DNA of 48,135 bases from Chryseobacterium gleum (GTDB lineage Bacteria; Bacteroidota; Bacteroidia; Flavobacteriales; Schleiferiaceae): positions 1-48,135 of the forward strand of contig CAMCXO010000021.1 of NCBI GenBank assembly GCA_945883565.1. The letters run 5' to 3'. Numbering within the stretch: position 1 is the stretch's first letter; the number at the start of each line of letters is the position of its first letter. Under the pieces are notes generated by a model. The model made no database searches. It was not told the origin of the DNA and saw nothing but the letters and a program-made list of their open reading frames with translations. The position numbers were made by a program, and so were the translations under genes. Positions 1 through 48,135 of the stretch are shown here, piece by piece.

Positions 1-117
1 TACTTGAACCGTAATGGGGTTGTTATCGTTAAATGGATCCGTTATTAATTTCTTGTTTTTTTTCGAAAACAACGGTTCTGAAACCTGCTTTTCGATTTGG
101 GTATTTGTTTCACTCAT
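1..117 (-). CDS. nqrD: Na+-translocating NADH:quinone reductase subunit D, N-terminal fragment
   Basis: Partial gene: only the first 39 codons lie in the window and the gene runs off the left edge. The ATG is at 117-115, two bases after the nqrC stop codon. The peptide starts MSETNTQIEKQV and reaches KLITDPFNDNNPITVQV, which resembles the cytoplasmic N-terminus of NqrD (typically KLLxDPLxxNNPITVQVLG). NqrD is an integral membrane subunit of the sodium-pumping NADH dehydrogenase. Position after nqrA-B-C in the same direction matches the usual nqrABCDEF order, so nqrE and nqrF are expected just outside the window. Identification rests on this short stretch plus the operon context. Confidence 0.85.
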   Translation of the reverse strand, partial: MSETNTQIEKQVSEPLFSKKNKKLITDPFNDNNPITVQV

Positions 118-119
118 TT

Positions 120-908
120 TTATAGTAAGCTAACGTTTGTTTGGATTTCTGTTTGAGCATCTGTAGAGTCTGCCATCGATTCTGTTGGAGGAGATGAAAC
201 AGGAATGCTAAGGTTCTTTTTGGAATTGAAATATGTTATGTAACCACTTAAGCAATCTTTGAGCATATCGTCTACACCTACAGATGTTATGGTTCCTCCC
301 GAGATACCGTCTACTTGGTGCTTACCCTGGGCATCTCCTTTTCTAACACTAATGCTAACGAAACTGCCCGATTCCATAATTTCTTTTCCGGGAAACTGAT
401 CCTGAAAAATAGGCGTTGAGATTTCAGCTCCTAACCCTGGAGTTTCGCTTTTATGTCCAAATGTGGCACCTACAACGGTACTCATATCTTCTTTTAATGC
501 CACATACCCCCAAATTGGACCCCATAAACCTTTCCCTCTTAAAGGCACAATATAGGAGGTAATGCCCTTATAATTTGCTACAAACAATGGAAGGGTTCTT
601 TCAGCAACTGGCTTTTTAATTTCATCTGCCATATTAATGCTAAAAGCTAAAATTCCACCGTCAAGGGGGTTTCCGTTTTGAATAACAATTTCTTCAACTA
701 TCACCTCCGAGTATAAGGATTCGGCTTCTTCTCGACTAATATCCATTCCCAAGGACATTAGGATATTTTGTTTTTTTTCCATATTAACATTGGCATCTTG
801 CTGGGTTTTTAAGCCGGTTGCAGCAAAAGCCAAAAGAGCAGCCACCACCAATACCATGACGGAAGCAAAAACGAAAGTGTATAGATTGCTGTTAACATTC
901 AGTTTCAT
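120..908 (-). CDS. nqrC: Na+-translocating NADH:quinone reductase subunit C
   Basis: NqrC is the periplasm-facing subunit that carries a covalently bound FMN in the electron path of Na+-NQR. The 262-residue protein has one N-terminal membrane helix (about residues 10-32). The FMN-attachment motif lies near the C-terminus as D-G-I-S-G-G-T, with Thr206 the expected phosphoester site. The family motif is usually SGAT, so the Ala-to-Gly change is a small variation. Attachment normally requires ApbE, which is not in this window. The start ATG overlaps the nqrB stop by one base (TAATG), which suggests coupled translation. The C-terminal 30 residues are Ser/Thr/Asp-rich and look like a disordered tail. 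Confidence 0.95.
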   Translation of the reverse strand: MKLNVNSNLYTFVFASVMVLVVAALLAFAATGLKTQQDANVNMEKKQNILMSLGMDISREEAESLYSEVIVEEIVIQNGNPLDGGILAFSINMADEIKKPVAERTLPLFVANYKGITSYIVPLRGKGLWGPIWGYVALKEDMSTVVGATFGHKSETPGLGAEISTPIFQDQFPGKEIMESGSFVSISVRKGDAQGKHQVDGISGGTITSVGVDDMLKDCLSGYITYFNSKKNLSIPVSSPPTESMADSTDAQTEIQTNVSLL

Positions 909-2095
909 TAGGCAGCGACTTTTATGCGTTTTAAACGACGTTTTACATTAGCCTCAACCACATAATGGTCAATTAGTGGCGCAAATACATTCATTAATAA
1001 AATAGCGAGCATCATACCTTCGGGATAAGCCGGATTGAATACCCTTATCATTATACCAAAAAAGCCTATGAAGAAGCCGTACCACAGTTTACCTAGGTCT
1101 GTTTGTGCTCCCGAAACAGGATCGGTAGCCATAAATACCGTAGCAAATGCCCAGCTTCCAATTATAAGATGTTGCCAGTAAGGAATGGCCATGAAGGCTT
1201 TTTGAACATCACTAACCATATAAGGTGCAACTAAATTGAAAATGAATCCCATTGTTAAAGCTCCCACAGTAGACATTAACATAATTCGCCAAGATGCAAC
1301 ACCTGTGATAAGCAGTATGATGGCGCCTAGAAGTATTGCAATCTTGGATGTTTCGCCAATCGAACCGGGAATGGTGCCGATTACCATTTCTGCAACACTC
1401 CAATTACTAAATGAAGAACCCGTTTGACCTGATGTAGCTAAATTCCCTAATATAGTTGCACCTGAGTACCCATCAACAATTTGTCCTCCGGAAGTATTTA
1501 CCCAAACTTTGTCACCGGACATCCAAGTGGGATATGCAAAAAATGCAAAAGCGCGAGCCGTCAGTGCAGGGTTGAGGATATTCATTCCGGTTCCTCCAAA
1601 AACCTCCTTGCCTATTACAACGGCAAAGGCCGTAGATACTGCTACCATCCATAATGGGATATCTACAGGCATTATTAGTGGAATTAACATTCCGCTAACT
1701 AAATACCCTTCGTTTATAGAATGTTTGTTTATAATAGCGAATAAAAACTCTATACCTAAGCCAACGGTATAAGATACGACAACCATTGGCAACACTTTCC
1801 AGGCCCCAAACAGAAGATTTTCTACTAAGGCACTTTCTATCCCAAGTGCTTTAAAATGTTGGAATCCGACATTCCACATTCCAAAAATTAAAGCGGGGAT
1901 CATGGCGACGATTACCGTGAACATAGTGCGTTTCAAGTCAACAGCATCACGAACATGTGCTCCTGAATGTGCAGTATGCCCGGGGACAAAAACAAATGTT
2001 TCGAAGGCATCGTAAACAGGAAAGAATTTTTCAAATTTCCCTCCCTTTTCAAAGTTTGGCTTTATGCCATCGAACAGCTTTTTAACAGCTTTCAT
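908..2095 (-). CDS. nqrB: Na+-translocating NADH:quinone reductase subunit B
   Basis: NqrB is the main membrane subunit, implicated in Na+ translocation and quinone reduction, and holds a second covalent FMN. The 395-residue protein has multiple hydrophobic helices and the flavinylation motif V-D-G-Y-S-G-A-T at residues 207-214, with Thr214 as the expected FMN site. The N-terminal soluble part carries the family-like FVFVPGHTAHSGAHVRD segment (residues 34-50). Length is typical for the family. It lies 14 bases downstream of nqrA and overlaps nqrC by one base, so the genes form one operon. Confidence 0.97.
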   Translation of the reverse strand: MKAVKKLFDGIKPNFEKGGKFEKFFPVYDAFETFVFVPGHTAHSGAHVRDAVDLKRTMFTVIVAMIPALIFGMWNVGFQHFKALGIESALVENLLFGAWKVLPMVVVSYTVGLGIEFLFAIINKHSINEGYLVSGMLIPLIMPVDIPLWMVAVSTAFAVVIGKEVFGGTGMNILNPALTARAFAFFAYPTWMSGDKVWVNTSGGQIVDGYSGATILGNLATSGQTGSSFSNWSVAEMVIGTIPGSIGETSKIAILLGAIILLITGVASWRIMLMSTVGALTMGFIFNLVAPYMVSDVQKAFMAIPYWQHLIIGSWAFATVFMATDPVSGAQTDLGKLWYGFFIGFFGIMIRVFNPAYPEGMMLAILLMNVFAPLIDHYVVEANVKRRLKRIKVAA

Positions 2096-2109
2096 TCAGT
2101 ATAGGTGTT

Positions 2110-3462
2110 TTAACTCAATTCTTTTCTTACCAAGTCTAATCCCCGACGTACTGTTTCTTGCACAGGGAATTTTGACGTACAAACCACTTCACAAAGTGCA
2201 AAATCTTCTTCGGCCACTTCGTATATGCCTAATTGTTCCATTCTGTCGATGTCTTCAACAAGTATCGACTTTAAAAGTTGAACTGGGTAAATGTCAAAAG
2301 GAAATACTTTTTCGTATTCGCCAGTAACTACAAATGCCCGTTCTTCACCGTGCATATTAGAGTCTAACACATATTCTTTACCTGGTTGTAACCAAGAGAA
2401 AAGCAATCTGGAGTTAGAGAATTTTGAAAAATCAGGCAGTAACCACCCAAAAAATTCTGGCTGGTCGCCTTCAGGTATTACAGTTATTTGCTTATCGTAA
2501 AAACCCAAACAGCCATTTATAGAAATCTTTTTACCGGTAAGCACATTTCCACTTATTATTCTGCTGTTCCCTTCTTTAAGGTTTTCTACCAACATATTTT
2601 TAACTTGGGCGCCCGGAAGTGCCTTGGTATAGCGTGGTTTTAAAACCTGACTTCCTGTAATGGCAATTGTGCGGGTAAAATCAGCTTTCCCTTTTAAAAA
2701 CAAACGACCTATGGCCACTACATCCTGTGGATAGGTGTACCATACAATTTCTCCTTTACTTAATGGTTCAAGATGATGTATTTGAACGCCAACATTACCA
2801 ACAGGATGAGGTCCAGTAAAACGGTTAATTACAACACCTTGGGCTGAGGTGAAGGCTTTATCTGGATTTGTAGAACCGTCTAAATTCAAGTGAACTTTTC
2901 CTGACGTGAGTTTCTTTAGTACTTCAAGGCCAATATGAAATTCTTCTTCAAGACCATGCATGGTGAAGTCGGTATCGGCCGCCAATGGCGCAGAATCGAA
3001 GCATGAAATATGAATACTTTTTGGCGCGTCGCTTGGATTGGCAATTACAGCATAAGGTCTTTGGCGAATAAATGGCCACATCCCATATTCCAACAATGCT
3101 TCAATAATTTCTTCTCTTTTTAAAGCCGTTGGCGATTGAGCTTTAAAAGGCAAATATTCAATTTCTGAATCTGGAAGAATTCGAACCTCTAGTAATTTGC
3201 GTTTATCGCCACGAACAATTTCTGTAACTTCTCCGCTTACGGGGGCACAAATTTTGATTCTTTCGTTGTGCTTGTCGTACAACAAAGCCTGGCCGGCCAA
3301 AATCCGGTCACCTTCTTTTACAGACAGTTTTGGTTCTAATCCCGTAAAATCAGATGGGCGAATGCTGTACATTACCGCCGAATCGAAACTGGCTAAAATT
3401 TTGTCGGCAACACCTTTTAGTTTGATGTTTAGGCCTTTCTTTATCCTAATGTCTTTTGACAT
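2110..3462 (-). CDS. nqrA: Na+-translocating NADH:quinone reductase subunit A
   Basis: NqrA is the cytoplasmic subunit at the start of nqr operons and has been linked to ubiquinone binding. I chose the ATG at 3462-3460, which gives 450 residues beginning MSKDIRIKKGLNIKLKG, the usual N-terminus of the family. A longer open frame upstream adds 25 non-conserved residues and covers the promoter motif at 3486-3493, so it was rejected. The sequence contains the expected segments GAPVSGEV-like (written here as APVSGEVTEIVRGDKR), HPVGNVGVQIHHLEP and EVVCTSKFPVQETVRRGLDLVRKE at the C-terminus in pieces. It is transcribed away from the T9SS plug gene. Confidence 0.97.
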   Translation of the reverse strand: MSKDIRIKKGLNIKLKGVADKILASFDSAVMYSIRPSDFTGLEPKLSVKEGDRILAGQALLYDKHNERIKICAPVSGEVTEIVRGDKRKLLEVRILPDSEIEYLPFKAQSPTALKREEIIEALLEYGMWPFIRQRPYAVIANPSDAPKSIHISCFDSAPLAADTDFTMHGLEEEFHIGLEVLKKLTSGKVHLNLDGSTNPDKAFTSAQGVVINRFTGPHPVGNVGVQIHHLEPLSKGEIVWYTYPQDVVAIGRLFLKGKADFTRTIAITGSQVLKPRYTKALPGAQVKNMLVENLKEGNSRIISGNVLTGKKISINGCLGFYDKQITVIPEGDQPEFFGWLLPDFSKFSNSRLLFSWLQPGKEYVLDSNMHGEERAFVVTGEYEKVFPFDIYPVQLLKSILVEDIDRMEQLGIYEVAEEDFALCEVVCTSKFPVQETVRRGLDLVRKELS

Positions 3463-3485
3463 GATGGCTGATGAATTTTCGCGGG

Positions 3486-3493
3486 CAAAATTA
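3486..3493 (-). promoter_or_regulatory. Probable -7 promoter element for the nqr operon
   Basis: On the minus strand this reads TAATTTTG, an exact match to the Bacteroidota -7 consensus TAnnTTTG. It lies 24 bases upstream of the nqrA ATG. I see no convincing -33 TTTG at the usual spacing, so the call rests on the -7 element and its position. Confidence 0.55.
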
Positions 3494-3521
3494 GAAATTT
3501 GTGATGAGTACCCACTATAAA

Positions 3522-4853
3522 ATGATAGCAAAAGCAAGTTGTTCGCAACAAATTAGAAAAAAATGCCATTTAGGCTTATTTTACTCGCTTATTGGCCTGT
3601 TTTTTTTGGCCTTGACTCTGAATTTGAAGGCAAAAACTCAGCAAATGACATCGGAAACCTTTGAAGATTGTGTTTTTGCCGACCATATTCATACAGTTAT
3701 GCTCTTTCCGTCTCACAATAAACTGGCTTTTCCGGCCATTAGATTAAGGTCAGCTGAGTTTCTGGAATTCCATTTCGATGACCTAAGGGCAGGAAGTCAA
3801 GCTTTAAATTATACACTTGTTCATTGTAATGCCGACTGGACGGCAAGTGGATTGCTTGCAAGCGAGTATTTACAAGGGTATCAGAATTTCTTTTTAAGAG
3901 ATTTTGAATACTCTTTCAATACATTTATTCCTTACACACATTATAGCTTGGATATTCCGAATGAAGATGTTAAGTTTAAGATATCGGGTAATTATGTTCT
4001 GATAGTTTACGATGAATCTCCAGACAAGCCGTTAATAACCAGGCGATTTGTGGTTTTTGAAGATGTAGTAATAGTAAATGCAACTGTTAGGCGGCCAACA
4101 AATGTAGATTATATAGACACACATCAAGAACTAGATTTCACCATTAACCATAGTGGTTACCTAATTGCAGATCCTTTTTCGGATTTGAAAGTTCACGTAT
4201 TACAAAACCAAAGCTGGTCAACAGTAAATTCAAAACTTAGACCTCGTTTTGTTCAAAATCAAATGCTTGATTACAACTACGAGAAAGAAAATCTTTTTCC
4301 AGCCGGAAATGAATACCGAAATTTCGATACCAAAGACGAACGAAATTTAAGTATGAACGTAAGACGAATAGAGCTCGATACCAATTTTATTTATTTTCTT
4401 GCCGTAGATGAGGCCCGAAGTATTTCGCGTTATACCACTTGGGATGACGTTAATGGCCAACGTGTAATTCGATATGTGGGAAGTGACAATGAGCATACGC
4501 GTGCTGATTATGTTTGGGTCGATTTCTATTTGAACGTTCCGGAATTAACTTCGGACGAAAAGGTATTTATTTATGGCGCTTTGAGTGATTTCCAATTAAA
4601 AGATCGCTATAAATTGAATTATCATAAAGAAGAAAAGGCATACAGAGCAAAAATTCTTTTAAAGCAAGGTTTTTATAATTACATGTATGCTCTTGAGGGA
4701 ACTGGCTCTGAAAGCGTTGATTTTAGTTATACCGAAGGAAATCGGTGGGAAACTGAAAATAATTATCAGATTTTAGTGTACAACCGCGAAATAGGTTTGA
4801 GATACGATAGGGCTATCGCCTTTGTTCAGGTGAGCTCGGCAGACTTGTATTGA
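3522..4853 (+). CDS. Type IX secretion system plug protein (DUF5103 family)
   Basis: The protein resembles the DUF5103 family, which includes the periplasmic Plug that seals the SprA translocon of the type IX secretion system. An N-terminal hydrophobic segment (residues about 17-37 from this start) is followed by a beta-rich body with family-like stretches such as LHCNADW-type VHCNADWTASGLL, FSFNTF and VFIYGALSDF-type segments near the C-terminus. Upstream in-frame starts GTG 3501 and ATG 3504 are possible; ATG 3522 is preferred because it gives the most ordinary signal peptide. It is divergent from nqrA and 77 bases upstream of apaG. It fits with the two T9SS-sorted proteins encoded in this window. 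Confidence 0.85.
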   Translation: MIAKASCSQQIRKKCHLGLFYSLIGLFFLALTLNLKAKTQQMTSETFEDCVFADHIHTVMLFPSHNKLAFPAIRLRSAEFLEFHFDDLRAGSQALNYTLVHCNADWTASGLLASEYLQGYQNFFLRDFEYSFNTFIPYTHYSLDIPNEDVKFKISGNYVLIVYDESPDKPLITRRFVVFEDVVIVNATVRRPTNVDYIDTHQELDFTINHSGYLIADPFSDLKVHVLQNQSWSTVNSKLRPRFVQNQMLDYNYEKENLFPAGNEYRNFDTKDERNLSMNVRRIELDTNFIYFLAVDEARSISRYTTWDDVNGQRVIRYVGSDNEHTRADYVWVDFYLNVPELTSDEKVFIYGALSDFQLKDRYKLNYHKEEKAYRAKILLKQGFYNYMYALEGTGSESVDFSYTEGNRWETENNYQILVYNREIGLRYDRAIAFVQVSSADLY

Positions 4854-4880
4854 CTTTATATGTTTCTTAATGTTAAACTA

Positions 4881-4912
4881 TTTAAGTGAGATTTTAAACT
4901 GCATTATATTCG
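4881..4912 (+). promoter_or_regulatory. Possible promoter for apaG and the Sua5 gene
   Basis: A TTTA element at 4881-4884 is followed after 20 bases by TATATTCG at 4905-4912, one base off TAnnTTTG. A start about seven bases downstream would leave a leader of roughly 12 bases before the apaG ATG at 4931. The apaG gene could also be read from the plug gene upstream. Confidence 0.4.
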
Positions 4913-4930
4913 GCCTTTGTTCTAAGCGCA

Positions 4931-5332
4931 ATGGTTTCTCTCATCACACAAGGTATTCGAGTTAGTGTTTCACCCCATTTTGTGGGTCGTTCTAAACTTG
5001 ATGAAGATTTAGTTTATGCTTTCCGCTACCGCATTCAAATAGAGAACCTAAGTGCTACGTTGGTTAGGCTAGAATCAAGGTTTTGGAATATTTATGATGT
5101 ATTATCCCCGGTTTATACGGTTGAGGGACCTGGTGTTGTTGGCCAGCATCCGGTATTAAATTCAGGAGAAATTTATAGATATGAATCAGGTTGTTATTTA
5201 AAAGGGGAAGTTGGTTCTATGTCGGGTTTTTATATTTTCCAAACTTTGAACAACAAATCTGATCTTGAAATAGAGCGGATAAGAGTAGATATACCATCTT
5301 TTCAACTTGTAACGCCTGCCTCTCAAAATTGA
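4931..5332 (+). CDS. apaG: ApaG/DUF525 domain protein
   Basis: A single ApaG (DUF525) domain fills this 133-residue protein. The fold is fibronectin-III-like and the family has been tied to Co2+/Mg2+ homeostasis in enterobacteria, but the biochemical role is unclear. Visible family features are the N-terminal GIRVSVSPHFV, the central Y-R-I-Q-I-E-N strand, and the G-P-G-V-V-G-Q-H-P-V-L-N-S-G-E loop (about residues 61-75), followed by a GSMSGFYIFQ strand. Length is standard. The stop codon overlaps the TTG start of the next gene by four bases (TTGA), so the two genes are probably translationally coupled. Confidence 0.92.
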   Translation: MVSLITQGIRVSVSPHFVGRSKLDEDLVYAFRYRIQIENLSATLVRLESRFWNIYDVLSPVYTVEGPGVVGQHPVLNSGEIYRYESGCYLKGEVGSMSGFYIFQTLNNKSDLEIERIRVDIPSFQLVTPASQN

Positions 5333-6294
5333 GCCAAATAGGCAAAGATGTTGATTATGCCGCTGAGGTATTAAAGGGTGGCGGCTTAGTGGTTGTGCCT
5401 ACCGAAACTGTATATGGATTGGCTGCCAATGCTTTAAATACAAGGGCTGTTACGAAAATTTTCGAAGTTAAAAATCGACCGCATTTCGACCCTTTAATTA
5501 TTCACGTAGCAAGTATTTCGGCCCTTAAAAATTGGGTGGAAGATTTGCCTTTTTGGGCAGAAAAATTATTAAAGACTTTTTCACCTGGACCATTAACATT
5601 ATTGCTTCGGAAAAAAAAAGAAATCCCTGAAATTGTTAGTTCGGGTCTAGAAACCATTGGTGTTAGGATTCCTTCACACCCTATTATTCAGGCGCTTTTA
5701 GCTAAAATCGATTTCCCTTTAGCAGCTCCAAGTGCTAATCTCTTTGGCCGAACGAGCCCAACAAGGGTTCAACACGCTCAGAAATACTTGGGTGATGAGG
5801 TCGAATATTATCTAGATGGTGGTTTATGTAAAATCGGACTCGAATCTACTATTTTAGATGCCACCACTTTTCCGCCAATACTTCTAAGGCATGGAGGTTT
5901 GCCACAAGAAGAAATCGAAAAAGCCATTGGATGCCACATTACCGCCCAACTTTCTTCCAGCAAGCCTCAAGCTCCGGGTATGTTAATGGCGCATTATTCC
6001 CCTGGAAAAACGTTGTTATTATCTGATTATGATGGTTTTATAGAAAGACCTCTTTTAGGTAAAAAAGTGTTTTTTTTAGGTTACGACAAGTTTCATCCAC
6101 ACATAAGTTTAGAAAGGCAGCTTTTATTAACAGAAACCAAAAGCATAACAGAAGCTGCGGCTAATCTATTCGTACACCTAAACTCAATTTCAGGTCTCGA
6201 CGTAGATGAGGTTTGGGCAGTGGAAGCGCCTAATGACGGTCTAGGTAAAGCCATTAACGACCGTTTGCGCCGGGCATCGTTTAGTATTTATTGA
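5329..6294 (+). CDS. Threonylcarbamoyl-AMP synthase, Sua5 type
   Basis: This enzyme makes threonylcarbamoyl-AMP from threonine, bicarbonate and ATP, the first step in tRNA t6A37 modification. The N-terminal YrdC domain (about residues 5-200) shows VVPTETVYGLAANA, VKNRPHFDPLIIHV, GVRIPSHP and APSANLFGRTSPT. A smaller C-terminal Sua5 domain (about 215-321) follows the typical linker A-P-G-M-L-M-A-H-Y-S-P, so this is the long form rather than short TsaC. The start is TTG at 5329, inside the apaG stop (TTGA). No in-frame ATG precedes the conserved VVVPTETVYGL motif, which supports TTG. Its 3' end overlaps the convergent endonuclease gene by seven bases. Confidence 0.92.
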   Translation: MSQIGKDVDYAAEVLKGGGLVVVPTETVYGLAANALNTRAVTKIFEVKNRPHFDPLIIHVASISALKNWVEDLPFWAEKLLKTFSPGPLTLLLRKKKEIPEIVSSGLETIGVRIPSHPIIQALLAKIDFPLAAPSANLFGRTSPTRVQHAQKYLGDEVEYYLDGGLCKIGLESTILDATTFPPILLRHGGLPQEEIEKAIGCHITAQLSSSKPQAPGMLMAHYSPGKTLLLSDYDGFIERPLLGKKVFFLGYDKFHPHISLERQLLLTETKSITEAAANLFVHLNSISGLDVDEVWAVEAPNDGLGKAINDRLRRASFSIY

Positions 6295-9200
6295 GTAATC
6301 AATAATTTAGAATGCCATAATGGCTTTTGATAGTTTGTAATGTAGGCAATATAAAAGCCTGGAGGCAGACTGAAAGTTTGTTGACCCTCATTTAACAAAC
6401 GTTTTAACACTACTCGACCATTTGAATGCGTGACAGTTAGTTCTAGTTTCTGATCAGTTTGTGATTTCAAATCACAATACAGATTAACCAAACCATCGGC
6501 ACTTGGATTTGGAAATAGGCTAAAATAAAAGTCCGTTTCATGTAATAAATCATGCAAATCTAAAGCGCCTGCAAAATCCAATTCGACATATTGAGGCGAT
6601 AAATTAAAGTACTCAAGGTTTTGAATTAATGGCCCATTGTTTAAATTAAAAACCCAAACAGAGCCACTTCTCACAGCGTTAGAAGCTGGAGAATTGTTTT
6701 GAGAATAAGGGGCTCCTGAAAACAGAAGTTGGTTGTAAACCATTAAGCTATGCCCAAGTTTTGAACCTTTTGTTAGTCCGGCGACATTATAAGCTTGACT
6801 TTCTACAAACTGATTTGCGGAAAGTGAGAAAAAAAGAATTCCTCCTTTATCTGAATTTAAGCGTTCGGTACCTACAAGCAGGCCACCGTGGTAAGCGAGC
6901 GAACTTCCAAATTGGTTATATTGACTATTGTTTTGAGGTTGAAGACCTGTTTCATTCCATTGGTTATTTTGCCATTTAAAAATATATACTTTGGCACCTG
7001 AAGGATCTGATACAAATAATCTACCAGCTGCTTGTAACAAGCGATGTCCAAAGCGCTTACCAGGTGCTGCATCTGATGCTTGAATGGAGCTATGCAACAA
7101 CCATTGACCGGATTGTCGCAAAAACAGCCAAGCTTTACCTCCCTGTGAATTTTGAGGCGCACTTACCCATAATGAATCGTTTTTAAGAAAAACTGCAGTT
7201 CCAAATTGTTCATCAGAACTTAATCCAGCAGCTTGAATATTGGCTTGAAGTAGCCATTGTCCGCCAACTTTTGAGTAAATAAACACGCGCCCTCCAATTC
7301 CTCCAGGGGCCCCAATGGCCATAGTTTGATTGTGAATTTGTAGACTTGTACCAAAACCATTGTTATTGAAGGCTGTTGGACAATCGAGGATTTGAGCTTG
7401 AATATGCTGTCCTAAAAAGTTAGTTTCGTATATGTAAACTCTTCCTTGACCATTTGAAGGCGCCGCTATTGCAAGATCCTGTCCGTTTGCAGAAATCGCA
7501 TGACCAAACTCATCACCGTCATTTCGATCTTCTGCTTGAAGTTTTTGCCATTCTATCCAGTTTCCTTGTACATTTTTAAAAACATAAACACTACCCATGC
7601 CTTCAAAAGCCCCGTTAACCAAAAGCGTGTCGTTGGCTTCACTATAAAAACCAGGAGTGCCTGGGGCACTGAAATAAGCGAAAGGAAAATTTAAGGCAAG
7701 ACTTTCACCATATCTGTCTCCTATTTCAGGCAATTGATATGGTACTCTAGATTGATTAGTGCAAGTTTGTATGTTATGATTTCCTAAATTGCTTGCTGTG
7801 TTAACAGGATAAATTATCCATTGAGCCTTTGTAACCGGCCAATTTAAGCTGCCTTTGTGCACTGTATCAGCCCTTACTAAACTTACATTCTCTAATGATG
7901 TGCTACCATTTGCTAGCGTCCAATAAGTATTTAACTGTTGAAAATTGCCAATTCTGTCAATGGTATCGCCTGTAGAAACATGAATTAAACTAACCAAGTC
8001 GTTTCCATTAAACCCAATAGATGAGCTGTTTAGCTGTGATTTTTGTAAAAAATTTGATGCCGCTCCTGGATTACAAATAACAAAAGTTTGTCCAGAAGCC
8101 AAGGAACCACTTAGGTTAACAGATTGAACTGTAGGTCCTCCATTGTAAAAAATCGATATGCGGTATGAGTTTAGGTTTATTGAATTGGAACTAGAATTAT
8201 ATAATTCCAAACATTTATTGTTAGAGCTACCTTCTATATATTCTGAGAAAAAAAGTCCTCCCGAACAAGTTGCAGCTATTTGAATATTTTGCGGAGTACT
8301 AGCTCCAGCCGTTAGGTTTGTACTAAAACTATCGTTACCGGATGCCAATTTATAAGCCAATGCTAAAAAATAGTAATTGGTACTTGCTTGAAGTCCACTC
8401 ACTTCAAAACTCAGGTGTTGAGCAGTCGAACTGTTGTAAACACAGTATCCATTCGTTTGGGCATTTACGGATATAGCGCTTCCGAAGCCATACTGAGTAT
8501 TTCCTGTATAACCCAAAGCCTCAAAATTATTCAGTTCATCAAAATTGCTGAATGGTACCGTAGAGGCGAACACAAGCATTCCATCCCATTCTGTTCCGAA
8601 TTGCCCATTTGGATGGGCAACAAAAACCTGAACACTGTTGGCCGTTGTTGCAGAAACACCAATTTGAGCCGGTTGTGGAACAGTTGAAGAATTCGGAACT
8701 GGAATTGGAGGTTGAACTTTGGCTCTAGAAGCCACATAGATTGTTTTAGTGCCGTGGCTTCCACTTGAGTAGATTGTAAGAGGAGTTGGTCCAAATCCTT
8801 GATTATTTGAAGCTTGTAAGTTTAGGCTATAAGCTCGTCCAGGTAGAATACTGCTGGGAATTGTAGAATGTAATACAGTGGTATCTACCGTAAGTTGGCT
8901 AAGTGTTAGGTACTGGTTACCTGTATTTATAATGCTAATACTTGCAGTGATTTGAGGGACAAGCCATACTGTATCTGGGAATATAACCCATTGGTTAACA
9001 GCAGGCAAATTTGATGAACCGGTAACGGATGCTAGTCGGTCTAAAAACTGAGGGTAGTCAACAAAAGGATTTCGATTATTCTGAAGACTGAAAATCCGGT
9101 TGTTTCTCGTCAACTCTTGCCCTACTGGTGGATGCTGAACGTGCCACTGGCGAAGCTGGTTTTCGAAGTTTTGTATAAAATTATTGTCTTGATAACGAAC

Positions 9201-10022
9201 GGCATAATAAAACAGAGCCCTTGCAACGACCCCTTTATGAGCATCACGGGGTTCAAATAAACTAGCCCCATACTTCGATCCGCCTACACTCCACGTCGCA
9301 TTATTTACGGTTCCAAAAGGATAGTTGTTGCGAATACTGTTAGCGGTAGCGTCTGTTGGGAATAAGTGATGCAAATCGGTGCGCATTGGATTTACACTAG
9401 CGCCAAACGATTGCGGGTATGTGTGTTCGGCATTGAAATTATTTGCGTTTGCACCAGATCGGTTACTAAAAGCAGCCGTTCTTCCAGTGTAAACACAAGT
9501 TATATTCCCATTAATATTGTCAACAAAACCGTACATTTGATCTCGCGCGTTATCATAACTAAGTGTGTTGTAGTTGTTTGATAGCAAATTGGAGAGTTGG
9601 TTTTTTAAGGAAGAACCACTTAGGTTTTGTGTGGGATTGTAATAAGTATTCGAAAATATTCCTTGGCCATTTAAACGAACAGCAATGCTCCCAAAGGCTG
9701 AATCGCAATGGAAAATGATAGGTAAATCATAAAAAACATTTTGATTTGGACTGAAATATATATAAGTGCCAAAAATTCCCTGGGGTGATATCGTAAAAAT
9801 ACTGTCGCGAACTGAAAATGCCTTTTTTCCATAAATTTCGAAACTTGAAAAACCTTTTATATAGGCTGTTCGGGTAGAATTGTTTGATAGCTCAATCCAT
9901 ACACTGTCTGTCTGATTTTCACTTGTTGAATTTACATTGTATGTGCTTTGCACAGGAAGAAGGCTCTGTGCCACACCCCACAATGGAAGACAGAGTAAAA
10001 GTTTTATAAAATAATTTTTCAT
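6288..10022 (-). CDS. Large secreted endonuclease I-family protein with lamin-tail domain, FG-GAP-like repeats and T9SS tail
   Basis: A 1244-residue multidomain exoprotein. The ATG at 10022 gives a clean signal peptide (MKNYFIKLLLCLPLWGVAQS); a start nine codons upstream was rejected. Order of parts: signal peptide; beta-sandwich (about 20-115); endonuclease I domain (about 120-330) with the catalytic-type motif N-A-E-H-T-Y-P-Q-S and DLHHLFPTDATANSIRNNYPFG; Ig/Fn3-like segments; lamin-tail domain (about 585-680; FFSEYIEGSSNNKCLELYN); FG-GAP/beta-propeller-like repeats (about 760-1110) with recurring FG, A-I-G-A-P-G and VYIF/VFIY strings; and a T9SS type A sorting domain beginning FYFSLFPNPSADGLVNLY. 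Probable role is extracellular DNA degradation for nutrients. Confidence 0.9.
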   Translation of the reverse strand: MKNYFIKLLLCLPLWGVAQSLLPVQSTYNVNSTSENQTDSVWIELSNNSTRTAYIKGFSSFEIYGKKAFSVRDSIFTISPQGIFGTYIYFSPNQNVFYDLPIIFHCDSAFGSIAVRLNGQGIFSNTYYNPTQNLSGSSLKNQLSNLLSNNYNTLSYDNARDQMYGFVDNINGNITCVYTGRTAAFSNRSGANANNFNAEHTYPQSFGASVNPMRTDLHHLFPTDATANSIRNNYPFGTVNNATWSVGGSKYGASLFEPRDAHKGVVARALFYYAVRYQDNNFIQNFENQLRQWHVQHPPVGQELTRNNRIFSLQNNRNPFVDYPQFLDRLASVTGSSNLPAVNQWVIFPDTVWLVPQITASISIINTGNQYLTLSQLTVDTTVLHSTIPSSILPGRAYSLNLQASNNQGFGPTPLTIYSSGSHGTKTIYVASRAKVQPPIPVPNSSTVPQPAQIGVSATTANSVQVFVAHPNGQFGTEWDGMLVFASTVPFSNFDELNNFEALGYTGNTQYGFGSAISVNAQTNGYCVYNSSTAQHLSFEVSGLQASTNYYFLALAYKLASGNDSFSTNLTAGASTPQNIQIAATCSGGLFFSEYIEGSSNNKCLELYNSSSNSINLNSYRISIFYNGGPTVQSVNLSGSLASGQTFVICNPGAASNFLQKSQLNSSSIGFNGNDLVSLIHVSTGDTIDRIGNFQQLNTYWTLANGSTSLENVSLVRADTVHKGSLNWPVTKAQWIIYPVNTASNLGNHNIQTCTNQSRVPYQLPEIGDRYGESLALNFPFAYFSAPGTPGFYSEANDTLLVNGAFEGMGSVYVFKNVQGNWIEWQKLQAEDRNDGDEFGHAISANGQDLAIAAPSNGQGRVYIYETNFLGQHIQAQILDCPTAFNNNGFGTSLQIHNQTMAIGAPGGIGGRVFIYSKVGGQWLLQANIQAAGLSSDEQFGTAVFLKNDSLWVSAPQNSQGGKAWLFLRQSGQWLLHSSIQASDAAPGKRFGHRLLQAAGRLFVSDPSGAKVYIFKWQNNQWNETGLQPQNNSQYNQFGSSLAYHGGLLVGTERLNSDKGGILFFSLSANQFVESQAYNVAGLTKGSKLGHSLMVYNQLLFSGAPYSQNNSPASNAVRSGSVWVFNLNNGPLIQNLEYFNLSPQYVELDFAGALDLHDLLHETDFYFSLFPNPSADGLVNLYCDLKSQTDQKLELTVTHSNGRVVLKRLLNEGQQTFSLPPGFYIAYITNYQKPLWHSKLLITQ

Positions 10023-10046
10023 TTCGTCTTGGCCTTGGTGTTTTGA

Positions 10047-10054
10047 CAAAAGTA
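10047..10054 (-). promoter_or_regulatory. Probable -7 element for the secreted endonuclease gene
   Basis: The minus strand reads TACTTTTG, an exact TAnnTTTG match, 24 bases upstream of the ATG at 10022. A TTTG (minus strand, 10079-10082) sits 24 bases further upstream, longer than the usual 17-21 base spacing, so the -33 element is uncertain. Confidence 0.5.
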
Positions 10055-10169
10055 TAGTTTACAGGCCGTTGACCGTACCAAAAATTGATTCTAAATCGCC
10101 TAAAAAATGGGGGGTACTATTGCGGATAATTATTTATCAGAATACAACTACTCGAAGTAAATGCAAATT

Positions 10170-10502
10170 TTATTCAAAAACAAAAACCTCTTCGTTTTCT
10201 TTGCACATTAAATATGCTTCTCTTGCAAATTTTTCTAGTTTGTAAGGGTCACTTTTAAGTTGTTCCAACTTGGACTTATCATTTTGTAATTCACGTTCGT
10301 AGTATTTTAATCCTCCTTTTAATGTATTTATTTTACCATTTAACTCAAAATGCAGCATCAAAGAATTATTGTCAAAAAAAAGCATCCAAATAGCGAAGAT
10401 CAAACTTACAGATATGTAAGGGTTTTTGAGAAAGTTTAGATATAATTTAAGTTTACTTTTAAGACTTAAACTTAATTCTATTGAATTTTGATTATTTTCC
10501 AT
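10170..10502 (-). CDS. DivIC/FtsB-like septum formation protein
   Basis: A small bitopic membrane protein of 110 residues from the ATG at 10502. A short cytoplasmic N-terminus is followed by one membrane helix (about residues 29-45; ISVSLIFAIWMLFF), then D-N-N-S-L, then a predicted coiled coil (about 55-85) and a conserved-looking end K-L-E-K-F-A-R-E-A-Y-L-M-C-K-E-N-E-E-V-F-V-F. This layout is that of the DivIC/FtsB family, which joins FtsL and FtsQ/DivIB at the division septum. The gene overlaps the dapA end by 11 bases, so it is the last gene of the DUF6913-dapA unit. An in-frame ATG 10 codons upstream lies deeper in dapA and is less likely. Confidence 0.85.
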   Translation of the reverse strand: MENNQNSIELSLSLKSKLKLYLNFLKNPYISVSLIFAIWMLFFDNNSLMLHFELNGKINTLKGGLKYYERELQNDKSKLEQLKSDPYKLEKFAREAYLMCKENEEVFVFE

Positions 10503-11391
10503 ATTCAATATGTATTTTATTAATAGCTTCATTTAAATGATCTCGCAATACTGAACTCACTTTAATCAATGGCAATCTAACATAGGGTTCACAAATATTT
10601 ATAAGATTTAGTGCTTGCTTAACCCCACTAGGATTACCTTCTGCAAAAAGAAGTTCTGTTATTTCGTATAATTTATAGTGAATATCTCGGGCCGCATCAA
10701 ATCGCCCTTTTAAGGCAAAATTCACCATTCTACTAAAGGGAGTTGGTAACAATTGTCCGCTAACCGAAATCACCCCTTCTGCACCTATGGCAATCATGGG
10801 TAAGGTTAAGTTATCATCTCCAGATAAGACCCTAAAATTTTCGGGTTTTTGGCGAATAATTTCCATTATTTGAAAAAGATTACCTGAAGCTTCTTTAATG
10901 GCTATTATGTTTTGAAATTCATTTGCCAATTTAAGTGTTGTTTCCGCCGTTAAATTAGAAGCTGTTCTGCCAGGTACATTGTAGAGTATTACAGGAAAAG
11001 GACTTTCTGTGGCAATCGCCTTAAAATGCTCGAATAGGCCATTTTGTTGAGGTTTGTTGTAATAGGGGCAAACACTTAAAATGGCCGCATAATCTTTTGA
11101 ATGTGTGGTTTTAAGTTGACGCTGTATGGCAAGAGTATTGTTTCCTCCTAGACCGAGTACAATTGGCAATCTATTATTGTTAAATTCTAAGATCCAATCT
11201 AAGACCTCTTCTCTTTCTTTTTGCTCTAAAGTAACACCTTCACCAGTTGTACCAAGCGCTACTAAAAAATCTATTCCACCTTGTACAACATAATCAACAA
11301 GCCTTTTTAATGCGGCTTTGTCAGGATTTCCGTTCGAGTCAAAGGGTGTAACAAGGGCAACTCCAGCACCTTTAACAACACTATTGTTCAT
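10492..11391 (-). CDS. dapA: 4-hydroxy-tetrahydrodipicolinate synthase
   Basis: DapA condenses pyruvate with aspartate semialdehyde in the diaminopimelate/lysine pathway, in the cytoplasm. The 299-residue TIM-barrel protein shows ALVTPFDSNGNPD, the L-G-T-T-G-E-G motif (about residues 46-52), the catalytic tyrosine segment V-I-L-Y-N-V-P-G-R-T, the Schiff-base lysine segment I-I-A-I-K-E-A-S-G-N, and LSGDDNLTLPMIAIGAEGVISV. Length is standard. The start overlaps the upstream DUF6913-like gene by four bases (ATGA), and the end overlaps the divIC-like gene by 11 bases. Confidence 0.97.
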   Translation of the reverse strand: MNNSVVKGAGVALVTPFDSNGNPDKAALKRLVDYVVQGGIDFLVALGTTGEGVTLEQKEREEVLDWILEFNNNRLPIVLGLGGNNTLAIQRQLKTTHSKDYAAILSVCPYYNKPQQNGLFEHFKAIATESPFPVILYNVPGRTASNLTAETTLKLANEFQNIIAIKEASGNLFQIMEIIRQKPENFRVLSGDDNLTLPMIAIGAEGVISVSGQLLPTPFSRMVNFALKGRFDAARDIHYKLYEITELLFAEGNPSGVKQALNLINICEPYVRLPLIKVSSVLRDHLNEAINKIHIEYGK

Positions 11392-11909
11392 ATATTTATT
11401 TTTTTTAAGTACCTCAGTATTTCAGTGGTAAACTCTTTTGTACCCATGTCATTCGGTCTCAGCAAAATTAAGTCGAAAGCCGAGAAGGGGTCGTTGTAAC
11501 AACCTACTCGAAAATTAGCTTTTGAATTGGCACAAATGAACTGTGATGGTAAATGTAATTGTTCGCTTAGGCAAAGTAAAACGTCATAGCCATTTTTGGG
11601 TGAAGAAGGCAATAACTCTAACTTAGGCTGCAAATAAAAGTTTAAAGCTTTTTTGCCTATAACGTGCATATCAGGAGCAGGTTGATGGCTAGTTTCTTTT
11701 TGCTCAGTGAAAATAAGGAAATGGAATTTTTTTTTTTCAGATGCGAGTACCTTGTAAAGCTCTTGCCAATATGATAATCCCCAATTGGAATTTAAAACAC
11801 CGGTTACTAGAATAGTTTCGGCTTTTTCCCAGCCTGCAAATGGAGTCATGGTCGATTTTATGCGTTTGAAAGACAGCATATAACGTGCAATTGACTCTTG
11901 TATCAGCAT
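11388..11909 (-). CDS. DUF6913-like uncharacterised protein
   Basis: A soluble protein of 173 residues with no signal peptide or membrane helix. It reads as an alpha/beta protein: ILVTGVLNSNWGLSYWQEL, FHFLIFTEQK, YDVLLCLSEQ and FRVGCYNDPFSAFDLILLR. From memory this matches a small Bacteroidota family (DUF6913) often found directly upstream of dapA, but I have not checked it. Function is unknown. It is the first gene of a three-gene unit (this gene, dapA, divIC-like) with an exact -7 motif 20 bases upstream. Gene order suggests a link to cell-wall precursor supply or division; that is inference. Confidence 0.7.
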   Translation of the reverse strand: MLIQESIARYMLSFKRIKSTMTPFAGWEKAETILVTGVLNSNWGLSYWQELYKVLASEKKKFHFLIFTEQKETSHQPAPDMHVIGKKALNFYLQPKLELLPSSPKNGYDVLLCLSEQLHLPSQFICANSKANFRVGCYNDPFSAFDLILLRPNDMGTKEFTTEILRYLKKINI

Positions 11910-11928
11910 GATTAACGTTCTTGAATCT

Positions 11929-11936
11929 CAAATCTA
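11929..11936 (-). promoter_or_regulatory. Probable -7 element for the DUF6913-dapA-divIC unit
   Basis: The minus strand reads TAGATTTG, an exact TAnnTTTG match 20 bases upstream of the ATG at 11909. A TTGG lies 23 bases further upstream (11960-11963), a little far for a -33 element. It is back-to-back with the plus-strand promoter candidate at 11973-11980. Confidence 0.5.
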
Positions 11937-11972
11937 AGCGAATTCTAATAATCACTTAACCAATAAGTGCAA

Positions 11973-11980
11973 TATTTTTG
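11973..11980 (+). promoter_or_regulatory. Probable -7 element for the split 5'-nucleotidase genes
   Basis: TATTTTTG matches TAnnTTTG exactly, 12 bases before the ATG at 11993. The expected transcript would have a very short leader. Its position also rules against the alternative TTG start at 11978, which lies inside the element. Confidence 0.45.
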
Positions 11981-11992
11981 TCATCTTTGATT

Positions 11993-12748
11993 ATGTTACA
12001 GCGCATTTTGCTTTTAATGATTTTTTTGGCTTTTGGCTGTAAGAGTTATCACCCGAGCACATTAATTTTAGTTGATGCCGAGCTTAAATCCATAGATGGT
12101 CTTATAAAAAGCGATGCAGGAGGACTTGCTTTCAAGCTTGATAGCTTGGTGAATCCGTATAAGTTAGAAATAGGCGACAGTTTAAAATCTACCATTGGAT
12201 ATAACCCACGCTTCATGTCGCGAAGTTTTGAGGACTGGGATACATTAAATCAAAAGTTTCTGTGGAATTGGGTAACCGATGCTGTATTCTTTTACGCTAG
12301 GGATGTTCTGAATTGGGAAACTGATGTATGCTTATTGAATAAAGGTGGATTAAGAAAAGATCTTTCACTCGGTTCAATAAGTTTAGAAGACATCTATGAA
12401 CTATTGCCTTTTGACAATTATTTGTGTTTGGTGGAATTAAGTCAAGAAGGTGAGGTTGAGATGTTAGATTATTTAAAGCAGAATCTACAACCTCATAATG
12501 GTTTAAGGATGGGCTTTCTAGACCAAAGCGCCAAGCTGCCTTCAAGAATAAATTTAACATCTCATGAACACGAACTAAGGGTATTAACCATCAATTATTT
12601 GGCAGAAGGAGGCGATGGCATGCATTTTTTTAAAAATGGTAAAATCAATTGCAGCAATGTGCTAATTAGAGATGCCGTTATTAATTATTTAAAGAATCAC
12701 CCCGAATACAAAGTTAAAATAGATGAAAGAAACTATGTGCTGGAGTAG
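11993..12748 (+). CDS. Lipoprotein with 5'-nucleotidase C-terminal-type domain
   Basis: The 251-residue protein begins MLQRILLLMIFLAFGCKS, a lipoprotein signal peptide with the modified cysteine at residue 16. The rest resembles the C-terminal, substrate-binding domain of periplasmic 5'-nucleotidases: N-W-V-T-D-A, D-V-C-L-L-N-K-G-G-L-R-K-D (family: NxGGxR), S-L-E-D-I-Y-E-L-L-P-F-D-N and the late NYLAEGGDGMHFF (family: YLAxGGDG). The metallophosphatase half is absent and is encoded by the next gene, which starts inside this one. The pair likely works together as a cell-envelope nucleotidase. ATG 11993 was chosen over TTG 11978. Confidence 0.85.
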   Translation: MLQRILLLMIFLAFGCKSYHPSTLILVDAELKSIDGLIKSDAGGLAFKLDSLVNPYKLEIGDSLKSTIGYNPRFMSRSFEDWDTLNQKFLWNWVTDAVFFYARDVLNWETDVCLLNKGGLRKDLSLGSISLEDIYELLPFDNYLCLVELSQEGEVEMLDYLKQNLQPHNGLRMGFLDQSAKLPSRINLTSHEHELRVLTINYLAEGGDGMHFFKNGKINCSNVLIRDAVINYLKNHPEYKVKIDERNYVLE

Positions 12749-13658
12749 AAGAGATTTTGTTATGAAATCGCTTATTGGCTCATTGGCAGGTTTGCCTGCC
12801 TTAAGTTATGCCTCTGATTTAGTTGGAGATAGTATAACAACCGACAATGAATTGGTGGTGTTGCATACCAACGATGTTCACAGTAGAATTGAACCTTTTG
12901 CTGAAAACGATGCACGTTATGCAGGAAAAGGAGGGGTAATTGCGAGGGCAAAGCTTATAGAAAGCTTTCGAAATCAGTACAAGAATGTCCTTTTGTTAGA
13001 TGCAGGAGATATTTTTCAAGGCACCACTTATTTCAGTTTTTTCAAAGGCGAATTGGAAATGAAAGCTATGAGTTTGATGGGGTATGATGCCGCCACCTTG
13101 GGTAATCACGATTTTGATACTGGTATTGAAGGATTTAACAAACAACTTGTACACTGTAACTTTCCGATGATATCTTCAAATTATAAGTTTTCGAATACCC
13201 CATTAGATGGGAAAATAGAAGACCATATTTTGCTTAAAAAAGGGCCGTTTACTATTGGTATTTTTGGATTGGGAATTGAACTTAACGGCTTGGTATTGCC
13301 TGTTCATTTCGGTGAAACTAAGTATTTAGATCCTATTGAAATGGCTCAAGAAATGGTAAGTAAAATGCGTAGAAAATGCGATTTACTTATTTGCCTAAGT
13401 CATCTAGGGTTTAAATATGAAAATAAAAAGGTATCTGATAATGTTATCGCTCAGAAAGTTCCTGGTATCGACCTTATTGTTGGGGGACATACTCACACAT
13501 TTTTAGACCAACCTTGGGTATATAAACATTCTAATGGGCAACAGTGCAGAGTAGTGCAAAGTGGTTGGGGTGGTTTGCGCTTAGGAATGCTGAAATACAC
13601 CAAAGGTGTTCAAAGTGCCATGATGTTAACTCAAAGCAATCAATTGCCTGTAGTCTAG
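12723..13658 (+). CDS. Metallophosphatase half of a 5'-nucleotidase, with Tat-like signal
   Basis: This 311-residue protein carries the calcineurin-type catalytic domain of the 5'-nucleotidase family. Metal-binding motifs appear in order: L-H-T-N-D-V-H-S, L-L-D-A-G-D-I-F-Q-G-T, L-G-N-H-D-F-D, C-L-S-H-L-G and G-G-H-T-H-T-F. The N-terminus has S-R-R-D-F-V-M-K followed by a hydrophobic stretch and LPALSYAS, resembling a twin-arginine signal. It lacks the C-terminal substrate-binding domain, which is the preceding gene; the two overlap by 26 bases (or 14 if ATG 12735 is used). Expected activity is hydrolysis of nucleotides or similar phosphoesters in the periplasm. It ends ten bases before the convergent kinase gene. 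Confidence 0.9.
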   Translation: MKETMCWSRRDFVMKSLIGSLAGLPALSYASDLVGDSITTDNELVVLHTNDVHSRIEPFAENDARYAGKGGVIARAKLIESFRNQYKNVLLLDAGDIFQGTTYFSFFKGELEMKAMSLMGYDAATLGNHDFDTGIEGFNKQLVHCNFPMISSNYKFSNTPLDGKIEDHILLKKGPFTIGIFGLGIELNGLVLPVHFGETKYLDPIEMAQEMVSKMRRKCDLLICLSHLGFKYENKKVSDNVIAQKVPGIDLIVGGHTHTFLDQPWVYKHSNGQQCRVVQSGWGGLRLGMLKYTKGVQSAMMLTQSNQLPVV

Positions 13659-13668
13659 TGTTTTGTAT

Positions 13669-15597
13669 TCAATGGGTGCGTGGAAAAGTTATTTCTACAC
13701 TTGTGCCAACGTTTCGTTCACTGTGAAAATGGATTTTCCAGATTAATCTGTCACAGAAATCTTTTACCAACATAAGTCCTAGCCCACTGCCCTTTTCGCC
13801 TAAAGTACCAATGGTACTTTTTATAAATGTTTTACTAGAATTAAGCGACATAATTTGTTCAGGATTCATACCAACTCCAAAATCCTGTATTATGAATTTA
13901 GCCATATGAGAATCAATGTTTTCTATTTTTACTATTATATTGTTATTTGGTTTAGAGAACTTCAAAGCGTTGGCCAATAAATTTCGTAATATAACCTTTG
14001 CAATAAGAGGGTCTGTAAAAATAGAATATTCAGGAGTTATCTCAGAGATCAAATGAACATTTTTCACAGAGGACATTGGAGCTAATTCAAGGAATACATC
14101 TTTAAGTAATTTATCAAGATAAACATTTTCATTTCTAACTTGGATGCCATTTTCAAATGATGCCTTTGACCAATTCAACAAATTTGTAATTACTTCAGAT
14201 AGATTTTTAAGTGTTGAATTGGTCTGATTGGCTAAATTTTGAAATTCAGTTATGTTAAGGGCTCCATCCGAGTACAGATCTAGAATTGAGTTTAAATTAT
14301 TAACTGGGTTTTTTAAATCATGTGCCAAAACACTGAATAATTTATTTTTTTCTTGATTTAGTTTTTCTAGAGCTTCTGTTTTATGAAGAATTTCAATAGA
14401 ATTTTGTTTTAAAAGTTTGTTTTTTCTATAAATAAAAAACAAAAAGAGGCTACTAATAATTAAGATGAATAAAAGGGACCAGTTTAAAATGTTTTTACGA
14501 TTAGCCAAATGCATCCATCTCAATTTATCTAGGGTCTCTTTTTCTGAAAGAAATCTAGATTTTCGATATTCGAGATTTTTAGCTTCAATGTTTTTAGTTA
14601 ATTTTCGATGGAAATCATTATTTAAATTTACATAAGAGTCTGCCGAATCTATTTGATTTGTAAGATTGAAATACTTTAACTTAAGGAAAGCAAGATTATT
14701 TCTGTGATAAAGCGTTTCTTCATTTGATGGATCAAGTTTTTTTAGATTTTCTGAGAAGTCATGAATCGAGGCATTTACTTGATCTAATTGTCTGGTTTCA
14801 AGAAAAATCTCGCATAAAAGGTTTAAAGCATTTAGGGCGCTGTTTAACATGTTCTCTTTTAAGCTTAGTCTGATGTCATTTTTTAAAAGAGCAATTGCCG
14901 TATCAAATTCATTATAATGGAAATAAATACTGGCTAAATTTCCTGAAATGATTCCCATCCAAGTACTGTCGTTATTTATGCTGGCTCTTTTCAATGAAAT
15001 ATTGTATCTATCTAGAGCATTTTGGAAATCATTCAATTTCGAGTACCCGTAGCCTATAGAGTTAGAGGCAACAATTAATGCATTTTGTGCTTTTCTAAGA
15101 TTTATAGCATTTACCTCAATAAATAACGTTTTATCAGCTTCTTCTAAAAGTGCAATACCTTGATTAATGTCACCTACAGATATTAAATATGAACCAATTG
15201 AATTGTAAAATTGATAAATGAAATATGCGCTCAATTCTTTAGTTTGTAAATGTTGTTTAACACTATCGAAAACAAACAATGATTTATTTAATTGGAAAAT
15301 TTTGTGATAATAAGAATATTCTACAGTTCCTATTGTTATTAATAGATCAATACTATCGGCATATAAATGTTTATACTTTTTTAAATTATCTCGCCCTATT
15401 TCAGCTTCACTAAGCGAAATTTTTGCATGAGATATGGCATGTGCTAAAAAATCTGCGTGAGCATTTAAATTTTTAAAAGAAGGGTCTTTTTGAATATTTT
15501 CGTATTGCTCCCAAAATAGATTTTCTTGAGCATACAGGGATTTTAGGGTTATTAAGAACGTTATTAAAAGAAGTTTAAAAATGTGTTTTTTAGTCAT
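13669..15597 (-). CDS. TPR-containing sensor histidine kinase
   Basis: A 642-residue hybrid of a periplasmic helical-repeat sensor and a kinase. Parts: signal peptide (1-23, ending SLYAQ), TPR-like helical repeats (about 120-330), a coiled segment, one membrane helix (about 373-394), and a cytoplasmic kinase. The dimerisation domain has the H-box L-A-H-D-L-K-N-P with His426. The ATPase domain has the N-box R-N-L-L-A-N-A-L-K-F-S, the D-F-G-V-G-M box and the G-E-K-G-S-G-L-G-L lid. No response regulator is encoded nearby. It lies 29 bases after the outer-membrane protein gene in the alaS direction and may be the last gene of that unit. The signal sensed is unknown. Confidence 0.93.
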   Translation of the reverse strand: MTKKHIFKLLLITFLITLKSLYAQENLFWEQYENIQKDPSFKNLNAHADFLAHAISHAKISLSEAEIGRDNLKKYKHLYADSIDLLITIGTVEYSYYHKIFQLNKSLFVFDSVKQHLQTKELSAYFIYQFYNSIGSYLISVGDINQGIALLEEADKTLFIEVNAINLRKAQNALIVASNSIGYGYSKLNDFQNALDRYNISLKRASINNDSTWMGIISGNLASIYFHYNEFDTAIALLKNDIRLSLKENMLNSALNALNLLCEIFLETRQLDQVNASIHDFSENLKKLDPSNEETLYHRNNLAFLKLKYFNLTNQIDSADSYVNLNNDFHRKLTKNIEAKNLEYRKSRFLSEKETLDKLRWMHLANRKNILNWSLLFILIISSLFLFFIYRKNKLLKQNSIEILHKTEALEKLNQEKNKLFSVLAHDLKNPVNNLNSILDLYSDGALNITEFQNLANQTNSTLKNLSEVITNLLNWSKASFENGIQVRNENVYLDKLLKDVFLELAPMSSVKNVHLISEITPEYSIFTDPLIAKVILRNLLANALKFSKPNNNIIVKIENIDSHMAKFIIQDFGVGMNPEQIMSLNSSKTFIKSTIGTLGEKGSGLGLMLVKDFCDRLIWKIHFHSERNVGTSVEITFPRTH

Positions 15598-15626
15598 ACA
15601 CGAATATTAATAAGAAATCAAGGTTT

Positions 15627-16379
15627 TTAAAATCTGTACTGCACACCCGCAGATGTGCCTATGGTATATAAAACTTCCCTTGGGCGATTTTCTTGTTGAA
15701 TAAGAGAGTTAAGCATGTATTTTCCGTGTGCGCGAATGCTAAATCCCCATGTGTCATACGGTCTATAGGTTCCGCCTATATGTATACCTGCCCAAGTAAA
15801 AAAGGTTTCTGCAATTGTCAATGCATCTTCGGTTCTGATAACTTCGTTTCGTTTGTATTCAATATCGTATTTTGTTAGCCTTGAAAATTCTAAAGCGGGA
15901 ATAAACTCTAGCCACCATCCATTATTCATTTCTGTTTTGAAAATAAGACCCAAAGGAAGATTGATAAAACTAAAGGATTCGGTTAGTTGATATGACAAAC
16001 CTGTATCGAGTGGTAATCCGACCACGGGATTTAAAAGTTTAACTTCCGGATATTCGAATTCTGCCTCACCATATTGAAGCCCTGATAATATTTCGAACCT
16101 TTCACCCAAGTTATAGTATAAATCTATGCCACCGCCTAACGTCCAACTTCCATTTGTGGCATTGTCAACCAAATTGAATGTTTGGCCTGGATTGATGTTG
16201 TTGCTTAGTAGCCGACGGTTGTTATAATTAGGGTATATACTCAATCCGACACCAAAATTCCGGCTGCGTACTTCACTGTCTGTAAAATAAGGATCCGTAT
16301 TTTTTTTTAATTGAGCTTGTGCTAATTGCATAATAAACAGGGCGTAAAGTCCTAAGCTAATTTTTAGTATGCCTTTCAT
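15627..16379 (-). CDS. Outer-membrane beta-barrel protein
   Basis: A 250-residue protein with a signal peptide (MKGILKISLGLYALFIMQLAQAQ) and an alternating hydrophobic/polar beta pattern to a C-terminal Phe (G-V-Q-Y-R-F), the usual end of outer-membrane barrels. Strand-like segments include NFGVGLSIYPNY, SWTLGGGIDLYYNL, FINLPLGLIFKTEM and WGFSIRAHGKYM. No enzymatic motif is seen and no specific function can be given. The ATG overlaps the alaS stop by four bases (ATGA), suggesting co-translation with alaS, an unusual pairing. Confidence 0.75.
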   Translation of the reverse strand: MKGILKISLGLYALFIMQLAQAQLKKNTDPYFTDSEVRSRNFGVGLSIYPNYNNRRLLSNNINPGQTFNLVDNATNGSWTLGGGIDLYYNLGERFEILSGLQYGEAEFEYPEVKLLNPVVGLPLDTGLSYQLTESFSFINLPLGLIFKTEMNNGWWLEFIPALEFSRLTKYDIEYKRNEVIRTEDALTIAETFFTWAGIHIGGTYRPYDTWGFSIRAHGKYMLNSLIQQENRPREVLYTIGTSAGVQYRF

Positions 16380-18994
16380 GTGTTTGATTTTAACCAGGAT
16401 TCAATAGATTGCACCGCATTTGCAATGCTTTCAGTGGATTTTCCACCAGCTGTTGCCAAGAAAGCTTGACCTCCGCCTCCGCCTTGAATGTGTTTTGCCC
16501 ATTCTCGTATTATTTTAGCAGCATCCCATTTGTTTTTTTCAACCAAATCTTCACTGAGAAGTAAAGTAATATGGGGTTTATGTTCAAATACCCCCACCAC
16601 ACAAATAAGAGTATTAGGCCTTTGCCTAAATCTGAAAACAAGATTTTTTATTGAGGAAACATCCCAATCTATTTTGGTGAAAATATAATCTACTTTTCCT
16701 TTTATAAAGATTGTTTCAAATTCTAAAGCTTTTTGTTCAATCAGAGAATTCTGTAAAATTTGAAAGTTATTTTCGGCTTTGTCTAAATTATCTTTTAGTT
16801 GAAATACTGCTTTTACTAAATCTTGAGGATGTTTTAGAGTTTCAGATAGTTCATGCAGTTTATTGCGCTGATTTTTTAAGTATTGCCAGGCTGCAGTTCC
16901 CGCAATAGCTTCTATTCTTCTGACCCCCGCAGCTACAGCGGTTTCCGATGTAATTACGAAAAAGCCCATTTCACCTGTTGATTTCAAATGGGTACCACCA
17001 CAAAGTTCAATGCTGCTTCCAAATTTTATAGCGCGCACGGAGTTCCCATATTTTTCACCAAATAAAGCCATTGCACCCATTTTTTGGGCCTCAGCTATAG
17101 GGATATCTCTAAATTCTTCCAGTAAAAAATTCTTGCGAATCCTCTCGTTAACTATGGCTTCAACTTCTTCAATTTGTTGAGATTCCATTTTAGTAAAATG
17201 AGAAAAATCGAAACGTAAAGATTCGGCATTTACTAATGATCCTTTTTGTTCAACATGTTTTCCGAGAACTTCGCGTAAGGCTTCATGCAATAAATGGGTA
17301 GCAGTATGATGTACAGCGGTTTGTTTTCTATTTTCGGCAACCACATTAAGTTTGTATTGACCTCCTATTTTGGGTTCCTTATTGCTTATGTGAAGAATCA
17401 TACCGGTTTCTTTTCGAGTATCGAGAATTTCTATGGTGTAACCGTTTTCATCTACAATAAAACCTCGGTCGCCTACTTGGCCTCCCCCTTCAGGATAAAA
17501 AGGAGTGGGTCTAAATACCATTTGATATTTAGTGGCTTTTCCAACTTTTACTTCTCTAAACTTGAGAAGTTTGCCATAGGATTCCGTGAAATCGTATCCT
17601 ATAAATTCATCGGCTAGGCCATCTTCAAAAATTACCCAATCGCTTGTTTTTAATTCTGAAGCATTTCGGGAACGGTTTTTTTGAATTTCCATTTCGGAAG
17701 CAAAGCCTGATTCGTCTATTGCCCCACCTTTTTCACGAAGAATCAGTGCAGTTAAATCTACCGGAAAGCCATAGGTATCGTAAAGTTCGAAAACAGCTTT
17801 ACCATCTAAAAAGGGCGTTTGACCATGCACTAAACCATTTTCGATTCGTTGTATGCCTTGCGCCAGTGTGCGAAGAAAGCCCTTTTCTTCTTCTTTAATG
17901 ACGTCTTGAATTATGCTTAAATTTCGAAGAAGTTCAGGATATGCCTCGCCCATTTCTTGTGCCATGGTAGCTGAAAGTTCGAAAATAAAGGGCTTGTCGA
18001 GTTCGAGGTAAGTGTACCCATAGCGTATAGCTCTGCGCAAGATTCGACGAATAACGTAGCCCGCCCCTGAGTTTGAAGGCAGCTGACCATCGGCAATAGA
18101 AAATGCAGTGGCCCGAATGTGATCAGAGATAACGCGCATGGCGATGTCTCTTTTGTTGTTTTCCCCGTATTTAAAGCCAGAAATGATTTCTAATTGAGCT
18201 ATATACGATGAAAAAACATCGGTATCGTAACTAGAAGTCTTCCCTTGAATAACCATACAAAGTCGCTCAAAACCCATTCCGGTGTCAACGTGTTTGGCAG
18301 GCAAGCGTTCTAATTGGCCATTGGCTTTTCGGTTGAATTCCATAAAAACCAAGTTCCAAATTTCAATAACCTGGGGGTGGTCGTTATTTACCAGTTCGTG
18401 TCCGCTTTTAATTTGACGATCCTCCTCTGAGCGCAAATCGATGTGAATTTCGGAGCAAGGCCCGCAGGGCCCCGTATCGCCCATTTCCCAGAAGTTGTCT
18501 TTTTTTGAGCCGTTTAAAATTCGCGATTCAGGCAAAAACTTCGCCCAAAATGCAGCTGCTTCATGGTCACGTTCTAGATTTTCCGTTTCATCACCCCCAA
18601 AAACAGTGGCGTACATTTGATTGGGGTCTATACCCATTTCTTGGGTTAAAAATTCCCAGGCCCAGTTTATAGCCTCTTCTTTAAAATAGTCGCCAAAACT
18701 CCAGTTGCCTAGCATCTCAAACAAAGTGTGGTGGTAAGTATCATGGCCTACTTCCTCCAGATCGTTGTGTTTACCAGAAACCCTCAAGCATTTTTGGCTA
18801 TCAGCAATACGTGGGTGTTCAGGTTCTTTGACGCCTAAAAAAATGTCCTTAAAAGGGTTCATTCCGGCATTAGTAAAAAGCAGCGTGGGATCGTCTTTAA
18901 TAATCAACGGTGCCGAAGGCAGGATGGTGTGTGCTTTACTTTTAAAGAATTCGAGGTATTTATGTCGTATTTCTTTAGAGCTAAGTGCTTTCAT
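16376..18994 (-). CDS. alaS: Alanine--tRNA ligase
   Basis: AlaRS charges tRNA-Ala and edits Ser-tRNA-Ala. The 872-residue length is standard. The class II catalytic core at the N-terminus shows LFTNAGMNPFKDIFLG, HHTLFEMLGNWSFGDYFK and GMGFERLCMVIQG. The editing domain carries the zinc ligands H-H-T-A-T-H-L-L and C-G-G-T-H-L-K. The C-Ala region ends with the Gly-rich HIQGGGGGQAFLATAGGK. The gene reads away from the dehydrogenase at 19106 and leads a probable alaS-OMP-kinase unit. No T-box-like leader is seen in the 111-base upstream gap. Confidence 0.98.
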   Translation of the reverse strand: MKALSSKEIRHKYLEFFKSKAHTILPSAPLIIKDDPTLLFTNAGMNPFKDIFLGVKEPEHPRIADSQKCLRVSGKHNDLEEVGHDTYHHTLFEMLGNWSFGDYFKEEAINWAWEFLTQEMGIDPNQMYATVFGGDETENLERDHEAAAFWAKFLPESRILNGSKKDNFWEMGDTGPCGPCSEIHIDLRSEEDRQIKSGHELVNNDHPQVIEIWNLVFMEFNRKANGQLERLPAKHVDTGMGFERLCMVIQGKTSSYDTDVFSSYIAQLEIISGFKYGENNKRDIAMRVISDHIRATAFSIADGQLPSNSGAGYVIRRILRRAIRYGYTYLELDKPFIFELSATMAQEMGEAYPELLRNLSIIQDVIKEEEKGFLRTLAQGIQRIENGLVHGQTPFLDGKAVFELYDTYGFPVDLTALILREKGGAIDESGFASEMEIQKNRSRNASELKTSDWVIFEDGLADEFIGYDFTESYGKLLKFREVKVGKATKYQMVFRPTPFYPEGGGQVGDRGFIVDENGYTIEILDTRKETGMILHISNKEPKIGGQYKLNVVAENRKQTAVHHTATHLLHEALREVLGKHVEQKGSLVNAESLRFDFSHFTKMESQQIEEVEAIVNERIRKNFLLEEFRDIPIAEAQKMGAMALFGEKYGNSVRAIKFGSSIELCGGTHLKSTGEMGFFVITSETAVAAGVRRIEAIAGTAAWQYLKNQRNKLHELSETLKHPQDLVKAVFQLKDNLDKAENNFQILQNSLIEQKALEFETIFIKGKVDYIFTKIDWDVSSIKNLVFRFRQRPNTLICVVGVFEHKPHITLLLSEDLVEKNKWDAAKIIREWAKHIQGGGGGQAFLATAGGKSTESIANAVQSIESWLKSNT

Positions 18995-19026
18995 ACGGAG
19001 GTTAATGAACTTGGGCTTGATAAAAG

Positions 19027-19034
19027 CAAAAGTA
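19027..19034 (-). promoter_or_regulatory. Probable -7 element for alaS
   Basis: The minus strand reads TACTTTTG, an exact TAnnTTTG match, 32 bases upstream of the alaS ATG. No clear -33 element is seen at normal spacing. It lies within 20 bases of the plus-strand promoter candidate for the dehydrogenase gene. Confidence 0.5.
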
Positions 19035-19049
19035 GCTCACGTGAACCGC

Positions 19050-19078
19050 TTTGCAGCCCGTGAACTGACTTATCTTGC
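19050..19078 (+). promoter_or_regulatory. Probable promoter for the amino-acid dehydrogenase gene
   Basis: TTTG at 19050-19053 is followed after 17 bases by TATCTTGC at 19071-19078, close to TAnnTTTG. The ATG is at 19106, so the leader would be about 20 bases. Confidence 0.5.
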
Positions 19079-19105
19079 GCCTTACCAAAATCCAATCAAA
19101 CAGAA

Positions 19106-20341
19106 ATGAAAGATTTGTTGAAGCGCTTCGAAGCCAAGCCTGCCGAAGTGGTTTTTCATTGGCACGACAGCGAAACGGAGGCAGAAGGCTGGTGTGTAAT
19201 CAATTCGTTGCGTGGAGGTGCCGCCGGTGGTGGTACACGAATGAGCTTGAGTGTAGACGAACATGAGGTTTTGTCGTTGGCCAAAACCATGGAAATCAAA
19301 TTTTCAGTTGCGGGTCCGGCTATTGGTGGGGCCAAGTCAGGCATCAGATTTAACCCCAATGATGAAAGGAAGTCAGGAGTATTGAGACGTTGGTATACAG
19401 CTTTAAAGCCTTTGTTAAAGACGTATTACGGTACCGGAGGCGATCTAAATGTAGATGAAATACACGAAGTGATACCGTTTACAGCAGAGCTAGGTATTGA
19501 CCATCCGCAAGAAGGGGTATTTAATGGGCATTATCGCCCAAATATTGCTCAAAAAGCTATGGCCATTCAACGATTACAACAAGGTGTACTTTTACCGCTA
19601 AGTAATGAACGTTATACCCCGTTAACAGATGGAACATTAACCGTTGCTGACATGATAACTGGCTATGGGGTCGCCGAGAGTATTGCACATTTTGCAGGGT
19701 TACATCAGTTAGATTTACAAAGTAAAAAGGCTATAATTCAAGGTTGGGGTAATGTGGCTTCTGCAGCAGCATGGTATTTGGGTAATTTAGGGGTTAAGGT
19801 CGTTGGAATAATTGACCGAAATGGCGGTATAATTGCACCACAAGGGTTGGGAATTGGAGAATTGCGTGATTTATTTCTTAACAAAAGGGGCAATGAATTA
19901 ATAGCCCAAAATTTACTTGAATTTGATAAAATTAATGAAGTTATTTGGGATCAACCCCATGATATTTTTGTACCAGCTGCGGCTTCGAGATTGGTAACCG
20001 ACGAGCAATTGCTGCGTATGCATAAGGCTGGACTGAGAATAATTTCTTCAGGTGCTAATGTGCCATTTGCTGATAAAGAAATTTTCTTTGGTCCCATTTC
20101 AGAAAAAGCTGATACAATGCTAGCATGCATTCCCGATTTCATTTCCAATTGCGGCATGGCCAGAGTATTTGCATATCTCATGAATCCTGATTTTGGACCG
20201 TTAGAAGAACAGGCCATATTTGATGATGTTTCTGCTGTGATTAAAAAAGCGCTAGAGGCTGTTTATGAGCGCAATACTCGGCAAGTGGGTGTTACAGCAA
20301 CCGCTTACGATATTGCTTTAGAAAAGCTAATACATGCGTAA
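19106..20341 (+). CDS. Glu/Leu/Phe/Val dehydrogenase family protein
   Basis: NAD(P)-dependent oxidative deamination of an amino acid is the family reaction. The dimerisation/substrate domain (about 1-170) has G-G-G-T-R-M, Lys65 in M-E-I-K-F-S, the catalytic G-P-A-I-G-G-A-K-S-G-I with Lys77, and G-T-G-G-D-L-N-V-D (about 109-117). The Rossmann domain begins about 190 with G-W-G-N-V-A-S-A-A and VVGIIDRNGGI. The length (411 residues) fits the family. Substrate cannot be told from the sequence alone: glutamate, leucine/valine and phenylalanine enzymes share these motifs. It is a single gene with its own promoter candidate. Confidence 0.9.
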   Translation: MKDLLKRFEAKPAEVVFHWHDSETEAEGWCVINSLRGGAAGGGTRMSLSVDEHEVLSLAKTMEIKFSVAGPAIGGAKSGIRFNPNDERKSGVLRRWYTALKPLLKTYYGTGGDLNVDEIHEVIPFTAELGIDHPQEGVFNGHYRPNIAQKAMAIQRLQQGVLLPLSNERYTPLTDGTLTVADMITGYGVAESIAHFAGLHQLDLQSKKAIIQGWGNVASAAAWYLGNLGVKVVGIIDRNGGIIAPQGLGIGELRDLFLNKRGNELIAQNLLEFDKINEVIWDQPHDIFVPAAASRLVTDEQLLRMHKAGLRIISSGANVPFADKEIFFGPISEKADTMLACIPDFISNCGMARVFAYLMNPDFGPLEEQAIFDDVSAVIKKALEAVYERNTRQVGVTATAYDIALEKLIHA

Positions 20342-20406
20342 TCATTCCTTATTAAGCTTTTTAGAAAAATTTTAAATGTTCATAGGGTAATTGGGCTGTG
20401 GCCGTT

Positions 20407-20414
20407 TACCTTTG
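20407..20414 (+). promoter_or_regulatory. Probable -7 element for the coiled-coil/zapA genes
   Basis: TACCTTTG is an exact TAnnTTTG match. Transcription would begin near 20421, downstream of the alternative GTG start at 20398, which supports TTG 20440 as the start of the coiled-coil gene. A TTG at 20391-20393 is too close (13 bases) to serve as a normal -33 element. Confidence 0.45.
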
Positions 20415-20439
20415 CCTTTATTGCTTATTTGCCATTAAC

Positions 20440-20730
20440 TTGAACAATTTTTTAGAACGAGTTGGTCTATTGAGCGAGCAATTGGAAAGGCTTATTCAAG
20501 AATATCAACAGATAAAGTTCGAAAATGCTAAATTCCGAGAGGAATTGGTCGTTTTAAAACGAGAATTGGAAAAGCGGGATCAAAAAATTGTGGAAATGGC
20601 AAAGGCAATGGACGGTATGCAAGTAGCCGCCGCGCTTTCAGGAGACGACACACGTCGCCAAAATGCAAAGGCAGAGGTGAACCGCATGCTGCGGGAAATT
20701 GATCAGTGTTTGGATTTGTTAAACGATTAA
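20440..20730 (+). CDS. Small coiled-coil protein upstream of zapA
   Basis: A 96-residue soluble protein. From the TTG at 20440 it starts NNFLERVGLLSEQLERLIQE and continues as an almost unbroken heptad pattern to about residue 55, followed by a shorter helical C-terminus ending M-L-R-E-I-D-Q-C-L-D-L-L. A GTG at 20398 would add 14 residues but lies upstream of the probable transcription start. The stop is two bases from the zapA ATG. A coiled-coil partner of ZapA at the division ring, in the manner of ZapB, is an inference from location and shape; I see no clear ZapB sequence signature. Confidence 0.75.
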   Translation: MNNFLERVGLLSEQLERLIQEYQQIKFENAKFREELVVLKRELEKRDQKIVEMAKAMDGMQVAAALSGDDTRRQNAKAEVNRMLREIDQCLDLLND

Positions 20731-20732
20731 GC

Positions 20733-21035
20733 ATGGAAAGGACAGAAGATCGCAATTTGCGAATACGGTTGGCAGTCGCCAATCGCAGTTATCCTATGCA
20801 AGTAAAATTGAGTGACGAACCCAAACTAAGAGAAGCTGCGAAGTTGATAGAAAGCATGATACGGGATTTTGAGAACCAATATTCCGTATCAGATAAACAA
20901 GACCTTTTGGCAATGGCGGCCATTAATTTGGCTGCACAATTGGAAATTCAAAAGGTACTGCCCTTGCAATTCGAACAACAAGCTGTTTCTGAAATAGACA
21001 GACTCAAGGGCAAAATTGAAGCTGCCCTTGGCTGA
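20733..21035 (+). CDS. zapA: Cell division protein ZapA
   Basis: ZapA binds and bundles FtsZ at the division ring. The 100-residue protein from ATG 20733 has the usual N-terminal globular part (I-R-L-A-V-A-N-R-S-Y-P-M-Q-V, then D-E-P-K-L-R-E-A-A-K-L-I) and a C-terminal helix for coiled-coil dimerisation, with the family-like LLAMAAINLAAQLEIQK (about 68-84). The frame is open for nine codons upstream, inside the previous gene, but ATG 20733 gives the conserved start. It follows the coiled-coil gene by two bases and precedes the 6S RNA candidate. Confidence 0.9.
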   Translation: MERTEDRNLRIRLAVANRSYPMQVKLSDEPKLREAAKLIESMIRDFENQYSVSDKQDLLAMAAINLAAQLEIQKVLPLQFEQQAVSEIDRLKGKIEAALG

Positions 21036-21055
21036 AGACGTTCTTAATTAAGCAT

Positions 21056-21247
21056 TTCCCGCATCGGCTGTACGCTTTGGTAAACTCAACAATTACCACG
21101 TAACAAACTCAGCTCGGTTTGGAAAAGTCAGGCCTCAACGCATAAGCGTTCCAATATTTTTGGTCGGGGGAAGGCTGCTCTGAATCGGTGAGTTTTATTC
21201 CTGTATTTCAGGAGTTTACGCAAACAATAGGCCGCTGCGGGATTTTT
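21056..21247 (+). ncRNA. ssrS: Probable 6S RNA (6S-Flavo type)
   Basis: The 236-base gap between zapA and rny can fold as a long rod with a central bubble. Closing stem: CCCGCA (21058-21063) with TGCGGG (21236-21241), extended by GGC (21066-21068) with GCC (21231-21233), then TTTTT. Second stem: TTTG-GTAAACTC (21076-21087) with GAGTTTAC-G-CAAA (21212-21224). Inner stem: AAACTCA (21105-21111) with TGAGTTT (21189-21195). Apical hairpin AACGC-ATAA-GCGTT. A competing small hairpin TCCTG/CAGGA (21199-21213) lies in the 3' side of the bubble. 6S RNA binds the RNA polymerase holoenzyme as a promoter mimic. In E. coli ssrS also lies beside zapA. Family assignment was not checked with a covariance model. 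Confidence 0.75.
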
Positions 21248-21271
21248 ATTAACCCCTAGCATCAACACAAT

Positions 21272-22807
21272 ATGATAGCCACTATTATCGCAGCCATTCT
21301 TGGCCTTGCTTTAGGAGCAGGAGCCACTTTTTATTGGAGCCGCGAACAAGAAAAGAAACAGGCCTCCGATTTAATAAGAGAAGCTCAAAAAGAGGCCGAA
21401 GCTACCCGAAAGGAGAAGATCCTTCAAGCCAAAGAAAAGTTTATAGAGCTGAAAGCCGAACATGAAAAAGCCATTCAACTGCGTGAGCGAAAAATGGTAG
21501 AAGGTGAGAACCGCATCAAGGAAAAAGAATCAAAGGTTAATAAACAACTAGAAGAACAAAAGCGAAAAGAAAAAGAGCTTCAGACCCTAAAAGAGAAAAT
21601 GGGTAGACAAAGTGAAGCGATTGAGCAAAAACTTGAGGAAATTGAGCGCATGCACAAAGCCCAAGTCGAGCAGCTTGAACTTATTAGCGGTATGTCAGCT
21701 CAAGATGCAAAAAATCAGTTGGTGAATGCGCTTAAAGACGAGGCAAGAAGTGAAGCGGCAGCCTTTGTACAAAATGCCTTGGAAGAGGCCAAATTATCAG
21801 CTTCGGCTGAGGCTAAAAAAGTTGTGCTTCAAAGTATCCAAAGGGTTGCCACAGAGCAAGCTATTGAAAATGCTGTATCTGTATTTAATATTGATAATGA
21901 TGACCTGAAGGGCCGGATAATAGGTAGAGAAGGACGAAACATTCGTGCGTTAGAGGCCGCTACAGGTGTAGAAATTGTCGTTGACGACACTCCCGAAGCT
22001 ATTTTGCTTTCATGTTTCGATCCGGTAAGAAGAGAGATAGCACGATTATCTCTACACAGATTGGTTACAGACGGCCGGATACATCCAGCCAGAATTGAAG
22101 AGGTGGTGGCCAAAGTGAGCAAACAAATTGATGATGAAATAGCTGAATTAGGTAAGCGCACCATTATCGATTTAGGAATTCATGGATTACATCCTGAATT
22201 GGTGAAAATAGTGGGGCGTATGAAATACCGATCTTCATACGGACAAAATCTTTTGCAGCATTCAAGAGAGGTAGCCAATTTGAGCGCCATAATGGCAGCC
22301 GAATTGGGATTAAACCCCAAATTGGCCAAACGAGCAGGCTTACTTCACGATATAGGTAAGGTTCCTCAAGAAGAATCAGAGTTACCACATGCTATTTTGG
22401 GTATGCAACTGGCTGAAAAATTTGGCGAAAAACCTGAAGTGTGTAATGCCATAGGGGCTCACCACGATGAAATTGAAATGACCAGTATGCTATCGCCCAT
22501 TATTCAAGTTTGCGATGCCATAAGTGGCGCACGCCCAGGGGCGAGAAGACAGGTTATTGAATCTTATATTCAAAGGCTTAAAGATCTCGAAAATTTGGCT
22601 TTGAGCTATAAAGGTGTGAGTAAAGCCTATGCCATTCAAGCGGGTCGCGAATTGCGGGTAATGGTTGAAAGCGAGCGCGTAAGTGACGCTGAGGCTACAT
22701 CTTTAAGCTTTGATTTATCTCAACGTATTCAAAATGAAATGACCTATCCAGGGCAAGTTCGTATTACCGTTATTAGAGAGATGCGAGCGGTTAGTGTAGC
22801 TAAATAA
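21272..22807 (+). CDS. rny: Ribonuclease Y
   Basis: RNase Y is a membrane-anchored endoribonuclease that starts mRNA decay. The 511-residue protein has an N-terminal membrane helix (about 2-22), a long charged coiled coil (about 25-190), a KH domain (about 205-270) with [14 protein letters not shown], and an HD domain (about 325-420) with H-S-R-E-V-A and L-L-H-D-I-G-K. Length and order match the family. It lies 24 bases after the end of the 6S RNA candidate, so the RNA's terminator hairpin may sit in its leader or its transcript may be processed from read-through. The 3' end is nine bases from the convergent esterase. Confidence 0.97.
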
Positions 22808-22816
22808 AATATGAGC

Positions 22817-23656
22817 CTACTTAATTAAAAAAGGTCCTTTTGTAAGGGCTTGATTTGAGCTCACATTAATAGGTGCCAATGCCCATTTGATGAATATAGG
22901 AAGCACAATGCCATAGGTTTCCATGGTGTGACGACCACCATGTAGTTCAAAATAATGAAGATCTGAACCAAGCTTAAAGCCATGATTAATTAGTTCTTTA
23001 ACTAAATCACGGGCATCGTCTAGGCTGTCAATAATTCCATTTAGATTTCGATCAGCCGTTTCGTCGAGCGTTCCAACTTGAATCCAAATGCGCAACCTTG
23101 GCTTGGCGGGGGCTTTTTGAACGACTTGATGAATAATTCGATCGGCATCTGTATAACCCATCATAAGGTCTTTGCTCCTCCACCAAAATGAAGGGGAAGC
23201 TGCCATGACAGTTGAAAAATGCTGCGGGTGGTGCCAAGCAATATCAAAGGCAGATAAACCGCCCAAGCTAAAGCCTCCTATTATATGTTCGCTAAACCCA
23301 TGAACCCGAATTTGTTTTTTTAAAAAAGGCAAGCATTCGTCAACAATGAATCGACTGTATTTCCAAGCCAACCCCCCCCGACCTTTATAGTCTGGTAGTC
23401 CTGCAACACCGTAAGTATCCATTCGTTTGTAGGCATGTACGGCCGCTACAACGAAAGGAACACAATGTCCATCGCGCCATAGTTCAAACAGAGTTCTACC
23501 GAGTTCAATCGCTTCCATATCCTGCCCATCGTTGAGCAAAACCAATGGGTAAAATTGATTTAAATCGAAATCTACAGGATGAAAAACATCGACCCGCATG
23601 GGGGCCCCAAGCGATTTTGAGAGGATTTCGAATGTGCGTTGATAAATTTTTTTCAT
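22817..23656 (-). CDS. Esterase-family alpha/beta hydrolase
   Basis: A 279-residue protein of the putative-esterase (esterase D/enterochelin-esterase-like) group, without a signal peptide. The nucleophile elbow is G-F-S-L-G-G (about residues 148-153); the acid is probably in Q-V-G-T-L-D-E and the histidine in H-G-G-R-H-T-M-E-T-Y. Family-like segments are PLVLLNDGQDMEA near the N-terminus and SPSFWW after the elbow. The substrate is unknown. It is divergent, 101 bases away, from the esterase that leads the ligase operon, and could belong to the same pathway; that link is inference. Confidence 0.88.
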   Translation of the reverse strand: MKKIYQRTFEILSKSLGAPMRVDVFHPVDFDLNQFYPLVLLNDGQDMEAIELGRTLFELWRDGHCVPFVVAAVHAYKRMDTYGVAGLPDYKGRGGLAWKYSRFIVDECLPFLKKQIRVHGFSEHIIGGFSLGGLSAFDIAWHHPQHFSTVMAASPSFWWRSKDLMMGYTDADRIIHQVVQKAPAKPRLRIWIQVGTLDETADRNLNGIIDSLDDARDLVKELINHGFKLGSDLHYFELHGGRHTMETYGIVLPIFIKWALAPINVSSNQALTKGPFLIK

Positions 23657-23757
23657 GAATGGGCAATATTAGTTCATGCAGAATTGAAATAGTGAAAAGT
23701 TTATTTACATATTTGGACTATTGTTAACTGTACACTAACCTAAGCGTAATATTCAAT

Positions 23758-24462
23758 ATGCATCAAGCCTACCATAAATGGTATTCGCCCTCTTTGTCGA
23801 TGGAAATGCAAATGTTGGTTTTTGGCGAGAGAGGCCTACCCATCATTCTCTTCCCAACTTCTATGGGAAAACACAACGAAAACCGCGATTTTAAGCTTAT
23901 AGATTCAGTAGCCTGGTTTGTAGAAAATGGCTTCGTAAAAATTTATTGCCCCGATGGCATCGACGAATTGAGCTGGTATAACACCGCTATTCACCCCGCT
24001 ACCAGAGCCTACAACCATACTTGTTATGATCGCTTTTTACATGAAGAATTGGTACCTCAAATGAAACGAGATACCGGTTTTGATAGAATTGGAGTTGCAG
24101 GATGCAGTTTTGGAGGCTATCATGCAGCCAATTACGCCTTTAAACATCCCGAAAATGTAAGCAATCTAATGACTATGGGTGCGGCATTCGACATTAGGCG
24201 AAGAGTGGAAGGTTATTACGATGACAATGTTTATTTCAATAATCCGGTCGATTATTTACAAGGGGCTGAAGAGCCGGCACTTTGGAATATGAAAATAGTA
24301 TTGGGTACCACCGAAGACGACTTTTGCAAGCCTTCCAATCTCGATTTAAGCCGAATACTTGCCCACAAAGGCATTGACCATTGGCTTGATATAAGGCCCT
24401 ATGGAGCCCACGACTGGCCAATTTGGCGAGAAATGTTTCCTCACTATCTGTCTTTACGGTAA
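23758..24462 (+). CDS. Esterase-family hydrolase, first gene of the ligase cluster
   Basis: A 234-residue cytoplasmic alpha/beta hydrolase. The nucleophile elbow reads G-C-S-F-G-G (about 119-124); a second motif, G-A-H-D-W-P-I-W near the C-terminus, provides the likely histidine, with an acidic residue in LGTTEDD as the likely acid. The start MHQAYHKWYSPSLSMEMQMLVFGERG is typical of the small esterases seen beside ligase clusters, as far as I recall. It precedes the ATP-grasp gene by 29 bases and is the first of five same-strand genes with very short gaps. A role in removing or transferring an acyl group on the pathway product is plausible but unproven. Confidence 0.85.
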   Translation: MHQAYHKWYSPSLSMEMQMLVFGERGLPIILFPTSMGKHNENRDFKLIDSVAWFVENGFVKIYCPDGIDELSWYNTAIHPATRAYNHTCYDRFLHEELVPQMKRDTGFDRIGVAGCSFGGYHAANYAFKHPENVSNLMTMGAAFDIRRRVEGYYDDNVYFNNPVDYLQGAEEPALWNMKIVLGTTEDDFCKPSNLDLSRILAHKGIDHWLDIRPYGAHDWPIWREMFPHYLSLR

Positions 24463-24491
24463 AAACAAACAATTAAAAACCAATCCTAGCA

Positions 24492-25526
24492 ATGAAGAAA
24501 ATTGGAATACTTCACGGTCGCGAAAACACTTTCCCACAGGCCTTTGTAGAAGAAATCAACAGCCGTGGCCTCGAAAACTTGATGGCTGAACCCGTTAAAA
24601 TTGATAAGCTTTCTCAAGCATCAGACAGCGGTTATGCTGTAATTGTTGATCGCATTTCGCAAGATGTGCCTTTTTATCGGGCGTATTTAAAGAATGCTGC
24701 TTTAATGGGTACTGCGGTTATTAACAATCCATTTTGGTGGAGTGCTGATGAAAAATTCTTCAACAATTGTTTGGCGATTAGGCTTGGTGTCCCGGTTCCA
24801 AAAACCTATCTGCTGCCTAGCTACGAACGGCCGGATGATACTACAGACCAGTCTTTTCGTAATATGGCCATGCCCCTCGATTGGGAAACCATGCAGAATG
24901 AAATCGGATTTCCAGCTTATATGAAACCACATTCCGGTGGCGGTTGGAAAAGTGTGTACAAAGTCACTGATGCTAATGATCTTTTTGAAAAACATGCTGA
25001 AACAGGTCAGTTGGTTATGATGATGCAAGAAGAAATTGTTTTCGATGAGTACTTTAGAGTGTATTGCATAGGAGGTAAACATGTTCGAATTATGCCTTAC
25101 GAACCACGTAATCCTCACCACTTGCGTTATGTTGTTAACCGTGAACCAGCCACAGATGCCATGTTAAAATTGGTGGAGGCCCATACCCTAACCTTATGTC
25201 AAGCACTTGGTTACGATTTTAATACCGTTGAGTTTGCCGTGCGTGATGGGATTCCTTATGCTATTGATTTTTGTAACCCGGCTCCCGATGCTGATGTTCA
25301 TTCAGTGGGTGAAGAAAACTTCAAATGGGTAGTGAAAACGGCTGCCGATTACGCGATTGAGAGGGCTTTGGCTCATCAACCCGGAGAGGATAACCTAACA
25401 TGGGGTACTTACATTCAAAAGGCCGCTTCTAAATCGAATGTTCAAGCTGAAAGTCAATTAACAGAAACCAAACCTTCGGCCAGAAAAGTAAGTGCTTCGA
25501 AAAGCACAGGAAAAGGTAATAAATAA
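24492..25526 (+). CDS. ATP-grasp ligase-like protein (RimK-related)
   Basis: ATP-grasp enzymes join a carboxylate to an amine through an acyl-phosphate. In this 344-residue protein the ATP-binding lysine and glycine loop are in Y-M-K-P-H-S-G-G-G-W-K-S (142-154, Lys145), the hinge region is V-M-M-M-Q-E-E-I (175-182), and the metal-binding end is A-I-D-F-C-N-P-A-P-D-A-D (257-268). A pre-ATP-grasp domain fills about residues 1-90. The last 30 residues are Lys/Ser/Thr-rich and look disordered, an unusual tail. It lies 27 bases before the GCS2 ligase. The substrate pair is unknown. Confidence 0.88.
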   Translation: MKKIGILHGRENTFPQAFVEEINSRGLENLMAEPVKIDKLSQASDSGYAVIVDRISQDVPFYRAYLKNAALMGTAVINNPFWWSADEKFFNNCLAIRLGVPVPKTYLLPSYERPDDTTDQSFRNMAMPLDWETMQNEIGFPAYMKPHSGGGWKSVYKVTDANDLFEKHAETGQLVMMMQEEIVFDEYFRVYCIGGKHVRIMPYEPRNPHHLRYVVNREPATDAMLKLVEAHTLTLCQALGYDFNTVEFAVRDGIPYAIDFCNPAPDADVHSVGEENFKWVVKTAADYAIERALAHQPGEDNLTWGTYIQKAASKSNVQAESQLTETKPSARKVSASKSTGKGNK

Positions 25527-25553
25527 ACATCTAGATCTTTAAACAGCAGCCAA

Positions 25554-26660
25554 ATGGATACCAGAATGTTTACCTTGGGCATAGAAGAAGAGTATATGGT
25601 TCTCGACCCTACAACCCGTGAACTGTGCTCTCACGAACAAAAAATAGTAGAGATAGCTTCCAGAATATTGGATGAAGATCAGGTAAAGGCTGAAATGCAT
25701 CAAGCGGTAGTAGAGGCGGGTACGCCAATATCGGCCAATACAGACGAAGCGAGAATCAACCTCATGCTTTTGCGCTCTACTTTGGGCCAGGTTGCCGGAG
25801 AACTGGGTTTTAGAATTGCGGCCAGCGGTACCCATCCTTTTAGTCATTGGACCACTCAGCTTATAACCGATAATCCACGTTACCACCAAATTGTGATGGA
25901 AATGCAGGAAGCGGCAAGGTCGAATTTGATTTTTGGACTGCATGTTCATGTGGGTATGCCCAACAAGCGTATTGCGATGCATATAGCCAACTCCATGCGC
26001 TATTTCTTGCCTCACGTTTTTGCCCTGTCAACCAATTCTCCCTTTTGGGAAGGTCGCGATACAGGCTTTAAGTCTTTTCGGTGTAAGGTGTTCGATAAAT
26101 TTCCGAGAACCGGTATTCCAGAGTTTTTTAACAGTTGGGAAGAATACGAGAGTTATGTTAAACTGCTGATTAGAACGGGTTGTATAGACAATGCCAAAAA
26201 AATTTGGTGGGATTTACGTGTTCATCCGTTTTATGATACAGTAGAATTTCGAATTTGTGATGTGCCGATGTTGATTGATGAAACAATTTGCATAGCAGCT
26301 ATTTTTCAAGCCCTCTGCGCTAAGTTGTATAAATTAAGGGAAATGAATGTTGAATTCATTCCTTATAAACGATCATTGATAGCAGAAAACAAATGGCGTG
26401 CTTCCAGGTATGGCATAGATGGCAATCTTATTGATTTTGGTAAAGAATCGGAAGTGCCAACAAGAGAGCTTATATACGAACTGCTCGATTTTATTGATGA
26501 TGTTGTAGACGAATTGGGATCTCGTAATGACATAAACTATGTGCATAAAATTCTTGAAAATGGAACCGGTGCAGATCGGCAATTAAAGGTATTTTATGCC
26601 AATAAGAATCCAATAGAATTGGTAGATTTCATAATCCATTCCAGTATGTTAGGTTTGTAG
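25554..26660 (+). CDS. Carboxylate-amine ligase, GCS2/YbdK-like
   Basis: The 368-residue protein belongs to the glutamate-cysteine ligase type 2 family (COG2170-like), which forms amide bonds with ATP on the glutamine-synthetase fold. Signature segments: T-L-G-I-E-E-E-Y-M-V-L-D near the N-terminus, E-M-H-Q-A-V-V-E-A-G-T, A-A-S-G-T-H-P-F, F-G-L-H-V-H-V-G-M-P and W-W-D-L-R-V-H-P-F-Y-D-T-V-E-F-R-I-C-D. True glutathione synthesis is possible but not suggested by the neighbours, since no recognisable glutathione synthetase is present. The gene sits one base before the next start codon, inside the five-gene cluster. Confidence 0.92.
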   Translation: MDTRMFTLGIEEEYMVLDPTTRELCSHEQKIVEIASRILDEDQVKAEMHQAVVEAGTPISANTDEARINLMLLRSTLGQVAGELGFRIAASGTHPFSHWTTQLITDNPRYHQIVMEMQEAARSNLIFGLHVHVGMPNKRIAMHIANSMRYFLPHVFALSTNSPFWEGRDTGFKSFRCKVFDKFPRTGIPEFFNSWEEYESYVKLLIRTGCIDNAKKIWWDLRVHPFYDTVEFRICDVPMLIDETICIAAIFQALCAKLYKLREMNVEFIPYKRSLIAENKWRASRYGIDGNLIDFGKESEVPTRELIYELLDFIDDVVDELGSRNDINYVHKILENGTGADRQLKVFYANKNPIELVDFIIHSSMLGL

Positions 26661-26661
26661 A

Positions 26662-27486
26662 ATGCAACTGAAAGTCGCTATTCTTGATATGTATAAAGGG
26701 GCCCCCAATCAGGGGATGCGTAATATTCATGAAATTCTAAACCGATATTCCTCCGAAAATCAAATTGAATTAGAAAGGGCAGTTTTTGATGTTCGGGGTA
26801 AAGGTGAAATTCCAAGCTTGGAGTTTCATGCCTTCATTTCGAGTGGTGGTCCCGGAAATCCAATTGAACAGGAAGGTTGGGAGGCAGAATGGAAAAAATG
26901 GATGTCTGATGTTATGGCTTTTAATCAAGAAGAGCGGGTTTATAAGCGCTACGTTTTTTTGATTTGTCACTCTTTCCAGCTTATGTGCCATCACTTTCAG
27001 CTAGCACACGTATCTAAACGACGTACTGAGTCTTTTGGTGTATTTCCTATACATCCCACTTCGGCAGGTAAAAAAAACCGATTTACCGGCCAATTACCGG
27101 ATCCGTTTTGGGGTGTTGATTCGCGTTTTTATCAGGTAGTTAAGCCCGATGCGTACGCCATGAATAGGATGGGTGCTCAAATTTTGGCCATTGAAAAAGA
27201 CCGACCCAATGTGCCTTTAGAAAGGGCCACCATGGCCATACAGTTTACGCCTCAAATTGTGGGCACCCAGTTTCATCCGGAGGCAGATGCTGATGGTTTT
27301 CTTTACTTTTTGCAGGACGAAGACAAAAAGAAAGTGATAATTGAGAATCATGGGTTGCGCAAGTACAACAACATGATTGGGCATTTAAAAGATCCCGATA
27401 AAATTCATCTCACTCAAAGAAAAATGATTCCGGTTTTTTTAGATGAAGTCGTTCATAGCCATTACAACCATTTTGCCAGCGCATGA
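26662..27486 (+). CDS. Class I glutamine-amidotransferase-like protein
   Basis: A 274-residue protein of the GATase1 fold. The candidate triad is Cys102 in F-L-I-C-H-S-F-Q, His205 and Glu207 in G-T-Q-F-H-P-E. An early S-S-G-G-P-G-N-P (60-67) is the usual oxyanion-side loop. The nucleophile elbow differs from the common G-x-C-x-G-x-Q: both glycines are replaced (Leu100 and Ser104). It may still hydrolyse glutamine to feed ammonia to a partner ligase, or act as a gamma-glutamyl hydrolase or peptidase. It overlaps the last cluster gene by four bases (ATGA). Confidence 0.87.
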   Translation: MQLKVAILDMYKGAPNQGMRNIHEILNRYSSENQIELERAVFDVRGKGEIPSLEFHAFISSGGPGNPIEQEGWEAEWKKWMSDVMAFNQEERVYKRYVFLICHSFQLMCHHFQLAHVSKRRTESFGVFPIHPTSAGKKNRFTGQLPDPFWGVDSRFYQVVKPDAYAMNRMGAQILAIEKDRPNVPLERATMAIQFTPQIVGTQFHPEADADGFLYFLQDEDKKKVIIENHGLRKYNNMIGHLKDPDKIHLTQRKMIPVFLDEVVHSHYNHFASA

Positions 27487-28673
27487 TACCAGAAATCAGA
27501 AAACGCTTTAATGAACAATACACTGAAAAGCAATACGCTGAATTAAAGCACTTTTTAAATGAATCGTGCGGTGTAACCGTTGATTTTAGAATAGCTGAAA
27601 CCCCGGTTTTTATACCTAAAGATTTAGAGTTGAAGGTGATAAAAGCCTGTGATGATGTAATTAGTGTTTTAAAACGACCCGATTTTATGTCCCTAACAGA
27701 AAGGGCCATGCCAGCTCATTACAATTTACCGAATCAGAATACCCATCCCCATTTTTTTTGCCTCGATTTTGGAATTTGTCGAGATAAAGAAGGGCAATTG
27801 GAGCCACAACTTATAGAAATGCAGGCATTTGCTTCGATGTTTTGTTGGATGAATGTTTTGGGGAAAGGATATCGCAAACACTTTAATTTTCCGGAAGGCT
27901 TTACCCACTATTTGAATGGTTTTGATGAGAACTCTTACCTCAATCTCTTAAAAAGAACCATTGTGGGCAATGAAGACCCTAAGCACGTTATATTGTTAGA
28001 AGTTTTACCTCATCAACAAGCTACCCGGGTAGATTTTTATCTAACCCGTCAAGCATTGGGTATCGAGATTGTATGTTTAAGTGAATTGGTACAAGATGGA
28101 AGGCAACTTTTTTATTTAAAAAATGGTGAACGCATTCAAGTAAAGCGTATTTATAACCGTGTAATTTTCGACGACTTAGAGAGACAAACCGATTTTAAAT
28201 ACTCAGTTAATCTCCAAAGTGATTTGGAAGTAACCTGGGTGGCACACCCGAATTGGTTCTACAGATTGAGCAAGTTTACCATGCCCTATTTAGATAGCCC
28301 CTTTGTGCCAAGCACGTATTTTTTAAATACCTTGAGTAAGGTTCCTGATGATTTAGAGGAATATGTTTTAAAGCCCTTATTTAGTTTTTCAGGTAAAGGG
28401 GTAGTGATTGATGTTCAAAAATCCGATATAGAGGCCATTAGCGATCCGGAAAACTGGATTCTTCAAAAAAAAGTGGCATATGCCGAAGCCATACAGTCGC
28501 CTGAAGGAGGGGTAAAATTCGAATTGAGGATGATGTATTTCTGGCCGGATAATGCTGAACAACCGACATTGGCCATGAGTTTGGGGCGATTAAGCCGAGG
28601 CAAAATGATTGGGGTTCAATACAACAAAAACCTTAATTGGGTTGGAAGTACAGCGCCATTTTATATGGTTTAA
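27483..28673 (+). CDS. Uncharacterised protein, possibly a divergent ATP-grasp
   Basis: I do not recognise this 396-residue family with certainty. The C-terminal third looks like an ATP-binding module: Y-V-L-K-P-L-F-S-F-S-G-K-G-V-V-I-D (a lysine before a Ser/Gly loop), W-I-L-Q-K-K-V, then K-F-E-L-R-M-M-Y-F. This order recalls the ATP-grasp fold and, more loosely, circularly permuted ATP-grasps such as glutathionylspermidine synthase. The N-terminal half has H-P-H-F-F-C-L-D-F-G-I and Q-L-I-E-M-Q-A-F-A. No signal peptide or membrane helix is seen. The four-base overlap with the amidotransferase-like gene argues for a shared pathway or complex. Confidence 0.6.
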   Translation: MIPEIRKRFNEQYTEKQYAELKHFLNESCGVTVDFRIAETPVFIPKDLELKVIKACDDVISVLKRPDFMSLTERAMPAHYNLPNQNTHPHFFCLDFGICRDKEGQLEPQLIEMQAFASMFCWMNVLGKGYRKHFNFPEGFTHYLNGFDENSYLNLLKRTIVGNEDPKHVILLEVLPHQQATRVDFYLTRQALGIEIVCLSELVQDGRQLFYLKNGERIQVKRIYNRVIFDDLERQTDFKYSVNLQSDLEVTWVAHPNWFYRLSKFTMPYLDSPFVPSTYFLNTLSKVPDDLEEYVLKPLFSFSGKGVVIDVQKSDIEAISDPENWILQKKVAYAEAIQSPEGGVKFELRMMYFWPDNAEQPTLAMSLGRLSRGKMIGVQYNKNLNWVGSTAPFYMV

Positions 28674-28699
28674 AGGCCTACTTCACCACTTTATCTTTG
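28669..28699 (+). promoter_or_regulatory. Probable promoter for the membrane metallophosphatase gene
   Basis: TTTA at 28669-28672 is followed after 19 bases by TATCTTTG at 28692-28699, an exact -7 match at ideal spacing. The ATG is at 28745. The -33 half overlaps the stop codon of the last ligase-cluster gene, which suggests that the cluster ends here and a new unit begins. Confidence 0.6.
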
Positions 28700-28744
28700 T
28701 ATAGAAACTTTATTGCCTTGTTTAAGGTTTAGAATCCCACTTTT

Positions 28745-29977
28745 ATGGTATTGCGCATTCTGGTTGTTTTGGCCCTTTTACTGGCCATTGACATTTACGG
28801 GTTTTCGGCTATTCGTTTATTAACCAAGTCGTTTTGGCCATGGCGAGCTCTTTGGTGGGGCTTGTCGTTGGTAGTTGCTTTTGCCACTGTTTATGTTTTA
28901 ATAAGTTTAGGAAGCGCAAACAGGGCCCGCCCTTCCGGTCCTATGATGTATGTTATGGGGCTTTTTATTCTGGTTTATGTTCCTAAAATGTTGCTCCTTT
29001 TTCCTTTAATGGTGGAAGATCTGGCGCGAATTTCCTCGGCCATAATCAATTGGACCTTTGGAAATGACAAAAGAGAATGGGTTTATCCGGAGCGCAGAAA
29101 GTTTGTGAGCACCCTAGCCCTTGGATTGGCAGCCATTCCTTTTGCTTCTATTCTACACGGCATTTGGAAAGGTCGGTATAGATTCAGAGTCATTAAACAA
29201 GAGTTGTATTATGATGACTTACCTGCCGCCTTTGATGGGTTTGGATTTGTGCAAATCTCAGATTTACATGTAGGCAGTTTTGATCAAGCCGAAAAAGTAG
29301 CTTATGGCATAGAATTGATTAACCGATTAAAGCCTGAATACATTTTTTTTACCGGCGATATGGTGAATAACAGCAGCGAGGAGTTGACGCCTTGGAAGGC
29401 ATTGCTCACGAAGCTTCAAGCCGAAAAAGGTAAGTTTTCGGTGTTAGGCAATCACGATTATGGCGATTATGTGCCATGGCCCTCTGCCGAAGCTAAACGG
29501 CAAAACCTGGAAGTTTTAAAGCAGCACCAAGCTGAAATGGGGTTTCAAATGCTTCACAATCAGTGGCACCGAATAGAAAAAGGGGGGGAGTCGATTTATC
29601 TGGCAGGGGTTGAAAACTGGGGAAAACCACCATTTCCACAGTTTGGCGATTTAAAGAAAGCTCTGGATAACATTCCTGATGAGGCCTTTACCATCTTGTT
29701 AAGTCACGACCCCAGCCATTTTGATGAGCAGGTGAAGCAACATCCTAAAAAGGTTCATTTAACCCTAAGCGGACATACGCATGGCATGCAGTTCGGTATT
29801 GAAATACCCGGTTGGGTGAAATGGAGTCCGGTTAAGTGGCGTTATCCAAAGTGGGCTGGCTTGTATGAAGAAATGGGCAAAAGGCTTTATGTGAATCGTG
29901 GCTTTGGCTATTTGGCCTTTCCCGGAAGGGTGGGCATATGGCCGGAAATCACTTACTTTATTTTAAAAAAGGGCTAA
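28745..29977 (+). CDS. Membrane-anchored metallophosphoesterase (YaeI-like)
   Basis: The 410-residue protein has three or four N-terminal membrane helices (about 2-22, 31-52, 65-90, 120-140) and then a calcineurin-like domain (from about 155). Metal motifs in order: S-D-L-H-V-G-S, F-T-G-D-M-V-N-N, L-G-N-H-D-Y-G-D, S-H-D-P-S-H-F and S-G-H-T-H-G-M-Q. The last helix is preceded by E-R-R-K-F-V, which looks like a twin-arginine motif kept inside a multi-helix anchor. Relatives include YaeI/YkuE-type phosphodiesterases. The substrate is unknown. It has its own promoter and converges on the dehydrogenase at 30013. Confidence 0.9.
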   Translation: MVLRILVVLALLLAIDIYGFSAIRLLTKSFWPWRALWWGLSLVVAFATVYVLISLGSANRARPSGPMMYVMGLFILVYVPKMLLLFPLMVEDLARISSAIINWTFGNDKREWVYPERRKFVSTLALGLAAIPFASILHGIWKGRYRFRVIKQELYYDDLPAAFDGFGFVQISDLHVGSFDQAEKVAYGIELINRLKPEYIFFTGDMVNNSSEELTPWKALLTKLQAEKGKFSVLGNHDYGDYVPWPSAEAKRQNLEVLKQHQAEMGFQMLHNQWHRIEKGGESIYLAGVENWGKPPFPQFGDLKKALDNIPDEAFTILLSHDPSHFDEQVKQHPKKVHLTLSGHTHGMQFGIEIPGWVKWSPVKWRYPKWAGLYEEMGKRLYVNRGFGYLAFPGRVGIWPEITYFILKKG

Positions 29978-30012
29978 AAGTTTGAATCAGGCTTTAGCGT
30001 CGATTAAATAGA

Positions 30013-30948
30013 TTATAGCGCTGTAATTTTTTCCAATAGAATTTCGGCCATTTTTTGGTTGCTGCTGTGCGTCCAGCCAGCAATGTGGGGGGTAAGCAAG
30101 GTGTTTTTAGCGGTGATTAAGTATTGCCATGCCTCGGCATAATCAGGATTTTGAATGGTTTCGAAGCTGCTGCTTTCAAATTCAAAAACATCTAAACATG
30201 CGCCTAAAACCCTTCCATTTTTTAAGGCTTCCACCAAGTCGTTGGTTTCAACTTGATTGCCACGTGAAGTGTTGATGAGGTAAATGGGTTTGCCCAATGC
30301 CTGCCAAAAGTTTTTGTTTATTAAATGCTTAGTTTCTTTATTTTGAGGTAAATGCAAGCTAATTACATCACTTTGTTGCATTAAGAGTTCTAAAGTGGTT
30401 TCTTCTACCCAGGCTGGTGCATAACTAAATTTGTATTTATCGTAGGCCAATATGCGGACATCCATTCCGGTTAGCTTCTTGGCAAATGCACTGCCCATAT
30501 TTCCATACCCAATAATTCCTATTGTTTTGCCTGCTAATTCTTCTCCTCTGTTGGCTTCTCGAAGCCATTGACCGTTTCTAAGTTGAAAATCGGCTATATG
30601 GAGGCGGTTAAATAAGCACAACAACATGCCTAGAGCGTGTTCACCTACTGCATCGCGATTTCCTTCGGCTGCATGTAAACAGCGTATTCCGCGGTTTTCG
30701 GCCCAAACCACGTCTATGTTTTCCATGCCTGCCCCAAATCGGGCAATCCACTTCAACTGACCGAAATGTTGGAGGAATTCGGCATTAATTGGAAAACGTG
30801 AACGCACAACCATACCAAAGGCATCGGCGTGTAAGTGTATGATAGATTGGGTATTGAGCTGGGTAACATCCAACACCAAATGCCCAAAAGCGCTAAGGCC
30901 TTCGGGCAGATAGGCATGACATGAGTCAATTAGCAAAACCTTTTTCAA
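30013..30948 (-). CDS. D-2-hydroxyacid dehydrogenase family protein
   Basis: A 311-residue NAD-dependent dehydrogenase of the phosphoglycerate-dehydrogenase-like family. The Rossmann motif is G-I-I-G-Y-G-N-M-G (about 143-151). Catalytic positions are the arginine in I-N-T-S-R-G-N-Q and the histidine in L-T-P-H-I-A-G-W-T; the glutamate of the triad is probably in C-L-D-V-F-E-F-E. There is no ACT domain, so serine-pathway SerA is not certain. The start is TTG at 30948, sharing four bases (TTGA) with the stop of the upstream DUF4139 gene. The next in-frame ATG would remove about 45 residues of the substrate domain. Confidence 0.88.
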   Translation of the reverse strand: MKKVLLIDSCHAYLPEGLSAFGHLVLDVTQLNTQSIIHLHADAFGMVVRSRFPINAEFLQHFGQLKWIARFGAGMENIDVVWAENRGIRCLHAAEGNRDAVGEHALGMLLCLFNRLHIADFQLRNGQWLREANRGEELAGKTIGIIGYGNMGSAFAKKLTGMDVRILAYDKYKFSYAPAWVEETTLELLMQQSDVISLHLPQNKETKHLINKNFWQALGKPIYLINTSRGNQVETNDLVEALKNGRVLGACLDVFEFESSSFETIQNPDYAEAWQYLITAKNTLLTPHIAGWTHSSNQKMAEILLEKITAL

Positions 30949-32885
30949 CGCGGCAGATTAATGATTTTGCCTTTTGGGTATTTTACGTGGTAAGAAAACT
31001 CTATGGTAGCAGTTTGATTTGCAGGAACTTCAAGTTTCCATTCTATTAAGCCAGTTGCGGCATTCAGTTTCCCTTCTTGAAGGGCCTCTGGTTTTACCTC
31101 TATGGTTGGATCGGTGCTTATGGGTAAACGGTCAACTACTACCAATTGAATGGCATCTGGTTTGGTATTGCGAATGGTGATTTTATAAGTTCTGTTTTCT
31201 TTAACGGTATTGCCCAAGGTAGAACGTGATGACGCTGCCACCACAGCTTCTCGTTTTAGCTGAACGCTTTCATCTCGACCCATGCCAATTTCTAAGGTGT
31301 CGTCGACCACCTTGGTATCTATATAGGTTTTGCCTAAATACTGGTCTTGAATGTATAAACCGGCTTCGCCCTCCAACAAATTGAGTTCTTCCCATTGAGG
31401 GATGGCGGCAAATAGATAGGCTTTGTCGTCAAGCTCCGGATGTGCTTTGTGCGTAAACAATGCATTAACTTCCAGTTTGCGAATGCTTACACCCATTTCC
31501 TGACCGTCGCTGCTTATGTTTTGAGGCCTTTGAATTTGAAAGATTAAATTGGTGGGTTCTCGTTGAACCAATGCCAAATTGGGTGCGTTGTCTTTAAATC
31601 TTTGAGTATTGGTTTTTCCCAAAGCATCTTGGGATTCTGCCAGATCATATTGTGCCCCAAAAATAGGTGGGGCATCACTTGTAACATCTCGCACAGCCAT
31701 GCTCACCATTTCCACTTCTTTTAAATATCGCTCAGAGCTTTCATTCAAGGCGATTTGAAAATATTTGTTTTGGTTTTCGGCGATGTATTGTTCAAAGGGA
31801 TGGTAACCCAGGACTTGTACCTTCATGCTCGAGGCTTTTTGTTTAAGGTCCATTTGGAAGGAACCATCGGAAGCGGTGGTGGTAGATCCCACGTTTTTAC
31901 CGTTCATTTGAAACAGCACTAGTGCATTTTTCACGGCTTCCCGCGTTCGCTGGTTCATGACCATGCCATTTACACGACCAATAATGCCGGTTTTTGCATA
32001 AGCTGAATTGCGGCTCATTTGCTGGGTATAAGGACGTCCAAACCGAAGCTCAAATGGATTTAAACCCGGAAGGTTATTGCCACGGCGCGGCTCTGCGGTA
32101 GAAAGTGTGGTTTTAACCTGTTTCCAATCTTCACCCGTAGATTGTGAAATCATAGCCTTCATATTCAATTCTATTGGCTGGTTAAGTCGGCCGGCTTTCA
32201 ATTCATAAAAAGGGCGCCAATAGGTGTTTCCACTTAAGTATTTAAGTTCCAGTTGATAATTCCCTGCGGTGTTTACATCAACCACCACTTCTACAATTCG
32301 CTCGGGCTTTTGTCTTTTTAAGGCGAGTTGAATCTGTTGTTGGTAGATGTTGTTCATTTCAGCCCGCAATTGTTCTATGTCGTTGGAGGCTTTAAAGAGT
32401 TCGGTTTTGATGGCTAACAAACGGCTTTTATAAAAATTGAGGTTTTGCATTAAACGGTCGTTGGGCAGGCCGCTTTCGCTACCGCCAAAAACCGTGTTTT
32501 GGCTTAAAACCTGCTCTTCTGCTAACAACAAATCGCGTTGCATTTCTTTCAATTTCATTTCATTAACCTTTTCAACATAGCGTTTTTCCAGCACAATAGA
32601 ACGGGCTTTTAAGCTGTCGTGTTCCTGGGTTCTGAGGTCGCTTTTGATATCGAAGATTTGCAATGGAGGCTGGCTAATTACGGCAATAGACGAAACATCG
32701 AAATCTTCGGGCAAGGCCACAAAAACCAATTTTTGTTCACCGGCTTTTAATATTGCACTGCCTTTGCGCACCACGGCTGTTTCGTTGCGGTAAGCCGTAA
32801 TTTCGGTAACTTGGGTTTTAACTTCTTGCGCCCGTAATGGCATAGCCAAGGTTAAGGCGATTAAGACTAAAAAAACGTTCTTCAT
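30945..32885 (-). CDS. DUF4139/mucoidy-inhibitor MuiA-like protein with inserted regulatory-like domain
   Basis: A 646-residue secreted protein. It has a signal peptide (MKNVFLVLIALTLAMPLRAQ), an N-terminal DUF4140-type domain (about 25-120; Y-R-N-E-T-A-V-V-R-K-G), a charged coiled-coil stretch (about 95-190), and a C-terminal DUF4139 domain that starts with W-R-P-F-Y-E-L-K and ends in strands such as TYKITIRNTKPDAIQLVVVD. A carboxypeptidase-regulatory-like module (about 300-375; IIGRVNGMVMNQRTREAVK, S-D-G-S-F-Q-M-D) is inserted in the middle of the DUF4139 part. Function is unknown; an envelope role is likely. Translation appears coupled to the dehydrogenase that follows. Confidence 0.85.
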   Translation of the reverse strand: MKNVFLVLIALTLAMPLRAQEVKTQVTEITAYRNETAVVRKGSAILKAGEQKLVFVALPEDFDVSSIAVISQPPLQIFDIKSDLRTQEHDSLKARSIVLEKRYVEKVNEMKLKEMQRDLLLAEEQVLSQNTVFGGSESGLPNDRLMQNLNFYKSRLLAIKTELFKASNDIEQLRAEMNNIYQQQIQLALKRQKPERIVEVVVDVNTAGNYQLELKYLSGNTYWRPFYELKAGRLNQPIELNMKAMISQSTGEDWKQVKTTLSTAEPRRGNNLPGLNPFELRFGRPYTQQMSRNSAYAKTGIIGRVNGMVMNQRTREAVKNALVLFQMNGKNVGSTTTASDGSFQMDLKQKASSMKVQVLGYHPFEQYIAENQNKYFQIALNESSERYLKEVEMVSMAVRDVTSDAPPIFGAQYDLAESQDALGKTNTQRFKDNAPNLALVQREPTNLIFQIQRPQNISSDGQEMGVSIRKLEVNALFTHKAHPELDDKAYLFAAIPQWEELNLLEGEAGLYIQDQYLGKTYIDTKVVDDTLEIGMGRDESVQLKREAVVAASSRSTLGNTVKENRTYKITIRNTKPDAIQLVVVDRLPISTDPTIEVKPEALQEGKLNAATGLIEWKLEVPANQTATIEFSYHVKYPKGKIINLPR

Positions 32886-32993
32886 AAAGAGGGATTACAG
32901 GACTTTAGGGAAGTGAATGTAGGGTTTAATGGTCATCTTTTAACGCACTTATGGGCATTTAATTGGATGGTCTTTTGGCTTTTTTTGCAAAGG

Positions 32994-35819
32994 TCAATAA
33001 TAGCCGCGTCTCAATCGGTTTATGATGGCATCTAGACTTAAGTTCATCATAAAACGGCCTTGCATCAAATAATGGGACTCATTCCATACTTCCGGTATTT
33101 GGTCGGTACTTAATGGAAGCGCAATTTCTAAGAAGTCTGTAATCAAAGCCAAGCGAATTCCAGTACTGTAATATGCGCGGTTTAAACCATCGGCGAATCC
33201 CACATCTCCGTAAAAGCCCAAAAATTTATAAACCGGAACACTGATATTGAGGGCTGCCATCCAGTTTCGCGCAAATATCCCACCCGAACTTCTAAAGCCA
33301 CCATCGGTGGTAAAGTACTGCCTACTCCAAATGCCCGATTCTTCTGAGCGGCCAATGAAATTATAATCGAACAAATAGTCCTGGGTTCCACTTAAACCAA
33401 AGTCGAATAAATTGACATTAAGTGGGTTGTGGTTATGAGGCATCCATCCTCCAAAGGCACGAACCATTAACCACCTTTTATTTGGAAGCATAATTCTTTG
33501 GTCGAATTCGGCGCTTAACTTGCTAAAAAGGTCGCCAATTTGAAAGTCGTATTTAATGGTAAGAGGGTTTAATATGCTGGTGTTTTCGCTTTGGTACTGA
33601 ATGTTAAAAACAGAATATCCAGCAAATCCCACTTCTCGGTTTTCGTTCGATTCCAGTTCGCGTTCAACAAACACATTTCGAAAGCGCAAACTTCGAATGT
33701 GTGGATCGCGGGGATGCGGTTTTCTGAAAAACAAAGTCAAACCAGGGGAAAATCTTCGGTAAAGCAAATCCTGATCATAATGGTATTGCCTGTAAAATAA
33801 GCCGGCGCGCAATCGCCTGATGGTTCCTGTAAAGTAGGCCTTGTTGTAAACCGTGCTGGCATACCAGGTTATTTTGCCGGTTCCTGTGCTGTATTCGGGG
33901 GTTATGCGGTACTCAAAAGTTTTCGGAATTAAGGTGGTGTTGTAAAGGCTCATTCCCAAAAGCAGTTGGTCGTAAGCATTATAGGCCACACTTGGAAGCC
34001 AGTAAATTTGCGTTTTGGTAGGGTTTTCAAAATTTGTATAAGGTTGAAATTGAATTGGCTTGGTTAAAGGCAGTATCCCGTTTACCCGACCAATGTTGTT
34101 TTTACCATGAAGTTCGGGGTAGCGAAATGGATTTGCCAACACCAACCTATCATAGCGGTCTAAATAGAAGTTTTTGCCTTCTTTTTGGGCATGAGGCAAA
34201 AACCATTCTTCCATTATTAAACTGTCGTTTCTGAAAGCTGAAATAGGGTAGGGTATTTGAGTTCCAAGGCTTTTAGAGTTTACAACAAATAAACTGGGGC
34301 ACCATTCGGCATTCAAAAGTTTTTGATTGAGTGGTGTGGGGCTGGATTGAAAACCATCAAAAAACCAATTAATCGACTTTCTATTGCCCTTTTGGAAAGA
34401 AGTTTTAAAGGCGGCCTCTGATTTTGGGCCCTTTAAATATTGATGGAGGCTTCTTTTAAAGGCTGCCGGTCCTAAATAATCGTGTAAGTAGTTTAATTGC
34501 AAAGCCGTTAATCCACGCATTTGGGCCAAATAGGTGCCTCGTGTGTAAGCTTCGGCGCTGTCGTTGGCTAATTGGACCAAGCCCTGACGGGCCAAGAATA
34601 AATAAAGCAGTTGATTTTGGTAGCCCAAGGGAAGCGCATCGGTATCGAAAAGTTTGGCCAGTAAGGAGTTCTCGAAAGGGCCTGAAAGGCTTGCTCCCGG
34701 CTTGGTTTCTTCAACATACGATTGAGCCAGAAATTCCGCCAAACCTACGCTTAACCAAGGGTTGGACTGCGAAAGGGCGTCCTCACTTAAAAGGGCTGAA
34801 AAATATTGACGGGCAATTTCTAGCTCGCTGTATGTTATATTTTGTTTAGACTTAAGCACAAGCAATCCTGGACTTTGTGTTTCAGGTAGGTTATCATCTA
34901 GAAAAACCATTTTCCAGCTCAAAGTGTCGGTCAAGCCGTATTGATCGTGCCACCATTTTTGAAGCTTTTGAACTTGAGAATGTGTTAAATCAATCAGGTT
35001 TTGCTTGGGGGACTGCGAACCTAGCCAAATGGCATAATGAGGGCTGTTTTCGAAGGAAGTTAAATGGAAGTTTTTGGAAATAAAAAAAGGCAAGTCAGAG
35101 CCGTTTGTGCTTTTATAATAAAGTGATAAGCCAGACCCCAAAGAGGTAAAATCGTTTTTGATGAATTGAGAAAACAGGTCATTCTCGATTTGACTTGGGT
35201 TATCTGAAAAGGCCATCCATTGCGGGGGCAGTTTTAGAGAAAGATGATGCTTAGCGGCTGCTCGATTGCGGTTGCCTTCGCGGGTCATGACAGAGGGCTT
35301 AAAACCGGAAGAATCTACAAAAGCCAAGCGGGGAGGCAGGTTTTGGAAAAATATTCCATCGTCGCTTATTCCTTGCCCCAACCATTTTGCGTTGGGGAGT
35401 TTAATTTGAAAAAGGAAGCTTATTTTGGTAGTATCCCCTTGGGATTCGTTGGCAAAAGGCTTCAGCCACAGCAATTCAGCACTTCTTCCTCTTGTAAACT
35501 CAAGTGGCCTTTGTTGATCGTCAAAGATTTTAAATTCAATAATTTGAAAGCGTTCTTTAGGGTGGGCGAAGTGGTAATCAACCTGTTGATCTTCCAGCAG
35601 TTGTTTTGCAATTACTGAGTTTTGGCTTTCTAGTGCAAATGGCCAAAATTCAATACAAATGCTTTGGTTCTTTGGGAGATGGTGATTGGCGATGGATACA
35701 TTGGTTTGGCCTATTAAAAGTCCATCGGGCATTATGTGTAATTGGGTGTTATACACCACCTGAGCCCTAATGGGTTGATAAAGAAAAATAAAGAGCCAAA
35801 AGGCGGCATAAAAACGCAT
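32994..35819 (-). CDS. Degenerate M1-peptidase-like protein with C-terminal outer-membrane barrel
   Basis: A 941-residue protein from ATG 35819, which starts a signal peptide (MRFYAAFWLFIFLYQPIRAQ); the longer frame was rejected. Residues about 20-240 resemble the N-terminal sandwich of M1 aminopeptidases, and about 270-480 the gluzincin domain. The second M1 motif is recognisable as N-P-W-L-S-V-G-L-A-E-F-L (about 351-362). Where HExxH is expected the sequence reads E-I-A-R-Q-Y-F-S-A-L-L (about 330-340), so the zinc ligands are missing and peptidase activity is unlikely. Residues about 600-941 are strand-rich with aromatic girdles, like an outer-membrane barrel. Function is unknown. It lies 108 bases upstream of the DUF4139 gene. 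Confidence 0.7.
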   Translation of the reverse strand: MRFYAAFWLFIFLYQPIRAQVVYNTQLHIMPDGLLIGQTNVSIANHHLPKNQSICIEFWPFALESQNSVIAKQLLEDQQVDYHFAHPKERFQIIEFKIFDDQQRPLEFTRGRSAELLWLKPFANESQGDTTKISFLFQIKLPNAKWLGQGISDDGIFFQNLPPRLAFVDSSGFKPSVMTREGNRNRAAAKHHLSLKLPPQWMAFSDNPSQIENDLFSQFIKNDFTSLGSGLSLYYKSTNGSDLPFFISKNFHLTSFENSPHYAIWLGSQSPKQNLIDLTHSQVQKLQKWWHDQYGLTDTLSWKMVFLDDNLPETQSPGLLVLKSKQNITYSELEIARQYFSALLSEDALSQSNPWLSVGLAEFLAQSYVEETKPGASLSGPFENSLLAKLFDTDALPLGYQNQLLYLFLARQGLVQLANDSAEAYTRGTYLAQMRGLTALQLNYLHDYLGPAAFKRSLHQYLKGPKSEAAFKTSFQKGNRKSINWFFDGFQSSPTPLNQKLLNAEWCPSLFVVNSKSLGTQIPYPISAFRNDSLIMEEWFLPHAQKEGKNFYLDRYDRLVLANPFRYPELHGKNNIGRVNGILPLTKPIQFQPYTNFENPTKTQIYWLPSVAYNAYDQLLLGMSLYNTTLIPKTFEYRITPEYSTGTGKITWYASTVYNKAYFTGTIRRLRAGLFYRQYHYDQDLLYRRFSPGLTLFFRKPHPRDPHIRSLRFRNVFVERELESNENREVGFAGYSVFNIQYQSENTSILNPLTIKYDFQIGDLFSKLSAEFDQRIMLPNKRWLMVRAFGGWMPHNHNPLNVNLFDFGLSGTQDYLFDYNFIGRSEESGIWSRQYFTTDGGFRSSGGIFARNWMAALNISVPVYKFLGFYGDVGFADGLNRAYYSTGIRLALITDFLEIALPLSTDQIPEVWNESHYLMQGRFMMNLSLDAIINRLRRGYY

Positions 35820-36315
35820 GGCCCCAAAGATACAGGGTGGTTGCACTGCGCTATGCCTTGATTGTGAGAAGGAAAGTCGATTTTTATTTTCCTTTTAATA
35901 CTCAGTTAATCAAATGATTAGAGGTCAATGCTTGTAGAATTACAACATGATGATTGTTAGGTTTTCTGTGTTGGTTTGTGGATATGCCTTGTATGCTACT
36001 CATTTATAGCGCTTTGTGTATGATTGTTTAAATGGCGGTGTTTTAAGAAAAATGTTTATTAAGTATTACGATATATATTACATAAATTAAAGCTGTATTT
36101 AGGCTTGTCGACGAGCTTAAATTGCATTAACATCTGAAAATTGTAAATTTATTTAGTTATTTTGTTTAATCATGTAATTATAAATGAGGTGAATAATAAT
36201 TTTAAAGCATTAAACTGTTAGAATTGCTAAAAAAATAAAAAAGAGTAGTATAATAACTATGGAAAATGCCTTTTCAAATATGTAATTTGGCTAAAGAATC
36301 AAGATTTCTCCCATC
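35820..36315. other. AT-rich intergenic region without a recognisable gene
   Basis: About 500 bases between divergent genes. It is clearly richer in A and T than its surroundings, particularly from 36040 to 36290. No open frame longer than about 20 codons with coding character, no tRNA and no strong hairpin terminator is seen. It must hold the promoters for the barrel protein and for the glycosyltransferase; TAATTTGG at 36281-36288 is a near match to the -7 motif before the glycosyltransferase. Confidence 0.5.
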
Positions 36316-37188
36316 ATGAAAAACACCTACCTCGCCCAAGAAAGTATGCAGGCTTTTAGAAACAGCCACTATCGCACATACATCTTGTACAAACGTTTTC
36401 AGCGGTTTTTGGGTCAGTTGTTTCCATACTGCCCGGGTTTAGATCCAAACCGCATTCCAGCCCACAGCCTGCCTATTATTGTGAACAACTTTAACAGGCT
36501 TGACAGCTTAAAAGAACTCATAGAATGGGTAAGAGAGTTAGACTATTTGTGCCACATCATTATTATTGACAACGCATCAAACTATCCCCCCTTGCTGGAT
36601 TATTACAAGCGTATTGAGCAAGACAAAGACATTAGTTTGCTCAAGCTGAAGCGCAATACCGGTTTGGAAACCATTCAAAAAGTAACCAATGTTTTGCGCA
36701 ATCATGACTACTATGTGGTTACCGATGCAGATTTGGTGCCATACCGCCATACGCCTAAAGATGTTTTGGGTCAACTTAAAGAGGTTCTCGACAGCTCTCC
36801 CTTCGTTAACCATGTGGGTTTAAGTTTAGAAATCCAAGACATTCCAAAAGAATATCCGCTTCGCGATGAAGTAATAGAATGGGAAAGCAAGTTTTGGCGT
36901 TATCGTGCCGGCCCTGATGCATATTGGGCTGGGGTGGATACCACTTTTGCCATGTATCGAAAAAACTCTTTGGTTTATCTTATTGAACCGGCTCTACGAC
37001 TTGACAGGCCTTACACCTTAAAACATACAGATTGGTACATCGACCCCTTAAATTTAACAGAGGAGCAAGTGTGGTATGTTAAAACCTGTAATGCTATGGC
37101 CACTTGGAGTCAAAGACTTAAAGAAGAGTATTTGGTGGCCGAACAATATGCCAAGGAGATGCAAACGGCAAATCAGCTTGCCGGATAA
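36316..37188 (+). CDS. GT-A type glycosyltransferase (family 2-like)
   Basis: A 290-residue soluble protein. The GT-A core starts at about residue 50 with L-P-I-I-V-N-N-F-N-R-L-D-S-L, continues with I-I-I-I-D-N-A-S-N-Y, and has the nucleotide-sugar/metal motif V-V-T-D-A-D-L-V-P (about 134-142, a DxD). There is no membrane anchor. The acceptor and donor sugars are unknown. Its last 71 bases overlap the end of the convergent deacetylase gene. Pairing with a NodB-type deacetylase suggests polysaccharide or cell-surface glycan work. Confidence 0.83.
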   Translation: MKNTYLAQESMQAFRNSHYRTYILYKRFQRFLGQLFPYCPGLDPNRIPAHSLPIIVNNFNRLDSLKELIEWVRELDYLCHIIIIDNASNYPPLLDYYKRIEQDKDISLLKLKRNTGLETIQKVTNVLRNHDYYVVTDADLVPYRHTPKDVLGQLKEVLDSSPFVNHVGLSLEIQDIPKEYPLRDEVIEWESKFWRYRAGPDAYWAGVDTTFAMYRKNSLVYLIEPALRLDRPYTLKHTDWYIDPLNLTEEQVWYVKTCNAMATWSQRLKEEYLVAEQYAKEMQTANQLAG

Positions 37189-37987
37189 TTTCTAAAGTAC
37201 GTCTGAATATTTCGTTATTGTTCGAGTAGTCGTGGCTGAGGAGGATGTGGTCGGTTTGTTTAACGCGCAAGGGGAGATTGCCCGTTAAAATACCGCGAAC
37301 ATCCTCCTCTATTTTTTGGTCTAAGTCGGTTTTTAGCTTCTTAATATAGGTTTCTAAGGCGTTATCGCGGTATCGCCAGTCTTCATTGTCGTAGGTACAT
37401 TGCGTTGAGTGGTCATATTGGTAGCGGGCGTAAAATGCATGATGAATGCCCAAAAAGTTGGGAGGGTCATAGCCCAAAGCCTTCAATTTATTTTGTATGG
37501 TATCGGCTTTATTGGCCATTTCTTCTGCTTTAAAGTAACCCAGTTGCCAATCTTTAAGCTTAAATTTAAGCTTTCTCCATTGTAATAGGGGCCAATAATG
37601 TGAGAACGACATACTTTGGCGTGCTTCACTAAACGAATAATGGTGCTTACCATACTTACCGTCGCCCACATCGCCATAAGGAAAACGGAAATAAAGTTGA
37701 GGCGGTGTTGTTTGCGCCTCTTTATAAAATGCCAAAAGCGATTCGTGGCCCTTTTCGATTTCGTTTAAACATTCGGTTAAAGAAGTAGCTGAAAACCATG
37801 GATGGTTTTGGGTATGGTTGCCAATAATATGGCCTTGTTCTAAGGCCTTGAACAATATGGCTTTGTTTCGCACAATATCGCGACCAATACAAAACAAAAT
37901 GCTCGAGATGCCATACTCTTGCATAGCGCTTAGCTTTTCTACAAAACCCTCTGAAGGGGCGTCGTCTATGGTAAGTAATATGGCCAA
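37118..37987 (-). CDS. Polysaccharide deacetylase-like protein (NodB domain)
   Basis: A 289-residue protein with the NodB fold. Motif 1 is L-T-I-D-D-A-P-S-E (family: TFDDGP), motif 2 the metal-binding H-T-Q-N-H-P (family: H[ST]xxH[PS]), motif 3 R-F-P-Y-G-D (family: RxPY). No signal peptide, so it may act on a cytoplasmic or lipid-linked substrate. The C-terminal part has L-L-S-H-D-Y, matching the last NodB motif. It starts nine bases after the LOG-family gene and is probably co-transcribed with it. Its C-terminus overlaps the glycosyltransferase gene by 71 bases, tail to tail. Confidence 0.85.
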   Translation of the reverse strand: MAILLTIDDAPSEGFVEKLSAMQEYGISSILFCIGRDIVRNKAILFKALEQGHIIGNHTQNHPWFSATSLTECLNEIEKGHESLLAFYKEAQTTPPQLYFRFPYGDVGDGKYGKHHYSFSEARQSMSFSHYWPLLQWRKLKFKLKDWQLGYFKAEEMANKADTIQNKLKALGYDPPNFLGIHHAFYARYQYDHSTQCTYDNEDWRYRDNALETYIKKLKTDLDQKIEEDVRGILTGNLPLRVKQTDHILLSHDYSNNNEIFRRTLEIIRQADLPFASPWHIVRPPNTLL

Positions 37988-37996
37988 AACAGCCTT

Positions 37997-38701
37997 TTAG
38001 AAATTTGGTTTTAAACGGTAACGGCTATAGAATTCATCAATAATATCGCACACTTCTTCGCTGGTATCAACGGTTCTGAAAATGTGTAAATCGTCGGGTG
38101 AAACATAGTGGTGTTCTTCCACCACCACTTGTTTTATCCAGTCTATTAAACCCGACCAATAGCTTTTGCCCACCAAAATGATTGGAAACCGGCCAATTTT
38201 ATCGGTTTGAATTAAGGTTAAAGCTTCGAAAAGTTCATCTAAGGTGCCAAATCCCCCTGGCATTACCACAAAACCCTGAGAGTATTTCATAAACATCACC
38301 TTTCTGACAAAGAAGTAATCGAAATTTAAGTTCTTGTCTTTGTCTATGTAAATGTTGCTGTTTTGCTCAAAAGGCAATTCTATGTTCAAGCCCACCGAAG
38401 TGCCCTTTCCTTCCATAGCGCCTTTGTTACCCGCTTCCATAATGCCAGGGCCTCCGCCTGTTATGATGCCATAGCCTTTGCTGGTGAGGTCGAAAGCTAT
38501 TTTTCGGGCCAGGGAATAATGTTCATGGGTTTTGGGGGTACGTGCCGATCCGAAAATGGTAACACAAGGGCCAATTCGGGCTAAATTCTCATACCCCTCT
38601 ACAAACTCGCTCATAATCTTAAAAATGGCCCAAGAGTCGTTGGTTTTAATTTCATTCCAGTTTTTTTGCTGGAAGGCTTTCAACACTTTTTCGTCACTCA
38701 T
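37997..38701 (-). CDS. LOG/TIGR00730-family Rossmann protein
   Basis: The 234-residue protein has the family signature P-G-G-F-G-T-L-D-E (about 147-155) and the upstream G-G-G-P-G-I-M-E-A-G-N-K-G-A loop. Characterised members hydrolyse nucleoside 5'-monophosphates, including cytokinin ribotides, to base and ribose-5-phosphate; others have nucleotide pyrophosphatase or monophosphate-salvage roles. Cytoplasmic. The start ATG 38701 is 73 bases from the divergent HD-domain gene's start. The minus strand reads CATATTTG at 38724-38731, close to the -7 motif, with TTGG 17 bases further upstream. Confidence 0.92.
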   Translation of the reverse strand: MSDEKVLKAFQQKNWNEIKTNDSWAIFKIMSEFVEGYENLARIGPCVTIFGSARTPKTHEHYSLARKIAFDLTSKGYGIITGGGPGIMEAGNKGAMEGKGTSVGLNIELPFEQNSNIYIDKDKNLNFDYFFVRKVMFMKYSQGFVVMPGGFGTLDELFEALTLIQTDKIGRFPIILVGKSYWSGLIDWIKQVVVEEHHYVSPDDLHIFRTVDTSEEVCDIIDEFYSRYRLKPNF

Positions 38702-38760
38702 ATTCTGTTTGCCTTTAGGATTTCAAATATGCACTTTCTTTTCAGCATCCAAGGCTTGCT

Positions 38761-38768
38761 TACATTTG
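38761..38768 (+). promoter_or_regulatory. Probable -7 element giving a near-leaderless HD-gene transcript
   Basis: TACATTTG is an exact TAnnTTTG match ending six bases before the ATG at 38775. With a transcription start four to seven bases downstream, the mRNA would begin at or next to the start codon. No clear -33 TTTG is visible. Confidence 0.5.
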
Positions 38769-38774
38769 ATTCGT

Positions 38775-40805
38775 ATGCAAACACGCCTTTGGTATTCTTT
38801 ATTGATAAAACATAAACGCAATCTATTGCGCTTGGTTTTGTTTATAGCCGCCGGTACTCTTCTCACCTTTTTGTATCCCGATTTTCGTCCGTTTCGATAC
38901 GAGTTTGAAAAGAACAAACCTTGGCAATATGCCGATTTGTTTGCCCCCTTTGATTTCATGCTTTCTAAATCGACCGAAACATTGCGAAACGAACAGCTTT
39001 TGGTTCGCCGCAATGCCCACATTTTCGTTCAAGTTTGTGGTTCTCAAAGTGTGTTAAGCGAAAACGACTCGCTGGCTGTTTATTTGAAAAAGCAAAAAGG
39101 GGGTTCACAATTGCTTGCGTATTTGTTGAAATGGCAAACTCTTTACCGAATGGAAGCTTCAGCCGAATTGTTGGCTCAAAAGACTTTTGTTTATGGGCTT
39201 CAAGAGGATTTTAATGCGTTCCCAATAGTCATAGATCAAATACAGACGGCACCATTTTGGCCACCAGTGGGCATATTACAAATGAGCGATTCGGTTAAAG
39301 CACTGTTCTATTCAATCGAGCCTCAGATTGAAAACCTATTTAAGCCAAACCTGTGTCTTGATACCGCCCACACCCGAAAAAGCCTAAATGACCAGCTCTC
39401 GGCATTAAGTCCGTTTTCGGGACAAGTAAATCGCGGCGACCTTATTGTGGCTCAAGGTCAGAATATTAACGAATCTATTTACACTAAGTTGCTGGCTCTT
39501 AATGCCGCTTATAAGGGCGAAATAGCCGATGCCCAAAGCAAAACCAAAGAGCGGTTGGGAATATTTCTTATTTCCAATCTATTGTTATATATGTTGTTTT
39601 TGTTTCTGAAGCGCTTTAGGCCTCAGGTTTTTTCCAATATCGTACAAGTGGGCTTTATACTAATCTTGTGGTTAGGCGCAGTGGCCTCTGCCCGTGCTGC
39701 TTTGTATTTTGATAAGGACCTTTTGTTACTAGCGCCCATTCCGATTTTACCCATAGTGTTGCGGGCATTTTTCGACACTCGATTAGCCTTATTTGTGCAT
39801 ATGTTGGCCATTTTAAGCATTGGGGTTTTGGCCCCGGAAGGATTAGCCGTGGTGCTGCTTTTTTTTGTAGCAGGTTTTTATGCCATAGTATCGGTTGATT
39901 TGATGTACCGTAGAGGTCAACTTTTTTTAACTCTTATAAAGATTACAGTGGTGTATTTTCTGGTGTTCTCGGCCCTGCTTTTATATCGAGGGCTGGCTTG
40001 GAATGAAATACCCTGGAACGATTACGGGCTGCTTACAGCCAACGGCTTGCTTACGCTTTTTGCATTTCCCATTATTTACATAAGTGAAAAGCTTACCGGA
40101 TTGGTTTCGGATGTGAGTCTTTTGGAACTTACCGATACCAACCGCCCATTGCTTCGCGAATTGGCTCAAAAGGCTCCCGGAACATTTCAGCACAGTCTTC
40201 AGGTGGCCAATTTATGCGAAGCTGCAGCCATAGAAGTAGGGGGTAACCCATTGTTGGTGAGAGCCGGCGCTTTGTATCACGATGTAGGTAAAATGCTCAA
40301 TCCGATGTATTTTATAGAAAATCAGGCCGGGGGCAGCAATCCGCATCAAAATCTCCCTTTCGAAGAAAGCGCCAGACGGATTATAGCCCATGTTAAAGAT
40401 GGAATTCAACTGGCTCGACGCGAGAGCTTGCCCGAAACCATTATTGATTTTATCCGCACCCACCATGGCAACAGCACGGTTCAGTACTTTTATAAGCAAC
40501 ACCTAAATTACTTCCCCGACCAAGAAACCGACTTAAAGGCGTTTAGTTACCCTGGGCCTAAACCTTTTAGTTTAGAGACCGCCATACTAATGATGGCCGA
40601 CTCGGTAGAAGCTGCTGCACGAAGTTTAAAATCGAAAGGCCCAGAAGACCTGGACCGGTTGGTTGATCAAATTATTGATTATCAATTGCAAACCGGCCAG
40701 TTTCAGCAAGCCGACATCAGCTTAAAACAAATAGAGCAGGTGCGCAAAACCCTAAAATCGAAGCTGCACGATGTTTACCATTTCCGAATCGCTTATCCCG
40801 ATTAA
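38775..40805 (+). CDS. Seven-transmembrane HD-domain phosphohydrolase (PgpH-like)
   Basis: A 676-residue protein with the 7TM-HD layout: an N-terminal membrane helix (about 15-35), an extracytoplasmic domain (about 40-265), a cluster of six to seven membrane helices (about 268-455), and a C-terminal HD domain (from about 475). HD motifs: H-S-L-Q-V-A-N-L-C-E, L-Y-H-D-V-G-K, H-V-K-D-G and T-H-H-G-N. PgpH-type members hydrolyse cyclic di-AMP, so second-messenger turnover is a reasonable prediction. The frame extends upstream into the LOG gene, but ATG 38775 precedes the first helix and follows the -7 motif, so the extension was rejected. Confidence 0.92.
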   Translation: MQTRLWYSLLIKHKRNLLRLVLFIAAGTLLTFLYPDFRPFRYEFEKNKPWQYADLFAPFDFMLSKSTETLRNEQLLVRRNAHIFVQVCGSQSVLSENDSLAVYLKKQKGGSQLLAYLLKWQTLYRMEASAELLAQKTFVYGLQEDFNAFPIVIDQIQTAPFWPPVGILQMSDSVKALFYSIEPQIENLFKPNLCLDTAHTRKSLNDQLSALSPFSGQVNRGDLIVAQGQNINESIYTKLLALNAAYKGEIADAQSKTKERLGIFLISNLLLYMLFLFLKRFRPQVFSNIVQVGFILILWLGAVASARAALYFDKDLLLLAPIPILPIVLRAFFDTRLALFVHMLAILSIGVLAPEGLAVVLLFFVAGFYAIVSVDLMYRRGQLFLTLIKITVVYFLVFSALLLYRGLAWNEIPWNDYGLLTANGLLTLFAFPIIYISEKLTGLVSDVSLLELTDTNRPLLRELAQKAPGTFQHSLQVANLCEAAAIEVGGNPLLVRAGALYHDVGKMLNPMYFIENQAGGSNPHQNLPFEESARRIIAHVKDGIQLARRESLPETIIDFIRTHHGNSTVQYFYKQHLNYFPDQETDLKAFSYPGPKPFSLETAILMMADSVEAAARSLKSKGPEDLDRLVDQIIDYQLQTGQFQQADISLKQIEQVRKTLKSKLHDVYHFRIAYPD

Positions 40806-40811
40806 AAAATC

Positions 40812-40843
40812 TTTGGCAAGTTGAAACAGGTCGTTTACTTTTG
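40812..40843 (+). promoter_or_regulatory. Promoter of the tRNA-Ser gene
   Basis: TTTG at 40812-40815, then 20 bases, then TACTTTTG at 40836-40843. Both elements match the Bacteroidota sigma-A consensus. This is the clearest promoter in the window. Transcription would start near 40850, leaving a 5' leader of about 57 bases to be removed by RNase P. Confidence 0.7.
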
Positions 40844-40906
40844 CCCTCCGTTTTGCAAATCAATAGGCAGTGCCTTCAAGCCAGCGAAACGCGTTCTAAA
40901 TACATT

Positions 40907-40993
40907 GGTGAGGTGGGTGAGTGGCTTAAACCAACAGTTTGCTAAACTGTCGTACGGGAAACTGTACCGGGGGTTCGAATCCCCCCTTCACCG
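40907..40993 (+). tRNA. tRNA-Ser (anticodon GCU)
   Basis: An 87-base class II tRNA. The acceptor stem is GGTGAGG (40907-40913) with CTTCACC (40986-40992), one G-T pair, and the discriminator is G at 40993, as expected for serine. The anticodon stem is ACAGT/ACTGT with loop TTGCTAA, giving anticodon GCT at 40941-40943. A long variable arm follows with GTAC/GTAC pairing. The T arm is GGGGG-TTCGAAT-CCCCC. CCA is not encoded. It reads AGC and AGU codons. Confidence 0.96.
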
Positions 40994-41062
40994 CAAAAGG
41001 GGCAATACCCCATTACGCCTGTTTGTTTTTTACAAGGCGATATGCTTTAAAACAGGCCTTTC

Positions 41063-42514
41063 ATGAATCCATGGTTTATTCTTTTGCTTATGGCAGCTTA
41101 CTTTGGGCTGCTGGTAGGCGTTGGCTGGCTCACTTCTAAAACAGACGACAACGCGTCTTTCTTTCTTGGGAAGCGCAATTCGCCGTGGTATGCTGTGGCT
41201 TTTGGCATGATTGGCGCCTCCTTATCGGGTGTAACTTTTATAAGCGTACCAGGTTGGGTAGGCAGCAGCCAATTTGCTTATATGCAAATGGTTTTGGGCT
41301 ACTTTTTAGGGTATTTGGTAATTGCTTTTGGTCTTTTACCCGTGTATTACAAACTTCAATTAACCTCCATTTACGGCTATTTACAATACCGCTTAGGCCC
41401 ATCGGCCCATAAAACCGGGGCGTGGTTCTTTTTGCTTAGCCGTATGGTAGGCAGCAGTTTCAGATTGTATTTGGTGGCGGTGGTTTTGCAATGGTGGGTG
41501 TTCGATTCTCTTCAAATCCCCTTTTGGATAACCGTTGTTATTACTATTGCCCTTATTTGGCTCTATACTTACAAAAGCGGAATTAAAACCATAGTTTGGA
41601 CCGACAGCCTCCAAACCGTGTTCATGCTTTTGTCTCTCGTTATTACCCTTTTTTGGTTGGGAAAAACCGTCATTCCCGAATCTCAAAATCTGATCGATTA
41701 TTTTTATAACCACCCCAATTCCAAGATTTTTGTATTCGACTCTTGGCGCAATCCGCGCTTTTTCTTCCGTCAATTTTTGTCTGGCGCACTTATAACCATT
41801 GTGATGACTGGTCTAGATCAAGACATGATGCAGAAAAACCTCAGCTGCCGCAATTTGCGCGATGCCCAAAAAAATATGCTTTGGTTTGCGTTCGTTCTTA
41901 TTGGGGTCAACTTGCTGTTTCTCGGTCTCGGATTGCTTCTTACCGATGTGGCTCAGGCCCAAAATCTACAGGCAACTGGCGATAAACTCTTTCCTACATG
42001 GGTTATGCAAAGCGCAGAACCCATCTTAATTCTTTTGTTTTTCGTAGGCCTTATAGCCGCTGCCTATTCCAGTGCCGATTCGGCTCTTACGGCCCTCACC
42101 ACCAGTTTTTACATCGATATTTTGGGTCAAAATACCGAAAACAAAAGTCTTAGAAAGCAAATTCATTTAGGCATTTCAGCTGTTATGGCGGACCTGGTTA
42201 TAGGGTTTAGGTATTTGGTTGATGAACATGTAATCGAGAATATTTTCAGAGCTGCTGGCTTTACCTATGGGCCATTGCTCGGCATGTTTGCTTTTGGATT
42301 GCTCAGCAAACGCCAACTAAAATCGAACGTAGCCCTGCCAGTCATCGCCGTTTTATCGCCTGTAGTAAGCTGGATGATAGACGAATATTTGCAGAAGACA
42401 CACGGTATTTCCCTGAACTTTGAAGTTCTTGCCCTAAACGGCTTGCTCACTTTTACAGGCCTTTACCTCTATAGCCAGAAGCCCAAACAAACCGCCCAGC
42501 TTTCAAGCCTTTAA
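41063..42514 (+). CDS. Sodium:solute symporter family protein
   Basis: A 483-residue inner-membrane protein with about 13 hydrophobic segments and the SSS-family N-terminal pattern F-F-L-G-K-R-N-S-P-W followed by G-A-S-L-S-G-V-T-F-I-S-V-P-G-W (about 45-60). Another conserved segment is A-A-A-Y-S-S-A-D-S-A-L-T-A-L-T-T (about 332-347), near the sodium site of the fold. The transported solute cannot be told. It starts 69 bases after the tRNA, so some expression from the tRNA promoter is possible. A sodium symporter fits with the sodium-pumping NQR encoded in the same window. Confidence 0.92.
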   Translation: MNPWFILLLMAAYFGLLVGVGWLTSKTDDNASFFLGKRNSPWYAVAFGMIGASLSGVTFISVPGWVGSSQFAYMQMVLGYFLGYLVIAFGLLPVYYKLQLTSIYGYLQYRLGPSAHKTGAWFFLLSRMVGSSFRLYLVAVVLQWWVFDSLQIPFWITVVITIALIWLYTYKSGIKTIVWTDSLQTVFMLLSLVITLFWLGKTVIPESQNLIDYFYNHPNSKIFVFDSWRNPRFFFRQFLSGALITIVMTGLDQDMMQKNLSCRNLRDAQKNMLWFAFVLIGVNLLFLGLGLLLTDVAQAQNLQATGDKLFPTWVMQSAEPILILLFFVGLIAAAYSSADSALTALTTSFYIDILGQNTENKSLRKQIHLGISAVMADLVIGFRYLVDEHVIENIFRAAGFTYGPLLGMFAFGLLSKRQLKSNVALPVIAVLSPVVSWMIDEYLQKTHGISLNFEVLALNGLLTFTGLYLYSQKPKQTAQLSSL

Positions 42515-42524
42515 ATGCCCATTT

Positions 42525-42572
42525 GGGCGTGTGGCCCTTCGGTGCAGCGGGCTTTTCGCTTCAATCCCTCAC
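42525..42572 (+). repeat. Candidate dispersed intergenic element
   Basis: The stretch begins GGGCGTGTGGCCC, continues TTCGG, and then has GCGGGCTTTTCGCTTCAATC followed by CCTCAC. From memory, similar strings (GGGCG, a small hairpin, CGGGCTTTTCGC or CGGGCTTTCCG, then CAATC) recur between genes in many Bacteroidota genomes. It follows a small hairpin GCCC-ATTT-GGGC (42517-42528) right after the symporter stop. Only one full copy is in this window, so the repeat nature is recall, not shown here. Confidence 0.35.
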
Positions 42573-42678
42573 GCAGTTGGGCCCTTAAACCTATATAAGG
42601 GGTTAAATTCTATACCAGCGCATTATTCAAAGTTCATCTCCCTCCAGCCTTCCGTAAATTGCGGCCAAATAGCATTTC

Positions 42679-43635
42679 ATGAAAATAAGTGGCTTCTCGA
42701 TGGCCAAAAACGCAGGCAAACTTTTTTATCCCATGCGTCAGGCCATCGAATCTATTTTGCCCATTTGCGATGAATTTGTAGTGGCCATAGGCGATTGCGA
42801 CCCCGACGATAATACTTTGGCTGAAATAGAAGCCATCAATTCACCCAAAATTCGCATTATTCATACCGTTTGGGATCTTGAAAAATACCCCCGTGGTATG
42901 GAAAATGCCCATCAAACCGACATCGCCATGAAAGCCTGCACAGGCGATTGGCTGTTTTATGTTCAGGCCGATGAAGTGGTTCACGAACAGTATTTGCCCA
43001 TTATAAAACAGCGGTGCGAGCAATTGCTAAACGACCAAGAGGTAGAAGGTTTGCTATTTAAATACCTGCATTTTTACGGCGATTTTAATCACCACCATCC
43101 CGGACACGATTGGTATAAAGACGAAATACGCATTGTGCGCAATTTACCCGATATGCATTCGTGGATTTCGGCCCAAAGTTTCAGACGAATTCCCAATTTT
43201 GATGGAATAAATTATAGGGTAAAAGAAGGCACTTTTAAGTTAAAGGTAGCTCGTGTAAACGCGTACATCTACCATTATGGCTTTGTGCGTCCGCCCGAGT
43301 TGATGCAAAAAAAACGCAAATCGCTGGCCACCATCCACCACGGCAGCCACCAAATTAACGCCGAATACGAGCAACGTCCACCCGAATTTGATTACGGCCC
43401 TTTAGGCAGAATCAGCAAATTTACCGGCAGCCATCCGGCGGTTATGAAAAGCTGGGTTGCCCGGTTTAATTGGGGACATCAGCTTAATTATACCAAAAAA
43501 GAGCGAAACCCGAATCGCGAAAAAATGAAACATGACGGCCTGAAAGACCGAATGGTGACCTGGATTGAACAAAATCTTTTAGGCGGTAGGCCCCTTGGCG
43601 GATTTAACAACTTTATTCTTCTCAAAAACAAATAA
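42679..43635 (+). CDS. Glycosyltransferase family 2-like protein
   Basis: A 318-residue soluble GT-A-like protein. The N-terminus M-K-I-S-G-F-S-M-A-K-N-A is typical of group 2 transferases of this kind, followed by D-E-F-V-V-A-I-G-D-C-D-P-D-D. The catalytic DxD-like region is Y-V-Q-A-D-E-V-V-H (about 94-102). A His-rich segment N-H-H-H-P-G-H-D-W-Y follows. No membrane helix. The role is unknown; cell-surface glycan synthesis is most likely. It is 11 bases upstream of the PafA-like gene, so the two may be co-transcribed. Confidence 0.85.
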   Translation: MKISGFSMAKNAGKLFYPMRQAIESILPICDEFVVAIGDCDPDDNTLAEIEAINSPKIRIIHTVWDLEKYPRGMENAHQTDIAMKACTGDWLFYVQADEVVHEQYLPIIKQRCEQLLNDQEVEGLLFKYLHFYGDFNHHHPGHDWYKDEIRIVRNLPDMHSWISAQSFRRIPNFDGINYRVKEGTFKLKVARVNAYIYHYGFVRPPELMQKKRKSLATIHHGSHQINAEYEQRPPEFDYGPLGRISKFTGSHPAVMKSWVARFNWGHQLNYTKKERNPNREKMKHDGLKDRMVTWIEQNLLGGRPLGGFNNFILLKNK

Positions 43636-43646
43636 AAACCAGAAGT

Positions 43647-45278
43647 ATGTACAGGCTTTTCATCGTTTTTTTATCGGTATTGCCTTTGCTAACCAAAGCC
43701 CAGCCTCAAAAACCGGAGGTGCCTTTGGTTATTGGCATTGTGGTGGATCAAATGCGTTACGATTACCTCAACCGTTACGCCACCCATTACAGCAAAAATG
43801 GGTTCAAGCGTTTGATGAATCAAGGCAGCCATTTTGTTTACGCCCAATACAATTACATTCCAACTTATACGGCACCGGGCCATGCCAGCATTTATACCGG
43901 CAGTACGCCATCGCACCACGGAATAATTAGCAACCATTGGTACAGCAAAGACGAAAAAAAGGTGGTGTATTGTGTAACCGATGCACGCTATGAAACCGTT
44001 GGGGCCGACAACCAATCTGGTGAATGCTCGCCTTTTCGCATGCAAAGTACCACTTTGGCCGATGCCATGCGCATGCACAACAATGGCCGTTCCAGAAGTT
44101 TTGCCGTTAGTTTAAAAGACCGAGGGGCGGTTTTACCGGCCGGGCATATGGGAAATGCAGCTTATTGGTACGATTCAAAAACCGGTCATTTTGTTAGTTC
44201 GACTTATTATATGATGACATTACCCACTTGGCTAAATGCGTTTAACGAGCGCCAATATGCAGCTGAACTGATGAAAGACAAATGGGATTTGTTGCTGCCA
44301 CGCGGTTATTACGAAAATGCCTTTCCAGATTCGGGGCCAGGCGAAGAGGATGTATTTAGAGAAGGTGAAACCAATTTTCCTCACCTTTTTGAACGCTTAG
44401 CACCCGAAGATAAGCGTTCGGCCATTAGAACCACCCCCTTTGGCAATACCCTACTTACTGAATTGGCCATGGAACTGATAGACAAAGAATCGCTGGGAAT
44501 GCGGGGGTATACCGATTTTTTGAGCATTAGCTACAGTTCGCCCGATTATGTAGGTCATGCCTATGGCCCAAATTCTATGGAAGTAATGGATACGTATTTG
44601 CGTTTGGACCGCGAACTGGCTTTTTTAATGGGATACCTTGATAAAACTTTTGGCAAGTCCAACTACCTTTTGTTTTTAACAGCAGACCATGGGGTTAAGC
44701 CCAATGGTGCTTACCTCGATTCTAACCGCATACCGGCAGGAAGTTTGTCGCCCTCGGTGGTGCACGATAGCCTCAAAGCCTGGAGTGCCATGTGGTATGG
44801 CGATTCTACTATTATTGAAGCCGTACACGACAATCAAATTTATTTTAACAAAAACCAAATAGCCCGTTTAAAACTCGATTTAAATGTTTTAAGCCTTCGG
44901 TTTCAGGCACAGCTTCGCGACCAATTTAAAACCATATCGGCGGTGCACAGCAAACAGGCCCTAAACGGATTTTCGGCTGTAAGAAACATGAACCACTTGG
45001 CCTTGAACGGAACCCACAGCTATTTAAGTGGGGATTTAAGCTTTGAATTGGCTCCAAATTTTATTACCGGGAACCATGAAAAAGGCACTACCCATGGGGC
45101 TCCATTCGACTACGACACCCATGTTCCGCTCTTGTTTTACGGCAAAACCATTCCTAAGGACTATAGAACTGAAGAGGTTTACATTGTAGATATTGCCCCC
45201 ACTATAGCCGAAATTTTGGGCATTATGGAACCCGAAAGCTGCATTGGTAAACCACTTATTCCGCACCCCAAACGGTAA
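43647..45278 (+). CDS. pafA: PafA-like alkaline phosphatase
   Basis: A 543-residue secreted phosphomonoesterase close in length to the PafA enzyme of Elizabethkingia. A signal peptide (MYRLFIVFLSVLPLLTKAQ) is followed by the alkaline-phosphatase-superfamily domain. Asp34 in V-V-D-Q-M-R is a metal ligand; Thr75 in P-T-Y-T-A-P-G-H is the expected nucleophile; Asn96, Lys157 and Arg159 (S-L-K-D-R-G) match PafA's known phosphate-binding residues. Later metal ligands lie in T-A-D-H-G-V and in the G-T-H-G region near the C-terminus. It probably releases phosphate from organic phosphate in the periplasm. The symbol is given on motif agreement only. Confidence 0.9.
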   Translation: MYRLFIVFLSVLPLLTKAQPQKPEVPLVIGIVVDQMRYDYLNRYATHYSKNGFKRLMNQGSHFVYAQYNYIPTYTAPGHASIYTGSTPSHHGIISNHWYSKDEKKVVYCVTDARYETVGADNQSGECSPFRMQSTTLADAMRMHNNGRSRSFAVSLKDRGAVLPAGHMGNAAYWYDSKTGHFVSSTYYMMTLPTWLNAFNERQYAAELMKDKWDLLLPRGYYENAFPDSGPGEEDVFREGETNFPHLFERLAPEDKRSAIRTTPFGNTLLTELAMELIDKESLGMRGYTDFLSISYSSPDYVGHAYGPNSMEVMDTYLRLDRELAFLMGYLDKTFGKSNYLLFLTADHGVKPNGAYLDSNRIPAGSLSPSVVHDSLKAWSAMWYGDSTIIEAVHDNQIYFNKNQIARLKLDLNVLSLRFQAQLRDQFKTISAVHSKQALNGFSAVRNMNHLALNGTHSYLSGDLSFELAPNFITGNHEKGTTHGAPFDYDTHVPLLFYGKTIPKDYRTEEVYIVDIAPTIAEILGIMEPESCIGKPLIPHPKR

Positions 45279-45772
45279 AGCCAAATAAGGGGACTGGATA
45301 ATGAGCTGAAAGCCGTTTACACAAGCTTTTACCAATCCCATTGTTTGGTATCTGACTGTTTTTTGATAAAATGGGTTGGCTGCACTAAAGCGTGCAGGTG
45401 CCGAAAATCTCTTAAAAAGGCAGATTGCTTCATTTCCCTTCCTTTGTTGGTAATGTTTATAAGACAAAAAACATTTGTTGTAGGCAACCCTGCTTAGAAA
45501 TGGCGTTAGAGTCTAATGAAATGGTTGTTTAGGCTAAAAGCCGGTTTAAGGAGCTTGTAAGCGGCGTTAAAATTTGAAATACCAGCAAAAACGGACGGTC
45601 CGAGACTTTTTGAGACACAATGGGATTGTTTGAATCGGGCTTTTTTGACGATTCATGGAGTAGTAGGGCCATAAATGGAGGCTTGTGATTGGGATTGTGT
45701 TTAAAAAATATAATGTATTACGCACATAAAACGTTTTTATCCTTAAATTCGCACATAACCAAATCCATTATT
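45279..45772. other. Intergenic region without a recognisable gene
   Basis: About 490 bases after the PafA-like gene. I see no convincing open frame. The long minus-strand frame reaching 45467 is mostly the antisense of pafA. TAAATTCG at 45744-45751, one base off the -7 motif, may belong to the small outer-membrane protein gene. A short plus-strand frame at 45622 has about 22 codons and no support. Confidence 0.45.
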
Positions 45773-46306
45773 ATGTCTGTTATGTACAAAACATTGGCGC
45801 TAACGTGCACTTTATTGGCTTTTTCTGCCCTTCGCGCCCAAGAGTCTAAAAAGCCCTTACAAGCAAACGAGATCCGGATAAACGTTTTGGGCCTTGTTGC
45901 ACCGGGCCTGCTCGACTTAAGCTACGAACGTTTGCTGGATCAAAACCAGTCGTTGGGTTTACAAGCCGCCTTTTACATTCCAAGTGATGGGGATGATGAA
46001 TACATTTTCAACCAATCTGTTAGCGCGCTTTATCGTTTGTACACCTCCAAAGAAGGGTATGCCGAAGGATTCTTTTTACAACTCGGATTAAACATGGCTT
46101 CTGTAAACAATGATGTTATAGATTTATTCGAGAACCGGATAGAAACAGAATTCTTTTTTGGGCCAGAAGTGGGGCTGGGTGGCAAATGGGTTATTCGCAA
46201 GGGCCTTACCATTGAACTAGGGGCAAGCTTAAGCCGAACCATTCTATCTGATAATGCAAGAGAATTTAACGGACAATACTGGCTAAGCATAGGCAAGCGC
46301 TTTTGA
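45773..46306 (+). CDS. Small outer-membrane beta-barrel protein
   Basis: A 177-residue protein from ATG 45773 (ATG 45782 is equally possible). The signal peptide MYKTLALTCTLLAFSALRAQ is followed by strand-like segments I-R-I-N-V-L-G-L-V-A-P-G-L-L-D-L-S-Y-E, LGLQAAFYIPS, FFLQLGLNMAS and FFFGPEVGLGGKWV, ending I-G-K-R-F with a C-terminal Phe. This is like the DUF3575/OmpA-like barrel group. The open frame extends 28 codons upstream without coding character. It is followed by a strong hairpin terminator. Confidence 0.75.
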   Translation: MSVMYKTLALTCTLLAFSALRAQESKKPLQANEIRINVLGLVAPGLLDLSYERLLDQNQSLGLQAAFYIPSDGDDEYIFNQSVSALYRLYTSKEGYAEGFFLQLGLNMASVNNDVIDLFENRIETEFFFGPEVGLGGKWVIRKGLTIELGASLSRTILSDNAREFNGQYWLSIGKRF

Positions 46307-46349
46307 TTTTGTTTCATAACCGTTTGCACAGGCGAAACCTCAAAACCAA

Positions 46350-46383
46350 AACAGCCCCGTTTGCTTTAATGAATGGGGCTGTT
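46350..46383 (+). terminator. Hairpin terminator after the small barrel gene
   Basis: AACAGCCCC (46350-46358) pairs perfectly with GGGGCTGTT (46375-46383), loop of 16 bases, followed by AATTT. It starts 44 bases after the stop codon. The downstream T-run is short, so efficiency is uncertain. Confidence 0.65.
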
Positions 46384-46677
46384 AATTTAATGGAATGCGA
46401 CAAAATCAAACTCCAAAGAGCTGAATTTACAGCTCAAAATGGTTGGGGTGGGGCCCTCTAAATAAGGCTGTAAAAGTGGTGATAATAGTTAACGGGCATC
46501 TGGTTAAAAGAAACCATTATGCTCTTTACTACCCTCTTTCTAGCAGTTTATAGACTCTAAGGGCTTATCGAAAACGTATTTGGCGTTAGACACAAGTATT
46601 TTTTAGGTTGGGCTAAAAAAAGCTAAATTGATAACTATTATTTTGTAAATTCATTTATCAATAATAAAATAACAGTT
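46384..46677. other. Intergenic leader region before the small repeat protein
   Basis: About 290 bases with no gene seen. It contains one perfect inverted repeat, GAGCTG-AATTTA-CAGCTC (46418-46435), without a T-run. The 55 bases before the small gene are very AT-rich and hold only weak promoter-like strings (TATTTTG at 46639-46645; TAAATTCA at 46646-46653). A long 5' leader or a promoter close to the ATG are both possible. Confidence 0.4.
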
Positions 46678-46833
46678 ATGGCAAGTAAACCAACAGGCAT
46701 CGGTGGCAGAAAGGTCGGTGCAGGAGTCTTAAAGCCTTCAGAACCGTTAAGAGTTTCCGTAGGACAAAAAAGAGTCGGAGCATCTGCGCTAAAGCCTTCT
46801 AGACAGGTAGGCGTAGGTAAAAAAACCTCGTAG
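46678..46833 (+). CDS. 51-residue basic glycine-rich repeat protein
   Basis: An ATG at 46678 opens a 51-codon frame ending TAG at 46833. The product begins MASKPTGIGG and contains two related 11-residue units 20 residues apart: R-K-V-G-A-G-V-L-K-P-S (11-21) and K-R-V-G-A-S-A-L-K-P-S (31-41), each followed by a V-x-V-G-(Q/K) string. It has no acidic residue except one Glu, ten Lys/Arg, no Cys, and no signal peptide or membrane helix. It is preceded by a very AT-rich stretch and followed after 12 bases by a perfect terminator hairpin, so it looks like a free-standing transcription unit. The family is not recognised. A nucleic-acid-binding or peptide-precursor role would be guesswork. Confidence 0.65.
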   Translation: MASKPTGIGGRKVGAGVLKPSEPLRVSVGQKRVGASALKPSRQVGVGKKTS

Positions 46834-46845
46834 TAAGCATGATTA

Positions 46846-46880
46846 GAAAAGCCCTGTGACCGCTAAAATCAGGGCTTTTC
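46846..46880. terminator. Bidirectional hairpin terminator
   Basis: GAAAAGCCCTG (46846-46856) pairs perfectly over 11 bases with CAGGGCTTTTC (46870-46880), loop of 13 bases. On the plus strand it ends in CTTTTCATTTT, on the minus strand in CTTTTCTAATC. It lies 12 bases after the small repeat gene and 42 bases from the end of the convergent T9SS-sorted gene, so it can serve both. Confidence 0.85.
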
Positions 46881-46922
46881 ATTTTAGGTTAAATACATTA
46901 CACTAATAACTAAAGGACAGAA

Positions 46923-47834
46923 TTATAAAGACTTCAATATCTTTTTCCAGATAATCACTCCCTCGTTGTTTTCAATTTTAACCAAATACCATCCATTGGG
47001 CCAATCGCTTACCGCTATAGAATGGGTGTTTTGGTTGGTTTGGAAGTTTTTCAAGGGTCTTCCCAGTCCATCGTAAATGCCAATTTGGTGCAGGCCACCC
47101 TCGGTGAATTCAAGATTCAACACATTTTGCACCGGATTAGGCCAAACTTCTAAAAGTCCTGTATTAAGCGATGATTCTTCGGTACCAATGCCGCTGTAAT
47201 CGGCATCTATGGCATCCAGCCAAAGCAAATCGCAAACCCCTAAAACACAGTTTGAGTAAACCGAGTTGGTGAACCAAACCACCAAGCTATCGGCAGCTGA
47301 CGCATTGGTATAGGTAATTTCCATTTGGAAGGCTGTCCAGTTTAAGGTATCACCAAACTGCATACTTCCCTGGCCAATGGTGTCGCCCGTGCTGTTGAGC
47401 ACGGCCACCCTCCCCAAACCCGGATTGAAGTCGCCATTTGGTTCTGACTGACGTTTGTAGAAACCTTTTATTCGGGTTGGACGTTGGACAAGAGGCATGC
47501 GGTTTCTAACGGTGGTGCGCCCATAATGGTACCAAGTGTGCAGCAACATGGCTCCGCTGTTTATAAAAGCTCCGGCAGCATCTATGTGGCAAATGCCAAA
47601 AAATGGAGGCTGAAGCACTTGGCTTGAAGAGGCATACAAAACTTCCCAGTCATTCGGAATGGCGTGTTGAGGGTTTACCACTTGGTACACTTGGGTTAAG
47701 CTGGTGTCGTACAAATGTGGTGTGGCCGAATGCCAGGCTTCGAAATCGCCATTGGGCAGTTGAGCGAATAAGGCGTTTAAACCACCTACAACAAGCCAAA
47801 CCAATAAGGCCATTAATCTTTTATGCATAAACAT
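46923..47834 (-). CDS. Secreted protein with T9SS type A sorting domain
   Basis: A 303-residue exoprotein from ATG 47834 (ATG 47828 is equally possible); the longer open frame was rejected because the signal peptide M-H-K-R-L-M-A-L-L-V-W-L-V-V-G-G-L-N-A-L would be internal. The mature part begins L-P-N-G-D-F-E-A-W and is a single beta-sandwich-like domain similar to carbohydrate-binding/PCMD-type modules in Bacteroidota. The end is a T9SS sorting domain: L-E-V-W-P-N-P-V-Q-N-V-L-N-L, then W-P-N-G-W-Y-L-V-K-I and I-I-W-K-K-I-L-K. No catalytic motif is seen. Probably attached to the cell surface or released. Confidence 0.85.
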   Translation of the reverse strand: MFMHKRLMALLVWLVVGGLNALFAQLPNGDFEAWHSATPHLYDTSLTQVYQVVNPQHAIPNDWEVLYASSSQVLQPPFFGICHIDAAGAFINSGAMLLHTWYHYGRTTVRNRMPLVQRPTRIKGFYKRQSEPNGDFNPGLGRVAVLNSTGDTIGQGSMQFGDTLNWTAFQMEITYTNASAADSLVVWFTNSVYSNCVLGVCDLLWLDAIDADYSGIGTEESSLNTGLLEVWPNPVQNVLNLEFTEGGLHQIGIYDGLGRPLKNFQTNQNTHSIAVSDWPNGWYLVKIENNEGVIIWKKILKSL

Positions 47835-48006
47835 GGTTTTGAGATTTAAGTCACCTGAATTGAGACGCCTAACCAAGCTCTGACGTTGGTTTAACCCAAT
47901 CGAAAAGCCGCACCATCGAGGCATGAATGATGTAAATGTATTCAAAGCTTGGCCCCGTTTATTAAACTAGTGCTTGTTTTTGATTTAAGCAGGAAAGCCA
48001 GTATTA

Positions 48007-48135
48007 GGCGCTTCAATCGCCGGCGCGGGGCTAATGTGATTTTGTTTTGATTAAATGATTTTTTCTCTTGGCCTTCGGCTATTTAATTTTTCAATTGGTT
48101 AATCTTTTGGGCGCCTCAATCGCCGGCGCGGGGCT
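48007..48135 (+). repeat. GC-rich direct repeats at the window edge
   Basis: Two copies of TCAATCGCCGGCGCGGGGCT, at 48013-48032 and 48116-48135, are identical over 20 bases; with the preceding GGCGC and one mismatch (T/C) the repeat is 26 bases (48007-48032 and 48110-48135). Starts are 103 bases apart. The repeat is GC-rich in an AT-rich setting and contains GCC-GGCGC self-complementarity. The second copy touches the window end, so more copies may follow. The 77 bases between them show no gene. Confidence 0.75.

What the first reader, a model, noticed from the sequence alone, without database searches (positions are those of the whole stretch)
23758..28673. Five-gene amide-ligase cluster with unknown product
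One esterase, an ATP-grasp ligase, a GCS2-type ligase, a class I amidotransferase-like protein and a possible second ATP-grasp protein are packed head to tail with gaps of 29, 27 and 1 bases and a final 4-base overlap. Two or three independent amide-forming enzymes plus an amidotransferase-like protein and a hydrolase suggest assembly of a short peptide-like or amidated metabolite. Related mixtures of ATP-grasp, COG2170 and amidotransferase genes have been noted in comparative genomics of amidoligases, as far as I recall, but I know of no characterised product for this set. A promoter at the far end (28669-28699) marks the boundary.
Basis: partly seen in the sequence, partly recalled or inferred. 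Interest (0 to 1): 0.8.

Follow-up and report, generated by a model that had tools for sequence, protein, structure and literature searches.

The report
Conserved three-ligase peptide pathway, product unknown
Six packed bacterial genes, three of them for enzymes that join small molecules through amide bonds, recur together across many Bacteroidota and appear to make a small peptide-like substance that we could not identify.

Summary
A divergent esterase at 22817-23656 belongs with them. The last gene (g5) is a third amide ligase: its model has the fold of YgiC, glutathionylspermidine synthetase and eukaryotic glutathione synthetase (Z 23.9-25.6). g2 has the RimK/LysX fold; g3 is a YbdK-type GCS2 ligase; g4 keeps the class-I amidotransferase triad.

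In 296 Bacteroidota genomes the three ligases co-occur strongly (83 genomes, 60 genera, 25 families), including 24 genomes where no two of them lie within 6 kb. In a g5 tree five tested genera are each one clade. Where g5 is missing, another circularly permuted ATP-grasp ligase follows g2 (10 of 10 loci examined). In three genomes without g4 an M29 aminopeptidase sits between g3 and g5.

Best reading: an NRPS-independent pathway making a short gamma-glutamyl-type isopeptide or peptide-amine conjugate, trimmed or recycled by g4 and the esterases. Order of steps, substrates and product are inferred or unknown. Bacillithiol-replacement and cyanophycin readings were weakened by tests. Our paper searches found no description; the 2009 amidoligase survey was not held.

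The parts
   Evidence: PF00756 87.9 bits; divergent next to g1/g2 in 24 of the 34 g5-derived loci that also hold g3; 5 of the other 10 are cut off upstream by the contig end, 5 show no g0 hit
23657..23757 (.). 101-base divergent intergenic region between g0 and g1, likely regulatory
   Evidence: read; no exact TAnnTTTG box, one-mismatch boxes at 23708 (+) and at 23664 and 23735 (-); one 22-codon open frame at 23659-23727 (+), not tested for conservation
23758..24462 (+). g1: alpha/beta hydrolase of the PF00756/Abhydrolase_1 kind, Ser117-Asp188-His218 invariant
   Evidence: invariance 18 of 18
24492..25526 (+). g2: RimK/LysX-type ATP-grasp ligase with a low-complexity, low-confidence C-terminal tail (residues 314-344)
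   Evidence: TIGR00768 2.2e-7 under its cut-off; model pLDDT 81, RimK Z 20.6 over 263 residues, rmsd 3.0; K145, E180, D259, N262 invariant in 27 of 27
25554..26660 (+). g3: GCS2 carboxylate-amine ligase, YbdK/COG2170 kind
   Evidence: PF04107 207 bits; PRK13515 516 bits over cut-off 371; YbdK structure 1r8g E 1.6e-61 by profile
26662..27486 (+). g4: class-I glutamine-amidotransferase-like hydrolase, Cys102-His205-Glu207
   Evidence: PF00117 just over cut-off; 30 of 30 aligned homologues match at E<=0.1; triad invariant 30 of 30
27483..28673 (+). g5: circularly permuted ATP-grasp ligase with the YgiC / glutathionylspermidine synthetase / eukaryotic glutathione synthetase fold; no Pfam or NCBIfam match above cut-off
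   Evidence: model pLDDT 92; YgiC Z 25.6 (342 residues, rmsd 3.5), E. coli GspS Z 24.0, human GSS Z 23.9; PF03738 GSP_synth hit by 9 of 48 aligned homologues at E<=0.1, best 0.0018
28692..28699 (+). possible Bacteroidota-type -7 promoter box (TATCTTTG) for the next gene (metallophosphoesterase, 28745-29977); likely downstream boundary of the unit
   Evidence: consensus recalled; such boxes are not enriched in the window

Best explanation
The six genes encode an NRPS-independent pathway for a small, gamma-glutamyl-type isopeptide or peptide-amine conjugate that serves general metabolism in many Bacteroidota. Three ligases act in series: g3 (GCS2) joins a glutamate-type carboxylate to an amine or amino acid; g2 (RimK-type ATP-grasp) adds an amino acid; g5 (glutathionylspermidine/glutathione-synthetase-type ATP-grasp) caps the C-terminus with a last amino acid or a polyamine-like amine. 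g4 is more likely a gamma-glutamyl or peptide hydrolase than an ammonia donor, and g0/g1 hydrolyse an ester or amide of an intermediate or the product, so synthesis and turnover are encoded together. Shown: gene content, predicted folds of g2 and g5, intact conserved residues in g1, g2, g4 and g5, co-occurrence, clean genus clades of g5 in five genera. Inferred: order of steps, substrates, the hydrolytic role of g4, the physiological role, the product.
For: g5 fold and g2 fold; conserved residues. Genus-level co-occurrence in 140 genera: g2 and g5 both in 64, g2 only 14, g5 only 0, neither 62 (p 2e-26); g3 and g5 60/8/4/68 (relatedness not corrected). 24 of 83 genomes keep g2, g3 and g5 although no two start within 6 kb; in single-contig G080 they lie at 0.48, 0.74 and 1.23 Mb. 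In 10 of 10 loci examined from the 15 genomes with g2 and g4 but without g5, another circularly permuted ATP-grasp ligase (c5) follows g2, in 9 of them directly between g2 and g4; in the tenth (G327) g4 is on another contig. Peptidase context: M29 aminopeptidase between g3 and g5 in three genomes that lack g4 (G308, G092, G292); M42-type peptidase directly before g4, same strand, in 17 of the 84 g5-derived loci; M17 nearby in three loci of two genera. All five tested genera are single clades in the g5 tree. The closest structures to g5, YgiC and YjfC, are described as peptidylpolyamine synthetases with peptide-spermidine ligase activity (text and cited title in PMC12568646, passages read).
Against: No substrate or product evidence exists. 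g3 is missing from four f19 genomes that keep g2, g4 and g5, and g4 is missing from 33 of 83 genomes (all 24 of the unlinked ones), so no single fixed route can apply to all. The M42 link may be mere synteny: its named carriers are Chitinophagaceae or unclassified Bacteroidetes bins, plus one labelled Sphingobacterium. Co-occurrence statistics treat related genera as independent, and several 'unlinked' genomes are fragmented assemblies. The window's own g5 does not follow its order in the tree. A linear order of steps is a guess.
Confidence: 0.5

Rival explanations
1. Glutamine-dependent C-terminal amidation: g4 releases ammonia from glutamine and the overlapping g5 uses it to cap a dipeptide made by g3/g2, giving an amidated peptide solute that works like the NAGGN osmoprotectant; M42/M29 peptidases recycle it.
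For: g4 and g5 overlap by 4 bases in the window; g4 is present in 73 of 84 g5-derived loci; g4 has the complete class-I amidotransferase triad; one M42 neighbour (L087) has a weak match to the NAGGN-system peptidase model (37 bits, cut-off 397.75).
Against: 36 of 91 genomes with g5 lack g4; three such genomes carry a peptidase between g3 and g5, which fits a hydrolase better than an ammonia donor; the M42 match is far under its cut-off. The other NAGGN genes were not searched for.
Confidence: 0.2
2. Low-molecular-weight thiol: g3 makes gamma-glutamylcysteine and g5 completes a glutathione analogue; g0/g1 are S-acyl-thiol hydrolases.
For: GCS2 plus a glutathione-synthetase fold; weak match of g0 to S-formylglutathione hydrolase (TIGR02821, 0.0016, under cut-off).
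Against: The bacillithiol-pathway family BshC is present in 35 of 36 g5-positive and 17 of 17 g5-negative genomes tested (genomes chosen by me), so these cells probably make another thiol; three ligases are one more than a glutathione-type tripeptide needs.
Confidence: 0.1
3. Specialised metabolite such as a pseudotripeptide protease inhibitor (E-64 or dapdiamide logic: stand-alone amide ligases).
For: g5's fold also matches the E-64 ligase Cp1B (Z 23.1); relatives of the alternative ligase c5 lie in small clusters on plasmids, for example Selenomonas pSRC2 with a GCS-family ligase and an alpha/beta hydrolase.
Against: g2, g3 and g5 are nearly always single-copy, spread over 25 families, form genus clades in five genera, persist when unlinked, and g2 and g5 gave no hit among plasmids; no further gene family recurs in more than 18 of 85 or 6 of 63 loci, c5 apart.
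Confidence: 0.12
4. Graspetide/RiPP or protein-tagging system: g2 (R2K/RimK-like) or g5 modifies a ribosomal peptide or protein.
For: g2's structural relatives include graspetide ligases and RimK; 17 of 27 g2 homologues touch the R2K_2 model at E<=0.1, best 0.0011; R2K ligases are proposed protein modifiers (PMC4431377, passages read). A 22-codon open frame lies in the divergent region (23659-23727).
Against: No room for a precursor inside the operon: gaps of 29, 27, 1 and -4 bases. Among 29 loci with g2-g5 in one block, small frames in the gaps that resemble each other were seen only between two Mucilaginibacter loci in the 25 of 36 pairs shown.
Confidence: 0.06
5. Cyanophycin or isoaspartyl nitrogen-storage metabolism.
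For: In genus g24 (L009, L171) the five genes lie next to cyanophycin synthetase, cyanophycinase and isoaspartyl peptidase; the window's genome has a cyanophycin synthetase elsewhere.
Against: Cyanophycin synthetase over cut-off in 8 of 36 g5-positive and 2 of 17 g5-negative genomes (Fisher p 0.31): no clear association in this small, chosen sample.
Confidence: 0.02

Closest known systems
YgiC/YjfC and glutathionylspermidine synthetase (GspS), circularly permuted ATP-grasp peptide-polyamine ligases
   Same: g5 has their whole fold (Z 24.0-25.6) and about the size of YgiC; conserved E-x-Q (Mg-ligand position, by recalled analogy with E-x-N) and a Lys-Pro ATP-site motif
   Different: 14% identity in the aligned YgiC row; PF03738 not matched by the window's g5; set beside GCS2 and RimK-type ligases; no amidase domain
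Eukaryotic-type glutathione synthetase plus gamma-glutamylcysteine ligase pathway
   Same: a GCS2 ligase and a glutathione-synthetase-fold ligase in one operon
   Different: a third ligase, an amidotransferase-like hydrolase and two esterases; carriers tested also hold BshC (35 of 36)
YbdK family carboxylate-amine ligase (PRK13515, COG2170)
   Same: g3 scores 516 bits over the cut-off of 371
   Different: no physiological product of that family is known to me (recalled); here it has recurrent partners
RimK / LysX / ArgX ATP-grasp ligases
   Same: g2 fold, Z 20.6 over 263 residues, rmsd 3.0
   Different: 12-19% identity in the RimK/LysX/ArgX rows, TIGR00768 below cut-off, R2K_2 only weak
NAGGN osmoprotectant system (amidotransferase, ATP-grasp ligase, M42 peptidase; plan recalled)
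   Same: works on a similar plan: ligase, amidotransferase-like protein and, in 17 loci, an M42-type peptidase side by side
   Different: amidotransferase of another class (recalled), M42 match far under the NAGGN model's cut-off; other NAGGN genes not searched
Amidoligase gene neighbourhoods of Iyer, Aravind and colleagues (2008 pupylation paper read in passages; 2009 survey recalled, not held)
   Same: GCS2-sized ligases of the same superfamily next to glutamine-amidotransferase-like thiol peptidases were predicted there to make glutathione or related peptide metabolites (PMC2588565)
   Different: a different ligase family; the set here, with a GspS-type ligase, was not in the passages read

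Membership tests
GCS2 / YbdK carboxylate-amine ligase | family model score over curated cut-off | tested here: met
   PRK13515 516.3 (cut-off 371), TIGR02050 300.4 (176.4), PF04107 207.1 (21)
GCS2 / YbdK carboxylate-amine ligase | gamma-glutamyl:amine ligase activity | not testable with these tools
   needs enzyme assay
Glutathionylspermidine synthetase / YgiC (PF03738) | sequence family score over cut-off | tested here: not met
   the window's g5 has no PF03738 match at E<=0.1; 9 of 48 homologues match at E<=0.1, best 0.0018
Glutathionylspermidine synthetase / YgiC (PF03738) | fold | tested here: met
   Z 25.6 YgiC (rmsd 3.5, 342 residues), 24.0 GspS; below this superfamily group the list falls to Z 12.7 and then 7.8
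Glutathionylspermidine synthetase / YgiC (PF03738) | polyamine as amine substrate | not testable with these tools
   needs enzyme assay
RimK/LysX ATP-grasp ligases | TIGR00768 over cut-off | tested here: not met
   30.5 bits, cut-off 143.4
RimK/LysX ATP-grasp ligases | fold and ATP/Mg residues | tested here: met
   Z 20.6, rmsd 3.0, 263 residues; K145, E180, D259, N262 invariant in 27 of 27; roles of these residues by recalled analogy
Class-I glutamine amidotransferase-like | Cys-His-Glu triad and family score | tested here: met
   30 of 30 keep C102, H205, E207; PF00117 23.4 bits against 22.8, 30 of 30 homologues match at E<=0.1
Class-I glutamine amidotransferase-like | glutamine hydrolysis feeding a synthetase | not testable with these tools
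   g4 absent from 36 of 91 g5 genomes, which makes it doubtful
Graspetide / RiPP cluster | precursor peptide gene next to the ATP-grasp ligase | tested here: inconclusive
   none inside the operon (gaps 29, 27, 1, -4 bases); one 22-codon frame in the divergent region was not tested for conservation
NAGGN osmoprotectant system | M42 peptidase of TIGR03106 over cut-off | tested here: not met
   the one M42 neighbour scanned (L087) scores 37 bits against 397.75
Glutathione/LMW-thiol pathway | replaces the other known thiol of the phylum | tested here: not met
   BshC in 35 of 36 g5-positive and 17 of 17 g5-negative genomes
Cyanophycin metabolism | cyanophycin synthetase co-occurs with the set | tested here: not met
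   8 of 36 g5-positive against 2 of 17 g5-negative genomes, Fisher p 0.31
Anti-phage defence system | match to a PADLOC model | tested here: not met
   0 hits at E<=0.01 for g0-g5, c5 and c7 (library of 2023)

The most novel reading that the evidence does not exclude
An undescribed small peptidyl-amine (for example a gamma-glutamyl dipeptide capped with a polyamine) is a standing metabolite or cofactor across much of Bacteroidota, made by the GCS2 + RimK-type + GspS-type ligase trio and turned over by the co-encoded hydrolases: a bacterial counterpart of glutathionylspermidine or trypanothione with its own biosynthetic route.
Probability: 0.25. Interest if true: 0.8.

Novelty: new variant of a known kind. 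Interest (0 to 1): 0.56.

Why it matters
A set of three different amide ligases that is nearly always single-copy and is kept together genome-wide in 60 of 140 sampled genera (25 families) of one phylum, even where the genes have drifted apart, points to a metabolite that matters to these cells. No Pfam or NCBIfam model claims the window's g2 or g5 above its cut-off. Named carriers with culture-collection strains (Pedobacter caeni DSM 16990 and Mucilaginibacter gilvus with g0-g5, Chitinophaga filiformis DSM 527 with g1-g5) make the question 'what small molecule is this?' directly testable by gene deletion and untargeted LC-MS. Ligases this far from known ones could also be useful amide-forming biocatalysts.

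Tried and rejected
Cyanophycin/isoaspartyl storage: suggested by L009, then weakened, because cyanophycin synthetase is not clearly tied to g5 (8 of 36 against 2 of 17, p 0.31). Isoaspartyl peptidase as a steady partner: in 6 of 63 fetched stretches; in 39 genomes searched it lies near the set in 5 (G005, G017, G029, G051, G109), all known to me beforehand.

Thiol replacement: weakened by BshC being nearly universal in the 53 genomes tested. Graspetide: no precursor inside the operon; not fully excluded. Defence: no PADLOC hit. Plasmid-borne accessory cluster: no hit for g2 or g5. g3 relatives on Paracoccus plasmids (41% and 38% identity): in the two regions read no other ligase or amidotransferase is annotated; one has an alpha/beta hydrolase nearby. 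A Na+/solute symporter reading into g5 (G162; in G305 the symporter lies in two overlapping ORFs, the second of which holds g5) looked like a transporter clue, but the other loci inspected have different upstream genes. Profile comparison of g5 with its replacement c5 gave no credible alignment (probability 1.6%), so common descent of the two beyond the shared class is not shown.

Literature: the listings (capped lists of titles and abstract starts; one search found none) showed no paper that describes this set; the 2009 amidoligase survey is not held, so prior mention there cannot be excluded.

Full report
THE OBSERVATION. The five ORFs lie at 23758-24462, 24492-25526, 25554-26660, 26662-27486 and 27483-28673 on the + strand, with gaps of 29, 27 and 1 bases and a 4-base overlap. 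I call them g1 to g5. A sixth gene, g0 (22817-23656, - strand), is divergent from g1 across 101 bases and is a PF00756 esterase.

WHAT EACH GENE IS. g1: alpha/beta hydrolase; Ser117, Asp188 and His218 invariant in 18 of 18 aligned homologues. g2: RimK-family match under the cut-off; predicted model pLDDT 81, nearest structures RimK (Z 20.6, 263 residues, rmsd 3.0), LysX and ArgX; residues 314-344 are low confidence. g3: GCS2, over the PRK13515, TIGR02050 and PF04107 cut-offs, profile match to YbdK 1r8g at 1.6e-61. g4: class-I amidotransferase-like, Cys102-His205-Glu207 kept in 30 of 30. g5: no family above cut-off; model pLDDT 92; nearest structures YgiC Z 25.6 (342 residues, rmsd 3.5), E. coli glutathionylspermidine synthetase Z 24.0, human glutathione synthetase Z 23.9, with a fall to 12.7 and then 7.8 below that group; Foldseek agrees (24 chains at E up to 0.001, all of this kind). 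Sequence supports this weakly: 9 of 48 homologues touch PF03738 and 10 of 48 PF14403 at E<=0.1.

CONSERVATION. In 40 genomes (the window's own and 39 relatives) g5 occurs in 6. Two of four other genomes of the same genus (G002, G004) have all six genes in the same layout; G029, of another family, has g1-g5 in the same order at 41-63% identity; in G005 and G017 only g4-g5 lie at the g5 locus.

GENOME-WIDE CO-OCCURRENCE. In 296 Bacteroidota genomes at least 90% complete, after dropping weak hits, g2 is in 107, g3 in 102, g4 in 70 and g5 in 91; 83 hold g2, g3 and g5 (60 genera, 25 families). By genus, of 140: g2/g5 both 64, g2 only 14, g5 only 0, neither 62; g2/g3 64/14/4/58; g3/g5 60/8/4/68. Fisher p values (2e-26 for g2/g5) ignore relatedness. 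Of the 83 genomes, 26 have g1-g5 in one block and 24 have no two of g2, g3 and g5 starting within 6 kb. All 24 lack g4; in 6 of them, all family f38, g2 and g3 are 10-26 kb apart; others are far apart or on different contigs, some of them short. Single-contig G080 has them at 0.48, 0.74 and 1.23 Mb. Where I fetched the surroundings of all three genes (G080, G138, G312, G316) no partner lies in the fetched stretches. Of 50 genomes with g2, g3, g4 and g5, 30 have these four in one block and 20 do not.

REPLACEMENTS. Fifteen genomes have g2 and g4 but no g5. In 10 of these 15 I fetched the locus: in all 10 another ligase (c5; 452-483 aa in the seven called as ORFs; one member scanned, PF14403 CP_ATPgrasp_2 8e-7, below cut-off) follows g2, and in 9 it lies directly between g2 and g4; in the tenth (G327) g4 is on another contig. 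In 4 of the 10 a PF00756-type esterase (c8; one member scanned) follows g4. c5 as a profile matches a putative glutathionylspermidine synthase structure, 3n6x, at 9e-9. In G308, G092 and G292, all without g4, an M29 aminopeptidase (one member scanned) lies between g3 and g5. Other neighbours in 63 loci: a further ATP-grasp (c7) in 5, M17 peptidase in 3, isoaspartyl peptidase in 6. In 17 of the 84 g5-derived loci an M42-type peptidase (L087 scanned) lies directly before g4 on the same strand, gap 0-150 bases.

INHERITANCE. In a g5 tree of 34 rows, Chitinophaga, Pedobacter, Sediminibacterium, Mucilaginibacter and Ferruginibacter are each one clade (5 changes, the least possible; 0 of 200 shuffles as low). 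The window and L007 group with Sphingobacteriaceae and not with other genera of their own family or order; this hints at transfer of the cluster into this genus, but the support is 87 and long branches were flagged.

MECHANISM. The best reading is a serial ligation by g3, g2 and g5, with hydrolysis by g4, g0 and g1. That g4 acts as a hydrolase is inferred from its absence in 36 of 91 g5 genomes and from a peptidase between g3 and g5 in three of these. That g5 may use an amine such as a polyamine is inferred from the activity stated for YgiC/YjfC in PMC12568646 (passages). The order of steps and the product are not shown.

TESTS OF RIVALS. BshC is in 35 of 36 g5-positive and 17 of 17 g5-negative genomes: a replacement for bacillithiol is unlikely. 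Cyanophycin synthetase is in 8 of 36 and 2 of 17: no clear link. No precursor gene fits inside the operon; among 29 loci with g2-g5 in one block, look-alike small frames in the gaps were seen only between two Mucilaginibacter loci in the 25 of 36 pairs shown, and a 22-codon frame in the window's divergent region was not tested further. No PADLOC match. The NAGGN peptidase model is not reached by the one M42 neighbour scanned.

LITERATURE. Passages read: PMC2588565 (predicts peptide metabolites for GCS2-sized ligases of the same superfamily next to amidotransferase-like peptidases), PMC2922099, PMC4431377, PMC8939145, PMC12568646. No listing or 97 showed a paper on this set, and one search found no paper at all.

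VERDICT. Novelty: a new variant of a known kind (NRPS-independent amide-ligase pathway), of unusual breadth and unknown product.

Noticed in passing
G162 (L196:2613-5240) and G305 (L197): A Na+/solute-symporter-like ORF (named by eye) runs in frame into g5 with no stop in G162; in G305 the symporter lies in two overlapping ORFs, the second running into g5. Fusion or loss of a stop in one genus.
   Followed up: partly
L009:7785-12465 and L171: Cyanophycin synthetase, cyanophycinase and isoaspartyl peptidase genes lie right beside the five-gene cluster in genus g24; the window's own genome has a cyanophycin synthetase at G000:C1:18733-21321.
   Followed up: yes
window:25431-25526: g2 ends in a Lys/Ala/Ser-rich low-complexity tail, present with varying length in several homologues and short or absent in others.
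   Followed up: no
L195:3957-10687 (Selenomonas ruminantium pSRC2): A plasmid stretch with a glutamate-cysteine ligase family protein, a MATE exporter, a c5-like ligase and an alpha/beta hydrolase, resembling the chromosomal set in another phylum.
   Followed up: no
window:22817-28673: The window genus's g5 groups with Sphingobacteriaceae rather than its own order, suggesting that the cluster may have been transferred as a unit.
   Followed up: partly
L043: A MAG labelled Williamsia (an actinomycete) carries a Bacteroidota-type g5, probably a mislabelled or mixed bin.
   Followed up: no
G150, G123, G241, G174, G327: g2 copies with one in-frame stop inside the matched range, in genomes that otherwise hold parts of the set; not examined (sequencing error, match running past the gene end, or decay).
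   Followed up: no
window:23659-23727: A 22-codon open frame in the divergent region between g0 and g1; chance is the default reading.
   Followed up: no
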